From Acidobacteriota bacterium (GTDB lineage Bacteria > Acidobacteriota > UBA6911): a stretch of DNA of 61,351 bases. The position numbers and the translations under genes are program-made. Positions 1 to 61,351 of the stretch are shown piece after piece (the stretch's first letter is position 1; every line of letters begins with the position of its first letter). The DNA lies in NCBI GenBank assembly GCA_031271905.1, contig JAISUT010000005.1, forward strand, positions 1 to 61,351. The letters run 5' to 3'. Below the pieces are notes generated by a model. That model was not told the DNA's origin, did no database searches, and worked only from the letters and a program-made list of their open reading frames with translations.

Positions 1-40
1 TCTTGAATTCCTCGTCGTATTTCTGCCTCGTCACAGTCAT
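1..40 (-). CDS. IS3-family transposase OrfA, N-terminal fragment (runs off the window)
   Basis: The first 13 codons read MTVTRQKYDEEFK, matching the usual opening of IS3-family OrfA helix-turn-helix proteins (Lys/Arg-rich, then KYDEEFK). A strong AAGGAGG ribosome binding site lies at 53-47, six bases before the ATG at 40. OrfA normally supplies the DNA-binding part of the OrfAB transposase made by frameshifting. The rest of the gene lies beyond the left edge, so family assignment rests on this short peptide and the position beside a broken gene. Confidence 0.65.
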   Translation of the reverse strand, partial: MTVTRQKYDEEFK

Positions 41-110
41 CGTTTGCCTCCTTGCGTTTCCAAAGGGTTATACCCTTTTTTGTCTAGGCAAACTGTCTAT
101 TTCTTTAACA
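1..110 (-). mobile_element. End of an IS3-type insertion sequence (partial, continues left of window)
   Basis: The nrfA reading frame stops being NrfA-like at about position 111. Read on the minus strand, the new sequence begins TGTTAAAGAAATAGACAG and leads into a ribosome binding site and the first codons of a transposase-like OrfA. A TG-starting terminus, a short leader and an OrfA start are typical of IS3-family left ends. Only this end lies in the window, so the second inverted repeat, the target duplication and OrfB cannot be checked. Confidence 0.7.
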
Positions 111-992
111 CACTCCCGAGACCGGATGCACCCAGTCGTAGAACTTCCCTTCGAATCCCTTGGGCGCGCTCGCCGGACCGTGCTCGTCGTAGTAGGCGTA
201 GATTTGCTCCGGGTCGCGCCCCTTGTCCCACGGGTAGACGGGTTTGGCTGCGACGCCTTGGTTGGCGGGGGTGAAGTAATACTCCACATGGCACTGGGCG
301 CAGACCAGCGTCCGCTTCTCGTTGCGCGAGGTCTTCTCCCAGCTCCAATCCGGGTCGCGCCGCACCAGCGCGTCCTTGAGCGCCGCGCTGATGATGCGCA
401 GCTCCATGGTGCGCGGGTCGTGGCAGTTGGCGCAGTTGATGCTCTCGTCCTCCATGTCGATGCGTTGCGCAGTCCGGTAGCGGTTGAACTCGCTGCTCCA
501 GAACTTCGCGTCGGACTGCTCCTCGACCCAGCGCGGGATGTTGGGCGTCTTGCACGTCCAGCAGGTGGCGGGAAGCTGTCCTTTGCCGTCGCCGTAGCGG
601 TTGATGCGGTCGATGTGCAGGATGTCGCGCACGGCGAGCGAATGTCCGCGGGCTGCGCGGTATTCGTAGCTGAACGGATAGCCCAGCCAGAGCGCCTTCA
701 GGTAGGGTTGGGCGTTGCGGTAACCCTCCGGCAGGGGATCCTGGTCGTTGTTTTTGTCGAAGTTCACCGCCCCGCCGTATTCCGTCATGGTGTCGAGGTC
801 GGAGAGGTTGTTGCGGGCATAGAGGCGGTACTGCTCGGGGAACAGGTCTTTGAACGCCGAGAGCCGGGTCTCCCCCGGCGCGAGCGACGTCGAGTATTCC
901 GGCGCCTTCAGTTCGGCGACCCCCGCGCAGGAGATCGCGAGCAAGGCGCACCCGGAAGCGACGACCATGCAATAACGCAAAGTCTTAGACAT
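105..992 (-). pseudogene. nrfA: Ammonia-forming cytochrome c nitrite reductase NrfA, truncated by an IS
   Basis: NrfA is the periplasmic pentaheme enzyme that reduces nitrite to ammonium. The 295-residue product has an N-terminal export signal, the catalytic CWTCK heme site (144-148), CANCH (187-191) and CAQCHVEYYF (231-240, with the catalytic Tyr context). It then ends abruptly at DWVHPVSGVC; the last Cys and stop come from the adjoining IS end. Full-length NrfA is about 450-500 residues and has two more CxxCH sites plus the active-site His in a KAQHPE-type motif just after this point, so these are missing. The start overlaps the nrfH stop by eight bases (ATGTCTAA) and has a GGAGGG site, so translation is coupled. 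Activity is very unlikely. Confidence 0.92.
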
Positions 993-1560
993 CGGCAGCC
1001 CTCCTTTTGGCGATCGGAAGCTTGTTCATGTGCGGCACGGCGCGGTGGCATTCGGTGCAACGGCGTTTCGCCGTCATGTCCACGTTTTCTACGGTGGGGC
1101 GGTGGCAACGGATGCAGTTGTCGTTGACGACGTCCTTCATTCCCTCCGACGCTTGGATGCGCGGCGGCACGTTGCCGGTCAGGGTGGCCAAGATGTCGTG
1201 CAGCCCCGTGGACGCCTTGGCCGGGAGCCGCGACCAGCCCGTCGGCAGGTGGCAGGCGTTGCAATCCTCGGCGGCGTGTGCCGACATCCGGTGTGTCAGC
1301 GCGGCCTCGTCCATGGAATGGCACGACGCGCAGAAGGATGCCGTGTCCGTGCCGTGGAGCAGGGCGCTGCCGGTCAGCACGAGCGCCACGCCCGCCACGA
1401 TCCCCGCGAGTCCGACGCAGAGCGTTTTCCGGCAGGGGCGTTTTTTCCCGGAGGCGTCCGGTTGGTCTGGCAGGTGTGGCGGTGGCGCGGCGGCTTGGGT
1501 TGCGGCTGGCGGGAGGTTGTCCTCTCCGGAACCGCTGGTTCCGCGGTTTTCTTGTTCCAT
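985..1560 (-). CDS. nrfH: NrfH, membrane-anchored tetraheme quinol dehydrogenase for NrfA
   Basis: This NapC/NirT-type cytochrome takes electrons from menaquinol and passes them to NrfA in the periplasm. The 191-residue protein has a Pro/Ala-rich N-terminus, one membrane anchor (about 47-68) and four c-type heme sites: CASCHSM (77), CNACH (100), CIRCH (149) and CTECH (168). The CxxCHxM form of heme 1 is characteristic of NrfH. The ATG at 1560 is chosen because AGGAGG lies just before it; an upstream in-frame ATG at 1620 would add 20 non-signal residues. The gene is the first of an nrfHA operon. Its partner nrfA is disrupted, so NrfH probably has no functional acceptor from this locus. Confidence 0.9.
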   Translation of the reverse strand: MEQENRGTSGSGEDNLPPAATQAAAPPPHLPDQPDASGKKRPCRKTLCVGLAGIVAGVALVLTGSALLHGTDTASFCASCHSMDEAALTHRMSAHAAEDCNACHLPTGWSRLPAKASTGLHDILATLTGNVPPRIQASEGMKDVVNDNCIRCHRPTVENVDMTAKRRCTECHRAVPHMNKLPIAKRRAADV

Positions 1561-1628
1561 GCATTCCTCCTTTGTTCCGACTTGCGCCAGAGGCGCAGGC
1601 GCGGACGCGAGATGAAACATGCATTCTC

Positions 1629-1657
1629 ATTATGCCCTTTTCACATGCCGAGGTAAA
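1629..1657 (-). promoter_or_regulatory. Predicted sigma70-type promoter of nrfHA
   Basis: On the minus strand TTTACC (1657-1652) and CATAAT (1634-1629) are separated by 17 bases, about 70 bases upstream of the nrfH start. Four to five bases in each hexamer match consensus. It sits directly downstream of an 11-bp tandem repeat that could bind an activator. Confidence 0.5.
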
Positions 1658-1661
1658 CCTT

Positions 1662-1683
1662 GTTTGACTGCGGTTTGACTGCG
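1662..1683. repeat. Two tandem copies of an 11-bp repeat upstream of the nrfHA promoter
   Basis: GTTTGACTGCG occurs twice head to tail (1662-1672 and 1673-1683), immediately upstream of the predicted -35 box. A period of 11 bp puts both copies on the same face of the helix, as expected for a regulator site; this function is inferred only from position. Confidence 0.5.
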
Positions 1684-1841
1684 GAGCCCGGCTGCGCGAG
1701 GACTTGAGGCGATGTCATGAAACGGAGGCGTAGAACCGCCATCCGCGCTTGTCCGCGTGCATCCGAAATTGCAGGCCTGCGGGTCTCGCGTCTTTCGCGG
1801 TTCAAGAACGCGGTTCCGGGAAAGCGCCCATGAGACCCGCG

Positions 1842-3485
1842 TCACGCCTTGAAGCGGGCGAGCTCGTCCTTCAGGCCTTCGCTGACCTTGTGCAGGTAAG
1901 ACGCGGAGCGGCTGATCTCCCGGATGCTCTGCGTGCTCTGGTTCGTCCGCTGCCCGATCTGCGCGACGCTGCCCAGGACCTTTTGCGTGTGCCCGAGGAT
2001 GTCGCGCGAGCTGTCGGCGGACTCGCGCAAGGTGCGTTGCGCCGCCGCTATCTCCGCCACGCTGACCTCGATCGAGCTTTGCGCCGCGTTCGCGCCGTCC
2101 AGCAGGCGCTTGCACTCCTGCGCGTTCCGCTCCATCTGGAGGGAGACCTCCCCGATCGAGCGGATGATCGAGTTGACCGTGTCGCTGGTCTCGCCCAGCG
2201 CCCGCTGCGTCCTCTCGGCGAGCTTGCGCACCTCCTCCGCCACCACCGAGAAGCCTTTGCCGTGCTGCCCCGCCCGCGCCGCCTCGATGGCGGCGTTCAG
2301 CGCCAGGAGGTTCGTCTGGTCGGCGATGTCGCCGATCATGCCGAGCACCGCCTTCACCTGGTCGGTCTCGCGCGAGAGCTTTGAAAGGCGCGAGGAGAAC
2401 TCCTGTTGCGCCGCGCTCTCCCTGCGCACCAACTGCGCGACGTCCTTGATCTTGTCCCTGGATCCCGTCATCGCCGCGCCGATGCGGTTGACGCCTTCGG
2501 CGATCTGCTCCAGGCGGCCGTGCATCTCCCCCAGCATCTTGCGCGCCCGGTCGCCCTGCGCCGCGACCTCCCCCACCGCCGCCATGTTCTCACGCGCGCT
2601 TTCGTAGATCGCCGCCCCGCTGGCGTCAAGCTGCCCCGAGATGGCGGCGTTCTCGTTCGCGCTCGCCCCCACTTTGGCGATCAACGCCTGCAACTTGCCG
2701 AGCAGGTCGTTCAGGCTGCCGCACAGCCGCCCGATCTCGTCCCTGCCGCCCTGCACGCGCCGCGTCAAGTCCATCGCGTCGGCGATCTCGCAAACCGCCC
2801 GCTGCGCCGCGCCGACCGGCCTCATGAACAGGCTGATCACCAGGAAGCTCACGGCGGAGGTGAGGGCGAACAGCCCCAGCCCGATGCCGAGCGTGGTGAA
2901 CAGCGTCTGGCGGAGCGTGGCGTCGATCACCGCGACCGACAGGTCCGCGCCCACCACGAACCGCGTCCCGGCGGCGGTGGTGAAGGGGCGGAACAGGCTG
3001 CGGTGCCTGCCCCACTCGTCCGTGTATTCGATGAAGTCGGGCTCGCCCCCCTCGAACGCCACCCTCAAGGCGTCCTTCGCCGCGCCGTCGTCGAGCTCGT
3101 AGACGTACAGCGGCACTTTCTCGCTCTCGCCGCTCAGATACTCGTCCTCCTCCGCCGTGTCCAGCACGAACCGGTACCCCTCGGGGCTGGCGACGAGCGC
3201 GTAGACGTACTCGATGTCGGCGGCGCGCACGTAGCGGTAGAGCTTGCGCTGGTACTGGTCGAACACCTCCTGGGAGAGGTCGCCGCCCGCCGCACCGTCG
3301 AGCACGCCCTCGGGGGCGATTTCCACCGCGACCTGGACCGCCGCCGCGAGGCGCTTGTCCAGCGCCGCGACCATGTCGCCCTTGCGGGTCTGGTAGGCGT
3401 AGACCGTGTAGATCGACACCGCGAACGCTATCAATGCCATCGTGGTGGCCAGTATCCTCGCGCGAATCGAAAAGACGTGCGGCAT
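1842..3485 (-). CDS. Methyl-accepting chemotaxis protein
   Basis: This 547-residue transmembrane chemoreceptor has an N-terminal membrane helix (about 8-27), an extracytoplasmic sensor of about 170 residues, a second helix ([20 protein letters not shown]), a HAMP segment and a long coiled-coil signalling domain. The kinase-control hairpin is clear: [19 protein letters not shown] followed by [10 protein letters not shown]. It should form dimers that couple ligand sensing to CheW/CheA. The ATG at 3485 is preferred over one 12 codons upstream because AGGAGA precedes it. The sensor does not show a PAS or Cache motif I can name confidently, so the ligand is unknown. No other chemotaxis genes are nearby, as is common for orphan receptors. 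Confidence 0.93.
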
Positions 3486-3610
3486 GGTTCTCCTAACCGC
3501 GCCGGAAAAATGGCGCGACACATGCTTATCGCCATCTTGGGCGGAGATATTTATTTATGAATTGATTGCATGGGGCGTCGATGCGAGGCCGTGCGCCGGC
3601 GCCTGCGGCT

Positions 3611-4876
3611 TCAGGGCGCGGGCGCCTTTGCGGGGAGGGGGCGTTCGCGGCGGGCCCCCTCCCGGCGGGATGCGTGGTACTCGTGCGCCAGGCTCCTGTA
3701 GCCCAGCCTTTTCAAGTCGCCGTAGGTCGTCCGGTAGTTCCCCTTGCCGTGACGCCCCGTCGGGATGTAGCGGATGTACTGTTGCAGGTGGCGGTCCACC
3801 TCCTTCAAGCCGTCGTCCCTGGTCAGGAGCGGGAAGAACCAACGCGCCCAGGTCAGTTCGTGCGGGTCGCGCCCGCCGGGGGCGGCGGGGTCGGCGAAGA
3901 ACTTCTTGTTGAACGTCCGGACCATGGTGCGCATGGCGCGTTCCGGCGTCGCCCCCTTGCGGAGCATCCAGCGGCGGAGGGCGCGCGCCTTGCGGCGGAT
4001 CTTCCCCTTGATCTTGGCCTTGGTGGCGCGCGAGAGATCCATGCGCCCGCCTTGGAACTCGATCCCCAGGAACTCCCACGGCTCGCCCGGCGCGCTGACG
4101 CGCTCCTTGTCGGGGTTCACGCGCAACCCATGTCTCCCCAAGACGCCTCGGACGACGCCCCGGAAGCCTGCCAACCCGTCCTCCGTCTCGCAAAACATGA
4201 TGATGTCGTCGGAATAGCGCGCGTACAACGCCTTGCGCCCCGTGAAATACCCGTCCAGCTCGCGCAGGTAGAGGTTGGCGAGGAACGGCGCCGTGGGCGT
4301 GCCCGCCATCACCCCGCGCGCCCCGCGCACCACCCGCCCCCCGAATACGGCCTCGTCGCCGAGGAGCAGGCGCTCGAAGAAGCCGACCAGCCCCGGGTCG
4401 TCGCACAGCACGTCGCGCAGGATCGGCAGCAGCAGGGGGACGTCGATGCTGTTGAAGTAGTCGGCGACGTCGAGCTTGTAGCACCATCGCGCCGCGATGT
4501 CCGGTGCCGCCGTGAGCCTGCGGATGGCGCGGTGCGCCCCCGCGTCCTGGCGGAACGAGTAGACCCCGTCCGGCTGCTTGTCGTCGTAGCGGGAGAGCAG
4601 GAACGCCAGCAGCTTCAACACCCACATCTCGGGTTCGGGGAAGCTGTAGACCACGCGCTTTTTCCGCCGCCCCGCCTTGTTGACGAGCTTCTTCTCAGGC
4701 ACGCCCAGCGGCGCGCCCGACAAGATCCGCTCGACGACCGGCATGTACGCCCTGGTCTGCACGAACCCGGCCAGCGCCGCCAGCTCCTTCCGGCTCAAGC
4801 GCCCCCGTTCGCGCCGCCAAGTCAAAAACTCCGTCCACGCCGACGGCCACGCGAGTTCCGACAACAGGCTTTCCAT
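3611..4876 (-). CDS. Standalone reverse transcriptase (unclassified, YSDD type)
   Basis: This 421-residue RNA-dependent DNA polymerase shows the RT blocks in order: fingers (about 75-125), block A KLDVADYFNSID (D136), block B GVMAGTPTAPFLANLYL (188-204), block C YARYSDDIIMF (YSDD 221-224), then PDKERV and EFLGIEF. The last 130 residues are basic and helical, ending in a GRHGKGNYRTTYGDLKRLGY segment. It lacks the SQ of diversity-generating RTs, a recognisable HNH domain, or a nearby group II intron domain V, so it looks like a free-standing RT of group-II-like or 'unknown group' type, some of which act in phage defence. The upstream gene at 5641-5090 runs in the same direction, with a 213-nt structured gap between them. 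Function is not established. Confidence 0.85.
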   Translation of the reverse strand: MESLLSELAWPSAWTEFLTWRRERGRLSRKELAALAGFVQTRAYMPVVERILSGAPLGVPEKKLVNKAGRRKKRVVYSFPEPEMWVLKLLAFLLSRYDDKQPDGVYSFRQDAGAHRAIRRLTAAPDIAARWCYKLDVADYFNSIDVPLLLPILRDVLCDDPGLVGFFERLLLGDEAVFGGRVVRGARGVMAGTPTAPFLANLYLRELDGYFTGRKALYARYSDDIIMFCETEDGLAGFRGVVRGVLGRHGLRVNPDKERVSAPGEPWEFLGIEFQGGRMDLSRATKAKIKGKIRRKARALRRWMLRKGATPERAMRTMVRTFNKKFFADPAAPGGRDPHELTWARWFFPLLTRDDGLKEVDRHLQQYIRYIPTGRHGKGNYRTTYGDLKRLGYRSLAHEYHASRREGARRERPLPAKAPAP

Positions 4877-5089
4877 CGTTTTCCCGAGCGGGGTTTCGCG
4901 AAAGGGGGCGGGCGACGCCGCTCGCGCCTTTCCCCAAAAGACGGCAGACGCAGGCGACCGGGGGGAGTCGCTTTGAAGACAGCATCTGCTGGCACAGGGC
5001 TGAACGTCGCCGGCGACCTACAACGCCATTGGGCGGCGGACGCTTCACCCCACCGTAGGTGTGGGACATGCCCACATCCCCCCGGCCTC
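4877..5089 (-). other. Structured leader between the unknown gene and the RT; candidate noncoding RNA
   Basis: No credible ORF lies here. On the minus strand several short hairpins follow one another: TGTGGGCATGTCCCACA, the 12-bp palindrome GTCGCCGGCGAC, and CAGCAGATGCTG. Retron and some defence RTs use a structured RNA encoded beside the RT as template, so this is the natural place to look, but I recognise no known RNA family. Confidence 0.3.
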
Positions 5090-5641
5090 CTATCCCAACA
5101 ACCGCTTGACGCGGCTGATCACGAAATCCCTCTGGTTGGGCATGTGCAGGTGGAAGTTGACGAAGGGCACGCCCGCGCCCTCGGCCGCCGCGCGCGCGTT
5201 CTTCCAAGCGGCGTTGTTGGTGCGGTTGTGCGCCGCCAACGGCACCACGGCGACCAGCCTGCCGCCCTGGTAGAGGCCGAAGTCGTAAGGCCGCCCGACG
5301 CCCCCGATCTCGCCCGGGGAGACGTTCTCCCGCAATTCGTAGCCGCCGAACTCGCTTGCCAGTATCTCGCGGAAGTATTCGACCGTGTGGCCGCCCGGCG
5401 CGGCGGGGGATCCTTGTCCCGCATAGCCGCCCGAGGCGGCGGCCGCGTCCCTCGGAGCGCCGTCACGCCCGTCGCGCGAGGGCAGGGGGCGTCCGTCGCC
5501 GCCGCCGTCCACGTCCAGCCCGGTGGCCTTCTGGATCGCGTTTTTAGTCACATCGCGCACCGCCTCGCGCGCCGCCTGCCCCACCGTCTCGCGCACCACC
5601 TGCCGCACGGTGCTTTTAATGATGCCGTCCAGGAACCCCAT
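5090..5641 (-). CDS. Conserved-looking protein of unknown function, upstream of the RT
   Basis: The 183-residue protein has an amphipathic N-terminus (about 1-42, many Val/Ala/Arg), a low-complexity Gly/Pro/Asp linker (about 44-85) and a compact C-terminal domain (about 86-183) containing VEYFREILASEFGGYELREN, YDFGLYQGGRLVAVVPL and a final PNQRDFVISRVKRLLG. The alternating strands and helices of the C-terminal part resemble small restriction-endonuclease-like folds, but no PD-(D/E)XK catalytic set is evident. I know similar uncharacterised proteins from gut anaerobes only by general appearance. A strong GGAGAGGAGGGG site precedes the ATG at 5641. It lies upstream of the RT on the same strand and may be co-transcribed. 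Confidence 0.7.
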   Translation of the reverse strand: MGFLDGIIKSTVRQVVRETVGQAAREAVRDVTKNAIQKATGLDVDGGGDGRPLPSRDGRDGAPRDAAAASGGYAGQGSPAAPGGHTVEYFREILASEFGGYELRENVSPGEIGGVGRPYDFGLYQGGRLVAVVPLAAHNRTNNAAWKNARAAAEGAGVPFVNFHLHMPNQRDFVISRVKRLLG

Positions 5642-5809
5642 CCGCCCCTCCTCTCCGCAACCTGCGGCCGCCGGACACCGTCGCCCTGATGGCGAACCGA
5701 CCGCCGACCGTTAAAACCGGATGTCTAATATGCCCCGACCGACGGGGGAAATGCAACCTGTTTTAGCTCCCGATCCACGGTTCCGGCCCGCGTTCCATGC
5801 GCGGATGGC

Positions 5810-5838
5810 GTGAACAAGCGCCCGCATGGTGATATACT
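5810..5838 (+). promoter_or_regulatory. Predicted promoter of rnhB
   Basis: GTGAAC (5810-5815) and a near-consensus TATACT (5833-5838) are separated by 17 bases, about 85 bases upstream of the chosen rnhB start. The -35 is weak. Confidence 0.4.
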
Positions 5839-5921
5839 TGCCCGGCAAACGACGGAGGCGCGGGCGGCGGGTCCCCCCCGTGCCGGAAAACGGGCGTCGG
5901 CATCGCGAGGGGAGGGGCGTC

Positions 5922-6665
5922 ATGGGCGGGCGAAAGGATCTGCACGCGGAACGGAAGCCGCCGGCGCGCCGTCCCGCCGCACCCCCCGGGGCAAAAGAGC
6001 TGCGGGAGCGCGAGCGGCTGGAACGGCTCCTCGCCTTCGAGAGGGGGGTGCGTGACGAGGGCTTCCGCCGCATCGCCGGCGTGGACGAGGCGGGCGTCGG
6101 CCCGTTGGCGGGCCCCGTGGTCGCCGCCGCCGTCGTCCTGCCCGAAGGATGCATGGTGCGGGGCGTGGACGACTCCAAGAGGATATCGAAGCCGGAGCGG
6201 CGCGAGGAGCTGGAGGCCGCCATCAAGGAGGTCGCGCTCGCCTGGGGGGTCGGGCGGGCGGAGGCGGAGGAGATCGACAGCCTGAACATCTACCGCGCGG
6301 GGTTGCTCGCGATGCGCCGCGCGGTGGAGAGGCTCGCCGAAACGTCCGGCGAACCCCCCGACTACCTGTTGATCGACGCGCGGAGGATACCCGGCCTGGG
6401 CATCCCCCAGCGCGGCATCATCCGGGGCGACGCGCTCTCGATGAGCATCGCCGCCGCGTCCATCCTCGCCAAGACCGCGCGCGACCGCCACATGCTGGAG
6501 ATGGACGCGCTCTATCCGGGCTACGGCTTCGCCCGCCACAAAGGCTATCCGACGAAGGAGCACATCAAGGCGTTGCGCGGGCGCGGCCCCTGCGCCATCC
6601 ACCGCCGGTCGTTCGCGCCGGTCAAGGAGCGCCTGGCGCCGCAAGGCTCGCTGTTCGGGGGATGA
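5922..6665 (+). CDS. rnhB: Ribonuclease HII
   Basis: RNase HII cuts the RNA strand of RNA-DNA hybrids and removes single ribonucleotides from DNA in the cytoplasm. The 247-residue product carries the signature IAGVDEAGVGPLAGPV (catalytic D55 and E56), DDSKRIS, LLIDARR and the SIAAASILAKTARDRHM block, then PGYGFARHKGYPTKEH. Family members are normally about 200-220 residues; the extra length is a basic, Pro-rich N-terminal tail. The usual DEAGRG reads DEAGVG here, a tolerated variant. The start at 5922 is picked for its GGAGGGGCGTC ribosome binding site; an earlier in-frame ATG at 5826 lies within the predicted -10 box. It is transcribed alone and converges with the dehydrogenase gene. Confidence 0.93.
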   Translation: MGGRKDLHAERKPPARRPAAPPGAKELRERERLERLLAFERGVRDEGFRRIAGVDEAGVGPLAGPVVAAAVVLPEGCMVRGVDDSKRISKPERREELEAAIKEVALAWGVGRAEAEEIDSLNIYRAGLLAMRRAVERLAETSGEPPDYLLIDARRIPGLGIPQRGIIRGDALSMSIAAASILAKTARDRHMLEMDALYPGYGFARHKGYPTKEHIKALRGRGPCAIHRRSFAPVKERLAPQGSLFGG

Positions 6666-6684
6666 CGCGGGCGCGGACAGGGAC

Positions 6685-6716
6685 AAAAAACGGGGGCGCC
6701 GCCTGACGCCCCCGCG
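6685..6716 (-). terminator. Rho-independent terminator of the alcohol dehydrogenase gene
   Basis: On the minus strand a GC-rich stem (GGGGGCG pairing with CGCCCCC) is followed directly by six T residues, 31 bases past the dehydrogenase stop. The hairpin could also slow transcription arriving from rnhB on the other strand. Confidence 0.75.
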
Positions 6717-6746
6717 ATTTCAAAACCGGCTGCGAACCTCTAGCCG

Positions 6747-7847
6747 TCACGCCAGCTTGAGGACGGCCTTGAGCGACTTGCCCTTGTGGGTGTCCTCCAC
6801 CGCCTGGTTGATCTGATCCAACGTGTAGAAGGTCAGCAACCGGTCGAACGGGAATCGCCCCGCCTTGTACAGGTCGATGAGCTGCGGGATGAAGATGTCC
6901 GAGACGCAGTCGCCCTCGACCACGCCCTTGACGGTGCGGCCGTCCAGCAGCGTCTGCATCACCAGGCTCACCTCCGCGCCCATCGGGGCGACGCCGATCA
7001 GGCCGCAGGTGCCGCCCATCGGCAGCACGTCCACCGCCTGACGCAGCACCGCCGGGATGCCGGTGCATTCCAGCGTGTACTTCGCGCCGTAGCCGCCGGT
7101 CAGCTTGCGTATGGCCTCCACGGCGTCCTCGGTCTTGGAGTTGATGACATGCGTCGCGCCGAACGACTTGGCGAGCTCCAAGCGCTCCTCCATCACGTCC
7201 ACGCCGATGATCTGCGTGCAGCCGCACACCACCGCCGCCATGATGGCGCTCAAGCCCACCGAGCCGATGCCGAAGATCGCGATGGTGGAGCCGGGCTCGG
7301 GCTTGAGGGAGTTGATGACGCCGCCCGCGCCGGTCTGGATGCCGCATCCCAGGGGGGCGAGGATCTCGATCGGCACGTCGTCGGCGATTTTCACCGCGTT
7401 GCGCTCGGTGACCAGCGCGTGGGAGGCGAAGGTCGATTGCCCGAAGAAGGAGCCGTAGATGGTCTCGCCGCCCTTCTTCATCGTGGCGGTGCCGTCCGCG
7501 CGGCGCCCGCCGAAGTTCAACTGCCGGAAATCGACGCACCACGCGGGGTGGGCTTCCTTGCAGGCGGGGCAGGTGCCGCAGGACATGTAGCTGGTCGCCA
7601 CATGGTCGCCCGGCTTCACCTTGGTCACCCGCGCGCCGACCTTCTCCACGATGCCCGCGCCCTCATGCCCGAACACGCCTGGGAGCGGGATGGGCATGAA
7701 CTGCTGTTGCGCCACCAGGTCCGTGTGGCAGAGGCCGGTGCTGACGATCCTCACCAGTATCTCGTCCTCCCTCGGCTCGTCCAGCTCGACTTCCTCGATA
7801 ACAAAAGGAGCGCCCTTCTCACGTACTACGGCTGCCTTGATCTTCAT
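6747..7847 (-). CDS. Zinc-dependent NAD(P) alcohol dehydrogenase, aryl-alcohol/benzyl-alcohol type
   Basis: This 366-residue medium-chain dehydrogenase interconverts a primary alcohol and its aldehyde. Catalytic zinc ligands appear in GLCHTD, FGHEGAG and APLGCGIQ. The structural zinc loop is CGTCPACKEAHPAWC. The Rossmann motif is IFGIGSVGLSA, with an acidic residue (GVDVME) that favours NAD. The N-terminal pattern resembles XylB-type aryl-alcohol dehydrogenases more than class III formaldehyde dehydrogenases, so an aromatic or terpenoid alcohol is a plausible substrate. A GGGAGA site precedes the ATG. It is a single gene with its own terminator. The aldehyde product could feed the Mo-dependent oxidoreductase at 31 kb, but the two are not linked. 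Confidence 0.88.
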   Translation of the reverse strand: MKIKAAVVREKGAPFVIEEVELDEPREDEILVRIVSTGLCHTDLVAQQQFMPIPLPGVFGHEGAGIVEKVGARVTKVKPGDHVATSYMSCGTCPACKEAHPAWCVDFRQLNFGGRRADGTATMKKGGETIYGSFFGQSTFASHALVTERNAVKIADDVPIEILAPLGCGIQTGAGGVINSLKPEPGSTIAIFGIGSVGLSAIMAAVVCGCTQIIGVDVMEERLELAKSFGATHVINSKTEDAVEAIRKLTGGYGAKYTLECTGIPAVLRQAVDVLPMGGTCGLIGVAPMGAEVSLVMQTLLDGRTVKGVVEGDCVSDIFIPQLIDLYKAGRFPFDRLLTFYTLDQINQAVEDTHKGKSLKAVLKLA

Positions 7848-7976
7848 GCTGATTCTCCCTCGAATTGGTTTGCCAAAACATCGCCCGCCACCCGCCGGCG
7901 TCGCGCCCCCGCAGGTGGCGCGACCTATTCTATAAGACTTCCGCCGAAAGACACAAGCGACTAATTGGAGTCGGGT

Positions 7977-8468
7977 TTAGAAGGGGATGTCCTTGTCGGT
8001 GATGCCGGGTTCGCCGAAGGGTTGCTCCGGCTCCGTCCCCGGATAGGCGGTCTCCGACTCGGACACCCGCCCGCCCCTGGGCTGCGACGACGTGCCCTCG
8101 TAGGGGGGCGCGGCGGCGTAGTCGCCCCCTTGCGAGTTGCGGTTGCCGAGGAACAGGATGCTGGAGGCGTTGATCTCGGTCGTCGTCCGCTTGTTGCCGC
8201 CCTGGTCGGTCCACTCGCGGCTCTGGATGCGCCCCTCGACATAGACCTGCCGCCCCTTGGTGAGGTAGCGCTGGCACAGGTCGGCGAGCTTCCCCCAGGC
8301 GACGACGCGGTGCCATTCCGTGCGCTCCTGCCGGTTGCCGTCCGCGCCCGTCCAGTTGTCCGTCGTCGCCAGGCTGAAGGTCGCCACCGCCTGGTTGCTT
8401 TGGGTGTAGCGGGTTTCCGGGTCCTTCCCCAGGTTCCCGATGAGGATCACTTTGTTCAATGAGGCCAT
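7977..8468 (-). CDS. ssb: Single-stranded DNA-binding protein
   Basis: SSB coats single-stranded DNA during replication, repair and recombination. The 163-residue protein has the canonical OB fold opening MASLNKVILIGNLGKDPETR, then FSLATTD and a TEWHRVVAWGKLA segment, a Gly/Pro/Ser-rich flexible linker (about 110-155) and the acidic partner-binding tip ending DKDIPF. Length and order are standard. An AAAGGA site precedes the ATG. It lies 83 bases downstream of cpoB on the same strand and may be read through from the tol-pal cluster, though this pairing is not a usual one. Confidence 0.97.
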   Translation of the reverse strand: MASLNKVILIGNLGKDPETRYTQSNQAVATFSLATTDNWTGADGNRQERTEWHRVVAWGKLADLCQRYLTKGRQVYVEGRIQSREWTDQGGNKRTTTEINASSILFLGNRNSQGGDYAAAPPYEGTSSQPRGGRVSESETAYPGTEPEQPFGEPGITDKDIPF

Positions 8469-8551
8469 GTCGAAGTCCTTTTCGTAAAGTAATGAGAATT
8501 ATCGGATGCGGGAGACCGCGACGCCCCCCGGCAAGCGCAAGACGCGCAGCC

Positions 8552-9412
8552 TCACCGGCTGGTCGTCCTGCGTGCGGGAGTCGTCGCCTTGGGGCGCAAC
8601 GCCCCCATCTGCTGCAGCCGCACCCGCGCCTGGTCGGCTTCCGTGGCGTTCGGGAAGCGGTCCACGATGTCCTTGAGGTCGGCGATGGCGTTGTCCCGCT
8701 CCTGCATCGCCAGCTCGACCTGGGCGCGCTTGTACAGCGCGGTCGGGACGACCGACGCCTGAGGGTATTCGTTGATGACGCGCGTGAATGCGTTCAGCGC
8801 CTGCGACAGGTTGTTCAGGTTGGAGTTCGCCTCGCCGATGTTGAGCAGGGCGTCTGCGGCCCTCGCGCCGCCGGGGTAGGTGTCCACGTAGGCGGTGAAC
8901 TCCTCGATGGCCAAGTCCAGGCTCCCCTGCACGAAGTCGCCGTATGCCTGGTTGTACAGGGACTCGGGCGACATGCCCGAGGACGCGGACATCGACCCCG
9001 CGCCCAGCCCCATCGAGGACGCCTGCGACTTGAGCTCGTTGAGTTGCTGCGCCATCGCCGAGACGCTGATGGCGGCGTCGTCGACCTTCACGCCCAGCTC
9101 CTCCAGATCCGCGCGCAGGGACTTGTCGCGGGTGCGGGCGTCCTCGGTCTGGCTGTCGATCGCGGCCCCCATGCGGTTGACCGTGTTGCCGACCTTCGCC
9201 ATCTCGTCCGTCAACTGTATGACCAGGCTCCGCAACCCGTCGATGCGCTCGTTGTAGCTCTTGTCGAACTCCAGCAGTTGCTTCTGGAGCGACAGTATCT
9301 CGCTCTGGAGCCGCATCAGCTCCTCCTTGGTGCCCGCCTGCGCCGCAGGGAGGGCGGTCAGCGTGGCGGCCAGGATGCAAACGACCGTTTTCACCTTCGT
9401 CTTGATGTTCAC
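8552..9412 (-). CDS. cpoB: Tol-Pal system coordinator CpoB (YbgF)
   Basis: CpoB is a periplasmic protein that binds TolA and coordinates outer-membrane constriction with peptidoglycan synthesis. The 286-residue product has a signal peptide (about 1-26, ending PAAQA), a coiled-coil stretch (about 30-130, ILSLQKQLLEFDKSYNERID) and C-terminal TPR units (about 150-265) including LYNQAYGDFVQGSLDLAIEE and PGGARAADALLNIGEANSNL. Translation starts at GTG (9412), seven bases after AGGAGA. It follows pal by 28 bases and is the last gene of the tolQ-to-cpoB cluster, its usual position. Confidence 0.9.
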   Translation of the reverse strand: MNIKTKVKTVVCILAATLTALPAAQAGTKEELMRLQSEILSLQKQLLEFDKSYNERIDGLRSLVIQLTDEMAKVGNTVNRMGAAIDSQTEDARTRDKSLRADLEELGVKVDDAAISVSAMAQQLNELKSQASSMGLGAGSMSASSGMSPESLYNQAYGDFVQGSLDLAIEEFTAYVDTYPGGARAADALLNIGEANSNLNNLSQALNAFTRVINEYPQASVVPTALYKRAQVELAMQERDNAIADLKDIVDRFPNATEADQARVRLQQMGALRPKATTPARRTTSR

Positions 9413-9440
9413 GGAAATCTCTCCTATCGGGACTGGGAAA

Positions 9441-10229
9441 CTAACGCATCACGATGCTGGCGCGGCGGTTGGACTGCCAGCACTCCTCGGTGTGCTCCTC
9501 GCAGAAGGGGCGCTCCTCGCCGTAGGAGACCGCCTCGATGCGGTTGGCGGCGATGCCGAGGGAGATCAGGTAGTCGCGCACGGCGTTGGCGCGCTTGTCG
9601 CCCAGCACCAGGTTGTAGCGCTCCGAGCCCCGCTCGTCGCAATACCCCTCGACGGTGATGAGGATGTTCGGCCGCTCCGCCAGCGCCCGCGCGTTCGCTT
9701 GCAGGATGCGCTGCGCCGCGCCGTTGACGGTGAACTCGTCCAGGGCGAAGAAGACGTCCTGCATCGAGGAGTCGAAGAACGCCGCGTCGTTGATGAGCGA
9801 GGACGGGGGCGGCGTCGCCGAGTCGGCGTCGGTGACGGTCACGCGGATTTCCGCCGCCGCCACCGCGACGTTGTTGGTCGCCCGTATCTTGTAGGTGGTG
9901 GAGGCCATGGGGCGGACCGTGCGGCTGCCGGAGGCTTCCACGGTGCCGATGCCGTTGTCGATGGTGACGCCGGTCGCGTTCGTGGTCTCCCACGTCAGGG
10001 TCGTCGCCTTGCCCTTCTCGACGGAGGACGGCTCGGCCTTGATCGTGACCGTCGGCGAGGGCATCGGCGGGCGCCCGTCCGCCGTCTGGTTCTTTCCCGC
10101 TCCCGCGCGGGGGTCGGAAGGGATGGGCACCCCCGCCTTCTTGCCGCATCCGGTGGCCAGAATCATCAGCCCCGCCAGCGTCAGGGCAGCCAGTGCCGTC
10201 GATGTGAGTTGGAACCGCGGTCGTCTCAT
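9441..10229 (-). CDS. pal: Peptidoglycan-associated lipoprotein Pal with an added Ig-like domain
   Basis: Pal links the outer membrane to peptidoglycan and recycles with TolB. The 262-residue protein has a lipoprotein signal with lipobox ILATGC (Cys about 28), a linker, a beta-sandwich-like insert (about 62-135, PSSVEKGKATTLTWETTNAT and TVRPMASTTYKIRATN) and the OmpA-like C-terminal domain (about 150-262) with NILITVEGYCDERGSERYNL and the GDKRANAVRDYLISLGI peptidoglycan-binding segment. Classical Pal is about 170 residues, so the extra Ig-like domain is unusual outside a few phyla. An AAGGAG site precedes the ATG. The intergenic region from tolB includes a TTGTTA-AA-TAACAA inverted repeat. 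Confidence 0.93.
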   Translation of the reverse strand: MRRPRFQLTSTALAALTLAGLMILATGCGKKAGVPIPSDPRAGAGKNQTADGRPPMPSPTVTIKAEPSSVEKGKATTLTWETTNATGVTIDNGIGTVEASGSRTVRPMASTTYKIRATNNVAVAAAEIRVTVTDADSATPPPSSLINDAAFFDSSMQDVFFALDEFTVNGAAQRILQANARALAERPNILITVEGYCDERGSERYNLVLGDKRANAVRDYLISLGIAANRIEAVSYGEERPFCEEHTEECWQSNRRASIVMR

Positions 10230-10466
10230 GCGCCATCTCCTTATACAAACATAAGCCGCTTGTTATTTAACAAAAATCTTAACGACGCCGGCGCCTCCCG
10301 TCCGCCTCGGGGCGCCGGGCGTCCATGTCGGTGCAGTATACCATGGCGCATGGTGGCGAAAGGCGGAAAACCATGCGCGCCCCTTCTGAAATCCTAGACC
10401 TTTGGACGTGTGCGCGTCTGCGCCTCTACGACCCGTGCGCCCCTGCGCGCCACAGGGCCGTTCGAG

Positions 10467-11789
10467 CTATTTGAAATAGCCGCTCCATGCCGGCGACGTG
10501 TTGCTCCCCGTGGTGGTGACCTGCCGCACGTCGGCGCGATCCAAGAGCGTCGCGTAGATCTGCCATTTCCCGGAGCGGTTGGATTGGAAGATCAGGTGGC
10601 GGCTGTCGGGCGCCCAGGACGGGCTCTCGTTGCTCCCCCGGTTGCTGGTGACCTGCCGGATGAGGCCGGTGGCGGCGTCGGCGACGAAGATGTCGTAGTT
10701 GGACTTGTTGCGCGGCTGCCAGTGGAACGCCAGCCACTTCCCGTCCGGCGACCAGGAGACGGCGTCCGCGTCGCCCCCCTCCTTGCTGATGCGGCGCAGG
10801 TTGGAGCCGTCCACGTCCTTGATGACGATCTGCCCCGGCATCCCGGAGATGTAGGCGATCTGCCGCCCCGACGGCGACCAGGTGGGCGAGGTCTCTATCG
10901 CCGGGGTGTTGGTCAGGTTGCGGCGGTTGGAGCCGTCCAGGTTGGAGATGAAGATGTCGCTGTCGCCGCGGGCCGTGCGCATGCAGAATGCGACCTCCTT
11001 GCCGTCGGGGGAGATGGCGGGGGTGGACGCCAGGGTGTTGAACATGGGGAAGGGGAGCCGCGAGCCGTCGATGTACGAGTAGATGGCGACCTCCGGGTTG
11101 GGGCGGTAGCTGACGAACGCCAGCTTCGAGTTGTCCGGCGCCCAGTTCGGGAACAGGTTCAAGGAGCCCGTGTGGGTGAAGGCGCGCGGATTGTAGCCGT
11201 CGTAGTCCATGACGTAGATCTCCTTGTTGCGCCCCTGCTGGGAGACGTAGGCGACCTTGGTCGAGGCGATGCCGCGCGAGGTGCCCGCCGTCAACTGGTA
11301 GACGACCTCGTCCGCCCAGCGGTGGACGATCTCGCGGGTCTGGTTGACGTTGCCGGTGTATGCCTTGCCGAAGCTCATCTTGCGCTGCTTCATGTCGTAG
11401 ACGGAGAGCTCGACGCGCACCAAGCCGTCCTTGAGCGTCAGGTTGCCCACGGTGAGGAAGCTGACCTTGAACGGGAGCGCGTCCCACGCCTCGTAGTCGA
11501 TGTCAACCTCGGGGCGCACGATGGGCTTGGACGGGTAGAAGCTCCTGCCCGCCATGGTGAAGAAGCCCGCGAAGGAGAGGTCGTCCCACAAGACCTGGTT
11601 GAACACCCGGAGCACGCCGTCGGTCTCCGCCGTGCCCGCAGAGGTGGATTGCACGTCCGCCACGCCGAGGATGAGCTCCTCCGACGCGCGGGGGAACAGG
11701 GACACTTGCGAATCCTGCGGGCGCAGCGCGGGCTGCACGCCGAGGCACGCGAGTATGGGTAAGAGAAAAAGCGGTATCCTTGCCTTCAT
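10467..11789 (-). CDS. tolB: Periplasmic Tol-Pal protein TolB
   Basis: TolB is the periplasmic beta-propeller of the Tol system, shuttling between Pal and TolA. The 440-residue product has a short signal peptide, an N-terminal alpha/beta domain (about 40-165, with DDLSFAGFF and the FGKAYTGN strand) and six WD-like blades from about 180. The blades contain repeated [SD]P[DS]G-type turns, for example TPAISPDGKEVAFCMR, SPTWSPSGRQIAYISG and AVSWSPDGKWLAFHW. Length matches the family (about 430). The ATG has a GAGGAG site. It is separated from the upstream TonB/TolA-like gene by 106 bases and from pal by 237 bases. Confidence 0.93.
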   Translation of the reverse strand: MKARIPLFLLPILACLGVQPALRPQDSQVSLFPRASEELILGVADVQSTSAGTAETDGVLRVFNQVLWDDLSFAGFFTMAGRSFYPSKPIVRPEVDIDYEAWDALPFKVSFLTVGNLTLKDGLVRVELSVYDMKQRKMSFGKAYTGNVNQTREIVHRWADEVVYQLTAGTSRGIASTKVAYVSQQGRNKEIYVMDYDGYNPRAFTHTGSLNLFPNWAPDNSKLAFVSYRPNPEVAIYSYIDGSRLPFPMFNTLASTPAISPDGKEVAFCMRTARGDSDIFISNLDGSNRRNLTNTPAIETSPTWSPSGRQIAYISGMPGQIVIKDVDGSNLRRISKEGGDADAVSWSPDGKWLAFHWQPRNKSNYDIFVADAATGLIRQVTSNRGSNESPSWAPDSRHLIFQSNRSGKWQIYATLLDRADVRQVTTTGSNTSPAWSGYFK

Positions 11790-11895
11790 GACGCTCCTCT
11801 GTTTCCGCCCGTGGCCGGCGGCGGCCCGTGGCAGGTGGTTCCCCTGCGGACGCCCTGCGGCCGCGAGGGCCCCGGCCGCGCCGCCGACCGGGGGC

Positions 11896-12681
11896 TTAAG
11901 GTTCCGGCGGGTATACGAACCGGGCGACGAACTGGACCTTCTTGCCGCGAAACTCCATGGGCATGGCGGGGAGCCCCTTGACCAGCTTGATCGCGCGCTC
12001 GGCGGTCAGGTCGAGTATGGGGTTTCCCGACGACTCCTCCTTCTGGATGCCGTAGATCACCCCGTTGGCGCCGATGTAGAAGCTGTAGGTCACGTCCATG
12101 CGGACGCCGGCGGGGGGGCGTTGCCAGTTGTCGCTGATCCTCCGCTCGAGCGCCGCCGCGTAGGCGGAGTCGCCGAAGCCGCCCGAACCGGCGCCGACCG
12201 ATATGCCGTTGCCGCCGCCCACGCCGCCGCCGCCGCCCGAGCGCATCCCCGCGACGCCCCCCGAGCCGGGGCGCGCCTCGGTGGGTATGGCGTTGCCCGG
12301 GGGGCGGGGCGCCGCATCCCTCTTGGGCTCGGGCTTCCTGGGCGGCTCGACCGTCCCCGGGAGCGCGATGGATGAATCCGCCTCGGGCCGCGGCGGCGCC
12401 TCCTCCAGCGCCGGGGGCTGCGGGACCAGGGACGGCTTGACCATCCCCGCGCCGCCGGAGAACTGGTCCACCACGCCGACGGTGGCGATGTCCTCGCCGC
12501 CGAAGCCGCCCCCCTGCCCGCTGCCGAGCTGGATGACGGGGCTGGGCATGAACCGCCCCCCGAACAGGAGGAGCGCCGCCGCCGCGCCGTGCAGGAGGAG
12601 CGTCGCCGCCGCCGACATGCCGTACCTCTCCCTGACGAGCGGGATTTGAAGCAAGGTCGTGCGGCTGTCGTTGTCTCCCAT
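11896..12681 (-). CDS. TonB/TolA-type energy-transducing protein
   Basis: This 261-residue protein should span the periplasm and transmit ion-driven force from TolQ/TolR to the outer membrane. It has an N-terminal cytoplasmic stub, one membrane helix (about 23-41, TLLLHGAAAALLLFGG), a Pro/Glu/Lys-rich and Gly-rich middle (about 85-170) and a C-terminal TonB-like domain (about 175-258, YAAALERRISDNWQRP and VTYSFYIGANGVIYGI). Because it lies between tolR and tolB it fills the slot of tolA, but its C-terminus is of the TonB type, as in several non-proteobacterial Tol systems. It follows tolR by 28 bases. Confidence 0.85.
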   Translation of the reverse strand: MGDNDSRTTLLQIPLVRERYGMSAAATLLLHGAAAALLLFGGRFMPSPVIQLGSGQGGGFGGEDIATVGVVDQFSGGAGMVKPSLVPQPPALEEAPPRPEADSSIALPGTVEPPRKPEPKRDAAPRPPGNAIPTEARPGSGGVAGMRSGGGGGVGGGNGISVGAGSGGFGDSAYAAALERRISDNWQRPPAGVRMDVTYSFYIGANGVIYGIQKEESSGNPILDLTAERAIKLVKGLPAMPMEFRGKKVQFVARFVYPPEP

Positions 12682-12709
12682 GGCTTCCAGGGCTTTCAGG
12701 CGTCGCCGC

Positions 12710-13135
12710 CTACCGTTTGTTTTCGAGCGCGAAGGGCTTGGTCACCAGCTTGACCTCCGAGAAGCCCGCTCCGCGCACGGCGTCGATGACCGAGACGATT
12801 GCGTCCCACTTCACGTCCTTGTCCGCGCGCAGGAAGATGGCGTCCTTGGGGCCCTTGGCGTCCCGCCTGAGCCTCTCGGGCACGTCGGCGAAGTTGACGG
12901 CCTCCGCGCCGTAGAAGATGTCCCCCTCGCGGCTGATGGACAGGATGATGCGCTCCTCCGGGTTCACGTCCTTGACGTTGCGCGTCTCGGGCAGCTCCAC
13001 GTCGATGCCGGTGTGCATCATCGGCGCCGTCACCATGAAGATGATCAGCAGCACGAGCATGACGTCCACCAGCGGGGTGACGTTGATCTCCGAGAGCGAG
13101 GTCGCCGTGCGACCCTGGGGGGTCGTGAACGCCAT
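12710..13135 (-). CDS. tolR: ExbD/TolR family biopolymer transport protein
   Basis: TolR works with TolQ as a proton-driven stator in the inner membrane. The 141-residue protein has a short cytoplasmic N-terminus, the conserved SEINVTPLVDVMLVLLIIFM helix with the proton-path Asp (about D24), and a periplasmic domain (about 50-141) ending in FSEVKLVTKPFALENKR. The ATG shares one base with the tolQ stop (TGATG), so translation is coupled. Size and motifs are standard. Confidence 0.94.
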   Translation of the reverse strand: MAFTTPQGRTATSLSEINVTPLVDVMLVLLIIFMVTAPMMHTGIDVELPETRNVKDVNPEERIILSISREGDIFYGAEAVNFADVPERLRRDAKGPKDAIFLRADKDVKWDAIVSVIDAVRGAGFSEVKLVTKPFALENKR

Positions 13136-13902
13136 CAGTTGAAGCTCCGTTCCAGCAGGTTGATGAACTCCATGGCGAAATCGTCCGTCCGCGTGGCGAT
13201 GCCCTTCAACCGGCTCACGAACTGGTTATACGCTATATACGCCGGGATGGCTGCAAATAATCCTGCGGCCGTGGCGATGAGCGCCTCGGAGATGCCGGGG
13301 GCGACCGCCTGGACGGAGGCGGTCTTTTCAAAGCCGAGCCCGTTGAAGGCGTTGATGATGCCGACCACGGTGCCGAGCAGCCCGATGAAAGGGGAGACCG
13401 AGCCGGTCGTCGCCAGCCAGCTCAGGCTCTTCTCCAGGACGGACAGCTCCGCCGCCGCCGCCCGCTGCAACGAGCGCTGGATGCCTTGGATGTTGCGGTC
13501 GGTCAGCGTCGGGTGCGTCCCCTGCGGGGTTTTCAGCGACTTGAGCTGGGTGTTCAGCTCCTGGTAGCCGGCGGAGAAGACCCCGGCGAGCGGGGAGTCG
13601 CGGTACTGTTCGCAGACGACGTTGACCTCGCTCAAGCGGGCGCTCCTGCGGAACAGGTTGGCGAAGTCGCGGCTCTTGGAATCGACGCGGCGGAAGGTCG
13701 CCCACTTGCGCACGATGATGGCCCACGAGAAGAGCGAGAACAGGATGAGCAACACCAGGATGCCGAAGGCGAAGCCGCTCGACTGGAGGAAGAGATCCAG
13801 CAGCGAGGGGCCGCCCGCGCCGCCCGTCGCAGCCGCGCCGGCGGGCAGGAGATCCTCCGTCGCCAGATCCTGTAGAAGTATCGTCGGATGGTAGATGAGA
13901 AT
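13135..13902 (-). CDS. tolQ: MotA/TolQ/ExbB proton channel protein TolQ (start codon uncertain)
   Basis: TolQ forms the inner-membrane proton channel with TolR. Three membrane segments are visible: one at SSGFAFGILVLLILFSLFSW, and a later pair in VSPFIGLLGTVVGIINAF and ISEALIATAAGLFAAIPAYI. The only ATG/GTG-type start (GTG at 13755) would cut the first helix in half. The same frame stays open upstream and includes an ATT at 13902 with GGGAGG seven bases before it; starting there gives 255 residues with a full first helix and a leader (ILLQDLATEDLLPAG) of the kind TolQ proteins carry. I therefore favour the rare ATT start, while a sequencing error creating or hiding an ATG is possible. Confidence 0.8.
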   Translation of the reverse strand: MLIYHPTILLQDLATEDLLPAGAAATGGAGGPSLLDLFLQSSGFAFGILVLLILFSLFSWAIIVRKWATFRRVDSKSRDFANLFRRSARLSEVNVVCEQYRDSPLAGVFSAGYQELNTQLKSLKTPQGTHPTLTDRNIQGIQRSLQRAAAAELSVLEKSLSWLATTGSVSPFIGLLGTVVGIINAFNGLGFEKTASVQAVAPGISEALIATAAGLFAAIPAYIAYNQFVSRLKGIATRTDDFAMEFINLLERSFN

Positions 13903-14090
13903 GGCGCAACCTCCCGAGCCCTTTCGGGCGCAAACCCCGCAAACCTCATGAATCCCATGGCTATCCGGGCAGTCCCAGACCGGCGCACAGGCCAGGCGAA
14001 AATTACCACAGCTTGCGGGGGCATGGCAACAAATCCGAATGGCGCCGCGCCCCGTTTTCCCGGCGCCGCGCTACACGCGCACGGCAGGCA

Positions 14091-14120
14091 CCAAAAAAAG
14101 GGGGGGGCTCGCGCCCCCCG
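14091..14120 (-). terminator. Rho-independent terminator after gatA
   Basis: On the minus strand a six- to seven-pair G/C stem (GGGGGG and CCCCCC with a GCGAG-type loop) is followed by seven T residues, starting about 10 bases past the gatA stop. This is the clearest intrinsic terminator in the window. Confidence 0.85.
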
Positions 14121-14129
14121 GCGTGCGGC

Positions 14130-15578
14130 CTACACGCGCAAGGCTGGCGCTTGCGGGGCGAAGGCGTCCAGATAGCTTTGCGCCAGGCGCAGCAACGCCC
14201 CTTCCTGGAACTGCCGGCCCAGGAGCTGCAAGCCGATCGGCAACCCCTCCCGCGTGAAGCCGCAGGGGACGGAGACGCCCGGAACGCCCGCCAGGTTCGC
14301 AGTCACCGTGTAGATGTCGGACAGGTACATCGACAGCGGGTCGGACGACTTCTCGCCGATCTTGAACGCCGGGGTCGGGCTGACGGGGCTGACCAGCGCG
14401 TCCACCTTCTCGAACGCCAGGTCGTAGTCGCGTTTGATCAAGGTCCTCACCTTCATCGCCCGCCCGTAATAGGCGTCGTAATAGCCGGAGGACAGGGCGT
14501 AGGTGCCGATCATGATGCGGCGGCGCACCTCCGCGCCGAAGCCGGTGCTGCGCGTGCGCTGGTACATGTCGAGCAGGTCCCTGGGCGCGTCCACGCGGTA
14601 GCCGTAGCGTACGCCGTCGTAGCGCGCCAGGTTGGAGCTGGCCTCGGCCGGGGCGATGATGTAGTAGTCGGCGATGGCGTACGGGGTGTGCGGCAGCGAC
14701 ACCTCGGCGATTTCGCACCCCAGGCTCTCGGCGTTTTTGACGCCCGCCTCTATCGCCGCCCTCACCTCCGCGTCCAACCCCTCGCCGAAGAACTCCTTCG
14801 GGATGCCGAGGCGCATCCCCTTCACCGGCCGGCGCAGCTCCGCCTCGTAGTCGGGCACGGGCTCTGGCGAGGACGTGGAGTCGTGGCCGTCGCGTCCGGC
14901 GACCTGGGAGAGCAGGAGCGCGATGTCGCGCGGGCTGTTGCCCATCGGCGCCACGCAGTCGAGCGAGGAGGCGTAGGCCACCAGGCCGTAGCGGGAGATG
15001 CGCCCGTAGGTCGGCTTCAGCCCCGTGATGTTGCAGAACGACGCGGGCTGGCGCACCGAGCCGCCCGTCTCCGAGCCGAGCGCCAAGGTCGCCATCCCCG
15101 CCGCCACCGCCACGGCGCTGCCGCCGCTGGAGCCGCCCGGGATGCGATCGAGGTCGTAGGGGTTGCGCGTCGCCTGGAACGCCGAGTTCTCCGTCGAGGA
15201 GCCCATCGCGAACTCGTCGCAGTTGGTCTTGCCGACGACGACCGCCCCGGCGGCCTCCAGGCGCGCCACCGCGGTGGCGTCGTAGGGGGGGCGCCAGTCC
15301 TCCAGGATTTTCGACGCGCAGGTCGTGCGCAACCCCTTGGTGCAGAGGTTGTCCTTGACGGCGACCGGCACCCCGGCCAGCGGCAACGGGCCGTCCTTGA
15401 CCTTGCGGTCGATCTCCCCGGCGCGCGCCAGCACCCGCTCCGGCTCGACGGTGAGGAAGGCTTTCAGCGTCCCGTCCGCCTCCTCGATGCGGCGGAGCGC
15501 CGCCTCGGCGACCTCGCGCGCGGAGACTTCCCCGGCGTTCACCGCGTCCCTGACCACGTATGCGTCCCTGATGTCCAT
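14130..15578 (-). CDS. gatA: Asp-tRNA(Asn)/Glu-tRNA(Gln) amidotransferase subunit A
   Basis: GatA releases ammonia from glutamine or asparagine for the GatCAB complex, which converts misacylated Glu-tRNA(Gln) or Asp-tRNA(Asn). The 482-residue protein has the amidase signature with the Ser-cisSer-Lys triad: the Lys in [14 protein letters not shown], and the Gly/Ser-rich stretch [20 protein letters not shown] followed by [13 protein letters not shown]. It also shows the typical [20 protein letters not shown] segment. Length is standard. gatC lies just upstream; gatB is not in the window. A strong terminator follows. Confidence 0.97.
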
Positions 15579-15664
15579 GTTGACGTTTCCTATTCCCTGG
15601 TTGCCCGGTCCCGCGGCATGTGCGCCGCGAAACCCCGCAGTTCAAATTTCCAATTCCGGGTCCG

Positions 15665-15961
15665 TCACAGCACCTTGGGGACGCGGAAATGCCCGGCGGC
15701 GGCGTCGGGCGCGCCCGCCAGGCTGGTCTCGGCGGGGAGCGAGGCGGCGACCTCGTCCTCGCGGAACATGTGTTTCTCGAAGTCCGGGGCGAGGGAGACG
15801 TGGCTGGTCGGCTCGACCCCCTCCACGTCCACCTGCTTGAGCTGCTCGATGTAGTCCATGATCCCCTGGAATTGGACGGTGAAGGCGTCCAGCTCGCCTT
15901 CGTCGAAATGGAGCCGCGCCAAGTCGGCGATCTTCAAGACTTCCTCACGGGTGATCGGCAT
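15665..15961 (-). CDS. gatC: Asp-tRNA(Asn)/Glu-tRNA(Gln) amidotransferase subunit C
   Basis: GatC is a small belt-like subunit that stabilises the GatA-GatB interface. The 98-residue protein matches the family in length and pattern: MPITREEVLKIADLARLHFD at the start, then FQGIMDYIEQLKQVDVEGVE and TSHVSL, with a conserved C-terminal Arg-Asp-type tail (FREDEVAASLP). A GGGAGGAAG site precedes the ATG at 15961. It precedes gatA by 86 bases and follows ribF by 28 bases, all on one strand. Confidence 0.94.
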   Translation of the reverse strand: MPITREEVLKIADLARLHFDEGELDAFTVQFQGIMDYIEQLKQVDVEGVEPTSHVSLAPDFEKHMFREDEVAASLPAETSLAGAPDAAAGHFRVPKVL

Positions 15962-15989
15962 CTGCTTCCTCCCTCTGCGTTCCCCTGCG

Positions 15990-16985
15990 TCAAACCGCCG
16001 CTTGCGCCGTCACCTTCCCCAACCACTGGAAATAACGGCGGGCGTTCTCCTTGTCCTTCCGTATGCGGGCGACCAGCTCGTCCTGTCCGGCGAAACGGCG
16101 CTCGTCCCGCAACCGGTGCCAGAACTCCACCGACACCCGCCGGCCGTAGATGTCCCGGTCGAAGCCCAGCGCGTGCGTCTCGATGCTCAACGCCGCCCCC
16201 GCGTCCGCGTCGACCGTCGGCCGGAATCCGATGTTGGTCACTGCGGCGCAAGAGCCGTCGCCCTTGGTGCCCGCCGCGTGTTCCGGGTCCCCCATGACGC
16301 GGAGGCGCGTCACGTAGACGCCGCGCCGGGGGATCAGCTCGTTGTCCGTCCGCAGGTTGGCGGTGGGGATTTGCAGCTTCGCACCCAGCCCCCGCCCGTG
16401 TATCACCGTCCCCTCCAACGTGAAGGGGCGCGCCAAAAGCCGCCGCGCCAACGCCGCCTGCCCGTACAGGAGCGCCTGGCGCACGATGGTGCTGGAGATG
16501 CGCGTGCCGCGGAACTCCACCTGGGGGATCTTCTCCGCGAGGAAGCCCCGCTCCCGCCCGATCTCCTTCAACAGGCTGACGCTCCCCTGCCTCCGCCGCC
16601 CGAAGGCGAAGTTGGGGCCGACGTAGATCTCCCGCGCCCGCAGGCGCTCGCAGAAGACGTCCACCGCGAAATCGCGGGCGTCGGTCTCGGCGAGCTTCGC
16701 GTCGTAGGGGATGACCGCCGTCACCGGGATGCCGAGCGAGGCGATGACGGCGAGCTTCTGGTCGAGCGGCTGTATCTGCATCGGCGCGTGGTTCGGCACC
16801 AACAGTTGCAGCGGGTGCGGATGGAAGGTCAGCACCATCGGCGTCCCGCCGATCTCGGCGGCGCGCGCCGCGACGTGTTGGATCAGGCGGCGGTGCCCCA
16901 GGTGCACCCCGTCGAAATTCCCCACGGTGACCACCGGCAGCGGGTGTTCCGGCGCGAGGTCCTCCAGCCGGGTGACGACTTTCAT
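15990..16985 (-). CDS. ribF: Bifunctional riboflavin kinase / FAD synthetase
   Basis: RibF phosphorylates riboflavin to FMN and adenylates it to FAD in the cytoplasm. The 331-residue protein has the N-terminal nucleotidyltransferase domain (VVTVGNFDGVHLGHRRLI, then FHPHPLQ; about 17-190), including the GPNFAFGRRRQGSV motif. The C-terminal riboflavin kinase barrel (about 200-325) has IHGRGLGAKLQIPTAN, RRGVYVTRL and the EFWHRLRDERRF segment. Length is normal. It supplies flavin cofactor for oxidoreductases in general; the neighbours (gatC, DUF1844) are housekeeping genes. Confidence 0.95.
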   Translation of the reverse strand: MKVVTRLEDLAPEHPLPVVTVGNFDGVHLGHRRLIQHVAARAAEIGGTPMVLTFHPHPLQLLVPNHAPMQIQPLDQKLAVIASLGIPVTAVIPYDAKLAETDARDFAVDVFCERLRAREIYVGPNFAFGRRRQGSVSLLKEIGRERGFLAEKIPQVEFRGTRISSTIVRQALLYGQAALARRLLARPFTLEGTVIHGRGLGAKLQIPTANLRTDNELIPRRGVYVTRLRVMGDPEHAAGTKGDGSCAAVTNIGFRPTVDADAGAALSIETHALGFDRDIYGRRVSVEFWHRLRDERRFAGQDELVARIRKDKENARRYFQWLGKVTAQAAV

Positions 16986-17111
16986 AGGGGCACCCCTGAA
17001 AAGCCCGCGCGCGCAGGGACGCCGGCGCCGGCGCGCAAGGACGCGCGTCGTGGAGGGCGGACAAGCGCCGGCGCAGTCATCCGGGGTTTCTCGCAGATGC
17101 CCATGGCCGCC

Positions 17112-17528
17112 CTAGAGCTTGATGCCGCTGGTCTTGGCCATGAACTTCATGCGCAGCTCGTAAAGCGCCTGCCCCAGGAACTGCCCCTCTTCGCCGGTGA
17201 GGTTCCCCTTGGTCTTCTCCTCCAGCATGGACAGGAGGTCGATGCCGTGGCGCGCCGCCTCCACGTCCTCCTCCTTCTTGTTGGTGACGGGGTTCGGCAC
17301 CTCGCCGAGCATCACCATCACCTGCGTGTACAGGCCGAGGATGTAGGACGGGAAGTCGATCGAGGGCCGCTCCCGGTTGGGGGCCGCTTGCGCCGCGCCT
17401 GCGGCGGCCGCCCCATCCTCCGCCTTCTTGTCGATTCCCTTTCCGCCCGCGCCGTCGGGCCGGGGCGTCCCGTCTTCCGAGAAACCGCGCTTGTCGGTGA
17501 CTTTGAACTCCTGTTGTTCTTCGCTCAT
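17112..17528 (-). CDS. DUF1844 family protein
   Basis: The 138-residue soluble protein has a charged, Ala/Gly-rich N-terminus (about 1-50) and a helical C-terminal domain (about 55-138) with the DUF1844 pattern: IDFPSYILGLYTQVMVMLGE, then NPVTNKKEEDVEAARHGIDL, LSMLEEKTKGNLTGEE and a closing LYELRMKFMA. The family is common in Acidobacteriota, delta-type proteobacteria and planctomycetes, and its role is unknown. It starts an apparent DUF1844-ribF-gatC-gatA transcription unit running left and diverges from ilvE. An AAAGGGA site precedes the ATG. Confidence 0.85.
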   Translation of the reverse strand: MSEEQQEFKVTDKRGFSEDGTPRPDGAGGKGIDKKAEDGAAAAGAAQAAPNRERPSIDFPSYILGLYTQVMVMLGEVPNPVTNKKEEDVEAARHGIDLLSMLEEKTKGNLTGEEGQFLGQALYELRMKFMAKTSGIKL

Positions 17529-17628
17529 GGCAGTCCCTTTGACTTGTATGAAATTTAATCAGGAAAATTACCATCGAAAGCGCCCTCCGCTCAAGGGGCG
17601 ATTTGCCACCGTGGCGGGTGCGGGCGTC

Positions 17629-17657
17629 TTGCCAATCCCCCCGGTTGGCAGTAGAAT
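17629..17657 (+). promoter_or_regulatory. Predicted sigma70-type promoter of ilvE
   Basis: TTGCCA (17629-17634) and TAGAAT (17652-17657) are separated by exactly 17 bases, about 70 bases before the ilvE ATG. Each hexamer differs from consensus at no more than two positions. Confidence 0.65.
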
Positions 17658-17725
17658 CCACTCTTTTGGAACCTGCACCAATCCAAAACATTCTAAGTGA
17701 CGGCGGAACAGGGAGAGGTTTTTCC

Positions 17726-18814
17726 ATGGACACGATGGACGCGAAAGGCATCAAGATCGAGAAGACGACCCGGCCCAAGGCCAAGCCGGACTGGCGCAAC
17801 CTGACCTTCGGCCACTACTACACCGACCACATGTTCGTCGCGGACTACGCCGAGGGGCGTGGTTGGCGCGACGCGCGCATCGTCCCCTACGCCCCGTTGG
17901 TGCTCGACCCGGCGGCGATGGTGTTCCATTACGCGATGGAGGTGTTCGAAGGGTTGAAGGCCTACGCCGCCAAGGACGGCCGCATCCTGCTGTTCCGCCC
18001 GTGGGAGAACGCCAAGCGGCTCAACTCATCCGCCATCCGCATCTGCATGCCGACCTACCCGGAGGAGGGCTTCCTCGAAGCCGTCCAGACGCTGGTGCGC
18101 GCCGACGCGGACTGGGTGCCGCGCCTGCCCGGCACGTCGCTCTACCTGCGCCCGTTCATGATCGCCACCGAGCCGCACCTGGGCGTGCGCCGCTCGAACA
18201 CCTTCCAACTGATCGTCATCGCCAGCCCCGTGGGCGCCTATTACCCCGAGGGGCTCGACCCGGTGAAAATCTACATCGAGGACGAGTACGTCCGCGCCGT
18301 GCGCGGCGGGACGGGCTTCACGAAATGCGGCGGCAACTACGCGGCGTCGATCATCGCGCAGAAGAAGGCCGAGGAGCTGGGCTTCACCCAGGTGCTCTGG
18401 CTCGACGGCGTGGAGAAGAAGTACATCGAGGAGGTCGGCGCGATGAACGTGATGTTCAAGATCGGCGACGAGGTGGTCACGCCGGAGCTGGGCGGCAGCA
18501 TCCTGCCCGGCGTCACGCGCTCCTCGGTGCTCGAGCTGCTCCGCTCCTGGGGCGTGAAGGCCGTGGAACGACGCCTCTCGGTGGACGAGCTGCACGCCGC
18601 CGCCAAGTCGGGGGCGCTCGCCGAGGCGTTCGGCACCGGCACGGCGGCGGTCATCTCCCCCATCGGCGCCCTCAGCATCGGCGGCGAGCTGCTGCAAATC
18701 GCGGACGGCGGCATCGGCGCGGTCTCCCGCAAGCTGTACGACACGCTGACCGGCATACAGTGGGGCGACCTCGCCGACCCGTTCGGCTGGACGTGCGAGG
18801 TGGGATCGAAGTAG
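17726..18814 (+). CDS. ilvE: Branched-chain amino acid aminotransferase
   Basis: This PLP-dependent fold-type IV enzyme interconverts Val, Leu and Ile with their 2-oxo acids. The 362-residue length fits the longer, BCAT-like class. FHYAMEVFEGLKAY lies near the N-terminus, RPFMIATEP marks substrate binding, the PLP lysine is K200 in GFTKCGGNYAAS, and VLWLDGVEKKYIEEVGAMN plus SILPGVTRSSVLEL are standard blocks. A GGGAGAGG site precedes the ATG at 17726. A good promoter lies upstream. galM follows after 82 bases on the same strand, though the two have no metabolic link. Confidence 0.95.
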   Translation: MDTMDAKGIKIEKTTRPKAKPDWRNLTFGHYYTDHMFVADYAEGRGWRDARIVPYAPLVLDPAAMVFHYAMEVFEGLKAYAAKDGRILLFRPWENAKRLNSSAIRICMPTYPEEGFLEAVQTLVRADADWVPRLPGTSLYLRPFMIATEPHLGVRRSNTFQLIVIASPVGAYYPEGLDPVKIYIEDEYVRAVRGGTGFTKCGGNYAASIIAQKKAEELGFTQVLWLDGVEKKYIEEVGAMNVMFKIGDEVVTPELGGSILPGVTRSSVLELLRSWGVKAVERRLSVDELHAAAKSGALAEAFGTGTAAVISPIGALSIGGELLQIADGGIGAVSRKLYDTLTGIQWGDLADPFGWTCEVGSK

Positions 18815-18896
18815 GGGCGCGCGCCGCGTCCCGACGATCGCCCGGAGGGGCGTGTCGCGGCGGGCGGCGGCTTGCGACAGGGCGACGGGGGGCGGC

Positions 18897-19997
18897 ATGG
18901 CGGATGTCGAGGAATCTGTTTTCGGGAAGACGCCGGACGGGCGCGACGTGAAGATGTTCACGCTTTCGAGCGGCGCCGGGGTCACGGTGCGGGTGATGGA
19001 GCGCGGGGCGACGGTCACGTCCATCCTCGCCCCGGACCGCGAGGGCAAGGTCGCGGACATCGTGCTCGGCTGCGACACGCTGGAGGACTACCTCGCGAAC
19101 TACTCCTACATGGGCGCGATCGTGGGGCGCTACGGCAACCGCCTCGGCGGGGCGCGCTTCGACTTGGACGGCGAGACCTACCGGGTGACGGCGAACGAGG
19201 GGGGGAACCAGCTCCACGGCGGCTGGCGCGGCTTTGACAAGGTCGTCTGGGAGGGGCGCGTCGCCGCCGCCCCGGACGGGTGCGCCGTCGCGTTCCGCTA
19301 CCTCAGCCCGGACGGCGAGGAAGGCTACCCGGGGGCGCTGGCGCTGACGGTGACCTACACCCTCACCCGCGACAACAGGCTGCGCATCGGCTACGAGGGG
19401 ACGACCGACAAGCCCACGGTGCTGAACCCGACGCACCACTCCTATTTCAACCTGACGGGCGACCCGACCCGGACCGTGCTCGGGCACCGGCTCGCCATCG
19501 CCGCCGCCGCCATCACGCCGACCGACGCGGGGCGCATCCCCACCGGGGAGGTGCGCGACGTGACCGGGACCCCCTTCGATTTCAGGCCGCAGACGGGGAC
19601 GGTGGCGCGGGAGATAGGGTTCCAGATCGACGCGACCGGCGTGGAGCTCGCCGAGCAGCTCGCCATCGGGGGCGGTTACGACCACAATTTCGTGTTGCGC
19701 AAAGACCCCGGCGCCCCCGGCGGCCCCGCGCAGGCGGCGGAGGTCTTCGAGCCGGAGGGCGGGCGCGTGTTGACGGTCTTCACCGACCAGCCGGGGATGC
19801 AGTTCTACAGCGGCAACGGCCTCAGCGGCAGCGTCAGGGGGAAGGGCGGGGTGCGCTACGGGCGCCGCACCGGCTTCTGCCTGGAGGCGCAGAACTTCCC
19901 CGACGCGCCGAACCAGCCGCGGTTCCCGAGCGCCGTGCTGCGGCCGGGGGAGGTCTACCGGCAGGTGACGGTCTACGGCTTCTCCGCGCGCGGCTGA
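18897..19997 (+). CDS. galM: Aldose 1-epimerase (galactose mutarotase)
   Basis: GalM interconverts alpha and beta anomers of galactose, glucose and related sugars. The 366-residue protein shows the family landmarks: SYMGAIVGRYGNRLGGARF with the substrate-binding Asn-Arg, the catalytic His region NPTHHSYFNLTG, GGGYDHNFVL and the catalytic Glu in GFCLEAQNFPDAPNQP. No signal peptide is evident, so it is probably cytoplasmic. The start is chosen at ATG 18897, which follows a G-rich GACGGGGGG site. It may be co-transcribed with ilvE. Confidence 0.93.
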   Translation: MADVEESVFGKTPDGRDVKMFTLSSGAGVTVRVMERGATVTSILAPDREGKVADIVLGCDTLEDYLANYSYMGAIVGRYGNRLGGARFDLDGETYRVTANEGGNQLHGGWRGFDKVVWEGRVAAAPDGCAVAFRYLSPDGEEGYPGALALTVTYTLTRDNRLRIGYEGTTDKPTVLNPTHHSYFNLTGDPTRTVLGHRLAIAAAAITPTDAGRIPTGEVRDVTGTPFDFRPQTGTVAREIGFQIDATGVELAEQLAIGGGYDHNFVLRKDPGAPGGPAQAAEVFEPEGGRVLTVFTDQPGMQFYSGNGLSGSVRGKGGVRYGRRTGFCLEAQNFPDAPNQPRFPSAVLRPGEVYRQVTVYGFSARG

Positions 19998-20027
19998 GGA
20001 CGGCGGGGCTTCGCGGTTGTGCGGCTG

Positions 20028-21275
20028 CTACAGTTGCTGCGCCCACTCGATGGCGTGCAGGTAGTGGTCGAAGATGCGCTCCAGCGAGAGGTCGAACCCG
20101 TCCGCCAGCTCCTGCGCGCCGTCCCAGTCGCTCCGCTCGTAGCAGATGATGAGGTCCAGCAACGCCCCGAAACTCCCCTCGTGCGTCAGCAGCGGCGCGG
20201 CGACGTGCTCCGCGATGTTCGTCTGCGTCACGATCATCGTCATCGGCAGGTCCATGATCGCGTCCATCATCGACATCAGGCCCAGCAGGAACAGGTCGTC
20301 CGACTGCTTCCGCATCCCCGCCTCCGCCGCGACCAGCTCTAGGAAGCGGGCGCGTATCAGCGACATGGTGACCAGCTCGTTCGGCTTGTTGTCGGTCAGC
20401 CCGGACAGGGAGATCAGGGTGATCCACTTCTTGATCTCCTTCATGCCCAGGATGGAGAGCGCCTGACGGATGTTGCTGACGGTGTAGCGCAGGCCGAAGA
20501 ACGCCGAGTTCACCACCCGCAGCAGCCGGTAGGAGAGCGCGATGTCCTTTTTCACGATGTCGGAGATCGCCCCGTAGTCCACATCGGGGTCCAGCGAGAG
20601 CCGGATGAGTTGCAGGTACTGGCGGCGCATCGGCGCGGGCACGGCGACCTTGCCTTTGACGACGGAGGGCTTGCTGAAGAAATTCCCCTGGAACAGCTCG
20701 AACCCGCTCTTCTTCGCCACTTCGAACTCGGAGGGGGTCTCCAGCTTCTCCGCCAGGAGCTTCGCGTTCGGATGCTTCTTCTGCAACTGCTGGGAGAACT
20801 CCCGGACCTGCTCCGGGGCGACCTGGTTGAACTCGATCTTGACGATGTCCGCCACCTCCAGCAACGGCATCGACTCCCCGCGCATGGTGAAATTGTCCAA
20901 CGCTATGCGGTAGCCCTGGGTGCGCAGCGCGCGGCAGGCTTCGATGACCTCGGGCGTGGGCTGGAGCGAGTCCATCAGCTCGATGACCAGTATCTGGGGG
21001 GGGAGTATGGTCGCCACCTTGTCCAGCAACAGCTTTTCGGTGAAGTTGACGAAGCCGGGCTTGTTGTTCGTGACGCGGGCGATGCCCAGGTCGTAGAAGG
21101 CGTGGATGATCGTCTTGGACGTGGCGCTGTCTTCGGCGAAGCGGACGACGGGGAGCTCCGCCGGCGCGACCTCCCGCGCGGCGTCGTCGCGGGCGTCGTC
21201 CTTGTATAGGAGCTCGTAGCCGAAGATGTTCAGGCCCCGGGTGAACACCGGTTGCCGCGTGACGCAACTTCCCAT
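20028..21275 (-). CDS. HDOD signalling protein with degenerate EAL domain
   Basis: These two-domain proteins regulate c-di-GMP-linked or stress processes through protein contacts. The N-terminal part (about 1-200) is EAL-like: RQPVFTRGLNIFGYELLYKD, then VNFTEKLLL, ILVIELMDSLQPTPE, and DIVKIEFN. The catalytic EAL has become ELL and the metal-binding set is incomplete, so phosphodiesterase activity is unlikely. The HDOD domain (about 215-405) contains LSYRLLRVVNSAFFGLRYTV, SNIRQALSILGMKEIKKWI and FLLGLMSMMDAI. The start at 21275 matches the family's usual N-terminus; an in-frame ATG at 21410 would add 45 atypical residues. The gene is isolated. Confidence 0.88.
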   Translation of the reverse strand: MGSCVTRQPVFTRGLNIFGYELLYKDDARDDAAREVAPAELPVVRFAEDSATSKTIIHAFYDLGIARVTNNKPGFVNFTEKLLLDKVATILPPQILVIELMDSLQPTPEVIEACRALRTQGYRIALDNFTMRGESMPLLEVADIVKIEFNQVAPEQVREFSQQLQKKHPNAKLLAEKLETPSEFEVAKKSGFELFQGNFFSKPSVVKGKVAVPAPMRRQYLQLIRLSLDPDVDYGAISDIVKKDIALSYRLLRVVNSAFFGLRYTVSNIRQALSILGMKEIKKWITLISLSGLTDNKPNELVTMSLIRARFLELVAAEAGMRKQSDDLFLLGLMSMMDAIMDLPMTMIVTQTNIAEHVAAPLLTHEGSFGALLDLIICYERSDWDGAQELADGFDLSLERIFDHYLHAIEWAQQL

Positions 21276-21499
21276 GGTCGCAGATCGTCTCCCGGCGGCT
21301 TCGCCGGGGCGCCGCCCCATGTCCGGCTGCGCCCTGCGAACCCGCCAATCCACCTTGCCGGGGGAGTCGCCCCCCGACTTCCGCATATCGACATTCCTGA
21401 ACGGTATCATGCCGATTTTCCGCGTTTTCGTCCCCGCCGGGGAAAGATATCCTGAAAAAACATTGGAAAAATATTCCCGGAAAATATCTGGAAAAGAGT

Positions 21500-21528
21500 T
21501 TGCTTCGATGCGGCAAGGCGGGTATACT
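21500..21528 (+). promoter_or_regulatory. Strong sigma70-like promoter facing a gene-free region
   Basis: TTGCTT (21500-21505), 17 bases, then TATACT (21523-21528). This is among the best promoter matches in the window, yet the next plus-strand gene starts about 700 bases further on at 22230. Confidence 0.6.
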
Positions 21529-21835
21529 GCGCCCCGATTTTTACGATGTGATTGGCAAATCCTGATTTCCCGGCGCAGTTGGTTTTACCGGTAGGAACGC
21601 AAGACGGCGAATGGCGGCCTTGACGTCGCCGTGTTGAATCAAGCGGCGGATGGCGCGCGTGTGCGCCGCCCGTGGGGAGGTGGGATGTCGAGACGTTTTC
21701 ATGGGAAGGGAACCAGAAGTGCCGCCCCGGCGCCCGCAAGGGGGACGCCGTGAGCGGGGAAGTGGGGCTGCCGCAAAGGCGGAATAAAAAATTTGAGGAA
21801 AAGTGTCGGATGTCGCGTTTCTGGCACGAAAGTTG

Positions 21836-21858
21836 CTCTCTCTCTCTCTCTCTCTCTC
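21836..21858. repeat. (CT)n dinucleotide tract, 23 bases
   Basis: Eleven and a half CT units lie in a noncoding stretch of a GC-rich genome. Such tracts slip during replication and can vary in length; it lies about 370 bases upstream of the lipoprotein start. Confidence 0.9.
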
Positions 21859-22146
21859 AATATAGCACTCGTTAATGGCATTCTTTTCAACAAGATAGCC
21901 GCGAATTCCGACGATCAAATTTCCTACGGGCAATCCCGCCATAGTCGTCGATCCTATCGTCGAGGCGGCTGGGGCGCGTCGCACGTTTGCGCCCCGACCG
22001 CCTCGCGGGGATGGGCGGTTGGCCGCCGCCGTGACGCCATGGGCGTCGCCGCCGGACGCCGCCGCCCCTCCCATCCCCGGCATTCCCCGCATGTCGAATG
22101 CCGGACGTCACCTGGGAACATCCGAAGCAAAACCAAAACCACAACC

Positions 22147-22209
22147 GGGGGCATCGAAAAACCTCGCAGGCAAGGCGCAACGCAGCGTCCGGGGTTTTCA
22201 GAGGTCCCC
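22147..22209 (+). repeat. Dispersed ~64-bp element, copy A
   Basis: It begins GGGGGCATCGAAAAACC, continues CTCGCAGGCAAGGCGCAACG, and ends TCCGGGGTTTTCAGAGGTCC. The ends are imperfect inverted repeats. Related copies lie at 33992, 52776 (opposite strand) and 55264. It ends 20 bases before the lipoprotein ATG. Confidence 0.75.
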
Positions 22210-22229
22210 AAATCACAAGAGGAAAGCCT

Positions 22230-23147
22230 ATGAGACACATGAAAAAGACATTGTCCGCCGCTGTCACGGCGGCGGCGATGGCGTTGCTGCTCTCCGCCTG
22301 CGGCGGGGGCGGTTCCGCCAGCGGCCCGTCGCCCAGCAAGCCGACGACGCCGACGACGCCGACGACGCCCGCCGTGACGCTTGCGGCGGCGACCGGGGTG
22401 GAGGCGAGGCTCCTGCCCGGGGTGGTCCTGCACGGAGGCTCGGCGGTGACGGTCAAGGTGACCGCGACGGTCTCCTTCGACGACGACGCCAAGGCCAAGC
22501 CCGCCGTCAAGCTGCAACAGGTCGGCGGCGACGACGAGTGCACGCTCGCCGAGGGCGCCGACGGCGCCTGGTCGTGCGAGTTCCAGTTCGTGCCTGCGGC
22601 GCAACGCCAATACAAGGTCGTCTCCGGGGACAAGGAGTCGGCGGTGCTGGTCTTGAGCGTCCTGAGGCTGTTGGAGGCGCCCCCCGCCTCCACGCCTGCG
22701 GAGCTGTCCGCGACGGTGGCGGGGGTGGACAAGGACGACGACGGCGTCCGGGACGACGTGCAGGCGCACGTCGTGCAGGCGGCGACGCAACTGACGGCGG
22801 CGCAGCCCGGGGCCGCCGCCGCCGTGCAGGCGGCGCTGCAGCAGGCCGCGGTGGTGTACCAGGAGGCGTTGTCCGCCGCCACGGCGGCGACGCCCGTCAC
22901 CGAGGCGGAGCAGGCGGAGATCGCGGCGCGGCAACTGCGCGCGGTGGACTGCCTGTACGCGGTCCTCGGCGAGGACGCCGCCGGTGCGGCGAACGCCGCG
23001 CTGGTCAAGGCTGTGCTCGACACCGCCGACCGGCAGGATGCGTCCGGGTGGTTCGACCAGTTCTTCGGCGGGTTGGTCTTGAGGCAGACGCCCGAGGCGG
23101 AGCGGGGAAAGCAGTGCGATTTCGATCCCGACGGGATAGGGGGTTAG
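22230..23147 (+). CDS. Exported lipoprotein of unknown function
   Basis: The 305-residue protein has a lipoprotein signal with lipobox LLLSAC (Cys about 24), a Gly/Ser/Pro/Thr linker with TTP repeats (about 25-48), a beta-rich domain (about 50-145) and a helical Ala-rich C-terminal part (about 150-305). The motif DKDDDGVRDDV (about 169-179) resembles a calcium-binding DxDxDG loop. I recognise no named family. The AGAGGAAAG site supports the ATG at 22230. It is three bases from the next gene, and both begin with the same MRHM leader, so the pair probably forms an operon and may act together at the cell surface. Confidence 0.8.
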   Translation: MRHMKKTLSAAVTAAAMALLLSACGGGGSASGPSPSKPTTPTTPTTPAVTLAAATGVEARLLPGVVLHGGSAVTVKVTATVSFDDDAKAKPAVKLQQVGGDDECTLAEGADGAWSCEFQFVPAAQRQYKVVSGDKESAVLVLSVLRLLEAPPASTPAELSATVAGVDKDDDGVRDDVQAHVVQAATQLTAAQPGAAAAVQAALQQAAVVYQEALSAATAATPVTEAEQAEIAARQLRAVDCLYAVLGEDAAGAANAALVKAVLDTADRQDASGWFDQFFGGLVLRQTPEAERGKQCDFDPDGIGG

Positions 23148-23150
23148 GCG

Positions 23151-26100
23151 ATGAGACACATGGCAAAGTTGTTGTTGTCGGCGCTTCTGGCATTGGCGCC
23201 GGCCTCCGCCCTGCTTGCGGCGGACGAGTGGGAGTACCTGTGCCGGCCTGGCGACGCCTCAAGGACGCTGGTCTTGTTCGGCAACGGGATAGAGGCCTCG
23301 CCCGAGGAGGCGCAGGCGAACGCGATGACGCTGAAGGGGCGCGTGCTGAAGCGCTACCGGGAGTTGGAGGCGTCCGGGGCGATGACTGCGGCGGAGGTCG
23401 CCGAGGCCACGGGCAGGTTGGAGTTCTGCGCGGCGTACGCCACGACGGGCGATTCGGCGTTGAAGGGCAGGTGGAAGGCTTCGGACCCGACCCTGACCCG
23501 CGCCGACTTCCTGGACGACGCCGACCTGCGGGACGATTTGGCGAAGCACGTCCGTTCCTACGGCGCGTGGCTGGGCGAGGGGCGGAGCATAATCCTGGTC
23601 GCCCACTCCAACGGCAACTACATCGCCAACGCCGCCTATGACGAGGTGGGCGCGGGCGGCGGCGCGGAGAACTTCCACGTCATCGCCGTCGGCACCCCCG
23701 ACGACCATGTGGCGGGCTTGGGCAGCGGCGGCCGCGTCACGTTGCACGGCGACATGGCGACGGCCGTCGCCGGGGCGTTGGACGGGAACTACGTGAACAA
23801 CGCCCCCGCCTGCCAGTCCGGCACGGCGCCGACCGAGGCGTGCCACGACTTCATCGGGGCGTACCTGGACGGGGACGTCACGGGCCCCGCGATCATCGAC
23901 ATGATCGTGTACTACGTGCAGGCGACGGCGCCCGATTCCGGGTCGCCGGTCGAGATAGACGAGGCCGCGCCCGCGACGCCTGCGGGCCTCGCGGCGACGG
24001 CGGCGTCCGCGGCGCAGCTCGACCTGGTGTGGACGGCTGCGGCGGACGACGTGGGCGTGACGGGGTACAAGCTTTACCGTGACGGGGCGCTCCTGGCGGT
24101 CCTGCCGGGGTTGTCGCACTCCGACGCGGGGCTGGGCGAGTACGAGCGACACTGCTACGAGGTGTCGGCGGTGGACGCGGCGGGGAACGAGTCGGCGGCG
24201 AGCGCGCAGGTGTGCGCGCGGACGCTGGACGTGACGGCGCCCGCGGCGCCGGGGAGTCCGGCGACGACCGTGGCGGGGGCGTCGCAAATCGACCTGTCTT
24301 GGACGGCTTCGACGGACAACGCCGGCGTCGCGGGGTACAACATCTACCGCAACGGCGCGTTCCTGCGCACGTCGGCGACCCCGTCGGTCTCCGACACGGG
24401 GCTTGCCGAGTACACGCAATACACCTACGAGGTGTCGGCGGTGGACGCGGCGGGGAACGAGTCGGCGAAGAGCGCCGTGGTGACGGTGCGCACGCTGGAC
24501 GTGACGGCGCCCACGGTTCCGGGGAGCCCGGCGGCGACGGCGGCGTCCGAGGCGCAGCTCGACCTGGTGTGGACGGCTTCGACGGACAACGCCGGCGTCG
24601 CGGGGTACAACATCTACCGCGACGGCGCGTTCCTGCGCACGTCGGCGACCCTGTCGGTCTCCGACACGGGGCTTGCCGAGCACACGCAATACTGCTACGA
24701 GGTGTCGGCGGTGGACGCGGCGGGGAACGAGTCGGCGAAGAGCGCGCCGGTTTGCGCGACCACGCTGGACGTGACCGCGCCTACGGCGCCCGGGGGTTTG
24801 ACGGCGACGGCCGCGTCGCAGACGCAGATCGACTTCGCGTGGACCGCGGCATCGACGGACAACGACGCGGTGGCCGATTACAAGGTCTACCGCGACGGGA
24901 CGCTGGTGGCGACGCTGCCGGCGCCGCCGTTCAGCGAGTCCCTCACGGGGCTGTCGGCGAACGAGACCCATTGCTACAAGGTGGTCGCCTCCGACGCGGC
25001 GGGCAACGAGGGGGTGGCGCAAGCCTGCGCGACCACGTTGCCGGTGCCGATGAAGTGGACGCAACTGACCCCGGCGCTGCCCTATTTAGGCAGCGGCTCG
25101 CTCTGGGTCCTTGGCGAAACCGGCATCGTGATCTATGAAATTGGCGGCACGATCTATGAGGCTGGCGGCAAGGCAGTCCTGAATGCCGTCGGCCTTAATG
25201 GTGCCCGAGGCTGGGAATGGGACGGCGCCGAGTGGAAGGCGAAATGGCGGAATGTGGGGGCGGCTCCGTCCAGCGGCGTCATGGCGTATGACGCGGTGGC
25301 GCAGGAAGCGGTGCTGTTCTACGGGTTAACGCCGTATGACTGGCGTCCCCTGGGGTATGAAGGCTATTATTCTGAAGGTGCCAACGAGACCTGGACGTGG
25401 GACGGTTCGACGTGGACGAAGCGGGAGCCGTCGAACGCCCCGCCCAAGCGTGGTGGCGCGATGATGGCGTACGACGCGAATCCGCTGCGTCAGGAGACGG
25501 TCTTGTTCCTGCCGGAAACGACTGTCACCGACTACACCGACTACAGTTCCACCACCCACCCTGCCGAGACGTGGGTGTGGGACGGCGCCGACTGGGCGCA
25601 GAAGCATCCGACGACCGATCCGGGAACGAGCCAGGGCACCATGTTCTACGACACGGGGTCGGGCAAGGTGACGCTGGTGATAGCAAACAGCGGTTCCGGC
25701 ATTTTTGGCATGTGGGACATTTGGCAATGGGACGGTGACGACTGGACGCAGCTTCCTTCGGCATCGCCAGGTCCCCTGATCGGCGTTTCTATGAATTACT
25801 CGATCACCTACGCGAACGGCAAGGTAATGCTGTTTGGCGGCTATTACACATCGGTTGTCGGTTCCGCCGTTGATGACGGTTCCGGGGGATGGAGTTGCAC
25901 CACAGGGGTGGTGGATACTGCTTGGTGGGGCATAACTCCGTCGCCGAATTGCATCCAGTACATCGATACCGCAGACACCTGGGAGCTCGACATCGCCACT
26001 GCCACTTGGACGTTGGTTTCGTCGCCTGCGACCGTCGCGCGCTCGGGAGGCAAGCTGTTCTACGACCCGGAGAGCGGCAAGGTGGTCTTGTATGGAGGTT

Positions 26101-27089
26101 ACGTCCACGATGACCCCGATTCGTCCACGACTACGGCCATCTACGACAGTTGGGCGTGGGACGGCACTTCTTGGACGGTGATCATGGCGGATGGCACCTA
26201 TCCGACACCGCGCACTGACGCCGTCATCGCCTACGACCCGATACGGCAGGAGATGATCCTGTGGGGCGGGCGCGTGGACGACGGTAGCTTTTGGGGCAAA
26301 GTGGCCAACGACACCTGGAGTTGGGACGGCACTTCTTGGACGAAGAAGACCCCGCCGGTCAGTCCACGCGCCACGGGCCAAACGTCGGCGTTGGTCTGGG
26401 ACGATGCCAGAGGCGAGCTGGTCGGGTTTTCCTCTTACACAGATGGAGAGGTGTCCAGCTCATCTGACACCTGGGTGTGGAATGGCACCAACTGGAGCGA
26501 TAAGGATCCTGCGCACAAGCCTCCGGCGCGTTACAACTTCCAAATCGCCTACGACGCCGAAAGGCAACAGGTGGTGCTGTTCGGCGGCTATGCGGACGGC
26601 GCGTACCTCACCGACACCTGGGTGTGGGACGGCACCGACTGGACGGAATTGACCCCGGCGCATCATCCCGAAGGCCGTGTGGAGTCCACGCTGACCTATG
26701 ACGCCGAACGCAAGCAGGTGGTGCTGTTCGGCGGCTATGCGTACGGCGTGTATTTCAATGACACGTGGGTGTGGGACGGCACCGACTGGACGGAAGTTTC
26801 GCCGGAGCACGCTCCGCCGCCGACCGCAGTACACTCGGCGGCGTGGGATCCTGTGCGCAAGCAGGTGGTCATGACCGGTGGAAGCACATCCAGCGGCTAT
26901 ACGTCGGCGACCTGGGTGTGGAACGGCACCGACTGGACGGAGTTGAGCATGGCGACCACGCCGCCGTCCGGGAGGGGCTGGGACAACCTCGTCTATGACG
27001 CCCAGAACGGGCAACTGCTCTTTTTCGACGAAGAGGCTGTCTACGGATTTTCCAACAACGGCATCTGGGCGTTAGAGCCCGCGCCGTAA
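23151..27089 (+). CDS. Large secreted protein: lipase-like domain, four fibronectin III domains, kelch-like repeats
   Basis: The 1312-residue protein has a signal peptide (about 1-24, ending ALLAA) and an alpha/beta-hydrolase-like domain (about 30-265). That domain has a nucleophile-elbow-like ILVAHSNGNYIAN (S153) and a possible catalytic His (H232 in EACHDFIGAYL). Four fibronectin type III domains follow (about 273-630), three of them nearly identical around TASTDNAGVAGYNIYR and CYEVSAVDAAGNESAKSA. The remainder (about 640-1312) is a run of kelch-type blades with the recurring pattern VVLFGGY, DTWVWDGTDWTE. The kelch part is visibly less GC-rich than the front, suggesting a later fusion. No sorting motif was found, so it may be released or held by the preceding lipoprotein. 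Enzyme activity is inferred only from the motif. Confidence 0.82.
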   Translation: MRHMAKLLLSALLALAPASALLAADEWEYLCRPGDASRTLVLFGNGIEASPEEAQANAMTLKGRVLKRYRELEASGAMTAAEVAEATGRLEFCAAYATTGDSALKGRWKASDPTLTRADFLDDADLRDDLAKHVRSYGAWLGEGRSIILVAHSNGNYIANAAYDEVGAGGGAENFHVIAVGTPDDHVAGLGSGGRVTLHGDMATAVAGALDGNYVNNAPACQSGTAPTEACHDFIGAYLDGDVTGPAIIDMIVYYVQATAPDSGSPVEIDEAAPATPAGLAATAASAAQLDLVWTAAADDVGVTGYKLYRDGALLAVLPGLSHSDAGLGEYERHCYEVSAVDAAGNESAASAQVCARTLDVTAPAAPGSPATTVAGASQIDLSWTASTDNAGVAGYNIYRNGAFLRTSATPSVSDTGLAEYTQYTYEVSAVDAAGNESAKSAVVTVRTLDVTAPTVPGSPAATAASEAQLDLVWTASTDNAGVAGYNIYRDGAFLRTSATLSVSDTGLAEHTQYCYEVSAVDAAGNESAKSAPVCATTLDVTAPTAPGGLTATAASQTQIDFAWTAASTDNDAVADYKVYRDGTLVATLPAPPFSESLTGLSANETHCYKVVASDAAGNEGVAQACATTLPVPMKWTQLTPALPYLGSGSLWVLGETGIVIYEIGGTIYEAGGKAVLNAVGLNGARGWEWDGAEWKAKWRNVGAAPSSGVMAYDAVAQEAVLFYGLTPYDWRPLGYEGYYSEGANETWTWDGSTWTKREPSNAPPKRGGAMMAYDANPLRQETVLFLPETTVTDYTDYSSTTHPAETWVWDGADWAQKHPTTDPGTSQGTMFYDTGSGKVTLVIANSGSGIFGMWDIWQWDGDDWTQLPSASPGPLIGVSMNYSITYANGKVMLFGGYYTSVVGSAVDDGSGGWSCTTGVVDTAWWGITPSPNCIQYIDTADTWELDIATATWTLVSSPATVARSGGKLFYDPESGKVVLYGGYVHDDPDSSTTTAIYDSWAWDGTSWTVIMADGTYPTPRTDAVIAYDPIRQEMILWGGRVDDGSFWGKVANDTWSWDGTSWTKKTPPVSPRATGQTSALVWDDARGELVGFSSYTDGEVSSSSDTWVWNGTNWSDKDPAHKPPARYNFQIAYDAERQQVVLFGGYADGAYLTDTWVWDGTDWTELTPAHHPEGRVESTLTYDAERKQVVLFGGYAYGVYFNDTWVWDGTDWTEVSPEHAPPPTAVHSAAWDPVRKQVVMTGGSTSSGYTSATWVWNGTDWTELSMATTPPSGRGWDNLVYDAQNGQLLFFDEEAVYGFSNNGIWALEPAP
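23968..25045 (+). repeat. Tandem ~270-bp repeats encoding four fibronectin III domains
   Basis: Four in-frame units (starting near 23968, 24234, 24509 and 24776) repeat the phrases GTGTCGGCGGTGGACGCGG and GGGGAACGAGTCGGCG. Units two and three are almost identical in DNA as well as protein, which indicates recent duplication or gene conversion. Confidence 0.85.
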
Positions 27090-27109
27090 GCAGTCTGCAA
27101 GCAAGCCCC

Positions 27110-27138
27110 GGGGGCGCGGGCGTCCGCGCCCCCAATTT
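27110..27138 (+). terminator. Terminator-like hairpin after the kelch protein gene
   Basis: GGGGGCGCGG (27110-27119) pairs perfectly with CCGCGCCCCC (27124-27133) across a four-base loop, followed by AATTTAAA. The T-tract is short, so termination may be partial. Confidence 0.55.
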
Positions 27139-27148
27139 AAACGATCGA

Positions 27149-27382
27149 TCAAGACAAATCCCAACCGGCGCAGCCGAAGAACACCGCCCACTGCTCCAGC
27201 GGCGTCATCTCACCTGCGGGCTTGCGCACCAGCCCCGCCGCCTTCGGCAGCTCCACGAACGCCAAGGCGATGTCCCCCGCCAGCAACAGTTTGAAGATGC
27301 GATCGTCGCACGGCGGCAGTATCTCCGGCAGCCCGTCCCGCGCCGTCTCCGTCCCCGGTTGTCCTGCAGCTCGCTTCTTCAT
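27149..27382 (-). pseudogene. Remnant of a PD-(D/E)XK (Rpn/transposase-type) protein
   Basis: The 77-residue frame joins two parts normally far apart in this family. ILPPCDDRIFKLLLAGD matches the N-terminal start of Rpn-like/PD-(D/E)XK transposases. It runs straight into FVELPKAAGLVRKPAGEMTP and LEQWAVFFGCAG, which resembles the C-terminal 'EEMT-LE-WA-FF' region. The nuclease core between them is absent, consistent with an internal deletion of several hundred bases, after which the frame soon ends. It therefore cannot be an active nuclease. The assignment rests on pattern memory of the family. Confidence 0.6.
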
Positions 27383-27788
27383 GTCGGTTATTCTACCGCA
27401 CAGTCGCCGAAACGGCGAATACGAACGTGGCGCGCGATGGCGCGCGGGCCTGTTTCCCGAAACCGTGCGACCGTGGACGATGGCGGGTGCTGGCAGCTCG
27501 CGGCTTCGCCGCATCGCAACGTCCCTGCTACAAACCGCCGTTCCTCTCAATGGTAAATTGCATCGATGTGGAAATAGATGGGGCATGGCAAGGTTCGGAG
27601 GGTTCGGAAGAAGGGCTAAAGGGCTAAAGGGTTGTTTTGCTTGTGTCCAAACCGCGATTGTGTTAAAACACGCGAACGTACGAAGCCTGCCGCAGGCAGG
27701 CTCGCCTGTGACAAAACCTTCATCGACCCCTCGGCCAGGGGGGCAATGTCGGTTGGGGGATTCTTAATCATTGCTAGGAGAGGACATC
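27383..27788. other. Intergenic region without a recognisable gene
   Basis: About 400 bases carry no supported gene. There is a tandem AGGGCTAAA repeat near 27612-27630, a GCCTGC...GCAGGC hairpin near 27690 and AT-richer sequence before the SDR gene that may hold its promoter. Confidence 0.5.
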
Positions 27789-28622
27789 ATGAGACTTGAA
27801 GGAAAGACAGCCCTGATCACCGGAGGGAGCAGGGGCATCGGCAAGGCTATCGCAAAGAAATTCGTTGAAGAAGGCGCGAAGATCGTCGTCAGCGACATCC
27901 TCAAGGACGAGCTGGAAAAGACGGTGGCCGAGCTCAACGCGCTGAAGTCGGGCGCGGCGGCCGCCTCGGTGAGCGATGTCACCAATTTCGAGGATGTGCA
28001 ACGGTCGGTGGCGGAGACCGTCAAGTTCGGTGGCAAGATCGACATCCTGGTCAACAACGCCGGCATCGACCCCGGCGGGTCGATCGTGGACATCCCGATC
28101 GCACAGTGGAAGAAAATATTGGACGTCAACCTGAACGGCCCCTTCTACCACATGCGCGCCGCCATCCCCGAGATGATCAAGCAGGGCGGCGGCTCCATCG
28201 TCAACATCGCGTCGCTCGCGGCGGTGCGGTGCCTCCCCTCGATGCCGGCCTACTGCTCGTCCAAGGGCGGCCTGCTCCAGCTCTCCGCGCAGTGTGCGCT
28301 GGAATACGGCCCGCAGAAGATCCGCAGCAACGTGGTCGCCCCCGGCGCCACCACCACCGAGATGCTGGTCAACGCGATGCGGAGCTTGACCGAGGCGCTC
28401 AAGAAACAAGGCGTCGACAAGACCGGTTTCGACGTCATGACCGAAAGCGTGCCCCTGCGCCGCCCCGCCGCACCGGAGGAGATGACCGGCGCGGTCGCGT
28501 TCCTTGCCAGCGACGAAGCCTCGTTCATCAACGGCGCGTTCCTGCTGGTGGACGGCGGCGCGGCGCTCGTCGATGTCTCCGGCGCCTCCGTGGCGAAGGC
28601 CGGCGTGGGTTGGGGCGTGTAG
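27789..28622 (+). CDS. Short-chain dehydrogenase/reductase
   Basis: This 277-residue Rossmann-fold oxidoreductase uses NAD(P)H. Cofactor binding is shown by TALITGGSRGIGKAIAKKF, the NNAG motif by DILVNNAGID, and catalysis by Ser in VNIASLAAV and Tyr-Lys in PAYCSSKGG. The C-terminal NGAFLLVDGG motif is standard. An Asp after the second strand (VVSDIL) favours NAD. The ATG at 27789 follows AGGAGAGGACATC; an ATG six codons upstream lacks a site. It precedes the MoaF-like gene. In enteric monoamine loci, as I recall, an SDR and MoaF are also neighbours, so the pair may be functionally linked; the substrate is unknown. Confidence 0.9.
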   Translation: MRLEGKTALITGGSRGIGKAIAKKFVEEGAKIVVSDILKDELEKTVAELNALKSGAAAASVSDVTNFEDVQRSVAETVKFGGKIDILVNNAGIDPGGSIVDIPIAQWKKILDVNLNGPFYHMRAAIPEMIKQGGGSIVNIASLAAVRCLPSMPAYCSSKGGLLQLSAQCALEYGPQKIRSNVVAPGATTTEMLVNAMRSLTEALKKQGVDKTGFDVMTESVPLRRPAAPEEMTGAVAFLASDEASFINGAFLLVDGGAALVDVSGASVAKAGVGWGV

Positions 28623-28846
28623 CCCCCCCTACGGTCGCGTCGCGGCGGGCGCAGCCCGAACGCCGTTGGCGCTGGCTTTGTTGGCTGTTGATGCGGCGGG
28701 CTCCCTGGCGGTAAAAGGGCCCGCCGTTTTTTGGGTCGGCCGCCGCGCCGCGGGGGCGGTTTCGCGGACAAGCTTTTCACTGTCCCACCGACGGCCTGTT
28801 TTCAGTCCTATCCAGGCCCACCCGCCTAAAACGCAGGTGGGGCGCA

Positions 28847-30790
28847 ATGCGAGACATCGACATGAACTTTGGCGACGACCATGGCACCGACCGCAACAGG
28901 GACCGCCGGCGAGGGATGACGCGCAGGGGGTTCGTCAGGGATGTCGCCGCCTGCGCGGCCGCCACCGCATTGGCGGGTGGAATGACCGGCGCATCGGCGC
29001 AAGGCCATGCGGCGCAAGGCGCCATCGATGGCGGGGGCGCCGCCCTCCCCGCATCGCGCCGGGACGGGGCGCGGCGCGGCACCGCCGACTTTTTCTTCGA
29101 GCACACCAAGCTGACCGCCGACGAGGTCGAAAAGATCGTCGGCGGCGCGCCCCTCGCCCCGCTGGCGACAGGGCACGAGGACAGGCTCGCGGGCAAGGGC
29201 GTCCGACTGGTTTTCGACGACGGAGAGGCTTTGGACTGCGCCTTCGCCCCCGGAGGCGGCATCACGGTGGACGGCATGGGCCTCGGCAAGGTCGAGACGC
29301 GCTACGCCCTGCTGTCGCTCGGCGACATCGCGCTTTTCGCCTACCGGGTGCCCGACACGCTCACCGCGCACATCGCCGTCGTCGACCTCGCGACGAGGCA
29401 GGCGACCCTTTTCGAGGCATGGTTCGCGGGCGAACGCGCACCGGCGCGCGAGGTGCAGCGCGCCATCCGTCACGGCGCCGTCTCCGGAGGCGAGGTCGCC
29501 GGGCACCGCCATGCGCCGACCAAGCGGTTGACCGGCAAGGCGGTCTTCTGGCGCGACGCAGGTGACGCGGGGGGCGGGACGCTCACGGTCTACGCCACCC
29601 CCATGTGCTCGTCCTACGTCCCGGACGGCTCCCCCGACACCTACACCGCCGCTTCCGACTACTACGAGATCGACGCCCGGCGCTACATCTACTCGCGGGT
29701 CGAGGCCGAGTTCTCCGGGGCGCTGACGGTCGAGGTCATCGACCTGTACACGATGGAGAAGGTGGGGGTGCGCATCGGCATCGACGACGGCGACGAGCCG
29801 GAGTTCCGCGCCTACCGGAGCCGAGGCGAAGTGCTGGGGCAACTGGCGTCCTACGGCATGTTCGGGACCCCGGGCGGGGCGCAGGCAGGGGCGCCTTCCG
29901 CGCCTTCCACCCCCAAGGCGCCCCCCATGCCCAAAGGCATGCGCATGGTCTACAGGCCGTTCGAGATGACCAAGCCCATGACCATCGGGGAGGTGGCGGC
30001 CCTCGCCGCGAAAACCGGCAGTTGGACGGGCGCCTTCGAAGGCCCCCGCAAGCAGGCGAAGATGCTGCCATACAGCGACCTGCTGGCATCCCGCAGCTTC
30101 CGGTTGCGCTTCGACGGCGGGAACGCCTACGATTACGAGATGCGCGACCGGCACGCGATGCGTTTCCGCGCCGCCGCCGACGGGCGGCAGACCGCGTGGA
30201 AGGAAGAACGCTACGAGGCGTTCGAAGCCGACGACCGGCTGCTGTTCATGACCCACGCGACGGACGGCGAAAAGCCCTTGGAGATATTGCAGTTCGCCAT
30301 CGATTTGAAGAACGGCCTCGCCACCTGCCTGCGCTCGACGCTCGACAACCGCGAACGGCCGCGCGAGCCGCGACAGGAGTGGATGTTCGGCGTGGTGGAG
30401 ATGGAAGGGGTCGCGCCGGTCGCCGCACGCCATTCCTTCACGGCGGAGCTCACGGGGCGCTCGGTCACCTGGGAGTACAACGACGCCGTGGCGTCCCAGC
30501 ACATCTTCTCCACGCCGGAGTCCTATTCTTGGTCGATCATCATGAACTCCGAGCCGGGGCTGATGTGGAGCTCCCCCTGCAAATACGTCAAGATCCGCGA
30601 CGGCGTGTACATGATGTCCTGGATAGAGCACCGTTCGGCGGGCACCCAGGGCACATACCTGTTCAACACGAAGACCATGCACGACTGCGGCACCTGCTAC
30701 GGGGTCACGCACGAACAGGTGTTCGAGTACAACACCTTCGGCGCCGAGGCGCGCAGCGCAGGCTCGTTCACGCCGCCCCCCGCCCGTTGA
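28847..30790 (+). CDS. Tat-exported MoaF-family protein (two-domain)
   Basis: The 647-residue protein carries a twin-arginine signal (MTRRGFVRDVAACAAATALA, about 24-52) and so is probably exported folded, with or without a cofactor. Two lipocalin-like halves follow: about 80-340, and about 385-640. The second contains FRLRFDGGNAYDYEM, then TWEYNDAVASQHIFSTPESY, YMMSWIEHRSAGTQGTYLFN and a late HEQVFEYNTFG, the pattern of MoaF C-terminal domains. MoaF was named from monoamine metabolism loci and its biochemistry is unsettled; annotation as molybdenum cofactor biosynthesis is doubtful. It lies between an SDR and a Mo-hydroxylase, both on the same strand. A Pro/Lys-rich linker joins the halves. 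Confidence 0.72.
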   Translation: MRDIDMNFGDDHGTDRNRDRRRGMTRRGFVRDVAACAAATALAGGMTGASAQGHAAQGAIDGGGAALPASRRDGARRGTADFFFEHTKLTADEVEKIVGGAPLAPLATGHEDRLAGKGVRLVFDDGEALDCAFAPGGGITVDGMGLGKVETRYALLSLGDIALFAYRVPDTLTAHIAVVDLATRQATLFEAWFAGERAPAREVQRAIRHGAVSGGEVAGHRHAPTKRLTGKAVFWRDAGDAGGGTLTVYATPMCSSYVPDGSPDTYTAASDYYEIDARRYIYSRVEAEFSGALTVEVIDLYTMEKVGVRIGIDDGDEPEFRAYRSRGEVLGQLASYGMFGTPGGAQAGAPSAPSTPKAPPMPKGMRMVYRPFEMTKPMTIGEVAALAAKTGSWTGAFEGPRKQAKMLPYSDLLASRSFRLRFDGGNAYDYEMRDRHAMRFRAAADGRQTAWKEERYEAFEADDRLLFMTHATDGEKPLEILQFAIDLKNGLATCLRSTLDNRERPREPRQEWMFGVVEMEGVAPVAARHSFTAELTGRSVTWEYNDAVASQHIFSTPESYSWSIIMNSEPGLMWSSPCKYVKIRDGVYMMSWIEHRSAGTQGTYLFNTKTMHDCGTCYGVTHEQVFEYNTFGAEARSAGSFTPPPAR

Positions 30791-31075
30791 CCGGCGCGGC
30801 GCCCGCGAGAGGCGCCCCGCAGGCGATGCGCGCCACGGCACGCGGGTTCTCCCACGGGCGGCCGGCGCCGGTTTGACGCGGTTCGCCTGCGGGCGGGCGC
30901 CCGCCCCCGCGCTTTTCCCCGCTTTCCCCGACTTTTGCTGACAAAAATTTGCGACTTTGGGGTAAACTGCTACGGGCTTTTTACGATGGAGTGTAGGAGC
31001 CGGAAAAAGCGCGGCGCGCGTACCGGATCCTGGAAAACCCCTGACTTACTTCGATTATTCGACAAGGATGCGAGC

Positions 31076-33934
31076 ATGAAACTGACAAGAATGACCCTGA
31101 AGATCAACGGCGTCGAGAGGTTCGTCCTCTGCGATCCCGAAAAAGACAACCTGGCGGCGGCCATCCGCAGGCTGGGTCTGACTGGCACCAAGGTCGGTTG
31201 CGGCACGGGCGTATGCGGCGCCTGCTCCGTGATTCTCAACGGCAAGGTCGTGCGCTCCTGCACGAGGAAGATGAAATCGGTCGCGGAGTTCAGCGAGATC
31301 ACCACGATCGAGGGCGTCGGCACGCCGCAGCACCTGCATCCCCTGCAACAGGCGTGGATCACCTACGGCGGCGTGCAATGCGGCTTCTGCTCCCCCGGTT
31401 TCATCGTCTCCGCGTACCAGTTGTTGAAGGAGAACGCCTCCCCCACGCGCGAAGACGTGCGGGCGTGGTTCCAGAAGCACCGCAACATCTGCCGCTGCAC
31501 CGGCTACAAGCCCTTGGTCGATTCCGTCATGGCCGCGGCCGAGGTCATGCGCGGCGAAAAGACGATGGCAGACATCACCTTCGACGAAACCAAGATGAAA
31601 GAGATGTACGGCAGCAAGCATCCGCGCCCGACCGCGCTCGCGAAGGTCTGCGGGCTCATGGACTACGGCGACGACGTGGCGCTGAAGATGCCCACGGAGA
31701 CGGCCCATCTGGCCATCGTCACCTCCGACGTCCCGCACGCGAACATCCTCGGCATCGACGTCTCCGAGGCGGAGAAGGCCGAAGGCGTGTACAAAGTCCT
31801 GCTCGCCAAGGACGTGAAGGGCTCCAACAACCTCGAAGGGCCGCCGGTCGTGCCGCGCGTCAAGGGCAAGGGGATCACCGAGTTCCCGGTCATCGCGGGC
31901 AAGAAGGTCTGCAAGCGCGGCGACTGCCTCGCCGTCGTGGCCGCGGACACCTTGGAGCACGCCCGCGCCGCCGCGAAGCTCGTCAAGCCGAACCTGGAAG
32001 TCCTGCCGGGCTACATGACGCTGCCCGAGGCCGTGATGCCCAACAGCATCCAGATACACGAGTCTCTGCCGAACTTCTTCATGGAGCAGCCCGTCTACAA
32101 GGGCGCGGACACGCGGGAGATCTTCGAGAACGAGGAATTCGGCGGCGAGAAGCTCTTCGTCGCGGAAGGCTCGTTCCACAGCCAGCACGAACCGCACCTG
32201 CCGATAGAGCCGGACGTGGTCCAGGGCTACTGGGGCGTGGACGGCATGTTGACGTTGCAGTGCAAGGCGCAGGCCATCACGGAGGCGCGCGAGGGCGTGC
32301 ACATGTCGTGCGGCATCCCGATGGAGAACATCCGCGTCATCATGAACCCCGTGGGCGGGTCGTTCGGCTACTCCGTCAGCGCGAACACCTACGCCATCGT
32401 GGCGACGGCGGTGCAGAACCTCGACATGCCGTGTTCGCTCTCGCTGACCTACGACCAGTTCATGCACGTGACCGGGAAGCGCTCCGCCAGCTTCACCAAC
32501 GGGCGCATCGCGGTGACCAAGGACGGCAAGATCGTGGCCGCCGAGTACGACGTGGGCTTGGAGTGCGGCGCGTACGGCAGCGTCGGCAGCAAGATCTTCC
32601 ACAACGTGGTCTCGGTGGGCTTCCACGGCTACAACATCCCGAACTTCAAGGGGCTGGGACGCGGCGTCACGACCAACAACGCCTTCTGCACCCCGTACCG
32701 CGGCTTCGGCGCGCCGCAGATCTACACGGCGACCGAGGCGCTGATCGACATGGCGGCGCAGAAGATCGGCATGGACCCGTGGGAGTTCCGCTACAAGAAC
32801 GCCGCCCGCCCCGGCGACCTGACCATCAACAGCCGGGAGTACCAGAACTACCCGTATGTCGATCTGCTGGAAAAGATCAAGCCGGTCTATGACGAGTACA
32901 AGGCGCTCGCCGAGAAAGGCAAGGCCGAGGGGAAGGACATCGGCGTCGGCCTGAGCCTGGGCGGGTTCCTGGTGACCATCGGCTTCATCGACGCGGCGGA
33001 AGTCGCGCTCGAACTCGAACCGGACGGCTCCGTCCGCCTGTACGACACCTGGGAAGACGTCGGGCAGGGGGGCGACATCGGCTCGCTGACCCACGCGGTC
33101 AAGGCGCTCAACGAGGCCGGGTATCCCATCAAGCCGGAGAACGTCAAGCTGACGATGAACGACAGCAAGACCTGCCCGGACACGGGCTTGGCCGCCGCCT
33201 CGCGCAGCCACTACATGGCCGGGCACGCCTTCATCGACGCGGCGAAGAAGTTCGTCGAGCTGTTGAAAAAGCCCGACGGCACGTTCCGCACCTATGAAGA
33301 GCTGAAGGCCGAGGGCAAAGACCCGAAGGTCGTCGGCCATTACGACCAGTTCGGGCTCGGCCTGCCTCCCGGACTCGACCCTGACAGCGGCGAAGGGCGC
33401 AAGGACCCGGCGTTCATGTACGGCGTCAACGTCGCGCTCGTCGAGGTCAACAAGGAGACCGGCAAGACGCAAGTCCTGAAGTACACCTGCGTCAGCGACG
33501 TCGGCGTCGTCGGCAACCGCCTCGCGGTGGAAGGCCAGGCATACGGCGGGCTGTCGCACTCCATCGGCTTCGCGCTGAGCGAGGACTACATGGCGCTGGA
33601 CAAGCACGGCAACATGGCGGGCGCGGGGATCCCGACCATCGACGCGGTGCCGGACGACTTCAACGTCGTGTTCGTGGAGAACCCGCGCGACAACGGCCCG
33701 TTCGGCTCCTGCGGCTGCTCGGAATGCTACCAGAGCTCCGGGCACATGGCGGTGATCAACGCCATCAACAACGCCATCGGCGCGCGCGTCTACGACCTGC
33801 CCGCCACGCCCGACAAGGTGAAAAAGGCGTTGGCCGACAAGGCGGCGGGCAACGAGGTCCCGCCCAAGTATTACCTCGGCGTGGACTTCGAGGAGGAGCT
33901 GGAATACATCCGGCAGAATCCGTTCCACAAGTAG
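31076..33934 (+). CDS. Molybdenum-dependent aldehyde oxidoreductase (Mop/xanthine oxidase family, fused iron-sulfur domain)
   Basis: The enzyme oxidises aldehydes to acids using Mo-MCD and two [2Fe-2S] clusters. The 952-residue protein has a plant-type cluster (about 40-70, GCGTGVCGACSV), a second cluster (GVQCGFCSPGF and NICRCTGYKP, to about 155), then the large Mo-binding domains without any FAD domain, the same order as Desulfovibrio Mop. The catalytic Glu aligns with E883 in FGSCGCSECYQ, where Mop has a GVGE motif; the extra Cys residues around it are unusual. The ATG at 31076 has AAGGA upstream and matches the family N-terminus. No signal peptide is seen, so it is cytoplasmic. A terminator-like hairpin follows. 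Confidence 0.93.
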   Translation: MKLTRMTLKINGVERFVLCDPEKDNLAAAIRRLGLTGTKVGCGTGVCGACSVILNGKVVRSCTRKMKSVAEFSEITTIEGVGTPQHLHPLQQAWITYGGVQCGFCSPGFIVSAYQLLKENASPTREDVRAWFQKHRNICRCTGYKPLVDSVMAAAEVMRGEKTMADITFDETKMKEMYGSKHPRPTALAKVCGLMDYGDDVALKMPTETAHLAIVTSDVPHANILGIDVSEAEKAEGVYKVLLAKDVKGSNNLEGPPVVPRVKGKGITEFPVIAGKKVCKRGDCLAVVAADTLEHARAAAKLVKPNLEVLPGYMTLPEAVMPNSIQIHESLPNFFMEQPVYKGADTREIFENEEFGGEKLFVAEGSFHSQHEPHLPIEPDVVQGYWGVDGMLTLQCKAQAITEAREGVHMSCGIPMENIRVIMNPVGGSFGYSVSANTYAIVATAVQNLDMPCSLSLTYDQFMHVTGKRSASFTNGRIAVTKDGKIVAAEYDVGLECGAYGSVGSKIFHNVVSVGFHGYNIPNFKGLGRGVTTNNAFCTPYRGFGAPQIYTATEALIDMAAQKIGMDPWEFRYKNAARPGDLTINSREYQNYPYVDLLEKIKPVYDEYKALAEKGKAEGKDIGVGLSLGGFLVTIGFIDAAEVALELEPDGSVRLYDTWEDVGQGGDIGSLTHAVKALNEAGYPIKPENVKLTMNDSKTCPDTGLAAASRSHYMAGHAFIDAAKKFVELLKKPDGTFRTYEELKAEGKDPKVVGHYDQFGLGLPPGLDPDSGEGRKDPAFMYGVNVALVEVNKETGKTQVLKYTCVSDVGVVGNRLAVEGQAYGGLSHSIGFALSEDYMALDKHGNMAGAGIPTIDAVPDDFNVVFVENPRDNGPFGSCGCSECYQSSGHMAVINAINNAIGARVYDLPATPDKVKKALADKAAGNEVPPKYYLGVDFEEELEYIRQNPFHK

Positions 33935-33954
33935 GCCGTGCGCGAGCATGGTTC

Positions 33955-33988
33955 GGGGGGCAAGGCTCGCCTTGCCCCCCTTCCCTTT
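33955..33988 (+). terminator. Terminator-like hairpin after the aldehyde oxidoreductase gene
   Basis: GGGGGGCAAGG and CCTTGCCCCCC form an 11-bp perfect stem with a CTCG loop, followed by TTCCCTTT. It lies 20 bases past the stop codon and would reduce but perhaps not end transcription into the next gene. Confidence 0.65.
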
Positions 33989-33991
33989 GAC

Positions 33992-34112
33992 GGGGGCGTC
34001 TGAAAACCTCGCGGACAAGGCGTCGCCGCAGGTCGAAAAGCGGAGTTTGCTGCGGTAAATGAGCATTTTCGACCAAGGAGCAACGCAGTATCCGGGGTTT
34101 TTAGAGGTTCCC
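33992..34112 (+). repeat. Dispersed element, copy B (121-bp long form)
   Basis: The ends match the ~64-bp family (GGGGGCGTCTGAAAACCTCG at the left, ATCCGGGGTTTTTAGAGGTT at the right), but about 57 extra bases sit in the middle, including CGAAAAGCGG...GCATTTTCG, a possible internal hairpin. It ends two bases before the ATG of the next gene, so it forms that gene's whole leader. Confidence 0.75.
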
Positions 34113-34114
34113 TC

Positions 34115-36268
34115 ATGTTGCTAGAGCAAGCGACAGACCGTGTAAAAGCGTGCTTCAACGGGGAGGCGGCGAGCTGTTCCTACGCCTGCCCGTTCCACTT
34201 GGACATACGGGCGTTCATGGAAAAGGCCGCCGCCGGACGCTGGCTGCCCGCCTACAAGCTCCTGCGCAACGCGGTCGTCTTCCCGGAAATCGTCGCCGCC
34301 CTCTGCCCCGAAACGTGCATGGGGCATTGCCAGCGCTCCGCCGTCGGCGACGAGCCGCTGTCGATGCTCGGTCTGGAGCGCGCCGCCCTGCGCCTTGCCA
34401 AGAGCCGCAAGCCCGAAAACTTCGCCATCCCGCCGAAGCCGGAGAAGATCGCCATCGCCGGAAGCAACCTGTTCGGGCTGTCGTGCGCGTTGAGCCTGTC
34501 GCAGAAAGGCTACCAGGTCACGGTGTTCGAGCCGGGCCCCGTCTTTAGCATCCCCAGCCCGGAGCTGTTCGCGGACGAAGTGAAGATGCAGTTTTCTTCC
34601 GTGAAATGCGAGTTCCGCTTCGATTCCGCGCCCCCCGTCCCAAGCTCCGGGTTCGCCCACGTCCTTGACGCCGCATCGACCTCGCTGCCGCCGCTCCTGC
34701 AAATAGCCGAGGGCCAGGACGAGGCGCTGCGCATCGAAGCCCTGCTCCAGACCGGCACGGCCAGGCTCGTCAAGCCTCCCGACGAACGTTCCAAATGCGA
34801 CCGGTACTTGGATCACTCCGGCGCGGAGCGGAAGCCGCGGGTCGTCCCGGCGGATGCGTCTGCCGGATACTCCGCCGAAGAGGCCAAGGCCGAGGCGTCG
34901 CGCTGCTTCCGGTGCGACTGCGACTATTGCGAGCGCGGTTGCGAGATGCTGAAAGCCTTCCGCAAGAAGCCGCACCAGATAGCCGTCGATGTCTTCGGCG
35001 ACACGCAGACCTCCGCGCTGGCGGGGCACAGGCTCGTGCGCGAGACCTACAGTTGCAACGTCTGCGGGCACTGCAAGGAGGTCTGCCCGACGGGGGTGGA
35101 CATCGGCGAGCTGTTGCAGTTTTCGCGCGAGGCCCGCTTCGAAGACGGTTCCGCGCCCGTGGCGCTGCACGACTACTGGCTGCGCGAGTTCGATTTCCAC
35201 AACGCGCTGCTGGATGCCGCGCTGCGGGACGACAGACGGGACGACGGAAGCATGGCGGGCGGCGTCGTCCAGTATGCGTTCTTTCCGGGCTGCCAGCTCG
35301 GCGCCAGCAACGCCGAGCGCGTGAGCCGGACCCTTGACCACCTGAAGCGGCGGCACGAGGTCGCGCTGGTGCCCGGCTGTTGCGGCGCGCCCGCGTACTG
35401 GGCCGGGGACGCGGCGCGCAGGCGAAGCGCCGAGTCCGGGATCAGGGGCGCCTGGGAGCGGCTCGGCAAGCCGACGTTCGCGCTGGCTTGCGCCTATTGC
35501 CGCAACATGTTCGAGCGGTTCCTGCCGGAGATCGCCACGGTTTCCGTGTACGAGCTGCTGGCGCAAGACGCGCCCGGCACGACGACCGACAGCGCCGCGT
35601 TCCATGTCTTCGACCCTTGCGCGGCGCGCGGCTACGCCGAGATGCAGACGGCCGTCAGGAGCCTGCTGGGGCCGCAGAGCGCGTCCCCCGCCGCCGGTTC
35701 TTTCAGGTGTTGCGGCCACGGCGGGCACATTCGCCTTGCCAACCGGGACCTTTACGGCGAAATCGTGGAGCATCGGACGCGCGAGAGCGAGCTGCCTTAC
35801 GTCGTGTACTGCGCCAACTGCTGGGAGGTCTTCACGCTGGCGGGCAAGGAGTGCCGCCACATATTGGATCTGCTGTTCGGCATCGACGCCCAGCTCCCGA
35901 CGCTCGACGAGAAGAAGGAGAACGCGCGGCGGCTGGCGGGCGTCCGCCGCCAGTTGCCGGTGGGCGGCGACCCGTGGGACGGCCTGCGCCTGACGGTCGG
36001 CGCGGATCTGATGACCGAGCTGCGACGGAAGTTCATCGAGCTTGCCGACATCCGTGAAACCATATACAAAGCGGAGCGGGACGGCGCTTGGTTCTGCCGC
36101 GAGTCGGACGGCGCGCGGCAGGCGGCGCTGGAGCGCAAGGTCGTCACCTTTTGGGTGCGGTACAAAGTCCACCGCCCGGAGTCCGGAGACCCGGAATATG
36201 AAATCGTGGGCGCGTTCACCCACGCGATGAAATACGACCGGGGCGCGGCATCCCCGGAGAAGGCGTAG
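34115..36268 (+). CDS. Iron-sulfur flavoprotein-like electron carrier with GltD-type and CCG domains
   Basis: The 717-residue protein strings together a GltD-type N-terminal double-cluster domain (CFNGEAASCSYACPFHLD, then CPETCMGHCQ; about 12-75), a Rossmann-like segment (KIAIAGSNLFGLSCALSLSQ, about 111-165) and a Cys-rich pair (CFRCDCDYCERGCEML and YSCNVCGHCKEVCPTGVDIG, about 264-335). Two CCG heterodisulfide-reductase-type modules follow (FFPGC...PGCCGAP, and FDPCAARG...RCCGHGGH). The GxGxxG fingerprint is degraded to GSNLFGL and the flavin/NAD part is short, so nucleotide binding is doubtful. Similar 'dicluster-binding' proteins accompany Mop-type oxidoreductases in Desulfovibrio, as I recall, fitting a role in electron transfer from the neighbouring enzyme. 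Confidence 0.82.
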   Translation: MLLEQATDRVKACFNGEAASCSYACPFHLDIRAFMEKAAAGRWLPAYKLLRNAVVFPEIVAALCPETCMGHCQRSAVGDEPLSMLGLERAALRLAKSRKPENFAIPPKPEKIAIAGSNLFGLSCALSLSQKGYQVTVFEPGPVFSIPSPELFADEVKMQFSSVKCEFRFDSAPPVPSSGFAHVLDAASTSLPPLLQIAEGQDEALRIEALLQTGTARLVKPPDERSKCDRYLDHSGAERKPRVVPADASAGYSAEEAKAEASRCFRCDCDYCERGCEMLKAFRKKPHQIAVDVFGDTQTSALAGHRLVRETYSCNVCGHCKEVCPTGVDIGELLQFSREARFEDGSAPVALHDYWLREFDFHNALLDAALRDDRRDDGSMAGGVVQYAFFPGCQLGASNAERVSRTLDHLKRRHEVALVPGCCGAPAYWAGDAARRRSAESGIRGAWERLGKPTFALACAYCRNMFERFLPEIATVSVYELLAQDAPGTTTDSAAFHVFDPCAARGYAEMQTAVRSLLGPQSASPAAGSFRCCGHGGHIRLANRDLYGEIVEHRTRESELPYVVYCANCWEVFTLAGKECRHILDLLFGIDAQLPTLDEKKENARRLAGVRRQLPVGGDPWDGLRLTVGADLMTELRRKFIELADIRETIYKAERDGAWFCRESDGARQAALERKVVTFWVRYKVHRPESGDPEYEIVGAFTHAMKYDRGAASPEKA

Positions 36269-36273
36269 CGACG

Positions 36274-36489
36274 ATGGACACGGACAAGGACAAAGACGCG
36301 GAGCGGGGCGGCTGGAGATGCGGGACGTGCGACGTGCCGCTGGAGCCGCGAAAGACGCTGTTCCGCTATCTGGGGCACAGCGTCACGCACGAAGTGCCGT
36401 GCTGCCCCCGGTGCGGGCGCGTATTCATCCCGCAAGAGCTTGCCGAAGGCAAGATGGAAGAAGTCGAGATGCAGCTCGAAGACAAGTAG
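36274..36489 (+). CDS. Small zinc-ribbon/redox protein, DVU_1557-like
   Basis: The 71-residue protein has two CxxC pairs, WRCGTCDVPL and PCCPRCGRVFIP, typical of a zinc ribbon or small redox protein, then an acidic tail (GKMEEVEMQLEDK). The gene starts five bases after the preceding stop, so it is almost certainly co-translated. Order and content (Mop-type oxidoreductase, dicluster protein, small CxxC protein) match a Desulfovibrio vulgaris locus around DVU1557-1559 as I remember it. A function in cofactor insertion or electron transfer is inferred from context only. Confidence 0.75.
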   Translation: MDTDKDKDAERGGWRCGTCDVPLEPRKTLFRYLGHSVTHEVPCCPRCGRVFIPQELAEGKMEEVEMQLEDK

Positions 36490-36763
36490 CCCCGCGCGCG
36501 CCAGCCCCCGCGCCGTCGAGCTTTCGGACGAACGGCTCTCCCATTAGATAGCGCATGAAGAAACATCCCCGTTAATTCGACCCACATGGTTTTGATGAAA
36601 TTCCCATTGACCGCGCGGCGGCGGTTGCGGTAGAGTCGCAAACGTTGTGATTTCGCGTTTTGCGGGATGCCTCCGATGATGGCGCGGGGGGAGGGGGGAG
36701 CCGGACGGTCTTCCGGCCGGCTCGAAATCACTTTGGGGCAGCCTTTGTTCGGAGGAAGTCGCG

Positions 36764-37639
36764 ATGAAGAAAATCGTCCTTATAGCGCTTGCGTCGGTCA
36801 TGGCGTTTTCGCTCGCCGCTTGCGGCACCATCAAAGAGAAGGCGAAGCAGGCCGTCAAGGCGAAGCTGGAGGAAGCCGCGAACAAGTCCGGCACGGACTC
36901 CGAAACGTCGTCGGAAACCCAGTCCGAGGCGGCGGCGGAAAAAGAGCCGGAGCGGGAAAAAGACCCGCACGACTGGATGAAGGGCGACTTCAAGGTGGAG
37001 TTCGACTATGCGATGGGGACGGCCGTGTCCGCAGGGATGGGAACCTCTGGAGGCAGCGCGTCCACCGCGGACGAACACTCCATCGTCAGCCGGGTCGGGG
37101 ACACGGTGTACGTGTATAAGAGAAACGGCGCGGCGGAGGCGAACAACCTCTACCGCATGGAGGACGGAAAGGTCGTCCGCTACCTGTTCAACCCCAAAAA
37201 CAAGAAGGCCCTGCGCACGGCGACGAGCGTGAAAAGCATCGACGCCGGAGTGGAAAACATGTTCAAAGAGCATCTGGGGGCGCGCCCGCCGACGAAAAAC
37301 CTGGAGAAGACGGGGACGGATACCGTCGCCGGCGTCAAGTGCGACGTGTACGAGGAGAACACGGCCGTCGACGACAAGCTCGGCGGGATGGGGGCGCTGG
37401 CCGGATTGTTGGGCGACAAGGGCGGGCAGCTCAAGGAGCTGATGAAGTCGAAGAGCACCTCCACTTGGTTCGTCGCCCAAGGCGGGCGTTTCGTCGCCCG
37501 CAAGCACGTCAAGATGACGATGTCAGGGAAAGAGAGCGAATTCGACTTCTGGAACGTCGTCTATTTCAAGGAGGGCGGCATCTCCCCAAAAGAAGTCGAT
37601 TACGATATGAGCCAGTACGAGATCACGCAAGGGAAATAA
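36764..37639 (+). CDS. Lipoprotein of unknown function
   Basis: The 291-residue protein has a lipoprotein signal with lipobox SLAAC (Cys 20), a Lys/Glu/Ser-rich low-complexity segment (about 21-68) and a beta-rich domain (about 70-290) with NLYRMEDGKVVRYLFN, DTVAGVKCDVYEENTA and STSTWFVAQGGRFVARKHVK. The alternation of strands and the 'G(T/V)KCDVYE' phrase recall LolA/DUF4412-like folds, a weak resemblance. A GGAGGAAG site precedes the ATG. It converges with the PrcB-like gene. Confidence 0.75.
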   Translation: MKKIVLIALASVMAFSLAACGTIKEKAKQAVKAKLEEAANKSGTDSETSSETQSEAAAEKEPEREKDPHDWMKGDFKVEFDYAMGTAVSAGMGTSGGSASTADEHSIVSRVGDTVYVYKRNGAAEANNLYRMEDGKVVRYLFNPKNKKALRTATSVKSIDAGVENMFKEHLGARPPTKNLEKTGTDTVAGVKCDVYEENTAVDDKLGGMGALAGLLGDKGGQLKELMKSKSTSTWFVAQGGRFVARKHVKMTMSGKESEFDFWNVVYFKEGGISPKEVDYDMSQYEITQGK

Positions 37640-37660
37640 CCCCCCGCGCGCGGGGTCGGC

Positions 37661-37674
37661 AATGTCGCGACATT
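37661..37674. promoter_or_regulatory. Perfect 14-bp palindrome between convergent genes
   Basis: AATGTCGCGACATT is fully self-complementary. It lies between the 3' ends of two genes, an odd place for an operator; it could be a binding or structural site. No function is shown. Confidence 0.3.
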
Positions 37675-37766
37675 CCCCCCCCATTCCCCCGGAAGGCGGC
37701 CATAGAGAAACCGCCTCCGGGCGGGGAGGCGCGCAACGGGAGACGCAGTCTATGCGGTCACGCGCC

Positions 37767-38303
37767 TCAGAGCGGCAGCCGCAACCGGACTGCGCCATTC
37801 TGATCCACGACGGCGATGTCGTCGAAAGCGCCTTTTTCCACCAGCACTAAGAGGCGGGGCGAGGTGATCGCCTGGGTGGTGACGCTTCCCGGCGCGGGTT
37901 CGCGCCATTCGATGGGAACCGTCGCCGTGCGCCCATCGACCCCTGCCACGTCCGACAGCAACCGCAGGCCGTAGCCGCCCGTGGGCTTCTCCCCCATCCG
38001 CACAAGCAGGACGCCGTAGCGGTCGAAATCGACCTCCGGCGGCGCGGCGTCCCTTTCAAACAACCCCCGCCAACGCCCCGAGTCGGCGATCCAAAGCGCC
38101 GACGGGGCTGGCGCGCCCCCCTCGTCGAGGATGGCGGCGCGCAACGTGGACAGCGCCACCGTCCCCCGCTCCTCCGCCACAGGCGCGGATGCCGGTGACG
38201 ACGGTTGGGCGTTGTGGCGACAGGCGCCGGTCGCCGCGTTCAACGCGAGCATCAGCCCGATGCCGACGATGGCGGGGCCGTATTTGCGGGTCAGGTCGAA
38301 CAT
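37767..38303 (-). CDS. PrcB C-terminal-domain protein, probable protease partner
   Basis: The 178-residue exported protein has an N-terminal hydrophobic signal (about 11-27) with a weak lipobox-like TGAC, a short linker, and a C-terminal domain (about 85-178) with GVLLVRMGEKPTGGYGLRL and TTQAITSPRLLVLVEKGAF. That 'KPTGGY...TQA-TSP' pattern is characteristic of PrcB. In Treponema, PrcB and PrcA form a complex with the subtilisin-like protease PrtP. Here the next gene upstream on the same strand, 70 bases away, is a subtilase lipoprotein, so a matching partnership is likely. Start chosen at ATG 38303 with an AAAGGA site. Confidence 0.8.
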   Translation of the reverse strand: MFDLTRKYGPAIVGIGLMLALNAATGACRHNAQPSSPASAPVAEERGTVALSTLRAAILDEGGAPAPSALWIADSGRWRGLFERDAAPPEVDFDRYGVLLVRMGEKPTGGYGLRLLSDVAGVDGRTATVPIEWREPAPGSVTTQAITSPRLLVLVEKGAFDDIAVVDQNGAVRLRLPL

Positions 38304-38373
38304 TCGGGGGCGTCCTTTCAAAAAACGCCGTTTGCGGCGGCGAATCCCCGCGCCGCAAACGGCCATTGACGGC

Positions 38374-41367
38374 TTATTGCCCGGTCGCGGGGGCGAGGCG
38401 GCGAGGGATGGCCCGGACGTTGGTCGCGCCTGTCGCGCCGCCGCCACCGCCGGATGCCAGGCTCTCCGTGCTCTCGATGGCGAGGTGCAGGTCGGTCGGG
38501 AAGTCCAAGTTCCCCATGCTCGCCGAACCCGCCGCGACATCCAGATCCAGGATCTGATCCAGCGTGGGATAGGCGCCCAGGGCCTCCCCCTCGTCGGCGA
38601 GATAGCCGTCGTTGTCCCGGTCGCTGCCTGCGAAGATGCGGTAGCGCCCCGGCACGACGTCGCGGAACGAGTACGTGTAGTAGCCGCCCGAAACCGAGCC
38701 TTCGTCCATGTCCACGACTTCCATCTCGTCCCCCTCCCCGACCCTGAGGAGCACCATGTAGTGCCGGCCTGCGTCATAGTCGGGGCTGGTCGAGCGGACC
38801 AGCATCGAGACGCTGATCACCATGACGTCGCCGGAGGACGCGGTGAACGTGACCGTCGCCGTGTATGCGCCGTCCTGCATCGAGGGGCTGCGGTTGGCGT
38901 CGAAACGGTAGCCTCCGAAGCCGTTCGCGTCTGCGGAGACCGGGGTGACCGTCAGCCAGGCGTCGCTCGCGACCACACCTGTGATGGACAGCGCGCCGGA
39001 ACCGATCTTGGAGACCGTCACCGGAATGCTGTTGCCGATTCCGAAGTTGACGGAGCGGGGGGTCGCGTTCATCCCCGTGATCGCCATCCCGCCCGCGACC
39101 TCGTGCGCGGCGGTCACGGCCTTGAGGGCGTTGACCAAGCCGTATCCGTAAGAGTCGTCCCTGCCCGCCGCGCCGATGTCGTCGGTGATCTTCCCCGTGG
39201 CGATCAGCGCGTCCAAGTCGTCCGGGGTCAGTCCCGGGTGCACCGCCTTCATCAGCGCCACCACGCCGGCGACGTGCGGCGAGGCCATGCTGGTCCCGTA
39301 CATGGTCTTGTAGGTGAAGGTGATGGTGCCGGAGGAGTCGTCGCCGCCGGTGCTCAACACGCCGTCGCTGTAGCCGTCGCCGTTCAGATCTCCGGAGTTG
39401 CCGCCCGGGGCGGCGATGTCGATCGTGGCGCCGTAGTTGGAGTAGGACGCCTTGGTGCCGTTGACGTCCACCGCGCTCACGGAGACCACTCCGTCATAGG
39501 CGGCGGGATAGGAGGGGCGGTTGGTCGCCGAGTTGCCTGCCGCCGCGACGACGACGATCCCCTTGGCGCGCACTTGGTCGAGCAGCTCCTTGTCGAGCGA
39601 ATCGTAGCTCTCCCCCCCCAGGCTCAGGTTGATGATGTCGGCGTGGTGCGCCGGCACGGCGCCGGAGTCGTTGTCCATGCCCGCGGCATAGCGGATGCCC
39701 TGCCTGATGTCGTAGGAAGTCCCGGCGCCGCCTTTCCCGAGGACGCGCACGGGCATGACCTTGGTTTGCCAAGTCACGCCCGCCACGCCGCTCGCGTTGC
39801 CGGTCTGCGCCGCGATGGTCCCGGCGACGTGCGTGCCGTGGAAAGAGCTGCTGGCGCCGAAGGAGCCGTCGCCCGGATCGTCGGGGTCGGAGTCTCCATC
39901 GACGAAGTCGTACCCGGTGCCGGTGAGGCGGTTTTGCAAATCGGGGTGGTTCTTCAAGACGCCGGTGTCGATGACGGCGACGACGACGTTGTCGCTGCCC
40001 TTGGTCTGCGCCCACGCCTCCGGCAGGTTGATCATCGGATAATGCCATTGCCGCACATAGTAGGCGTCGTCAGGGGTCACGCCGTAGCCGCGCAGGATGT
40101 AGTTGGGTTCCGCCGCCGCCACGTCCGACCGCTGGCGCAACGCCTTGATCGCCTGGATGGTTTGCAACTTGCGCGCCTTCTCCGGGTCGCCTTGTTTGCC
40201 CCCCTCCCGTCCGGACAGCGCCTTGAACGCCTTGCCCGCCGCCCCCTGGGTGGACGCGCCGGCCGTGATCGACGCCTCCAACGCATCTGCGTCCTCCACC
40301 GCCAGCAGCATCTCGCGTCCGGTCGCGCCGGAGACGGCCTGCAGCCCCATGGCGGAGAATTGCGACAGGGCTTCTTGCGCGGATGCGGTTCCCGCCGCCT
40401 GCGCCTGCGCCGCCTCCGCCGTATCCTTGAGGCGGACGATGACCTGGTCGGGGACGATCTCGCTTTGGCTGGACAGCGTCGGGGCGTTCGCCGACATCCC
40501 GAGCATGGCGTCGGTGCCGATGGTCAGGATGTAGTTGGAAGCGCCCGCATAGGCGTACACATTGACGAAATAGGTGCCGTCCGCCGGCGCGTGGAGGATT
40601 TCGTATGCGCCGGATCCTACGGAGGAGTCCTGCAAGACCCCCGCCGAGTCGTAAAGGTAGAGGTCCAGGTCGTTGAACAGGGGGATGGGCTCCCCTACCG
40701 CCAGCGATATGGCGTCGCCCGCCTTCAACTGCACCTGGAAGTAATCGTCGACGTCCCCGGTGCCGTAGGAGCGCCCGGACGCCCCCGCGCGGGGGCGGTT
40801 GACATAGCCGCCGATGGCGATGGGGTTGGGGATGGGCTGGGCGGTGCCGATGGTGTCGTTCGAGACGTAGGGTTCGTTGACGTCGTTGACGTCGCTGTCG
40901 GTGAGCACCCCTTGGGGGACGGCCACGCTGCCGCTCAAATCCGTCCCCTTGTCGCCGCAGGCGACCTGGACGTCGGTGACATCCGCCCCGTAGACGTACC
41001 CATACCCTTTGACGACGTAGCAGTTCTGCCCCGCAGGCAGGGTGGCGACCGTCACGTAATAGGCCGCCCTGTTTCCCAGGCGCGTGGAGAATGTGAACGT
41101 CCCGTCCGCAGACACGGTGAGGTCGTCGCCGTCGTTGTTCTGGAGCACGAGGGTTCCCCGCATGCCGGTGACGCTCCCCCCCACGGCGTACCCGCTCGTG
41201 GACGGCGGGGTCGAGCCGCCCCCGCCGATGAGTCCGCCCCCGCCGCCGCTGCCGCTGCCGCTCCTACTGCCGCATCCGCAGGCGATGGCGAGCAATGCCG
41301 CCATTGCGACCGATAAAGCGACGATCCGCGCCTTCCCCCGATGTCCCGAACGTCCCCTGTGTCCCAT
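38374..41367 (-). CDS. Subtilisin-like serine protease lipoprotein
   Basis: The 997-residue exported protease has a lipoprotein-type signal (lipobox-like LLAIAC, Cys 30), a Ser/Gly linker, a beta domain (about 57-150), a PPC-like domain (about 205-300, DVDDYFQVQLKAGDAISLAV), an inhibitor-like propeptide (about 315-400, VPDQVIVRLKDTAEAAQ) and an S8 catalytic domain (about 430-750). The triad is D467 (VVAVIDTG), H510 (FHGTHVAG) and S693 (GTSMASPHVAG), with the oxyanion Asn in AAAGNS. A C-terminal beta region follows. The start is set at ATG 41367 (AAGGAG six bases upstream); the frame stays open further upstream across another gene and should not be followed. The downstream PrcB-like gene suggests a complex. 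Confidence 0.93.
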   Translation of the reverse strand: MGHRGRSGHRGKARIVALSVAMAALLAIACGCGSRSGSGSGGGGGLIGGGGSTPPSTSGYAVGGSVTGMRGTLVLQNNDGDDLTVSADGTFTFSTRLGNRAAYYVTVATLPAGQNCYVVKGYGYVYGADVTDVQVACGDKGTDLSGSVAVPQGVLTDSDVNDVNEPYVSNDTIGTAQPIPNPIAIGGYVNRPRAGASGRSYGTGDVDDYFQVQLKAGDAISLAVGEPIPLFNDLDLYLYDSAGVLQDSSVGSGAYEILHAPADGTYFVNVYAYAGASNYILTIGTDAMLGMSANAPTLSSQSEIVPDQVIVRLKDTAEAAQAQAAGTASAQEALSQFSAMGLQAVSGATGREMLLAVEDADALEASITAGASTQGAAGKAFKALSGREGGKQGDPEKARKLQTIQAIKALRQRSDVAAAEPNYILRGYGVTPDDAYYVRQWHYPMINLPEAWAQTKGSDNVVVAVIDTGVLKNHPDLQNRLTGTGYDFVDGDSDPDDPGDGSFGASSSFHGTHVAGTIAAQTGNASGVAGVTWQTKVMPVRVLGKGGAGTSYDIRQGIRYAAGMDNDSGAVPAHHADIINLSLGGESYDSLDKELLDQVRAKGIVVVAAAGNSATNRPSYPAAYDGVVSVSAVDVNGTKASYSNYGATIDIAAPGGNSGDLNGDGYSDGVLSTGGDDSSGTITFTYKTMYGTSMASPHVAGVVALMKAVHPGLTPDDLDALIATGKITDDIGAAGRDDSYGYGLVNALKAVTAAHEVAGGMAITGMNATPRSVNFGIGNSIPVTVSKIGSGALSITGVVASDAWLTVTPVSADANGFGGYRFDANRSPSMQDGAYTATVTFTASSGDVMVISVSMLVRSTSPDYDAGRHYMVLLRVGEGDEMEVVDMDEGSVSGGYYTYSFRDVVPGRYRIFAGSDRDNDGYLADEGEALGAYPTLDQILDLDVAAGSASMGNLDFPTDLHLAIESTESLASGGGGGATGATNVRAIPRRLAPATGQ

Positions 41368-41730
41368 GGCACTCCTTTTTACGAAGCGTTTTCCCCGCGC
41401 ACCGTCATCCGTCATCCGTGTGACGTCATTATAAAGGCGGCCGGGGATCGAACAAAAGAACCATATCGGCGGCCGCCGGAATTTACAGGCAGACTTTTTG
41501 CCGGCGCCTCGACGGGTTCCCCGCCCAAACGGATCAAACGGAGGCGTCGGGGCGCCGCCCCCACCCCGGCAATCTCCATTGATGCGTCCGGGTGCGCCAA
41601 GGTTCACTCCCGGCGAAGTATTTTCATCGCCGGCGGCTTTGGCGACGCCCCTTGCAAATCGGGGCTTCACCCCTTGCGATTTCGTAGTAAAATCGCAGTG
41701 CTGAGCGCACATGGTTGGTGGAGAAAAGCG

Positions 41731-43587
41731 ATGGCATCGGATTCCGGGACGAATTCCAACGGCAAGGGCAAGGGCGCGAACCCGTGGTCCAAGGCATGCG
41801 CCTCGGCCTCCACGTTGTGGCGGGCGCTGTGGCTGTTGGGCCTGCTGTGCATGGCGGCGGCGGTGCCCCATCTGCGCCCGCCCCTGCCAAGCGCCGACCT
41901 GTTCGCCGACACGCGGGCGGGCATCGACTCCGGTGCCATCCCGCTGCGGTTCGACGCGGACGGGGCGCTGGGGATGGCGCGGGAGTTCGTCACGCAATTC
42001 CCCACGCGGGTCTTCGGCACGCTGGAGGCGCGACAGGCGACCGGCTTCCTGACAGACCGGCTCGCCGCGATGGGTTACGAGGTCGAATACTCCCACTACG
42101 ACGGGCGCATCGGCAAAAGCCCGCAGGCGGGGCGCAACGTCCTCGCCCTCAAGCGGGGGGAGGGGGACGGGCTCCTGGTCGTCACGGCGCACTTCGACAC
42201 CGCGCGACCCACGGTGCAAGGGGCGTCGAAAAACGGTGCGGCGGTCGGCGTCCTGCTGCAATTGGCGGAAACGTTCGCCCGGGAGAAGACGCGCCACACC
42301 CTGCTTTTCGCCTTCACCGACGGCGGCGAGTGGGGCTCGACCGGGGCGCGGGAGCTGTGCCTGAACTACGGCGGGAGGGATAAGATCGTCGCCGCGCTCT
42401 CGCTCGACCATGTGGCGCCGGGCAAACTCGCGGGCTTGCGCCTGGACGCCACCGGGCAGCTCGGCGGCGCCACCCCCGGCTGGCTCCTGGCCGCCGCCGT
42501 GCAGGCGGGGGTCCCCGCTCCGGACGCGGGCTGGGGCGAGTTCTTGCGCCAGACGTTCCGCATCTCGCAATCCGACCAAGGGCCGTTCCTGCGGGCAGGC
42601 GTCCCCGCCCTCAACCTGGGCAGCGTCTCCACCGATGAGAAGCGGGCGGCGGCAGTCGTGCATTCCCCGGCGGACGTCATCGACGGCATCGAGGCGGCGA
42701 GCGTCGGGCTGTACGGCTCCACCGCCGAGAAGATCGTGCGCCTGCTCGACGGCGTGCGGCAGCCCCCCCGCGAAAACCTGGCCGCGCGGTTGGCGCGTGG
42801 CGTCCTGCCCGGCGCGCTCCTCCTGATAACGCTCTCCTTCGCCGCCTTGGCATGGCTGGCGCCGCCGTCCGCGACCTTGGCGGCGTCCGACGCCGGCGGC
42901 AAGGCGCGGGGCGGGATTCGCGCGAACCGTTCGCAGGTCATGCGGGAGCTGTTCGCGCTCTCTTTGACCTGCATCCCGCTCTTGCTGGTCTACTTCGGCA
43001 TCCGCCTCGCCTACGCCGCGCGCCAGTTCCCGCTGTACGACCTGTACCCCGCCGTCGCCCAAGACCCCGCCATGCTGAACCCGCAGTTGAAGCCCCTGGC
43101 CGCCATCGCGGGCGCGGTGCTGTTTTTCGCGGTCGCCGCATGGGTCATCGGCAGGTATTTTCTGAAGGAGTGGGGGGCGCGGGACGCCGCCAGCTCCCGT
43201 TTCGCGCTGCTGCTGGCGTTGGCGGCGGTCGTCGTCGGGGGGATCGCCTACGACGCGTCCTGGGCGTTCGTCTTCCTGCTGCCGGCGGGGCTCCTGTGGA
43301 CGCTCGCCGACATCTGGTTCGACGGGGGGCGCGAAGGGGGCGCCGGCGGCAAGCGCGGCGCCCGCGCCTTCCATGCCGCCGTGGGCGCCGCGCTGGTTTG
43401 CGCCCCGGCGCTGACGGCGGCGCTCGCCCTCGGCTGGCTGGCGCGGGAGCTGGGGGTGGGCTGGCGTTTCTACTGGTATCAGGCGCTGGCGCTCGCGACC
43501 GGCCTGTTCTCCCCCGCCGCATTCCTCCTCTCCGCCGTCACCGTCGCCGTCGGCATCCGGCTCTTGGCGCTCCACCTGCGCCGGTGA
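41731..43587 (+). CDS. M28-fold membrane protein, probably catalytically altered
   Basis: The 618-residue protein has one N-terminal membrane helix (about 29-48), an M28 aminopeptidase-like domain (about 65-345) and a multi-helix membrane domain (about 355-618). Landmarks include LLVVTAHFDTARPTVQ, LLFAFTDGGEWGSTGA, ALSLDHVAPG and a late VVHSPADVID. The two zinc-ligand His are present, but the bridging Asp expected in the GxNDN loop is Lys (GASKNGAAV), and the general-base Glu of the DGEE motif is Gly (DGGEW). It may therefore be a non-peptidase or bind one metal. The start at 41731 follows GGAGA. It is divergent from the subtilase. Confidence 0.82.
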   Translation: MASDSGTNSNGKGKGANPWSKACASASTLWRALWLLGLLCMAAAVPHLRPPLPSADLFADTRAGIDSGAIPLRFDADGALGMAREFVTQFPTRVFGTLEARQATGFLTDRLAAMGYEVEYSHYDGRIGKSPQAGRNVLALKRGEGDGLLVVTAHFDTARPTVQGASKNGAAVGVLLQLAETFAREKTRHTLLFAFTDGGEWGSTGARELCLNYGGRDKIVAALSLDHVAPGKLAGLRLDATGQLGGATPGWLLAAAVQAGVPAPDAGWGEFLRQTFRISQSDQGPFLRAGVPALNLGSVSTDEKRAAAVVHSPADVIDGIEAASVGLYGSTAEKIVRLLDGVRQPPRENLAARLARGVLPGALLLITLSFAALAWLAPPSATLAASDAGGKARGGIRANRSQVMRELFALSLTCIPLLLVYFGIRLAYAARQFPLYDLYPAVAQDPAMLNPQLKPLAAIAGAVLFFAVAAWVIGRYFLKEWGARDAASSRFALLLALAAVVVGGIAYDASWAFVFLLPAGLLWTLADIWFDGGREGGAGGKRGARAFHAAVGAALVCAPALTAALALGWLARELGVGWRFYWYQALALATGLFSPAAFLLSAVTVAVGIRLLALHLRR

Positions 43588-43590
43588 AAC

Positions 43591-43604
43591 GTCGGAATTC
43601 CGAC
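43591..43604. promoter_or_regulatory. Perfect 14-bp palindrome upstream of lon
   Basis: GTCGGAATTCCGAC is fully self-complementary and lies four bases past the M28 gene stop and about 75 bases upstream of the predicted lon -35 box. It could be an operator or a weak hairpin. Confidence 0.3.
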
Positions 43605-43679
43605 ATTGTGGTTAATCCGGCTTCCCTATCCCCCCGATAATTGATACAAGTTATCTGTGCCGTTTCATGCCCCCCTGGT

Positions 43680-43708
43680 TTGACAAACGGGGTGGCGAAC
43701 GCTACTTG
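43680..43708 (+). promoter_or_regulatory. Predicted promoter of lon
   Basis: A consensus TTGACA (43680-43685), 17 bases, then a weak TACTTG (43703-43708), about 48 bases before the lon ATG. I saw no CIRCE element or clear heat-shock sigma motif. Confidence 0.45.
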
Positions 43709-43755
43709 AAACAGTCGGGGCCACTGGGAAAGGACAAGGAGAAGGAGAACCCGCC

Positions 43756-46224
43756 ATGAGTGATACGCCCACCGGAGAACCCGAAGAAAACGAAAAGCCT
43801 TTCGCGTCCGACACGCCTTTGATCCTGGCGGCGGAACTGCTGCCCGACAACCTGCCGATCCTCGCCATCCGCCCGCGGCCGCTGTTCCCCGGCATCCCGG
43901 TGCCGCTGGAGGTCGGCGCGGAACAGGCGCCGAGCGTGAAGCACGCCGTGGACTTCTGCGCCAAGACCATCGGCATCGTGCTGGTCAAGGACCCGGAGGG
44001 GAACGAGCATCCCGACAACCTGCACCAGGTCGGGGTCGCCGCCAAGATACTGAAAGTGTTCCCCGGCGAGGGCGACTCGGCGAGCATCCTCATCAACTGC
44101 CTCGACCGCTTCCGCGTCAAGGAATACAAGAAGGCGAAGTTCGGGACGCTCGCCCATGTGGAATACCCCCCCGCCGCCGCCCCGACCATCACCGAAGAGC
44201 TGCGCGCCTACGGCATGGCGGTGCTGACGACGTTGAAGGAGCTGGTGAAGATGAACCCCCTCCAGTCCGAGGCGATCAAGATGTTCCTGAGCCGCTCCAC
44301 CTTCGACGATCCGGGGCGGCTGGCGGACTTCGCCGCCAACCTGACCACCGCCAGCGGCGAGGAGCTGCAAGGGGTGTTGGAGACCTTCGACGTGCGCGAG
44401 CGCATCAACAAGGTGCTGGTGCTGCTCAAGCGCGAGGTGGAGATCTCGCGCCTGCACGGGGAGATCAACCGGCAGATCCACGAGAAGATCTCCGGGCAGC
44501 AGAAGGAGTTCTTCCTGAAGGAGCAGTTGAAGGCGATCAAAAAGGAGCTGGGCCTTGAAAAGGAGGGCAAGGCCACCGAGATCGAAAAGTTCCAGGAGCG
44601 GCTCAAGGGGCTGACGCTCAACGCCGAGGCGCAAAAGACGGTCGAGGACGAGCTTGAGAAGTTCCAACTGCTCGAGCCGCACTCGCCCGAATACACCGTG
44701 TCGCGCAACTACCTGGACTGGCTCACGGCGCTGCCGTGGGGCAAGTTCAGCGAGGACTCCTACGACCTGGGGCGGGCGCGCAAGATCCTCGACCGCGACC
44801 ACTACGGCTTGGAAGACGTCAAGGACCGCATCCTGGAGTTCATCGCGGTCGGCAAGCTCAAGGGGGACATCTCCGGCTCCATCCTCTGCCTCATCGGCCC
44901 TCCGGGCGTGGGCAAGACCTCCGTGGGCAAGAGCATCGCCGACGCGCTCGGGCGCACCTTCTACCGCTTCTCGCTGGGGGGCATGCGCGATGAGGCGGAG
45001 ATCAAAGGGCACCGGCGCACATACATCGGCGCGCTCCCCGGCAAGTTCTTGCAGGCGATGAAGACCGCCGGCACGTCCAACCCGCTCATCATGCTGGACG
45101 AGATCGACAAGATCGGCGCGTCGTTCCAAGGCGACCCGGCGTCGGCCCTGCTAGAGGTGCTGGACCCGGAGCAGAACAACAGCTTCCGCGACCATTACCT
45201 CGACGTGCCGTTCGACCTGTCGCACGTGCTGTTCGTCGCCACCGGCAACCAGCTCGACACCATCCCGCGCCCGTTGCTCGACCGCATGGAGGTCATCCGG
45301 CTCTCCGGCTACATCACCGAGGAGAAGCGCGAGATCGCGCGCCGCTACCTGATCCCCAAGACGCTGAAGTCGCACGGCCTGAAAAGCAGCCAGATCGCCA
45401 TCAAGCCCGACGCGCTCAACCACCTGATCGAGGACTACGCGCGCGAGGCGGGGGTCAGGAACCTGGAGAACCTGATCAAGAAGATCGCCCGCAAGGCGGC
45501 GATGGCGATCGTCAAAGGCGGCGACGCACCCGCAGGCAAAGGCGGCAAGGCCGCCGGGAAGGGCGCGCCCGCCGCCAAAGCCCCCGCCAAGATCGTCCTC
45601 GAGAAGAAGGACATCGAGGAATACCTGGGCAAGCCCGCCTTCTCCGCCGACGAGGTGTTCGAGTCCAAGCCGGGCGTGGTGACAGGGCTGGCGTGGACCA
45701 GCATGGGGGGGGCGACCCTGCAGATCGAGGCGACCGCCGTGCAGAGCAAGACCAAGGGGTTCAAGCAGACCGGGCAGTTGGGGGCGGTGATGGTGGAGAG
45801 CTCCGACATCGCCTACTCCTACGTGATGGCGCACCTCGAGGAGTACGGCGCCGACCCGTCCTACTTCGAGGAGCGCTTCGTGCACATCCACGTCCCGGCG
45901 GGGGCGACGCCGAAGGACGGCCCCTCGGCGGGGGTGACGATGGCGACGGCGCTGGTATCGCTGGTGCTGGGCAAGCCCGTGAGGAAGCATCTAGCGATGA
46001 CCGGCGAGTTGACGCTCACCGGGCAGGTGCTCCCCATCGGCGGGGTCAAGGAGAAGGTGATCGCCGCGCGGCGCGTGCGCACCAAGACGCTGATCTTCCC
46101 GGAGGCCAACCGGAAGGACTTCGAGGAGCTGCCGGCGTACTTGAAGAAGGGCTTCTCGGTGCATTTCGCCGCCCGCTTCGAGGACGTGTTCAAGGTCGCC
46201 CTCGGCAAATCCCACGGCAGATGA
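43756..46224 (+). CDS. lon: ATP-dependent protease Lon
   Basis: Lon is a cytoplasmic AAA+ protease that unfolds and degrades damaged and regulatory proteins. The 822-residue protein has the LON substrate-binding N-domain (about 35-235), a coiled-coil region, Walker A GPPGVGKTS (about 381-389), Walker B IMLDEIDKIG, a sensor region and a C-terminal protease domain with S724 (DGPSAGVT) and the partner Lys about 43 residues on (GGVKEKVIAARR). An Ala/Lys/Gly-rich insert (about 590-615, GKGGKAAGKGAPAAKAPAK) between the ATPase and protease parts is not typical. A purine-rich AAGGAGAAGGAG site precedes the ATG. Its stop overlaps a potential ATGA start of the next gene. Confidence 0.97.
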   Translation: MSDTPTGEPEENEKPFASDTPLILAAELLPDNLPILAIRPRPLFPGIPVPLEVGAEQAPSVKHAVDFCAKTIGIVLVKDPEGNEHPDNLHQVGVAAKILKVFPGEGDSASILINCLDRFRVKEYKKAKFGTLAHVEYPPAAAPTITEELRAYGMAVLTTLKELVKMNPLQSEAIKMFLSRSTFDDPGRLADFAANLTTASGEELQGVLETFDVRERINKVLVLLKREVEISRLHGEINRQIHEKISGQQKEFFLKEQLKAIKKELGLEKEGKATEIEKFQERLKGLTLNAEAQKTVEDELEKFQLLEPHSPEYTVSRNYLDWLTALPWGKFSEDSYDLGRARKILDRDHYGLEDVKDRILEFIAVGKLKGDISGSILCLIGPPGVGKTSVGKSIADALGRTFYRFSLGGMRDEAEIKGHRRTYIGALPGKFLQAMKTAGTSNPLIMLDEIDKIGASFQGDPASALLEVLDPEQNNSFRDHYLDVPFDLSHVLFVATGNQLDTIPRPLLDRMEVIRLSGYITEEKREIARRYLIPKTLKSHGLKSSQIAIKPDALNHLIEDYAREAGVRNLENLIKKIARKAAMAIVKGGDAPAGKGGKAAGKGAPAAKAPAKIVLEKKDIEEYLGKPAFSADEVFESKPGVVTGLAWTSMGGATLQIEATAVQSKTKGFKQTGQLGAVMVESSDIAYSYVMAHLEEYGADPSYFEERFVHIHVPAGATPKDGPSAGVTMATALVSLVLGKPVRKHLAMTGELTLTGQVLPIGGVKEKVIAARRVRTKTLIFPEANRKDFEELPAYLKKGFSVHFAARFEDVFKVALGKSHGR

Positions 46225-46259
46225 CGATGCGATCGATGCGGGCGCGTGGAGGCGCTTCG

Positions 46260-46886
46260 ATGGGGGTCGTCGCCGTGGGCGGGCACGCCCGCAAAGTCGG
46301 GAAGACCTCGGTGGCGGAGGGGCTGATCGCCGCCCTGCCGCAATGCCGCTGGACGGCGTTGAAGGTCTCCTCCCACTGGCATCCGCTCGACGGGGACGGC
46401 CGGGACGCGCCTGCGGCCGGCTTCTCCATCGCGGAAGAGGCCGTCCGCGCGGGGGGCGGCCCCGCAGGGGGCGACTCCGCCCGCTTCCTCGCCGCCGGGG
46501 CGCGGCGCGCTTTCTGGGTGCGGGTGCGCGAAGGCTGCATGGCGGCGGCGCTGCCGCAAATCGAAACGCTCGTCGCCCAAGCCCCCTTCGCCCTCGTCGA
46601 GGGGAACGAAGTGTCCGAGCTCGTCCCCGCCGATTTCCGCATCCTGGTCTTGAACTACGGCGTCGCGGAGTTCAAGGAGAGCGCGCGCCGCCTCGTTCCG
46701 CAGGCGGATGCGCTCGTCGCCGTCAGCCCCGCCCCCTCCGCAAGCGACGCCACGCCCCCTCCCCCGCCCCCTTGGCGGGAGTTCGTCCGCGAAGCGGCGA
46801 AGGCCGCGCCGCTGTTTGAAACCGCCGACCCGAAGGCCGTGCCCGCCGCGTTGCTCGACCTGCTCCGATCCCGCCTCTCCCTCTGA
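46260..46886 (+). CDS. P-loop NTPase of MobB-like type
   Basis: The 208-residue protein opens MGVVAVGGHARKVGKTSVAE with a clear P-loop (GGHARKVGKTS), then WTALKVSSHWHP, a GGDSARFLAAGARRAFWVRV segment, ALVEGNEVSELV and DFRILVLNYG. The fold resembles MobB-like or dethiobiotin-synthetase-like NTPases. I associate this particular form with uncharacterised Acidobacteriota proteins, but its job is unknown. The ATG at 46260 follows GGAGG and matches the expected N-terminus; an ATG at 46221 overlapping the lon stop (ATGA) would add 13 residues. It is probably co-transcribed with lon. Confidence 0.72.
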   Translation: MGVVAVGGHARKVGKTSVAEGLIAALPQCRWTALKVSSHWHPLDGDGRDAPAAGFSIAEEAVRAGGGPAGGDSARFLAAGARRAFWVRVREGCMAAALPQIETLVAQAPFALVEGNEVSELVPADFRILVLNYGVAEFKESARRLVPQADALVAVSPAPSASDATPPPPPPWREFVREAAKAAPLFETADPKAVPAALLDLLRSRLSL

Positions 46887-46991
46887 AGTCCCCGAGGCCT
46901 TCGCGCACATTTTGGAACCCGGCGCGCGGATTGCCGTTATTTAGCCCCGAAGTTCGATAGTGGGATTTCGACTCTTGCTTAGGAGGTCAAC

Positions 46992-47894
46992 ATGAAGCTT
47001 ATGGATTTTTCGGGAACCCGCCGTCTCCGCCGCCCCCTGGCATGGGGCGCGTTGTTGCTTTGCCTGTCGGCGCTGGCGTCAACGCCCGCCGCCAGCGCGC
47101 AGAACATGCGGTTGTTCCAAACGACGACAGGCAATTCCAGCGGCGCCTACCTGGGCGTCACGATGCAGGACGTGACGGCGAAAGACGTGGCGGATTACCG
47201 GCTCGCCGAGGAGAAGGGGGTCATCGTCCGTTCGGTGCAGAAGGGGAGCCCCGCCGAGGCGGCCGCGGTCAAAGAGGACGATGTCATCCTGGAATTCGCC
47301 GGACAACAGGTCGCATCGTCGTTCCAATTGTCCCGCATCGTGCAGGAGACCCCGGTCGGGCGCAAGGTGGCGCTGGTGGTCAGCCGTGACGGGAAGCGCG
47401 TGAACCTGAGCGCGACGCTCGAAGCGAGGGAGCCGTCCCGCGCCGGGAACGCCCCGGAGGGCGTCGAGGACTTCCTCGAGCCGTTCCGCTCCCGCAACTT
47501 CCAGTTCGGGCTGCGCCCGCAAACACCCGACCGCAACCGCTCCGACAACCGCAGGGACGGCCAGGACGACGCGGGGCGGACGCGCGCCGGCAGGCCGCAA
47601 CTCGGCGTCCAGGTGCAGGCGTTGAGCGGGCAACTGGCGGACTACCTGGGGGTGGAGGGTAAAAAGGGCGCGCTGGTCACGTCGGTGGCGAGCGGCTCGG
47701 CGAGCGAAGGCAAGCTGAAGGCGGGGGACGTCATCGTCGGCGTCGGGGAAGATGACATCGACGGCCCCGAAGCCCTGACCCGCGCCGTGCGCAACGCCTC
47801 AGGGCAGGTCACGGTGAAGATCGTCAGGGACAAGAAGCCCGTCTCCGTCAAGATCGACCTTCCCGACGGGGGCGCGAAAGACTACCGCCTCTGA
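46992..47894 (+). CDS. Secreted protein with two PDZ domains
   Basis: The 300-residue protein has a signal peptide (about 1-37, ending ASAQ) and two PDZ domains: about 50-140 (SSGAYLGVTMQDV, KGSPAEAAAVKEDDVILEFA) and about 200-295 (PQLGVQVQALSGQL, AGDVIVGVGEDDIDGPEALT). The arrangement copies the C-terminal half of DegP/DegQ but there is no trypsin-like domain, so it is probably a scaffold or regulator in the periplasm. A strong AGGAGG site precedes the ATG. The downstream SUMF1-like gene starts about 70 bases later on the same strand. Confidence 0.88.
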   Translation: MKLMDFSGTRRLRRPLAWGALLLCLSALASTPAASAQNMRLFQTTTGNSSGAYLGVTMQDVTAKDVADYRLAEEKGVIVRSVQKGSPAEAAAVKEDDVILEFAGQQVASSFQLSRIVQETPVGRKVALVVSRDGKRVNLSATLEAREPSRAGNAPEGVEDFLEPFRSRNFQFGLRPQTPDRNRSDNRRDGQDDAGRTRAGRPQLGVQVQALSGQLADYLGVEGKKGALVTSVASGSASEGKLKAGDVIVGVGEDDIDGPEALTRAVRNASGQVTVKIVRDKKPVSVKIDLPDGGAKDYRL

Positions 47895-47962
47895 CCTTGG
47901 CGGCGGCAGAAAAATTTCACACCATGTGCGCGTCCGCCGATAAGGTTCGACGGGGGTGCGGT

Positions 47963-48859
47963 GTGCGAAAGATACTGATGCTTGGCGTTGCGCTGTTGTG
48001 CCTGACGGCTTTGGGCGCGGGGCAGAACCCGCCCCCAAAGCCCAAGGCGGCCCCGGCGGCAAAGGCGGAGCCCGCAGCCAAGGCGTCCGCCGCGCCTGCG
48101 CCCCCGACGACCTCGACAGCCCCGGCGGCTCCAGCAGCCAAGGCCGCCCCTCGACCGGCGGTCCCCTCCCCCCTCGACATGCCGATGATCCGCGTGGAGG
48201 GGGGCGTCTACTACATGGGCTGCTCCGCAGAGCAGGGGGAGCTGGGCAAAGAGTGCGCGGAGGACGAGAACCCTCAACGCGAAGTGACCCTGGGCGCCTT
48301 CGAGATCGGCAAGTACGAGGTGACGCAAGGGCTGTGGAAGGCGGTGATGCGTTACAACTCCTCCCGGTTCAAGGGGGACGACCTGCCGGTGGAGAACGTC
48401 GCCTGGGACGAGGTGCAGACGTTCTTGCGCAAGCTCAACGCCTTGACGGGCAAGTCTTACCGACTGCCCACCGAGGCGGAGTGGGAATACGCCGCGCGCG
48501 GCGGTGTCGCCAGCAAGTCATACAAATACAGCGGCGGCGACGAGCTGGGCGAGGTGGGGTGGTATGCGGGGAACAGCGGGAAGTCCACCCACGCCGCAGG
48601 CTCCGCCGAACGGGCGAACGAGCTGGGCATCCATGACATGAGCGGCAACGTCTGGGAGTGGTGCCAAGACTGGTACGGCGCCTATCCGAAGGCGGCGGCC
48701 TCCAACCCCCGCGGGGTGCCGCCGGCGTCGTACCGCGTGTTGCGCGGCGGCGCCTGGGACAGCGTGGAGGACAAGTGCCGCACGAGCACGCGCTACTTCG
48801 CCGCGCCGGGGACGCCGCAAGCCTTCATCGGCTTTCGTCTGGCGCGGACGCTACCGTGA
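47963..48859 (+). CDS. Exported SUMF1/formylglycine-generating-enzyme-fold protein
   Basis: The 298-residue protein has a signal peptide, a long Pro/Ala/Lys linker (about 22-72) and a SUMF1 domain (about 75-298). Landmarks are YMGCSAEQGE, FEIGKYEVTQGLWKAVM, YRLPTEAEWEYAARGG, SGNVWEWCQDWYGAYP, RVLRGGAWDSVEDKCR and IGFRLARTL. The catalytic Cys pair of true formylglycine-generating enzymes is not complete, so binding rather than sulfatase activation is likely. The start is uncertain: GTG at 47963 gives a normal signal peptide, and ATG at 47978 is the alternative. The 3' end overlaps a gene on the other strand by 35 bases. Confidence 0.83.
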   Translation: MRKILMLGVALLCLTALGAGQNPPPKPKAAPAAKAEPAAKASAAPAPPTTSTAPAAPAAKAAPRPAVPSPLDMPMIRVEGGVYYMGCSAEQGELGKECAEDENPQREVTLGAFEIGKYEVTQGLWKAVMRYNSSRFKGDDLPVENVAWDEVQTFLRKLNALTGKSYRLPTEAEWEYAARGGVASKSYKYSGGDELGEVGWYAGNSGKSTHAAGSAERANELGIHDMSGNVWEWCQDWYGAYPKAAASNPRGVPPASYRVLRGGAWDSVEDKCRTSTRYFAAPGTPQAFIGFRLARTLP

Positions 48860-49193
48860 CCTCCGGGGTCTTGACGTCGATCTCCAGCGCCACCCCGTCC
48901 AAGGTCACGTCGTTCTTCTTCGTCTTCCCCAGCTTCATCTGAACCCGGACGATGGAATAGCGGGAGAGGTCTTTGAACTCGGCGTCCTTGCCGTCCACCG
49001 TGATCTTCGCCGAGGAGGCGTCGAGCAGGAACTTCCCTTGGTCGGAAAACCGGGAGACCAAGATCAGCTTCTCCGATTCGGAGAGCGACAACAGCCTGTA
49101 GCCGCCCGACTCCACCGCCGTCGCGACCGCCGCCGCCATCACCGCCAACCAAGCCCCAACACACAGTGGGAGGAAAACCTTGTTCCGCATCAT
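48825..49193 (-). CDS. Small exported protein of unknown function
   Basis: The 122-residue product has a signal peptide (about 1-27, LAVMAAAVATAVES) and a short beta-rich domain with LSESEKLILVSRFSDQGKFL, KITVDGKDAEFKDL and IVRVQMKLGKTKKNDVTLDG. I recognise no family. The double ATG at 49193 follows an AGGGGG site. Its 3' end overlaps the SUMF1-like gene tail by 35 bases (convergent). A possible role in the envelope is suggested only by its signal peptide. Confidence 0.65.
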   Translation of the reverse strand: MMRNKVFLPLCVGAWLAVMAAAVATAVESGGYRLLSLSESEKLILVSRFSDQGKFLLDASSAKITVDGKDAEFKDLSRYSIVRVQMKLGKTKKNDVTLDGVALEIDVKTPEVTVASAPDESR

Positions 49194-49353
49194 ACCCCCT
49201 CGCGTCATCGTCGCACGTCCGCCGCCCCGACCGCCGCCCGTCGCTGACCATTGGATGGCGGCACGGATCGCAAAGTTCAAGATAGCATAAATTTTATACG
49301 CGTCTTTACGATATGTAATAATGGATTTTTTTACGACGTCTCGGAGGGGATGA

Positions 49354-50586
49354 GTGCGAAGAGTGTTCGATATGCTGGTCGGCGCCTTGGTCTGCGGCGC
49401 GATGTGGTCGCCTGCGGCGTCCGCGACTGCGGCGGAGCCCGCGAAAATGCTGATCCTCCCCTTCAGCGGGCCGTCGCGGGGGGACGGCCTGTGGTTGGGG
49501 GAGGGGGTGGCGCTCTCGCTCGCCGGGCAACTGTCCGGCGGCGACTTGCAGGTGTTCCAACGGGGGGACGTGGAGGAGCTGCTGGAGGAGAACGGCCTCC
49601 CCGTCGGGGCGCCGTTGAGCAGGGGGAGCATGATCTACGTCGCAGGCCGCGCCGGCGCCGACTTCGCCATCCTCGGGAATTTCACGGTGGCGGGCGCGAC
49701 GGACGGCGGCGGCAAGGTGAAGCTCGCCGCGCGTGCATTGGAGATGAAGACCCTGAAGTCGGGCAACGAGCTCGCCGTCTCCGGGCCGCTCGCCAACCTG
49801 CCTGAGCTGGAGAACGAACTGGCGTGGTTGCTCTACACCGGCACCGGCGCCGCCCGCCCCCTTTCCCGCGAGCAGTTCCGCGAGCGGACGCGCAAGGCGC
49901 CCAACGCCGCCTACGCCAGCTACGTCCAGAGCCTGCTGGCGCCGAGCGAGGCGAACCAGCTCAAACTGCTGGAGAAGGCGATCAAAGACTACCCCGACTT
50001 CCCGGAGGCGCATTTCCAGATGGGGCGGCTCCATTACCGGAACCGGGACTACGAGAAGGCGCTGCCGCACCTGCAATACGGGATGAAGATCCCCGGCATG
50101 CGCCATCGCAGCGGCTTTTTGATCGGAACCTGCCATTTGCAATCGGGGCGGACGGACGAGGCGGTCAAGACCTACAAGCAGATACTGAGCTGGGCGCGGC
50201 GTCCGGCGGTGCTGAACAACCTGGCGGTCGCCTACGTCCGCAACGGCGACGACACTTCGGCGCTGCACACGCTGCTGGAGGCGCGGGGGGCGGCGCCCGC
50301 CGACTCCACCGTCGCCATGAACCTGGCGATCACACGCTACCTGCTGGGGAATTCCGAGGCTGCGGTCGAATCGCTGGAAGACGCGATCAAGGCGCACCCC
50401 GGGAACGGGATGCTCTACTTCGTCGCGTCGTTCCTGATGGAGGCTGTCGGGGACGAGATCCAGGCGTCGGAGGACGCCGCCAAAGCGATACACCTCGGCA
50501 TCCCGGTCGAAAAACTCCAACAGGAGCCGCCCAAGACGTGGATGCGCGTCATATCGACCTGGGCGGGCGGCGAGGAGGAGCCGTAA
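49354..50586 (+). CDS. Exported tetratricopeptide-repeat protein with FlgO-like N-terminal domain
   Basis: The 410-residue protein has a signal peptide (about 1-27), an N-terminal alpha/beta domain (about 30-165; AKMLILPFSGPSRGDGLWLG and a GADFAILGNFTVAG strand) that resembles FlgO/CsgG-like periplasmic domains, and TPR units (about 185-390): FPEAHFQMGRLHYRNRDYEK, VLNNLAVAYVRNGDDTSALH, VAMNLAITRYLLGNSEAAVE. Translation begins at GTG 49354 following GGAGGGG. It stands alone and converges with the double-cubane reductase gene. Confidence 0.82.
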   Translation: MRRVFDMLVGALVCGAMWSPAASATAAEPAKMLILPFSGPSRGDGLWLGEGVALSLAGQLSGGDLQVFQRGDVEELLEENGLPVGAPLSRGSMIYVAGRAGADFAILGNFTVAGATDGGGKVKLAARALEMKTLKSGNELAVSGPLANLPELENELAWLLYTGTGAARPLSREQFRERTRKAPNAAYASYVQSLLAPSEANQLKLLEKAIKDYPDFPEAHFQMGRLHYRNRDYEKALPHLQYGMKIPGMRHRSGFLIGTCHLQSGRTDEAVKTYKQILSWARRPAVLNNLAVAYVRNGDDTSALHTLLEARGAAPADSTVAMNLAITRYLLGNSEAAVESLEDAIKAHPGNGMLYFVASFLMEAVGDEIQASEDAAKAIHLGIPVEKLQQEPPKTWMRVISTWAGGEEEP

Positions 50587-50621
50587 AGGGGGGTGCCGTC
50601 CGCCCTGCCTGCGCCCCCGCC

Positions 50622-51794
50622 CTATTTGCGCACCTGCCCGAACAGCGCCTCCAGCCGCAGCCGGATGCGCTCCACGTCGCCCGTCGAATAGTCGGTCTCG
50701 ACCTTGAGGAACGGCAGCCCGTGCCGCTCCCGCACATGCGCCCCCACCCGGTGCGACTCGATGTTGAAGGTGTGGCACGCCTGCAAGACCACGTCCACCG
50801 CCACGTCGGGGGCGTAGCGGGCGACGAGGTCGTCGATGCCCTCGATGCGCAGGTCGTTCGGGGTCATGCACGAACAGGGGACGGTCAGATAGGCGCGGGC
50901 GACCGCCGCCAGCGGATCCGGCGTCCCTTCCTCGAACTGGATCCGGAAGGGCTTCATGCCGCTGCACCCCTCCAGCCCCACGACCACGCCCCCCAGCTCC
51001 TCGATGACCCGGAACACCTTCGCCGAGTCGCCGTTGACCGGGCAGCCGGTCACCAGCACCCGCGGAGAGCGGGCGTCGCCGAAGCCCCGCCCCGCATTGA
51101 CGCGCCCGTCGAGCCGCTCGAACACCGGGGCGAGGAACGCCTCCAGCTCCGGCAACGTCGCGACCTGCGCCACGGCGATGACGTCGTACATCTCGCTCCA
51201 GCTCACCGCCGGGGGGGTGTGGGCGACGTAGTCGAAAAAGCGCAGCATCAGGCGGTTCTTCGCGTTGGTCTCCCGCAACTCGCGCTCGACCGCCTCGTCG
51301 GCGATCGTCGTCTCCAGCGTCTCTTCCAGAAACGACTTCAACTTGCGGAGCACCGCCTCCCAATGCGCCTGCGCCTGTGCGCCCTCCGGCATCTGGGGCA
51401 GGTCGCAGACGTGCATCGGCTTCACCGAGGCGATCAGCTCGTACATCTTCTTCTTGCCGTCGCAGGTGGTCTCGGCGACCACGGCCTCCGCCAGCTTGAA
51501 GAAGGGGCAGGTGTCGGTGGCGATGAAGCCGTAGCTCGACTTGATGAGAGGGCAGAGGTTGGCGGGCAGCACCTTCTCCGCCTCCGGTATCGTCTTGTTC
51601 GCGTAGGCGCAGAGGGTGATCGGCACCGCGCCCGCCGCGCGGATCAGCTCCACGGGGGCGTAGGTGCAGTACACGCCCACCCCCCTCACGCCGGACTCGC
51701 GCTTCTCCAGCAGTCGCGCCAGCGAGCGTTTGAGCGGCAGCCCGGTGTATTCGTCGTCGATGAGGGGCGCGAGTGGTTCGACAGGTTGCGTCAT
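50622..51794 (-). CDS. Double-cubane-type / 2-hydroxyacyl-CoA dehydratase-like anaerobic reductase
   Basis: The 390-residue protein belongs to the HgdB/HgdC-like iron-sulfur family: GVGVYCTYAPVELIRAAGAV at the front, then NLCPLIKSSYGF, TDTCPFFKLAEAVVAETTCD, VLVTGCPVN and VPCSCMTPND with a final QACHTFNIESH. The evenly spaced Cys residues are those that bind [4Fe-4S] or a double cubane. True dehydratases need two such subunits and an ATP activator; here it is single, as in the double-cubane-cluster anaerobic reductases. It shares a strand with yedF 51 bases upstream, and I recall such reductases near selenium genes in clostridia. The substrate is unknown. Confidence 0.82.
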   Translation of the reverse strand: MTQPVEPLAPLIDDEYTGLPLKRSLARLLEKRESGVRGVGVYCTYAPVELIRAAGAVPITLCAYANKTIPEAEKVLPANLCPLIKSSYGFIATDTCPFFKLAEAVVAETTCDGKKKMYELIASVKPMHVCDLPQMPEGAQAQAHWEAVLRKLKSFLEETLETTIADEAVERELRETNAKNRLMLRFFDYVAHTPPAVSWSEMYDVIAVAQVATLPELEAFLAPVFERLDGRVNAGRGFGDARSPRVLVTGCPVNGDSAKVFRVIEELGGVVVGLEGCSGMKPFRIQFEEGTPDPLAAVARAYLTVPCSCMTPNDLRIEGIDDLVARYAPDVAVDVVLQACHTFNIESHRVGAHVRERHGLPFLKVETDYSTGDVERIRLRLEALFGQVRK

Positions 51795-51845
51795 GATGGC
51801 AGTCTCCTTCCGTCAATCAAAAAAAGCAAAGAAATCAAAAGGCGC

Positions 51846-52448
51846 CTAGATGGTGATCACCTTGCCGGCGCGCAACCAGGCTTCGGCGATGGCGTACATG
51901 TTGGACACCTCGCCGACGGCGAGTTTCTCCTTGAGCCCGAAATGCCCCAGGCAGGTGCCGCAGACCAGGAGCTGAGCCCCCTTCGCCGCGAGCGCCCGCA
52001 AGTCTTCCAGCACCGGGGAGCCTTCGACGGCGAGCTTGACGCCGCTGTTGAAGAACACCAAGGTGTCGGGCTGCGGTGCGACCTCCCCCAGCGTGTGCAG
52101 GAACGTGCGCACCAGGAGCTGTCCCAGCTCCTGGTCGCCGCGCCCCATGCAGTCGCTGGGGATGGTCAGCACCAGCGGCCCGGCCGGGCCGCCCCCCGCG
52201 CAAGCGACGGGCGCCTCCGGCGCGTCCGCCAGCGCCCCTTCCCCGGCGATGGCGAGGTAGATGCCGTCGGCGCGCTTCTCGCGCGTCACCTTGAAGCCCT
52301 CCTTCTCCGCCATGCGGGTCACGTTCTGCTCGGCGGTCTCGTTATCGACGATGGCCGTGAGGCGGGCGTGGTCTTTCAGCGCCTTGCGGGTGAGCAACAC
52401 GGGTTGCGGGCAGGCGAGCCCGCGCGCGTCCACTATCTTTTCCGACAT
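51846..52448 (-). CDS. yedF: Selenium-metabolism sulfurtransferase-like protein YedF
   Basis: The 200-residue protein fuses a TusA-like domain (about 1-70, ARGLACPQPVLLTRKALKDH, conserved Cys about 13) to a DsrE-like domain (about 90-200, VLTIPSDCMGRGDQELGQLL, FFNSGVKLAV and CGTCLGHFGL). This two-domain form is the 'selenium metabolism protein YedF', found mainly in bacteria that use selenium. The start at ATG 52448 has AAGGAGG five bases upstream. It is followed by the double-cubane-like reductase and, about 3 kb away, by the predicted selenocysteine protein. Its biochemical role, possibly Se or S carrier, is not established. Confidence 0.88.
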   Translation of the reverse strand: MSEKIVDARGLACPQPVLLTRKALKDHARLTAIVDNETAEQNVTRMAEKEGFKVTREKRADGIYLAIAGEGALADAPEAPVACAGGGPAGPLVLTIPSDCMGRGDQELGQLLVRTFLHTLGEVAPQPDTLVFFNSGVKLAVEGSPVLEDLRALAAKGAQLLVCGTCLGHFGLKEKLAVGEVSNMYAIAEAWLRAGKVITI

Positions 52449-52901
52449 AGATGCCTCCTTACAAATGGTTCGTAATCGCAACAATGGGTCGAATGGATCA
52501 AGCCGGCGCTTCACGCACCGGAGCAAGGTGCCGGGGCGGGGTTTCCGCCCCGCACCCCCACGCCCTGTGAATCGTTCACTTGGGGGAAACCTTAGATTGC
52601 AAAGATTGCAACGGCACGCCGACGCCGAGGCCGCCGGACTCAGGTGAAGCCCAGCGTCGGGGATGGGAAGCAGCATATGGCAAACCGTCTCTTGTCCATA
52701 CGCGGACGATTCTGCCACCGAACGGGGGAAAAGCAAAGATGATTTTTCATGAGGGGGGGATGAGGGGGGATGGAAGGGAACCTCTAAAAACCCCGGATAA
52801 CAGCGCCAGCGCCATGTCTGCGAGCTTTTAGAGGCTCCCTGAAGAGCGAGGGGGAGGGGCGGGACGCCAGCCCCTCCCTCCGGCACCTGCTCAAGACCGC
52901 C
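52449..52901. other. Gene-free region between yedF and the TolC-like gene
   Basis: About 450 bases without a supported gene. It holds dispersed element copy C (52776-52839), about 330 bases upstream of yedF, and otherwise low-complexity G-rich sequence. The yedF promoter probably lies here. Confidence 0.5.
52776..52839 (-). repeat. Dispersed ~64-bp element, copy C
   Basis: The ends GGGAACCTCTAAAA and TTTTAGAGGCTCCC are inverted repeats with one mismatch, the cleanest termini of the four copies. Read on the minus strand it contains CTCGCAGACATGGCGC and TCCGGGGTTTTTAGAGG like copies A, B and D. Its orientation points toward yedF. Confidence 0.8.
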
Positions 52902-54641
52902 TTATTTCAGGTCGGGGACGCGCGAGGCGCTGCCTTTGGCGACCTCGAACTCGCTCGCCTCAAGCAACGTGTACATCGCCTTCTGCAGGGTGATGATCGC
53001 CTGCTTGTAGCGGATGAGCGCTTGCAGTTCGCTGTATTCCGCGCTGGAAAGCTGCTCCTGCGCCTCGAGCACGCGGAAGTTCTCGACCAAGCCCGCCGTG
53101 TAGCGCTTTTCCTGGCCGTCGAGCCGTTCCTGCGACGCCTTGCGCTGTATGCCCGCCACCTCCACCTGGCGGCGGTTGCTCTCCAGCGTCCTCAGGGCGT
53201 TCTTGACCTCCACCTGGATCGACTGCTCCTGCTGGCGGACGGTCATCAACTGGCGCCGCTTCTGGATGTTCTGCTGGGCGATCTGCGCGTCCAACTGGCG
53301 GTTGCGCAGGGGGACGCTTATGCTGAAGCCCACCTGCCAGTTGATGAAGCCTTGGGAGAACAGCGTCTTGTTGACGGTGCCGAAGCCGCCGACCATTTCA
53401 GGCTTGATGGAGTTTCCGCAAACCGACGTCCCCGTCGTCGTGTCAAATGTGCAACTGGTGCTTTGCGGACCAGCCGTCCCGGACGTACCAAACTGTCCGG
53501 TCAGATCCACCTGCCATTTGCGGTTGTTGTTGTACAGGGCGAGTTGCAGGTCGTAGTTCTCCAAGGTGATCCGCGCCTGCTCCAGTTCCGGGCGGTTGCG
53601 CAAGGCGGTCTCGATGGCGACGTCCTCGTCCACGTCGTATTCCTTGAAGTCGGGCTGGTCGGTCGGGACGATCACTTTATTCCAGATGTCGGAGTTGCGG
53701 TCGCTCGACACCAGTTGGCGCAGGTTGTTCTCGGCTTGGAGGATCTGCTCCTCCGCCGAGATCACGCTCACCTCGCGCTGCGCCACCGTGGCCTCGGCGT
53801 CGGTGACCTCCAAGGGGGCGACGGTGCCTACGGCCAGCTTCTTCTTGTTGTCGCGCAGGTTGATTTGCGCCAGCCTCATGGAGTTGCGCTGGATGTCGTA
53901 GTTGCGGATGGCTAAAACCAGGCTCCAATAGTTGGTCTGGATGTTGGAGATGGTGTTGGTGACCTGCTGCCGGAACTGGCTGTCGCTGGTCTGCATGTCC
54001 AGCTTGGCGACCTTGATGCTGTTCCGGTTGGAGTCGATGCGCAGGTTGCGCAGCAGGGGCTGCGTGAACTGGAACGACATCGAGCTGCTGTAGCTCGGGT
54101 TGAACAGGTTCATCGAGCTGTTGGAGTCGGACCTGCCGTTGTTCCAACTCGCCTGGAAAGTCCCGCCGGTCTTGACCGACTGCCGGTACGAGGCGCTCCA
54201 CGACGCGCTCTTGGACGTGTTGTCGCCGCTCAGGCTGGTGTCGAAGGCGCTGGTGTTGGGGCTCTTGCGCGAATTGTAGGAGAGGCTCGACGTCAGCGTG
54301 GGGTCGTAGGTGCCGTAGGCTTGCTGGAGCCGCTGCTGGTTCAGTTCCTCGTTGGTGTCCTGGATGGCGATGTCGAGGTTGTTCTGGAGCGCCAGCTTGG
54401 TCAACTCCGTGAGCGAGAGCGGCAGCGCGGTGCCGTCCTTCTGCGCCTTCTCGATGGGGCTGTCGGGCAACGGGGTGAGTCCATCATCCGCATCTGACGC
54501 ATCGGCGGCCGTCGCGGCGGCGTCTTCCGGCGCGCCTTCCTGCGCAAAGGCGGGAAGCGGACAAATGATGAGTGCCAAAACCAGACCGAACATGCCCGCC
54601 ATCGCCCAAGCGCGTCGCGTCGCAGCCGAACATAATTTCAT
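52902..54641 (-). CDS. TolC-family outer-membrane efflux channel
   Basis: The 579-residue protein has a signal peptide (about 1-33, ending PAFAQ) and an acidic, Ala/Asp-rich linker, then two repeated TolC halves (about 75-570) with long helices: LTELTKLALQNNLDIAIQDT, QVTNTISNIQTNYWSLVLAI, YDIQRNSMRLAQINLRDNKK and the equivalent VRQQEQSIQVEVKNALRTLE late in the protein. It should trimerise as an outer-membrane tunnel. The ATG at 54641 follows AAGGAG. No membrane-fusion or inner-membrane pump gene is adjacent, so its partners are elsewhere. A Cys-containing loop (STSCTFDTTTGTSVCGN) interrupts one strand region. Confidence 0.9.
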   Translation of the reverse strand: MKLCSAATRRAWAMAGMFGLVLALIICPLPAFAQEGAPEDAAATAADASDADDGLTPLPDSPIEKAQKDGTALPLSLTELTKLALQNNLDIAIQDTNEELNQQRLQQAYGTYDPTLTSSLSYNSRKSPNTSAFDTSLSGDNTSKSASWSASYRQSVKTGGTFQASWNNGRSDSNSSMNLFNPSYSSSMSFQFTQPLLRNLRIDSNRNSIKVAKLDMQTSDSQFRQQVTNTISNIQTNYWSLVLAIRNYDIQRNSMRLAQINLRDNKKKLAVGTVAPLEVTDAEATVAQREVSVISAEEQILQAENNLRQLVSSDRNSDIWNKVIVPTDQPDFKEYDVDEDVAIETALRNRPELEQARITLENYDLQLALYNNNRKWQVDLTGQFGTSGTAGPQSTSCTFDTTTGTSVCGNSIKPEMVGGFGTVNKTLFSQGFINWQVGFSISVPLRNRQLDAQIAQQNIQKRRQLMTVRQQEQSIQVEVKNALRTLESNRRQVEVAGIQRKASQERLDGQEKRYTAGLVENFRVLEAQEQLSSAEYSELQALIRYKQAIITLQKAMYTLLEASEFEVAKGSASRVPDLK

Positions 54642-55048
54642 ACCGAACTCCTTCGTTAAAAAAGCCTGAACCAGCGCTTCCGCGTAACAGCTATCAATAC
54701 GATAAACCGTTGAAAACTGTTTCAACTACCTCGCGAATGTTTCCGCCCCTGATCCAGCGTGTGCAAGCGTAACCGGTATTCTAATGAACGCCCCTCCGTT
54801 TCGACCAACTTTTTTTGGAGGAAATTGGAAAAAAGCGGGAAAGGGGGCAACGCCGCCGCCGTCCGGGCATCGGCCATGCCCTCGATTACTTCACCCCGAG
54901 CCGACTCCCGGGGACGACGACGTTGCGCTTTCCCTGTTGCACGAAGCGTGCCCATCCGTGCAGGGGCGCGGATATTATCCGTCAACTGCTGCAATCAAGA
55001 GAGATATGGCATCGCCGCCCCGGGCGCGTCCTCGGCGCGGGCACCCAA

Positions 55049-55094
55049 AAGTGAGCTCACTTGTTTACTTCTTTTCAACAAGTGAGCTCATTTG
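55049..55094. promoter_or_regulatory. Twin palindromes, candidate operator
   Basis: AAGTGAGCTCACTT (55049-55062) is a perfect palindrome, and CAAGTGAGCTCATTTG (55079-55094) has one mismatch. Their centres are 31 bp apart, about three helical turns, so two dimers could bind the same face. The site lies about 300 bases upstream of the selenoprotein gene and about 410 bases upstream of the divergent TolC-like gene. The regulator is unknown. Confidence 0.55.
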
Positions 55095-55263
55095 TCCATT
55101 TTTCCACAGGCGCCCTCGGGACGGGGCGGGGGGCGGAGGCGGGGGGATGCCGCAGCCTACCCGGACGCGAATCCGGGCGTAAAACAAAAGCGCGGGGCGG
55201 GCGTAATTTTTTTCGGCTGTCGAAGCTGGCGCCGGTGTTATCATGAACGCGCCGAAATTATAT

Positions 55264-55328
55264 GGGGCGGCCTCCCCAAAGCCCGCAGACCAGGCGCTGA
55301 CGCGGCATTCGGGTTTTCAGAGGCGACC
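55264..55328 (+). repeat. Dispersed ~64-bp element, copy D
   Basis: A diverged copy: GGGGCGGCCTCCCCAAAG at the left, CCCGCAGACCAGGCGCTGAC in the middle and TTCGGGTTTTCAGAGGCGAC at the right, aligning along its length with copies A and C. It ends about 50 bases before the selenoprotein ATG, in the same orientation as the gene. Confidence 0.65.
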
Positions 55329-55378
55329 AGAGACATCAGGAGGGGCGCGGGGGACGCCACGCCCTCCCAGGAGGTTCA

Positions 55379-56749
55379 ATGAGAAGAAAGTCAGAGATTC
55401 TGTTGCTTTTCCTGAGCGCCGCGGTTCTGCTCGCGTTGGGGTTCACGACGAACGGCACCCGCGCCGCAGACGGCTCGAAGATCACGGTGGCATACAGCGG
55501 CAACCTGCTGGGCTACTCCGAGCCCTGTGGCTGAGCGGACACCGGCGCACAGCTCGGCGGGCTGTACAAGAAGGCGTATTATCTGGACGAATACCGCAAG
55601 ACCCATCCGGGGCTGGTGATCGTCGATTCGGGCGACCTGTTCAACGAGGACGAGGAGATTCCCGAATCGGTCGAGAAATCGGCGAAATTGAAGGCGGAGC
55701 TGTTCGTTGACATCTACAAGGCGATCGGCATCGACGCCGTCAACGTGGGCGAGCTGGATCTGGTCTTGGGCATCGACTACCTCAAGGAGCTCAGCGCGAA
55801 GCACGACTTCCCGCTCGTCTCGGCCAACCTGGTCGGCGCCGACGGCAAGCCGATCTTCAAGCCCTACGTCATCGCCAAGGCCGGAGGCAAGAACATCGGC
55901 ATCATGGGGCTGATGGGCGACACGTCGGGGTTGCCGGCCAAGGTCGGCGAGATCACCGGCGGCGCGGCCACGGTGACCGACGCGGTCAAGGCGGCGGAAG
56001 CCGTCGTGGCGGAGCTGACGGGCAAGGTCGATTACATCATCGCCCTGACGCACGAGCAGGCCAACCGCGACTGGGTCATCGCCCGCAGGGTGAAGGGGGT
56101 CAACCTGGTGGTCGGCGGCCATGACAAGCAGCGGACGCCGGACGCCCTGGAGACCGACACGTCGCAGATCGTGCGCGCCGGCGAGAAGGGGCAGTACCAG
56201 GGGATGTTCGAGGTGGATCTGGACGACAAGTCGTTCACCAACGAGCTGTTCCCCTACGGCGACGACGTCGGGAGCGACCCGAAGATCAAGGCGATGCTCA
56301 CCGCCTACAACGACAAGGTCGCCGAGATGTACAGCGGCGGCGCGAGCGCGGGCGTGAACCCGGCGGCGAACGTGGAGTTGCGCAGCGAGAAGTGCGGCAT
56401 GTGCCATGCGGACGCGCTGGCGAAGTGGAAGGCCACCAACCACGCCAAGGCGTATGCCACGCTGGTGGACAAGGCCAAGAACTACGACCCGAAGTGCCTG
56501 TCCTGCCACACGGTGCTGTTCGAGAAGCCGGGCGGCTTCAACATGACGCAGCAGCAGATGGAGCTGGTCAACGTGCAGTGCGAGTCGTGCCACGGCGACG
56601 CCTCGGCGCACCTTGGGGACATGTCGCAGAAGCCCGCCAAGCCGACCATCCAGACGTGCGTGACATGCCATGACACGGAGGACAGGAAGAAGGACGCCTT
56701 CCTCAAGAACGAGACGCTCGCCATGGAGAAGATCAAGCACACGAAGTAA
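55379..56749 (+). CDS. UshA-like tetraheme cytochrome with a predicted selenocysteine
   Basis: Reading through one in-frame TGA (55532-55534) gives a 456-residue exported protein that starts at ATG 55379 after an AGGAGG site. A signal peptide (about 1-31) is followed by AYSGNLLGYSEPCG-Sec-AD, then IVDSGDLFNEDE, a metallophosphoesterase/5'-nucleotidase-like domain (to about 310) and four c-type heme sites: C339 (CGMCH), C373 (CLSCH), C401 (CESCH) and C427 (CVTCH). Relatives in other bacteria carry Cys at the Sec position (EPCGC), which is how I recognise recoding rather than a nonsense mutation. Without recoding, translation would have to begin after the stop and lose the signal peptide, which the hemes require. 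A SECIS-like hairpin follows the TGA. Periplasmic redox function is likely; the reaction is unknown. Confidence 0.85.
55532..55567 (+). promoter_or_regulatory. In-frame TGA with SECIS-like hairpin
   Basis: Fourteen bases after the TGA, ACAGC (55549-55553) pairs with GCTGT (55561-55565) around a seven-base G-containing loop (TCGGCGG). Size, distance and G-rich loop are in the range of bacterial SECIS elements recognised by SelB. The stem is short, so recoding is predicted rather than proven. Confidence 0.6.
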
Positions 56750-56817
56750 GCCATCGCCCCGTCCCGCCCCTCGGAGCGGGACGGGCGCCTGCGGCGCAAG
56801 CGGCGCGGGCGCGAAAG

Positions 56818-56867
56818 TGGAACCGAAAGAGGGGCGGCTGCGGGACGGCGCCCCTCTTTCGGTTCCA
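56818..56867. terminator. 19-bp perfect inverted repeat, probable bidirectional terminator
   Basis: GGAACCGAAAGAGGGGCG and its exact complement CGCCCCTCTTTCGGTTCC, plus one flanking T-A pair, enclose a 12-base loop. It lies between two convergent genes. There is no T-tract, so a very stable barrier hairpin is the best reading. Confidence 0.55.
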
Positions 56868-57031
56868 ATCCAACGGTTTCAATCCGGTCGCGGGGCGTCG
56901 TCCCCCAACGCCCGTCCGCGCCCATGCCCGTCTCCTGCACTCCCCATGTCGATTGCCGGCGGACATCGCGTCCACGCCCCGCACAGGTTCGCCTCGATGG
57001 CGCGCCCCAAATGCGGTTTGGCGGCCGGTGA

Positions 57032-58591
57032 TTACACAGGCTCCGCGAGCCAGCCGTCGATCTGGCGCTTCGCGGAATCGAAGTTCACGCCGAAGAGGAT
57101 GACGCGCTTGCCTTGCTTTGCCGCCGCCGCGTATTTGGCGGCGTAGTTCTTCTTCCGTATCTGCGCGACGGCCTCCTTGGCGCTGCGATCCAGCTTGAAC
57201 TCGAAGATGTACACGCGGTCGCCGACAGCCACGCCGGAGTCCAGCGCCCCGGAATGCACCGGCTCCTCGGCGGTGGCGGGAAGCCCCACGAGGCGCATCG
57301 CCATGAAGGCGACCGTGTGGTAGTACGCCTCCCGCTTGATGTGCAGTTGCCACGGGATGGCCCCCAGGAGCGCGTTCAGCTCCTCGACGAACGCCTCGTG
57401 GTCTTCCGCCAGCAACGCCTCGAACATCCTGTCCAACGCGGGGTCGGGCTGGACGCCGGGCAGGTAGTCGTCCAGCAGGAACGTCTCGAAGGCCGATTCC
57501 ACTTCGTAGTTCGGGAAACCTAGCTGGTAGGCGCGCCCGCCGCGTGGCGCGTCGACCGCGCCTTGAATGGTCAGGTAGCCGGTCTGCACCAGCAGCGGCA
57601 GCGGCTGCAGCTTGCCCACATCGAACTGGCTGAAGTTCAAGCTGTTCACCGGAGCGGCCAGATCGCGGGCGAAGTCGAAGCCGTCGTCCTTGGCGAGTTT
57701 GAAGAGGATGCCCGGCGAGCCGGTCTCGAACCAGTAGTTGTCGAACTTGCCGCCGCTGGAGAAGAACCGCGCCACCGAGACCGGGTTGTAGACCGTCTCG
57801 GCGCCTTCCTCGAAGCGGTAGCCGTTGTACCAGCGGCGCATCCGCGCCAGCAGCTCCCCGCGCTCGATCCCTTGCGTCCGGGCGGCGTCGGCTATGTGCT
57901 CCGCGAAGTTCGCCTCCAGCTCCTCCTGAGTGTAGCCGAGCATGGCGGCGAACCTGCCGTCCATAGTGACGTCGGTCAGGTGGTTCAGCTTCGAGAAGAC
58001 GGAGACTTTCGTGAACTTGGCGACGCCGGTGATGAAGACGAAGCGCTGGCGCGGCTCGGTCGCCTTGATGACGCCGTAGAACCCCTCCAACGCCTCGCGC
58101 AGCGCCTCCACCTCGGGCCTGCCCACGTTGTCCAGTATCGGCTTGTCGTATTCGTCTACGAGGACCACCGCCGGAGCCGTGGCGGAAGCCTTGATGATCA
58201 GCTCGCGGAAGGCTTCCTGCGTGATTTCCTCCGTCAGCGTCACGCCGAGGTTGCGGGCGTTTTCATCCAGGATCACACGCAACGAGCGGTCGAGGGCTTC
58301 GGGGGTGTCGTTCTTCCGGTCGCCCATGTCCAGGTGGATGACCGGGTAGGGTCGCCAGTCGTAGTCCTCTTTGTCGATGGCGAGCCCTTGGAACAGCTCG
58401 CGCTTCCCTTGGAAGACCGCTTTGAGCGTGGACAGCGTCAGCGACTTGCCGAAGCGGCGCGGGCGCGACAGGAAGTAGATGCCCACGGACGGGCGCACCA
58501 GCTCCCAAAGGAACGCCGTCTTGTCGACGTAGAGGAAGTCGCCTTTGCGCAAGTTCTCGAACGTGTAAACCGAGCTGGTCAAATTCTTCAT
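57032..58591 (-). CDS. AAA-ATPase-like / PD-(D/E)XK nuclease-family protein
   Basis: The 519-residue protein has the AAA-ATPase-like N-terminal half with Walker A in FLSRPRRFGKSLTLSTLKAV and Walker B in VVLVDEYDKPI, a KATEPRQRFVFITGVAKFT segment, and a C-terminal PD-(D/E)XK-type domain with GALDSGVAVGD and the catalytic VYIFEFKL. This pairing is very common in gut anaerobes and some marine bacteria, often in many copies; function is unknown but defence or mobile-element roles have been suggested. The start at ATG 58591 matches relatives (MKNLTSSVYTFENLRKGDFL); an in-frame ATG four codons upstream is possible. It stands alone. Confidence 0.85.
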   Translation of the reverse strand: MKNLTSSVYTFENLRKGDFLYVDKTAFLWELVRPSVGIYFLSRPRRFGKSLTLSTLKAVFQGKRELFQGLAIDKEDYDWRPYPVIHLDMGDRKNDTPEALDRSLRVILDENARNLGVTLTEEITQEAFRELIIKASATAPAVVLVDEYDKPILDNVGRPEVEALREALEGFYGVIKATEPRQRFVFITGVAKFTKVSVFSKLNHLTDVTMDGRFAAMLGYTQEELEANFAEHIADAARTQGIERGELLARMRRWYNGYRFEEGAETVYNPVSVARFFSSGGKFDNYWFETGSPGILFKLAKDDGFDFARDLAAPVNSLNFSQFDVGKLQPLPLLVQTGYLTIQGAVDAPRGGRAYQLGFPNYEVESAFETFLLDDYLPGVQPDPALDRMFEALLAEDHEAFVEELNALLGAIPWQLHIKREAYYHTVAFMAMRLVGLPATAEEPVHSGALDSGVAVGDRVYIFEFKLDRSAKEAVAQIRKKNYAAKYAAAAKQGKRVILFGVNFDSAKRQIDGWLAEPV

Positions 58592-58769
58592 GCCGTTAAT
58601 CATAGCAGAATCCGCGACCCGCCATCGCCCAAACCTGCCGCCCGAACACCCACCGCCCGACCGTGAAGCGGTTGCGTGTCAACCTCACAAGGTCGCACGG
58701 GCGGGTCCGCATCCATGCCGTCGATAAAAAAACGGATGCGCGTCGGGACGCTCGTGTACAATTCCGTGC

Positions 58770-60128
58770 ATGGTGGGGACGCAGACGGTGATGGGGGGGC
58801 GTGGGATGTGGCGCGCCGCAGCCGACATGGCGGTGGACGCGGGGACGTTCGCGCTCTGCTGCTTCGCCGCGACCGCCTTCGGCTCGAACGAGCCTTGGGC
58901 GATGGGGCTGATCGCCGCCGCCTCCGGCGTGTTGTTGGCATGCAGGCTCATCCCCATGATCTGGAGCGGCGAGCGCCCGGCGACCCCGTGGTCCGCCTAT
59001 CCGCCCCTGCTCCTGTTCTGCGCCTTCGCCGGCGCGCAGGCGCTGTTTTGGCGGCGCGGGCTCCCCGAGGCGGGCCTCTGGTCCATCCACACGGTGGAGC
59101 GGCATTCCACGGTCTTGTACCTGATGCTGGCGGTTTCCTATGCGGCGGCGGCGTTCCTGGTGCAAAACGGCTTCGGCTCGCGCCGGAGGCTTCGCCTGCT
59201 GTGGCTGGGCGTCATCGCCCTGGGTGCCTTCGAAGCCGTGTACGGCCTGGTCCAGTACATGGGCGACTACGATTTCATCTGGCATTTTGAGAAGGCGTCC
59301 TATCGCGGCATGGCGACCGGGACGTTCGTCAACCGCAACCACTATGCGCTTTTCATGAACCTCGCGCTTTGCGCCGGGGCAGGCTTCCTGTTCTACCGCG
59401 CAAAGCGGATGCAAGGGCCCGGCGACCTTTCCTTGCGCGGTGTCGTCAAGCATCCCGACTCGGCGAAGTTGCTCTGGTTCGGCATAGTCCTCGCGCTCAT
59501 GGGGCTGGCGGTGGTCTTTTCCACGTCGCGCATGGGCATCGCGGCGATGCTGGGTGCTTCCGGGGCGATGCTGGTCGCCGTCCGCTCGCTGGAGGCGGGG
59601 AGGCGCGGCGTCCTCGCCGGCCTGCTCGTCCTGGCGGCGATCGTCGGGTTGGCGCTCTACATGGGCTTGGAGCCGGTCATAGAACGGTTTCAAAGCATCG
59701 AGATGAGCATGGACTATGACAGGATGCCGCTATGGCGCGACGCATGGCCGATGGCGGCGCGCCATTTCCTTTTCGGGCAGGGGTTGGGGAGCTTCCAATG
59801 GACTTATCCCGCATATGAGACCGTGGCGCCGGACATCCCCGCCCGATACGCGCACAACGACTACCTGCAGGCGGTCGCGGAAACCGGGGTCGCGGGGCTG
59901 GCGTTGCTTTTATGGGCGGCGGCGGCCCTCTGGCGGACGGCGTTGCGGAACCTGCGGAGCGCGTCGCCGTTCGTCGGCGGGATCGGTCTCGCGTCCATCG
60001 GCGCCATGACCGCCATAGCCATGCAGGAGATCACCGACTTCGGGTTGTACATCCCCGGCGTGGCGGTCATGGCGGCGGTGCTGGCGGGGTTGAACCTGCG
60101 CGCCGCCGGCGAGGCGCCGCCCCGGTAG
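58770..60128 (+). CDS. O-antigen ligase / Wzy-like polymerase family membrane protein
   Basis: The 452-residue polytopic membrane protein has about ten to twelve hydrophobic helices. The large periplasmic loop shows the family features: FVNRNHYALFMNLALCAG, MPLWRDAWPMAARHFLFGQG, LGSFQWTYPAYE and ARYAHNDYLQAVAETGVAGL. Such enzymes ligate or polymerise surface polysaccharide at the periplasmic face. No glycosyltransferases lie nearby. The start is uncertain: ATG 58770, 58791 and 58806 are all in frame, and the last has the most purine-rich upstream sequence. Confidence 0.85.
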   Translation: MVGTQTVMGGRGMWRAAADMAVDAGTFALCCFAATAFGSNEPWAMGLIAAASGVLLACRLIPMIWSGERPATPWSAYPPLLLFCAFAGAQALFWRRGLPEAGLWSIHTVERHSTVLYLMLAVSYAAAAFLVQNGFGSRRRLRLLWLGVIALGAFEAVYGLVQYMGDYDFIWHFEKASYRGMATGTFVNRNHYALFMNLALCAGAGFLFYRAKRMQGPGDLSLRGVVKHPDSAKLLWFGIVLALMGLAVVFSTSRMGIAAMLGASGAMLVAVRSLEAGRRGVLAGLLVLAAIVGLALYMGLEPVIERFQSIEMSMDYDRMPLWRDAWPMAARHFLFGQGLGSFQWTYPAYETVAPDIPARYAHNDYLQAVAETGVAGLALLLWAAAALWRTALRNLRSASPFVGGIGLASIGAMTAIAMQEITDFGLYIPGVAVMAAVLAGLNLRAAGEAPPR

Positions 60129-60352
60129 GACGGGCGCGGCGTGCCGACGCCCCCCTGGGACAGGGGATGCGGTGCCGGCGGATGCCGCCGCCTCGCCCCT
60201 GCTCCCGTTCTGCGCCTTCTGGTAATTCCTTCGTGCGTATGACATCCTTTTCACTTTGCCGCAGTCTACGGGACTGCGGCGGGGTTGGCCCCGTGTGCTT
60301 CGCGTGGACCGGCCGATGGATGGGGAATTACATGGAGAGAAGGGGGCCTGTG

Positions 60353-61237
60353 ATGCGAGAAACGATGCGAAAGTCGATGTTGGTCGTCGCCGCGACGGCG
60401 TTTGCCTGCGCCTTGGCCGCGCCGCCCGCCGCCCGCGCCGCCGAGTGCGACCGGGAATGCCTCAAGGGCTTTGTCACGCAGTACCTGGACGCCCTGGCGG
60501 CCCACAAGCCGGAGTCGCTGCCGGTGACGGCGGACATGAAGTTCACCGAGGACTGCAAGACGTTGAAGCTCGGCGAGGGGATGTGGAAGACCTTCTCCAG
60601 GCAGACCGGCTACCGCCGCGACATCTTGGACGTGAAGCAGGGGGTGGCGGTCTCGTTCCTGGTGGTGGAGGAAGGGGCGTCGCCGACCCTCTACGTGATC
60701 CGCCTGAAGGTCGATGGCGGGAAGATCTCCGAGATCGAGACGATGGCGGTGCGCAACAAGGAGGAGGGGATGCTCTTCAACACGGAGAACCTGAAGGCGG
60801 TCAGCCCGCTGATGGCGGCCACAGTGCCCGCCGCCGATAAGACCGCACGCGAGGAAGCCGTGAAGATCGCCCTCACCTATCCCGCCGGGCTCAAGGTCGG
60901 GAGCTTCGTGAAGGTGGACTCCCCGATGGCGGAGGACGCCTACAGGTACGAGAACGGCCAGCTCATGGCGGGCCCCGGATGCACGTTCTTCAAAGGGTGC
61001 GACGTGATGAAGACGCAGATGATCCCCACGCTGTCGGAGATCACCCACCGCGTGATCGCCGTGGACGAAGACTTGGGCGTGGTGGCCGTGCGCATGAACT
61101 TCGGCAAGGGCTCCACCTTCGCGGGGGACGGCGTTTTGGACGTCTGGCACTCCTTCAAGATCTACGGCGGGCTGATACACGCCGCCGAAGCCTACTGCGA
61201 GATCGTCCCCGGCGGCACCCCGTCGGGCTGGGATTAG
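60353..61237 (+). CDS. Exported protein of unknown function (DUF8021-like)
   Basis: The 294-residue protein has a signal peptide (about 1-30, ending ARAAEC), then CDRECLKGFVTQYLDALAAH and two similar alpha+beta halves: TADMKFTEDCKTLKLGEGMW with IRLKVDGGKISEIETMAVRN, and a later CTFFKGCDVM with VVAVRMNFGKGSTF. The 'CDR-CL-GFV-QYLDAL' opening followed by an SnoaL/NTF2-like pattern matches an uncharacterised family. The ATG at 60353 has AAGGGGG upstream. It is the last gene before the low-complexity right end. Confidence 0.75.
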   Translation: MRETMRKSMLVVAATAFACALAAPPAARAAECDRECLKGFVTQYLDALAAHKPESLPVTADMKFTEDCKTLKLGEGMWKTFSRQTGYRRDILDVKQGVAVSFLVVEEGASPTLYVIRLKVDGGKISEIETMAVRNKEEGMLFNTENLKAVSPLMAATVPAADKTAREEAVKIALTYPAGLKVGSFVKVDSPMAEDAYRYENGQLMAGPGCTFFKGCDVMKTQMIPTLSEITHRVIAVDEDLGVVAVRMNFGKGSTFAGDGVLDVWHSFKIYGGLIHAAEAYCEIVPGGTPSGWD

Positions 61238-61351
61238 GGAATGCGAGACAACTGGCGGTGGGGGGGGTGGGGGGGCCCCCCGCCCCCCCACCCCCCCCCC
61301 CGCGCCACACCCCGCCGCCCGCGCCCGCGGGTGGGGGGGCCCCCAACCGAG
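61238..61351. other. Low-complexity G/C-run sequence at the right edge
   Basis: The last ~100 bases are dominated by long G and C homopolymers and simple G/C inverted repeats, unlike anything else in the window. It looks like a contig end with poor base calls rather than real coding or regulatory sequence. Confidence 0.6.

Follow-up and report, generated by a model that had tools for sequence, protein, structure and literature searches.

Results

The window, that is, the whole stretch of 61,351 nucleotides from an Acidobacteriota bacterium that was analysed here (assembly GCA_031271905.1, contig JAISUT010000005.1), carries an open frame from the ATG at 55379 to the TAA at 56747-56749, in which the sole in-frame TGA is codon 52 (55532-55534). 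The features of this locus are as follows:

55369..55374, plus strand: AGGAGG ribosome-binding site, read from the sequence, with GGAGG-type sites in 10/10 same-genus genes
55379..56749, plus strand: predicted gene for a UshA-like tetraheme selenoprotein of 456 residues, selenocysteine (Sec) at 52, matching NF041198
55379..55465, plus strand: signal peptide (MRRK, a hydrophobic stretch, and TRA before ADG), read from the sequence
55481..56332, plus strand: 5'-nucleotidase/UshA-like alpha-beta domain with a degenerate metal site, from PDB matches and the ligand table
55520..55534, plus strand: EPCGU redox motif, E48-P49-C50-G51-U52, with the TGA (Sec52) at 55532-55534
55549..55565, plus strand: SECIS-like hairpin with a GGC triloop at 55556-55558 closed by a stem of 55549-55555 and 55559-55565
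56393..56746, plus strand: cytochrome c554-like tetraheme domain, from PF13435, 1bvb and invariant residues

An earlier note on this DNA had described a frame with an AGGAGG site, a signal peptide and a TGA at codon 52, and this description was borne out by the sequence and by a layout kept across the genus. In all ten same-genus genes, an ATG start lies behind the GGAGG-type site and 50 to 51 codons precede the TGA, and the signal-peptide layout is the same in nine relatives. The TGA had also been placed at the second Cys of an EPCGC-type motif, which agrees with the Cys that homologues carry at this position. Moreover, comparison of the window gene with its nine orthologues revealed that changes pile up at third codon positions on either side of the TGA, and both halves are therefore translated in one frame.

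The product matched the NCBIfam model NF041198 (UshA_like_PCGU, 'UshA-like (seleno)protein') with 321.3 bits against a curated cut-off of 275. This model of 519 positions comprises the nucleotidase-like part (4-273) and the tetraheme part (about 345-518). Both halves were matched in one frame by the window protein, at 4-269 and 348-512, and the motif of the model, PCGU or PCGC, is present as P49 C50 G51 U52. Membership in NF049981 ('UshA-like (seleno)protein family 2') was ruled out, as the protein scored just 22 bits where the cut-off is 140; that family has a related fold and also contains selenoproteins, and its motif is given as CxxU, not CxU, in the accessible text of PMC13188914.

Homologues were surveyed in 396 genomes of the phylum. 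Each of the ten genomes of the genus, that of the window among them, has a copy that scores above the family cut-off and contains a single TGA. The alignment comprised 31 rows but 30 distinct genes, as L024 and L028 seem to come from a single contig. At the column of interest, 23 of the distinct genes have TGA (ten from the genus and 13 from other families) and the other seven have TGC or TGT, so that the Cys homologues that the earlier note had proposed to look for were indeed found. Cys50, Gly51 and Sec/Cys52 occur in 31/31 rows, the Cys-Gly before the TGA column being invariant. The TGA is thus not a matter of chance, because all near relatives keep it and Cys occupies precisely this column in more distant ones. 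On a tree built from the first domain with the TGA column removed, the two states required five changes, at least three of which were forced by well-supported branches, which shows that Cys and predicted Sec were swapped several times within one phylum. A separate single-protein scan of genome contigs returned only one relative, whose protein is identical to that of genome G074 and apparently derives from the same contig.

The assembly measures 3.40 Mb and is 99.8% complete. The genes selA, selB, selC and selD, whose presence had been named as a check, were all found; the pathway comprises selA, selB, selD and a tRNA-Sec with anticodon TCA (UCA). The selD gene (L021, G000:C3:17258-18190) has its own in-frame TGA within the motif GUAAK and is thus itself a selenoprotein gene. 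Of 22 additional genomes that carry a TGA copy, 21 have selA and the remaining one is 76% complete; in the three near-complete genomes without selA, every listed copy has a TGA-free frame. Two genomes, G074 and G250, each hold two selA genes above the cut-off, which may reflect contamination or duplication. In the window, a yedF gene (selenium metabolism protein, TIGR03527, 197 bits) adjoins a gene for a double-cubane-cluster reductase (NF040772, 421 bits) at 50622-52886 on the minus strand, about 2.5 kb from the selenoprotein gene.

The gene neighbourhood was rejected as a functional clue, since it consists of housekeeping genes and is uninformative. Across the genus, the selenoprotein gene is found opposite TPR, yceD, plsX, acpP and etf genes, and elsewhere it lies beside mutL, glycine-cleavage or ruvX genes; the window copy stands beside neither set.

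A SECIS-like hairpin was found at the correct distance and was judged by comparison. It starts 14 nt after the TGA and reads ACAGCUC-GGC-GGGCUGU. The spacing given in the earlier note was therefore right, but its stem of 5 bp with a G-rich loop has to be replaced by a stem of 7 bp, including one G-U pair, with a GGC triloop. With a criterion chosen after the folds had been seen (a triloop with G at the first or second base and at least six contiguous pairs) and with expectations from synonymous codon shuffles of genes that are related and not independent, fitting hairpins occurred in 21/23 TGA genes (2.1 expected) compared with 1/7 Cys genes (0.5 expected). Within the genus, the stem sequence is identical save for one outer change, and four of the five hairpin codons are fixed; for the gene as a whole, the codon is fixed in 13 of the 124 columns with an invariant amino acid. 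The sole varying hairpin codon differs only at an unpaired loop base. The stem seen in other families lies over different codons and has a GGC or GGA loop, which stands 28 nt after the TGA. In this homologous set of eight, two pairs covary, pair 2 occurring as C-G, G-C and A-U and pair 5 as C-G and G-C. The folding energy of the hairpin was no better than that of shuffled sequence (z 0.24) and was rejected as evidence for a SECIS element, and an Rfam search with the hairpin returned no family, just a chance sucC match below the cut-off. Because the criterion was set post hoc, the genes are related and the energy does not discriminate, it is the contrast between Sec and Cys genes, the fixed codons and the covariation that carry weight.

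The first domain shares its fold with 5'-nucleotidases over residues 35-347, with PDB matches to 3ivd (E 1.5e-13) and to CD73. The term 'UshA-like' was thus correct, given these matches and NF041198; as for 'nucleotidase-like', the fold is kept but the nucleotidase metal site is gone. The metal-ligand and catalytic positions considered were those of CD73, mapped through the PDB alignment. At these positions, the window protein has N42, L44, E125 and L126 instead of Asp, His, Asn and the catalytic His, so that the dinuclear metal site is incomplete and the catalytic His is missing. The ligands D86, H225 and H248 are retained in the window protein and in most of the genus and drift across the family. 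The GNHE motif is absent from every aligned homologue; D-x-H is retained in a few distant members. A canonical 5'-nucleotidase in the same genome contains NDTHSH, GNHE and GGHSH. Across the family, Gly45, Cys50, Gly51, Sec/Cys52, Gly60-Gly61, Asp83, Gly85 and Asn150 are invariant. According to the alignment, Cys50-Gly51-Sec52 sits in the loop after strand 1, beside the metal position of 5'-nucleotidases and at the entrance to the former active site. Structure prediction for two sequences gave a mean pLDDT of 47.7, which was too poor for use.

The C-terminal domain matched PF13435 (E 1.4e-16, 61.6 bits against a gathering cut-off of 20.8), and its best solved relative was 1bvb. The designation 'tetraheme' was accurate, as four CxxCH motifs start at 56393, 56495, 56579 and 56657 (C339, C373, C401 and C427), and four are present in all heme-bearing homologues. 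In 23/23 heme-bearing homologues, seven His residues are invariant, namely the four in CxxCH together with His355, His411 and His454. Seven His for four hemes are enough for three bis-His hemes, so that one heme is left without a conserved distal His.

Seven of the 31 alignment rows lack the heme domain. These Sec or Cys homologues (L035, L036, L037, L039, L041, L049 and L052) belong to other families of the phylum, score under the NF041198 cut-off and might merit a separate family. Their existence indicates that hemes are dispensable in some members and that a different electron partner can serve the Sec domain. Free-standing cytochromes were also observed, in the genome of the window (G000:C10:17174-17527) and, as frames of about 157 residues, in other genomes of the genus. 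They match NF041198 at positions 399-519, in its heme part, but have no nucleotidase-like portion, and they are possible partners.

Discussion

In this study, comparison of homologous sequences indicated that the TGA at codon 52 is almost certainly a selenocysteine codon and that the product is an exported protein of 456 residues in the NF041198 family. The selenoprotein prediction of the earlier note was thus supported by the conserved TGA, the Cys homologues, the Sec machinery and the SECIS-like hairpin. Other explanations of the TGA have been considered. An ORF from GTG 55616 does exist, and the TGA might be a true stop, with the gene broken or restarting downstream as a cytoplasmic cytochrome; however, this is very improbable and is nearly refuted, since the TGA, the start, the signal peptide and the length are conserved in ten same-genus genomes and distant homologues carry Cys at the TGA position. 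Moreover, c-type hemes need export, and a product of the downstream start would have no signal peptide. Slightly less credible still is a selenium-free product, in which Cys or Trp is inserted at the TGA under an altered code or by plain readthrough. The Cys residues of some homologues would suit this explanation, but the genome holds the full Sec pathway, and in its selD, too, a known Sec position is encoded by an in-frame TGA. The same Cys homologues would also be compatible with a sequencing or assembly error for TGC or TGT, the least probable explanation of all, which is in effect refuted by the occurrence of the same TGA in independent genomes of nine other species of the genus and in 13 sequences from other families.

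A different question is whether the nucleotidase-like domain still acts as a metallophosphoesterase, with Sec/Cys and the hemes merely regulating it or sensing the redox state. This explanation is improbable, though less so than those above. It is favoured by the 5'-nucleotidase fold, by D86, H225 and H248 in most of the genus and by D-x-H in a few distant members. Against it, the genus is without the Asp and His of the first motif and without the Asn and catalytic His of GNHE, none of the aligned homologues has GNHE, and a canonical enzyme with all three motifs is encoded in the same genome. The window protein is probably not a phosphoesterase, and hydrolysis has probably been lost, because the dinuclear metal site and the catalytic His have been dismantled.

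Under the preferred explanation, an exported selenoprotein with a redox function, SelB and Sec-tRNA(Sec) would read the TGA at 55532, directed by the hairpin at 55549-55565. The Cys-Sec pair, as a selenenylsulfide/selenol couple, would reduce or oxidise a small substrate with no hydrolysis of phosphate esters, and the four C-terminal c-type hemes would carry electrons to or from this pair outside the cytoplasm. As a whole, this is very probably the best explanation of the locus. Within it, the proposal of a Sec/Cys oxidoreductase acting on a small substrate, with a tetraheme electron relay outside the cytoplasm, is the simplest and most likely reading and has about an even chance of being right, and the suggestion that the heme without a conserved distal His serves as an electron entry or exit point, or as a second substrate site, is tentative. 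It is more speculative, and rather unlikely, that the protein is a metal-free nucleotidase fold turned oxidoreductase, with direct electron exchange between an open heme of the fused tetraheme domain and the Cys-Sec pair located in the old active-site pocket. If true, such direct exchange would make the protein a selenium-heme enzyme, with a chemistry undescribed for either parent family. The dismantled hydrolase site and the attached c554-like tetraheme domain, possibly with one open heme, favour redox assays over phosphatase assays.

The window protein is a further member of a catalogued selenoprotein family, since it matches NF041198 and proteins of this kind have been in the literature since 2008. 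In the accessible text of these sources, a UshA-like CxU selenoprotein (COG0737) already appears in the 2008 Global Ocean Sampling survey (PMC2398784) and again in reviews of 2022 (PMC9312934) and 2026 (PMC13188914), the last of which links this entry to NF041198. The motif type CxU and the parent fold listed there are shared with the window protein; no heme domain, mechanism or function is given in the accessible text of the three papers. The NF041198 model already spans the nucleotidase-like and tetraheme parts with the same CGU motif, and no structural difference separates it from the window protein, which adds an acidobacterial, genus-level set of members. What is added to the known family is the dismantled 5'-nucleotidase site and the count of exactly seven invariant His for four hemes. 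Compared with the 5'-nucleotidases (UshA, CD73; PDB 3ivd, 4h1y), the window protein has the same fold by sequence, but the metal ligands and the catalytic His are gone, and CGU and hemes replace the C-terminal substrate-binding domain. With cytochrome c554 (PF13435; 1bvb), it shares the tetraheme domain. In cytochrome c554, three hemes are bis-His and one is five-coordinate, and there are likewise three conserved extra His for four hemes. In contrast to c554, the domain of the window protein is fused behind a Sec-containing domain, and the resemblance does not imply the reaction or the partner of c554.
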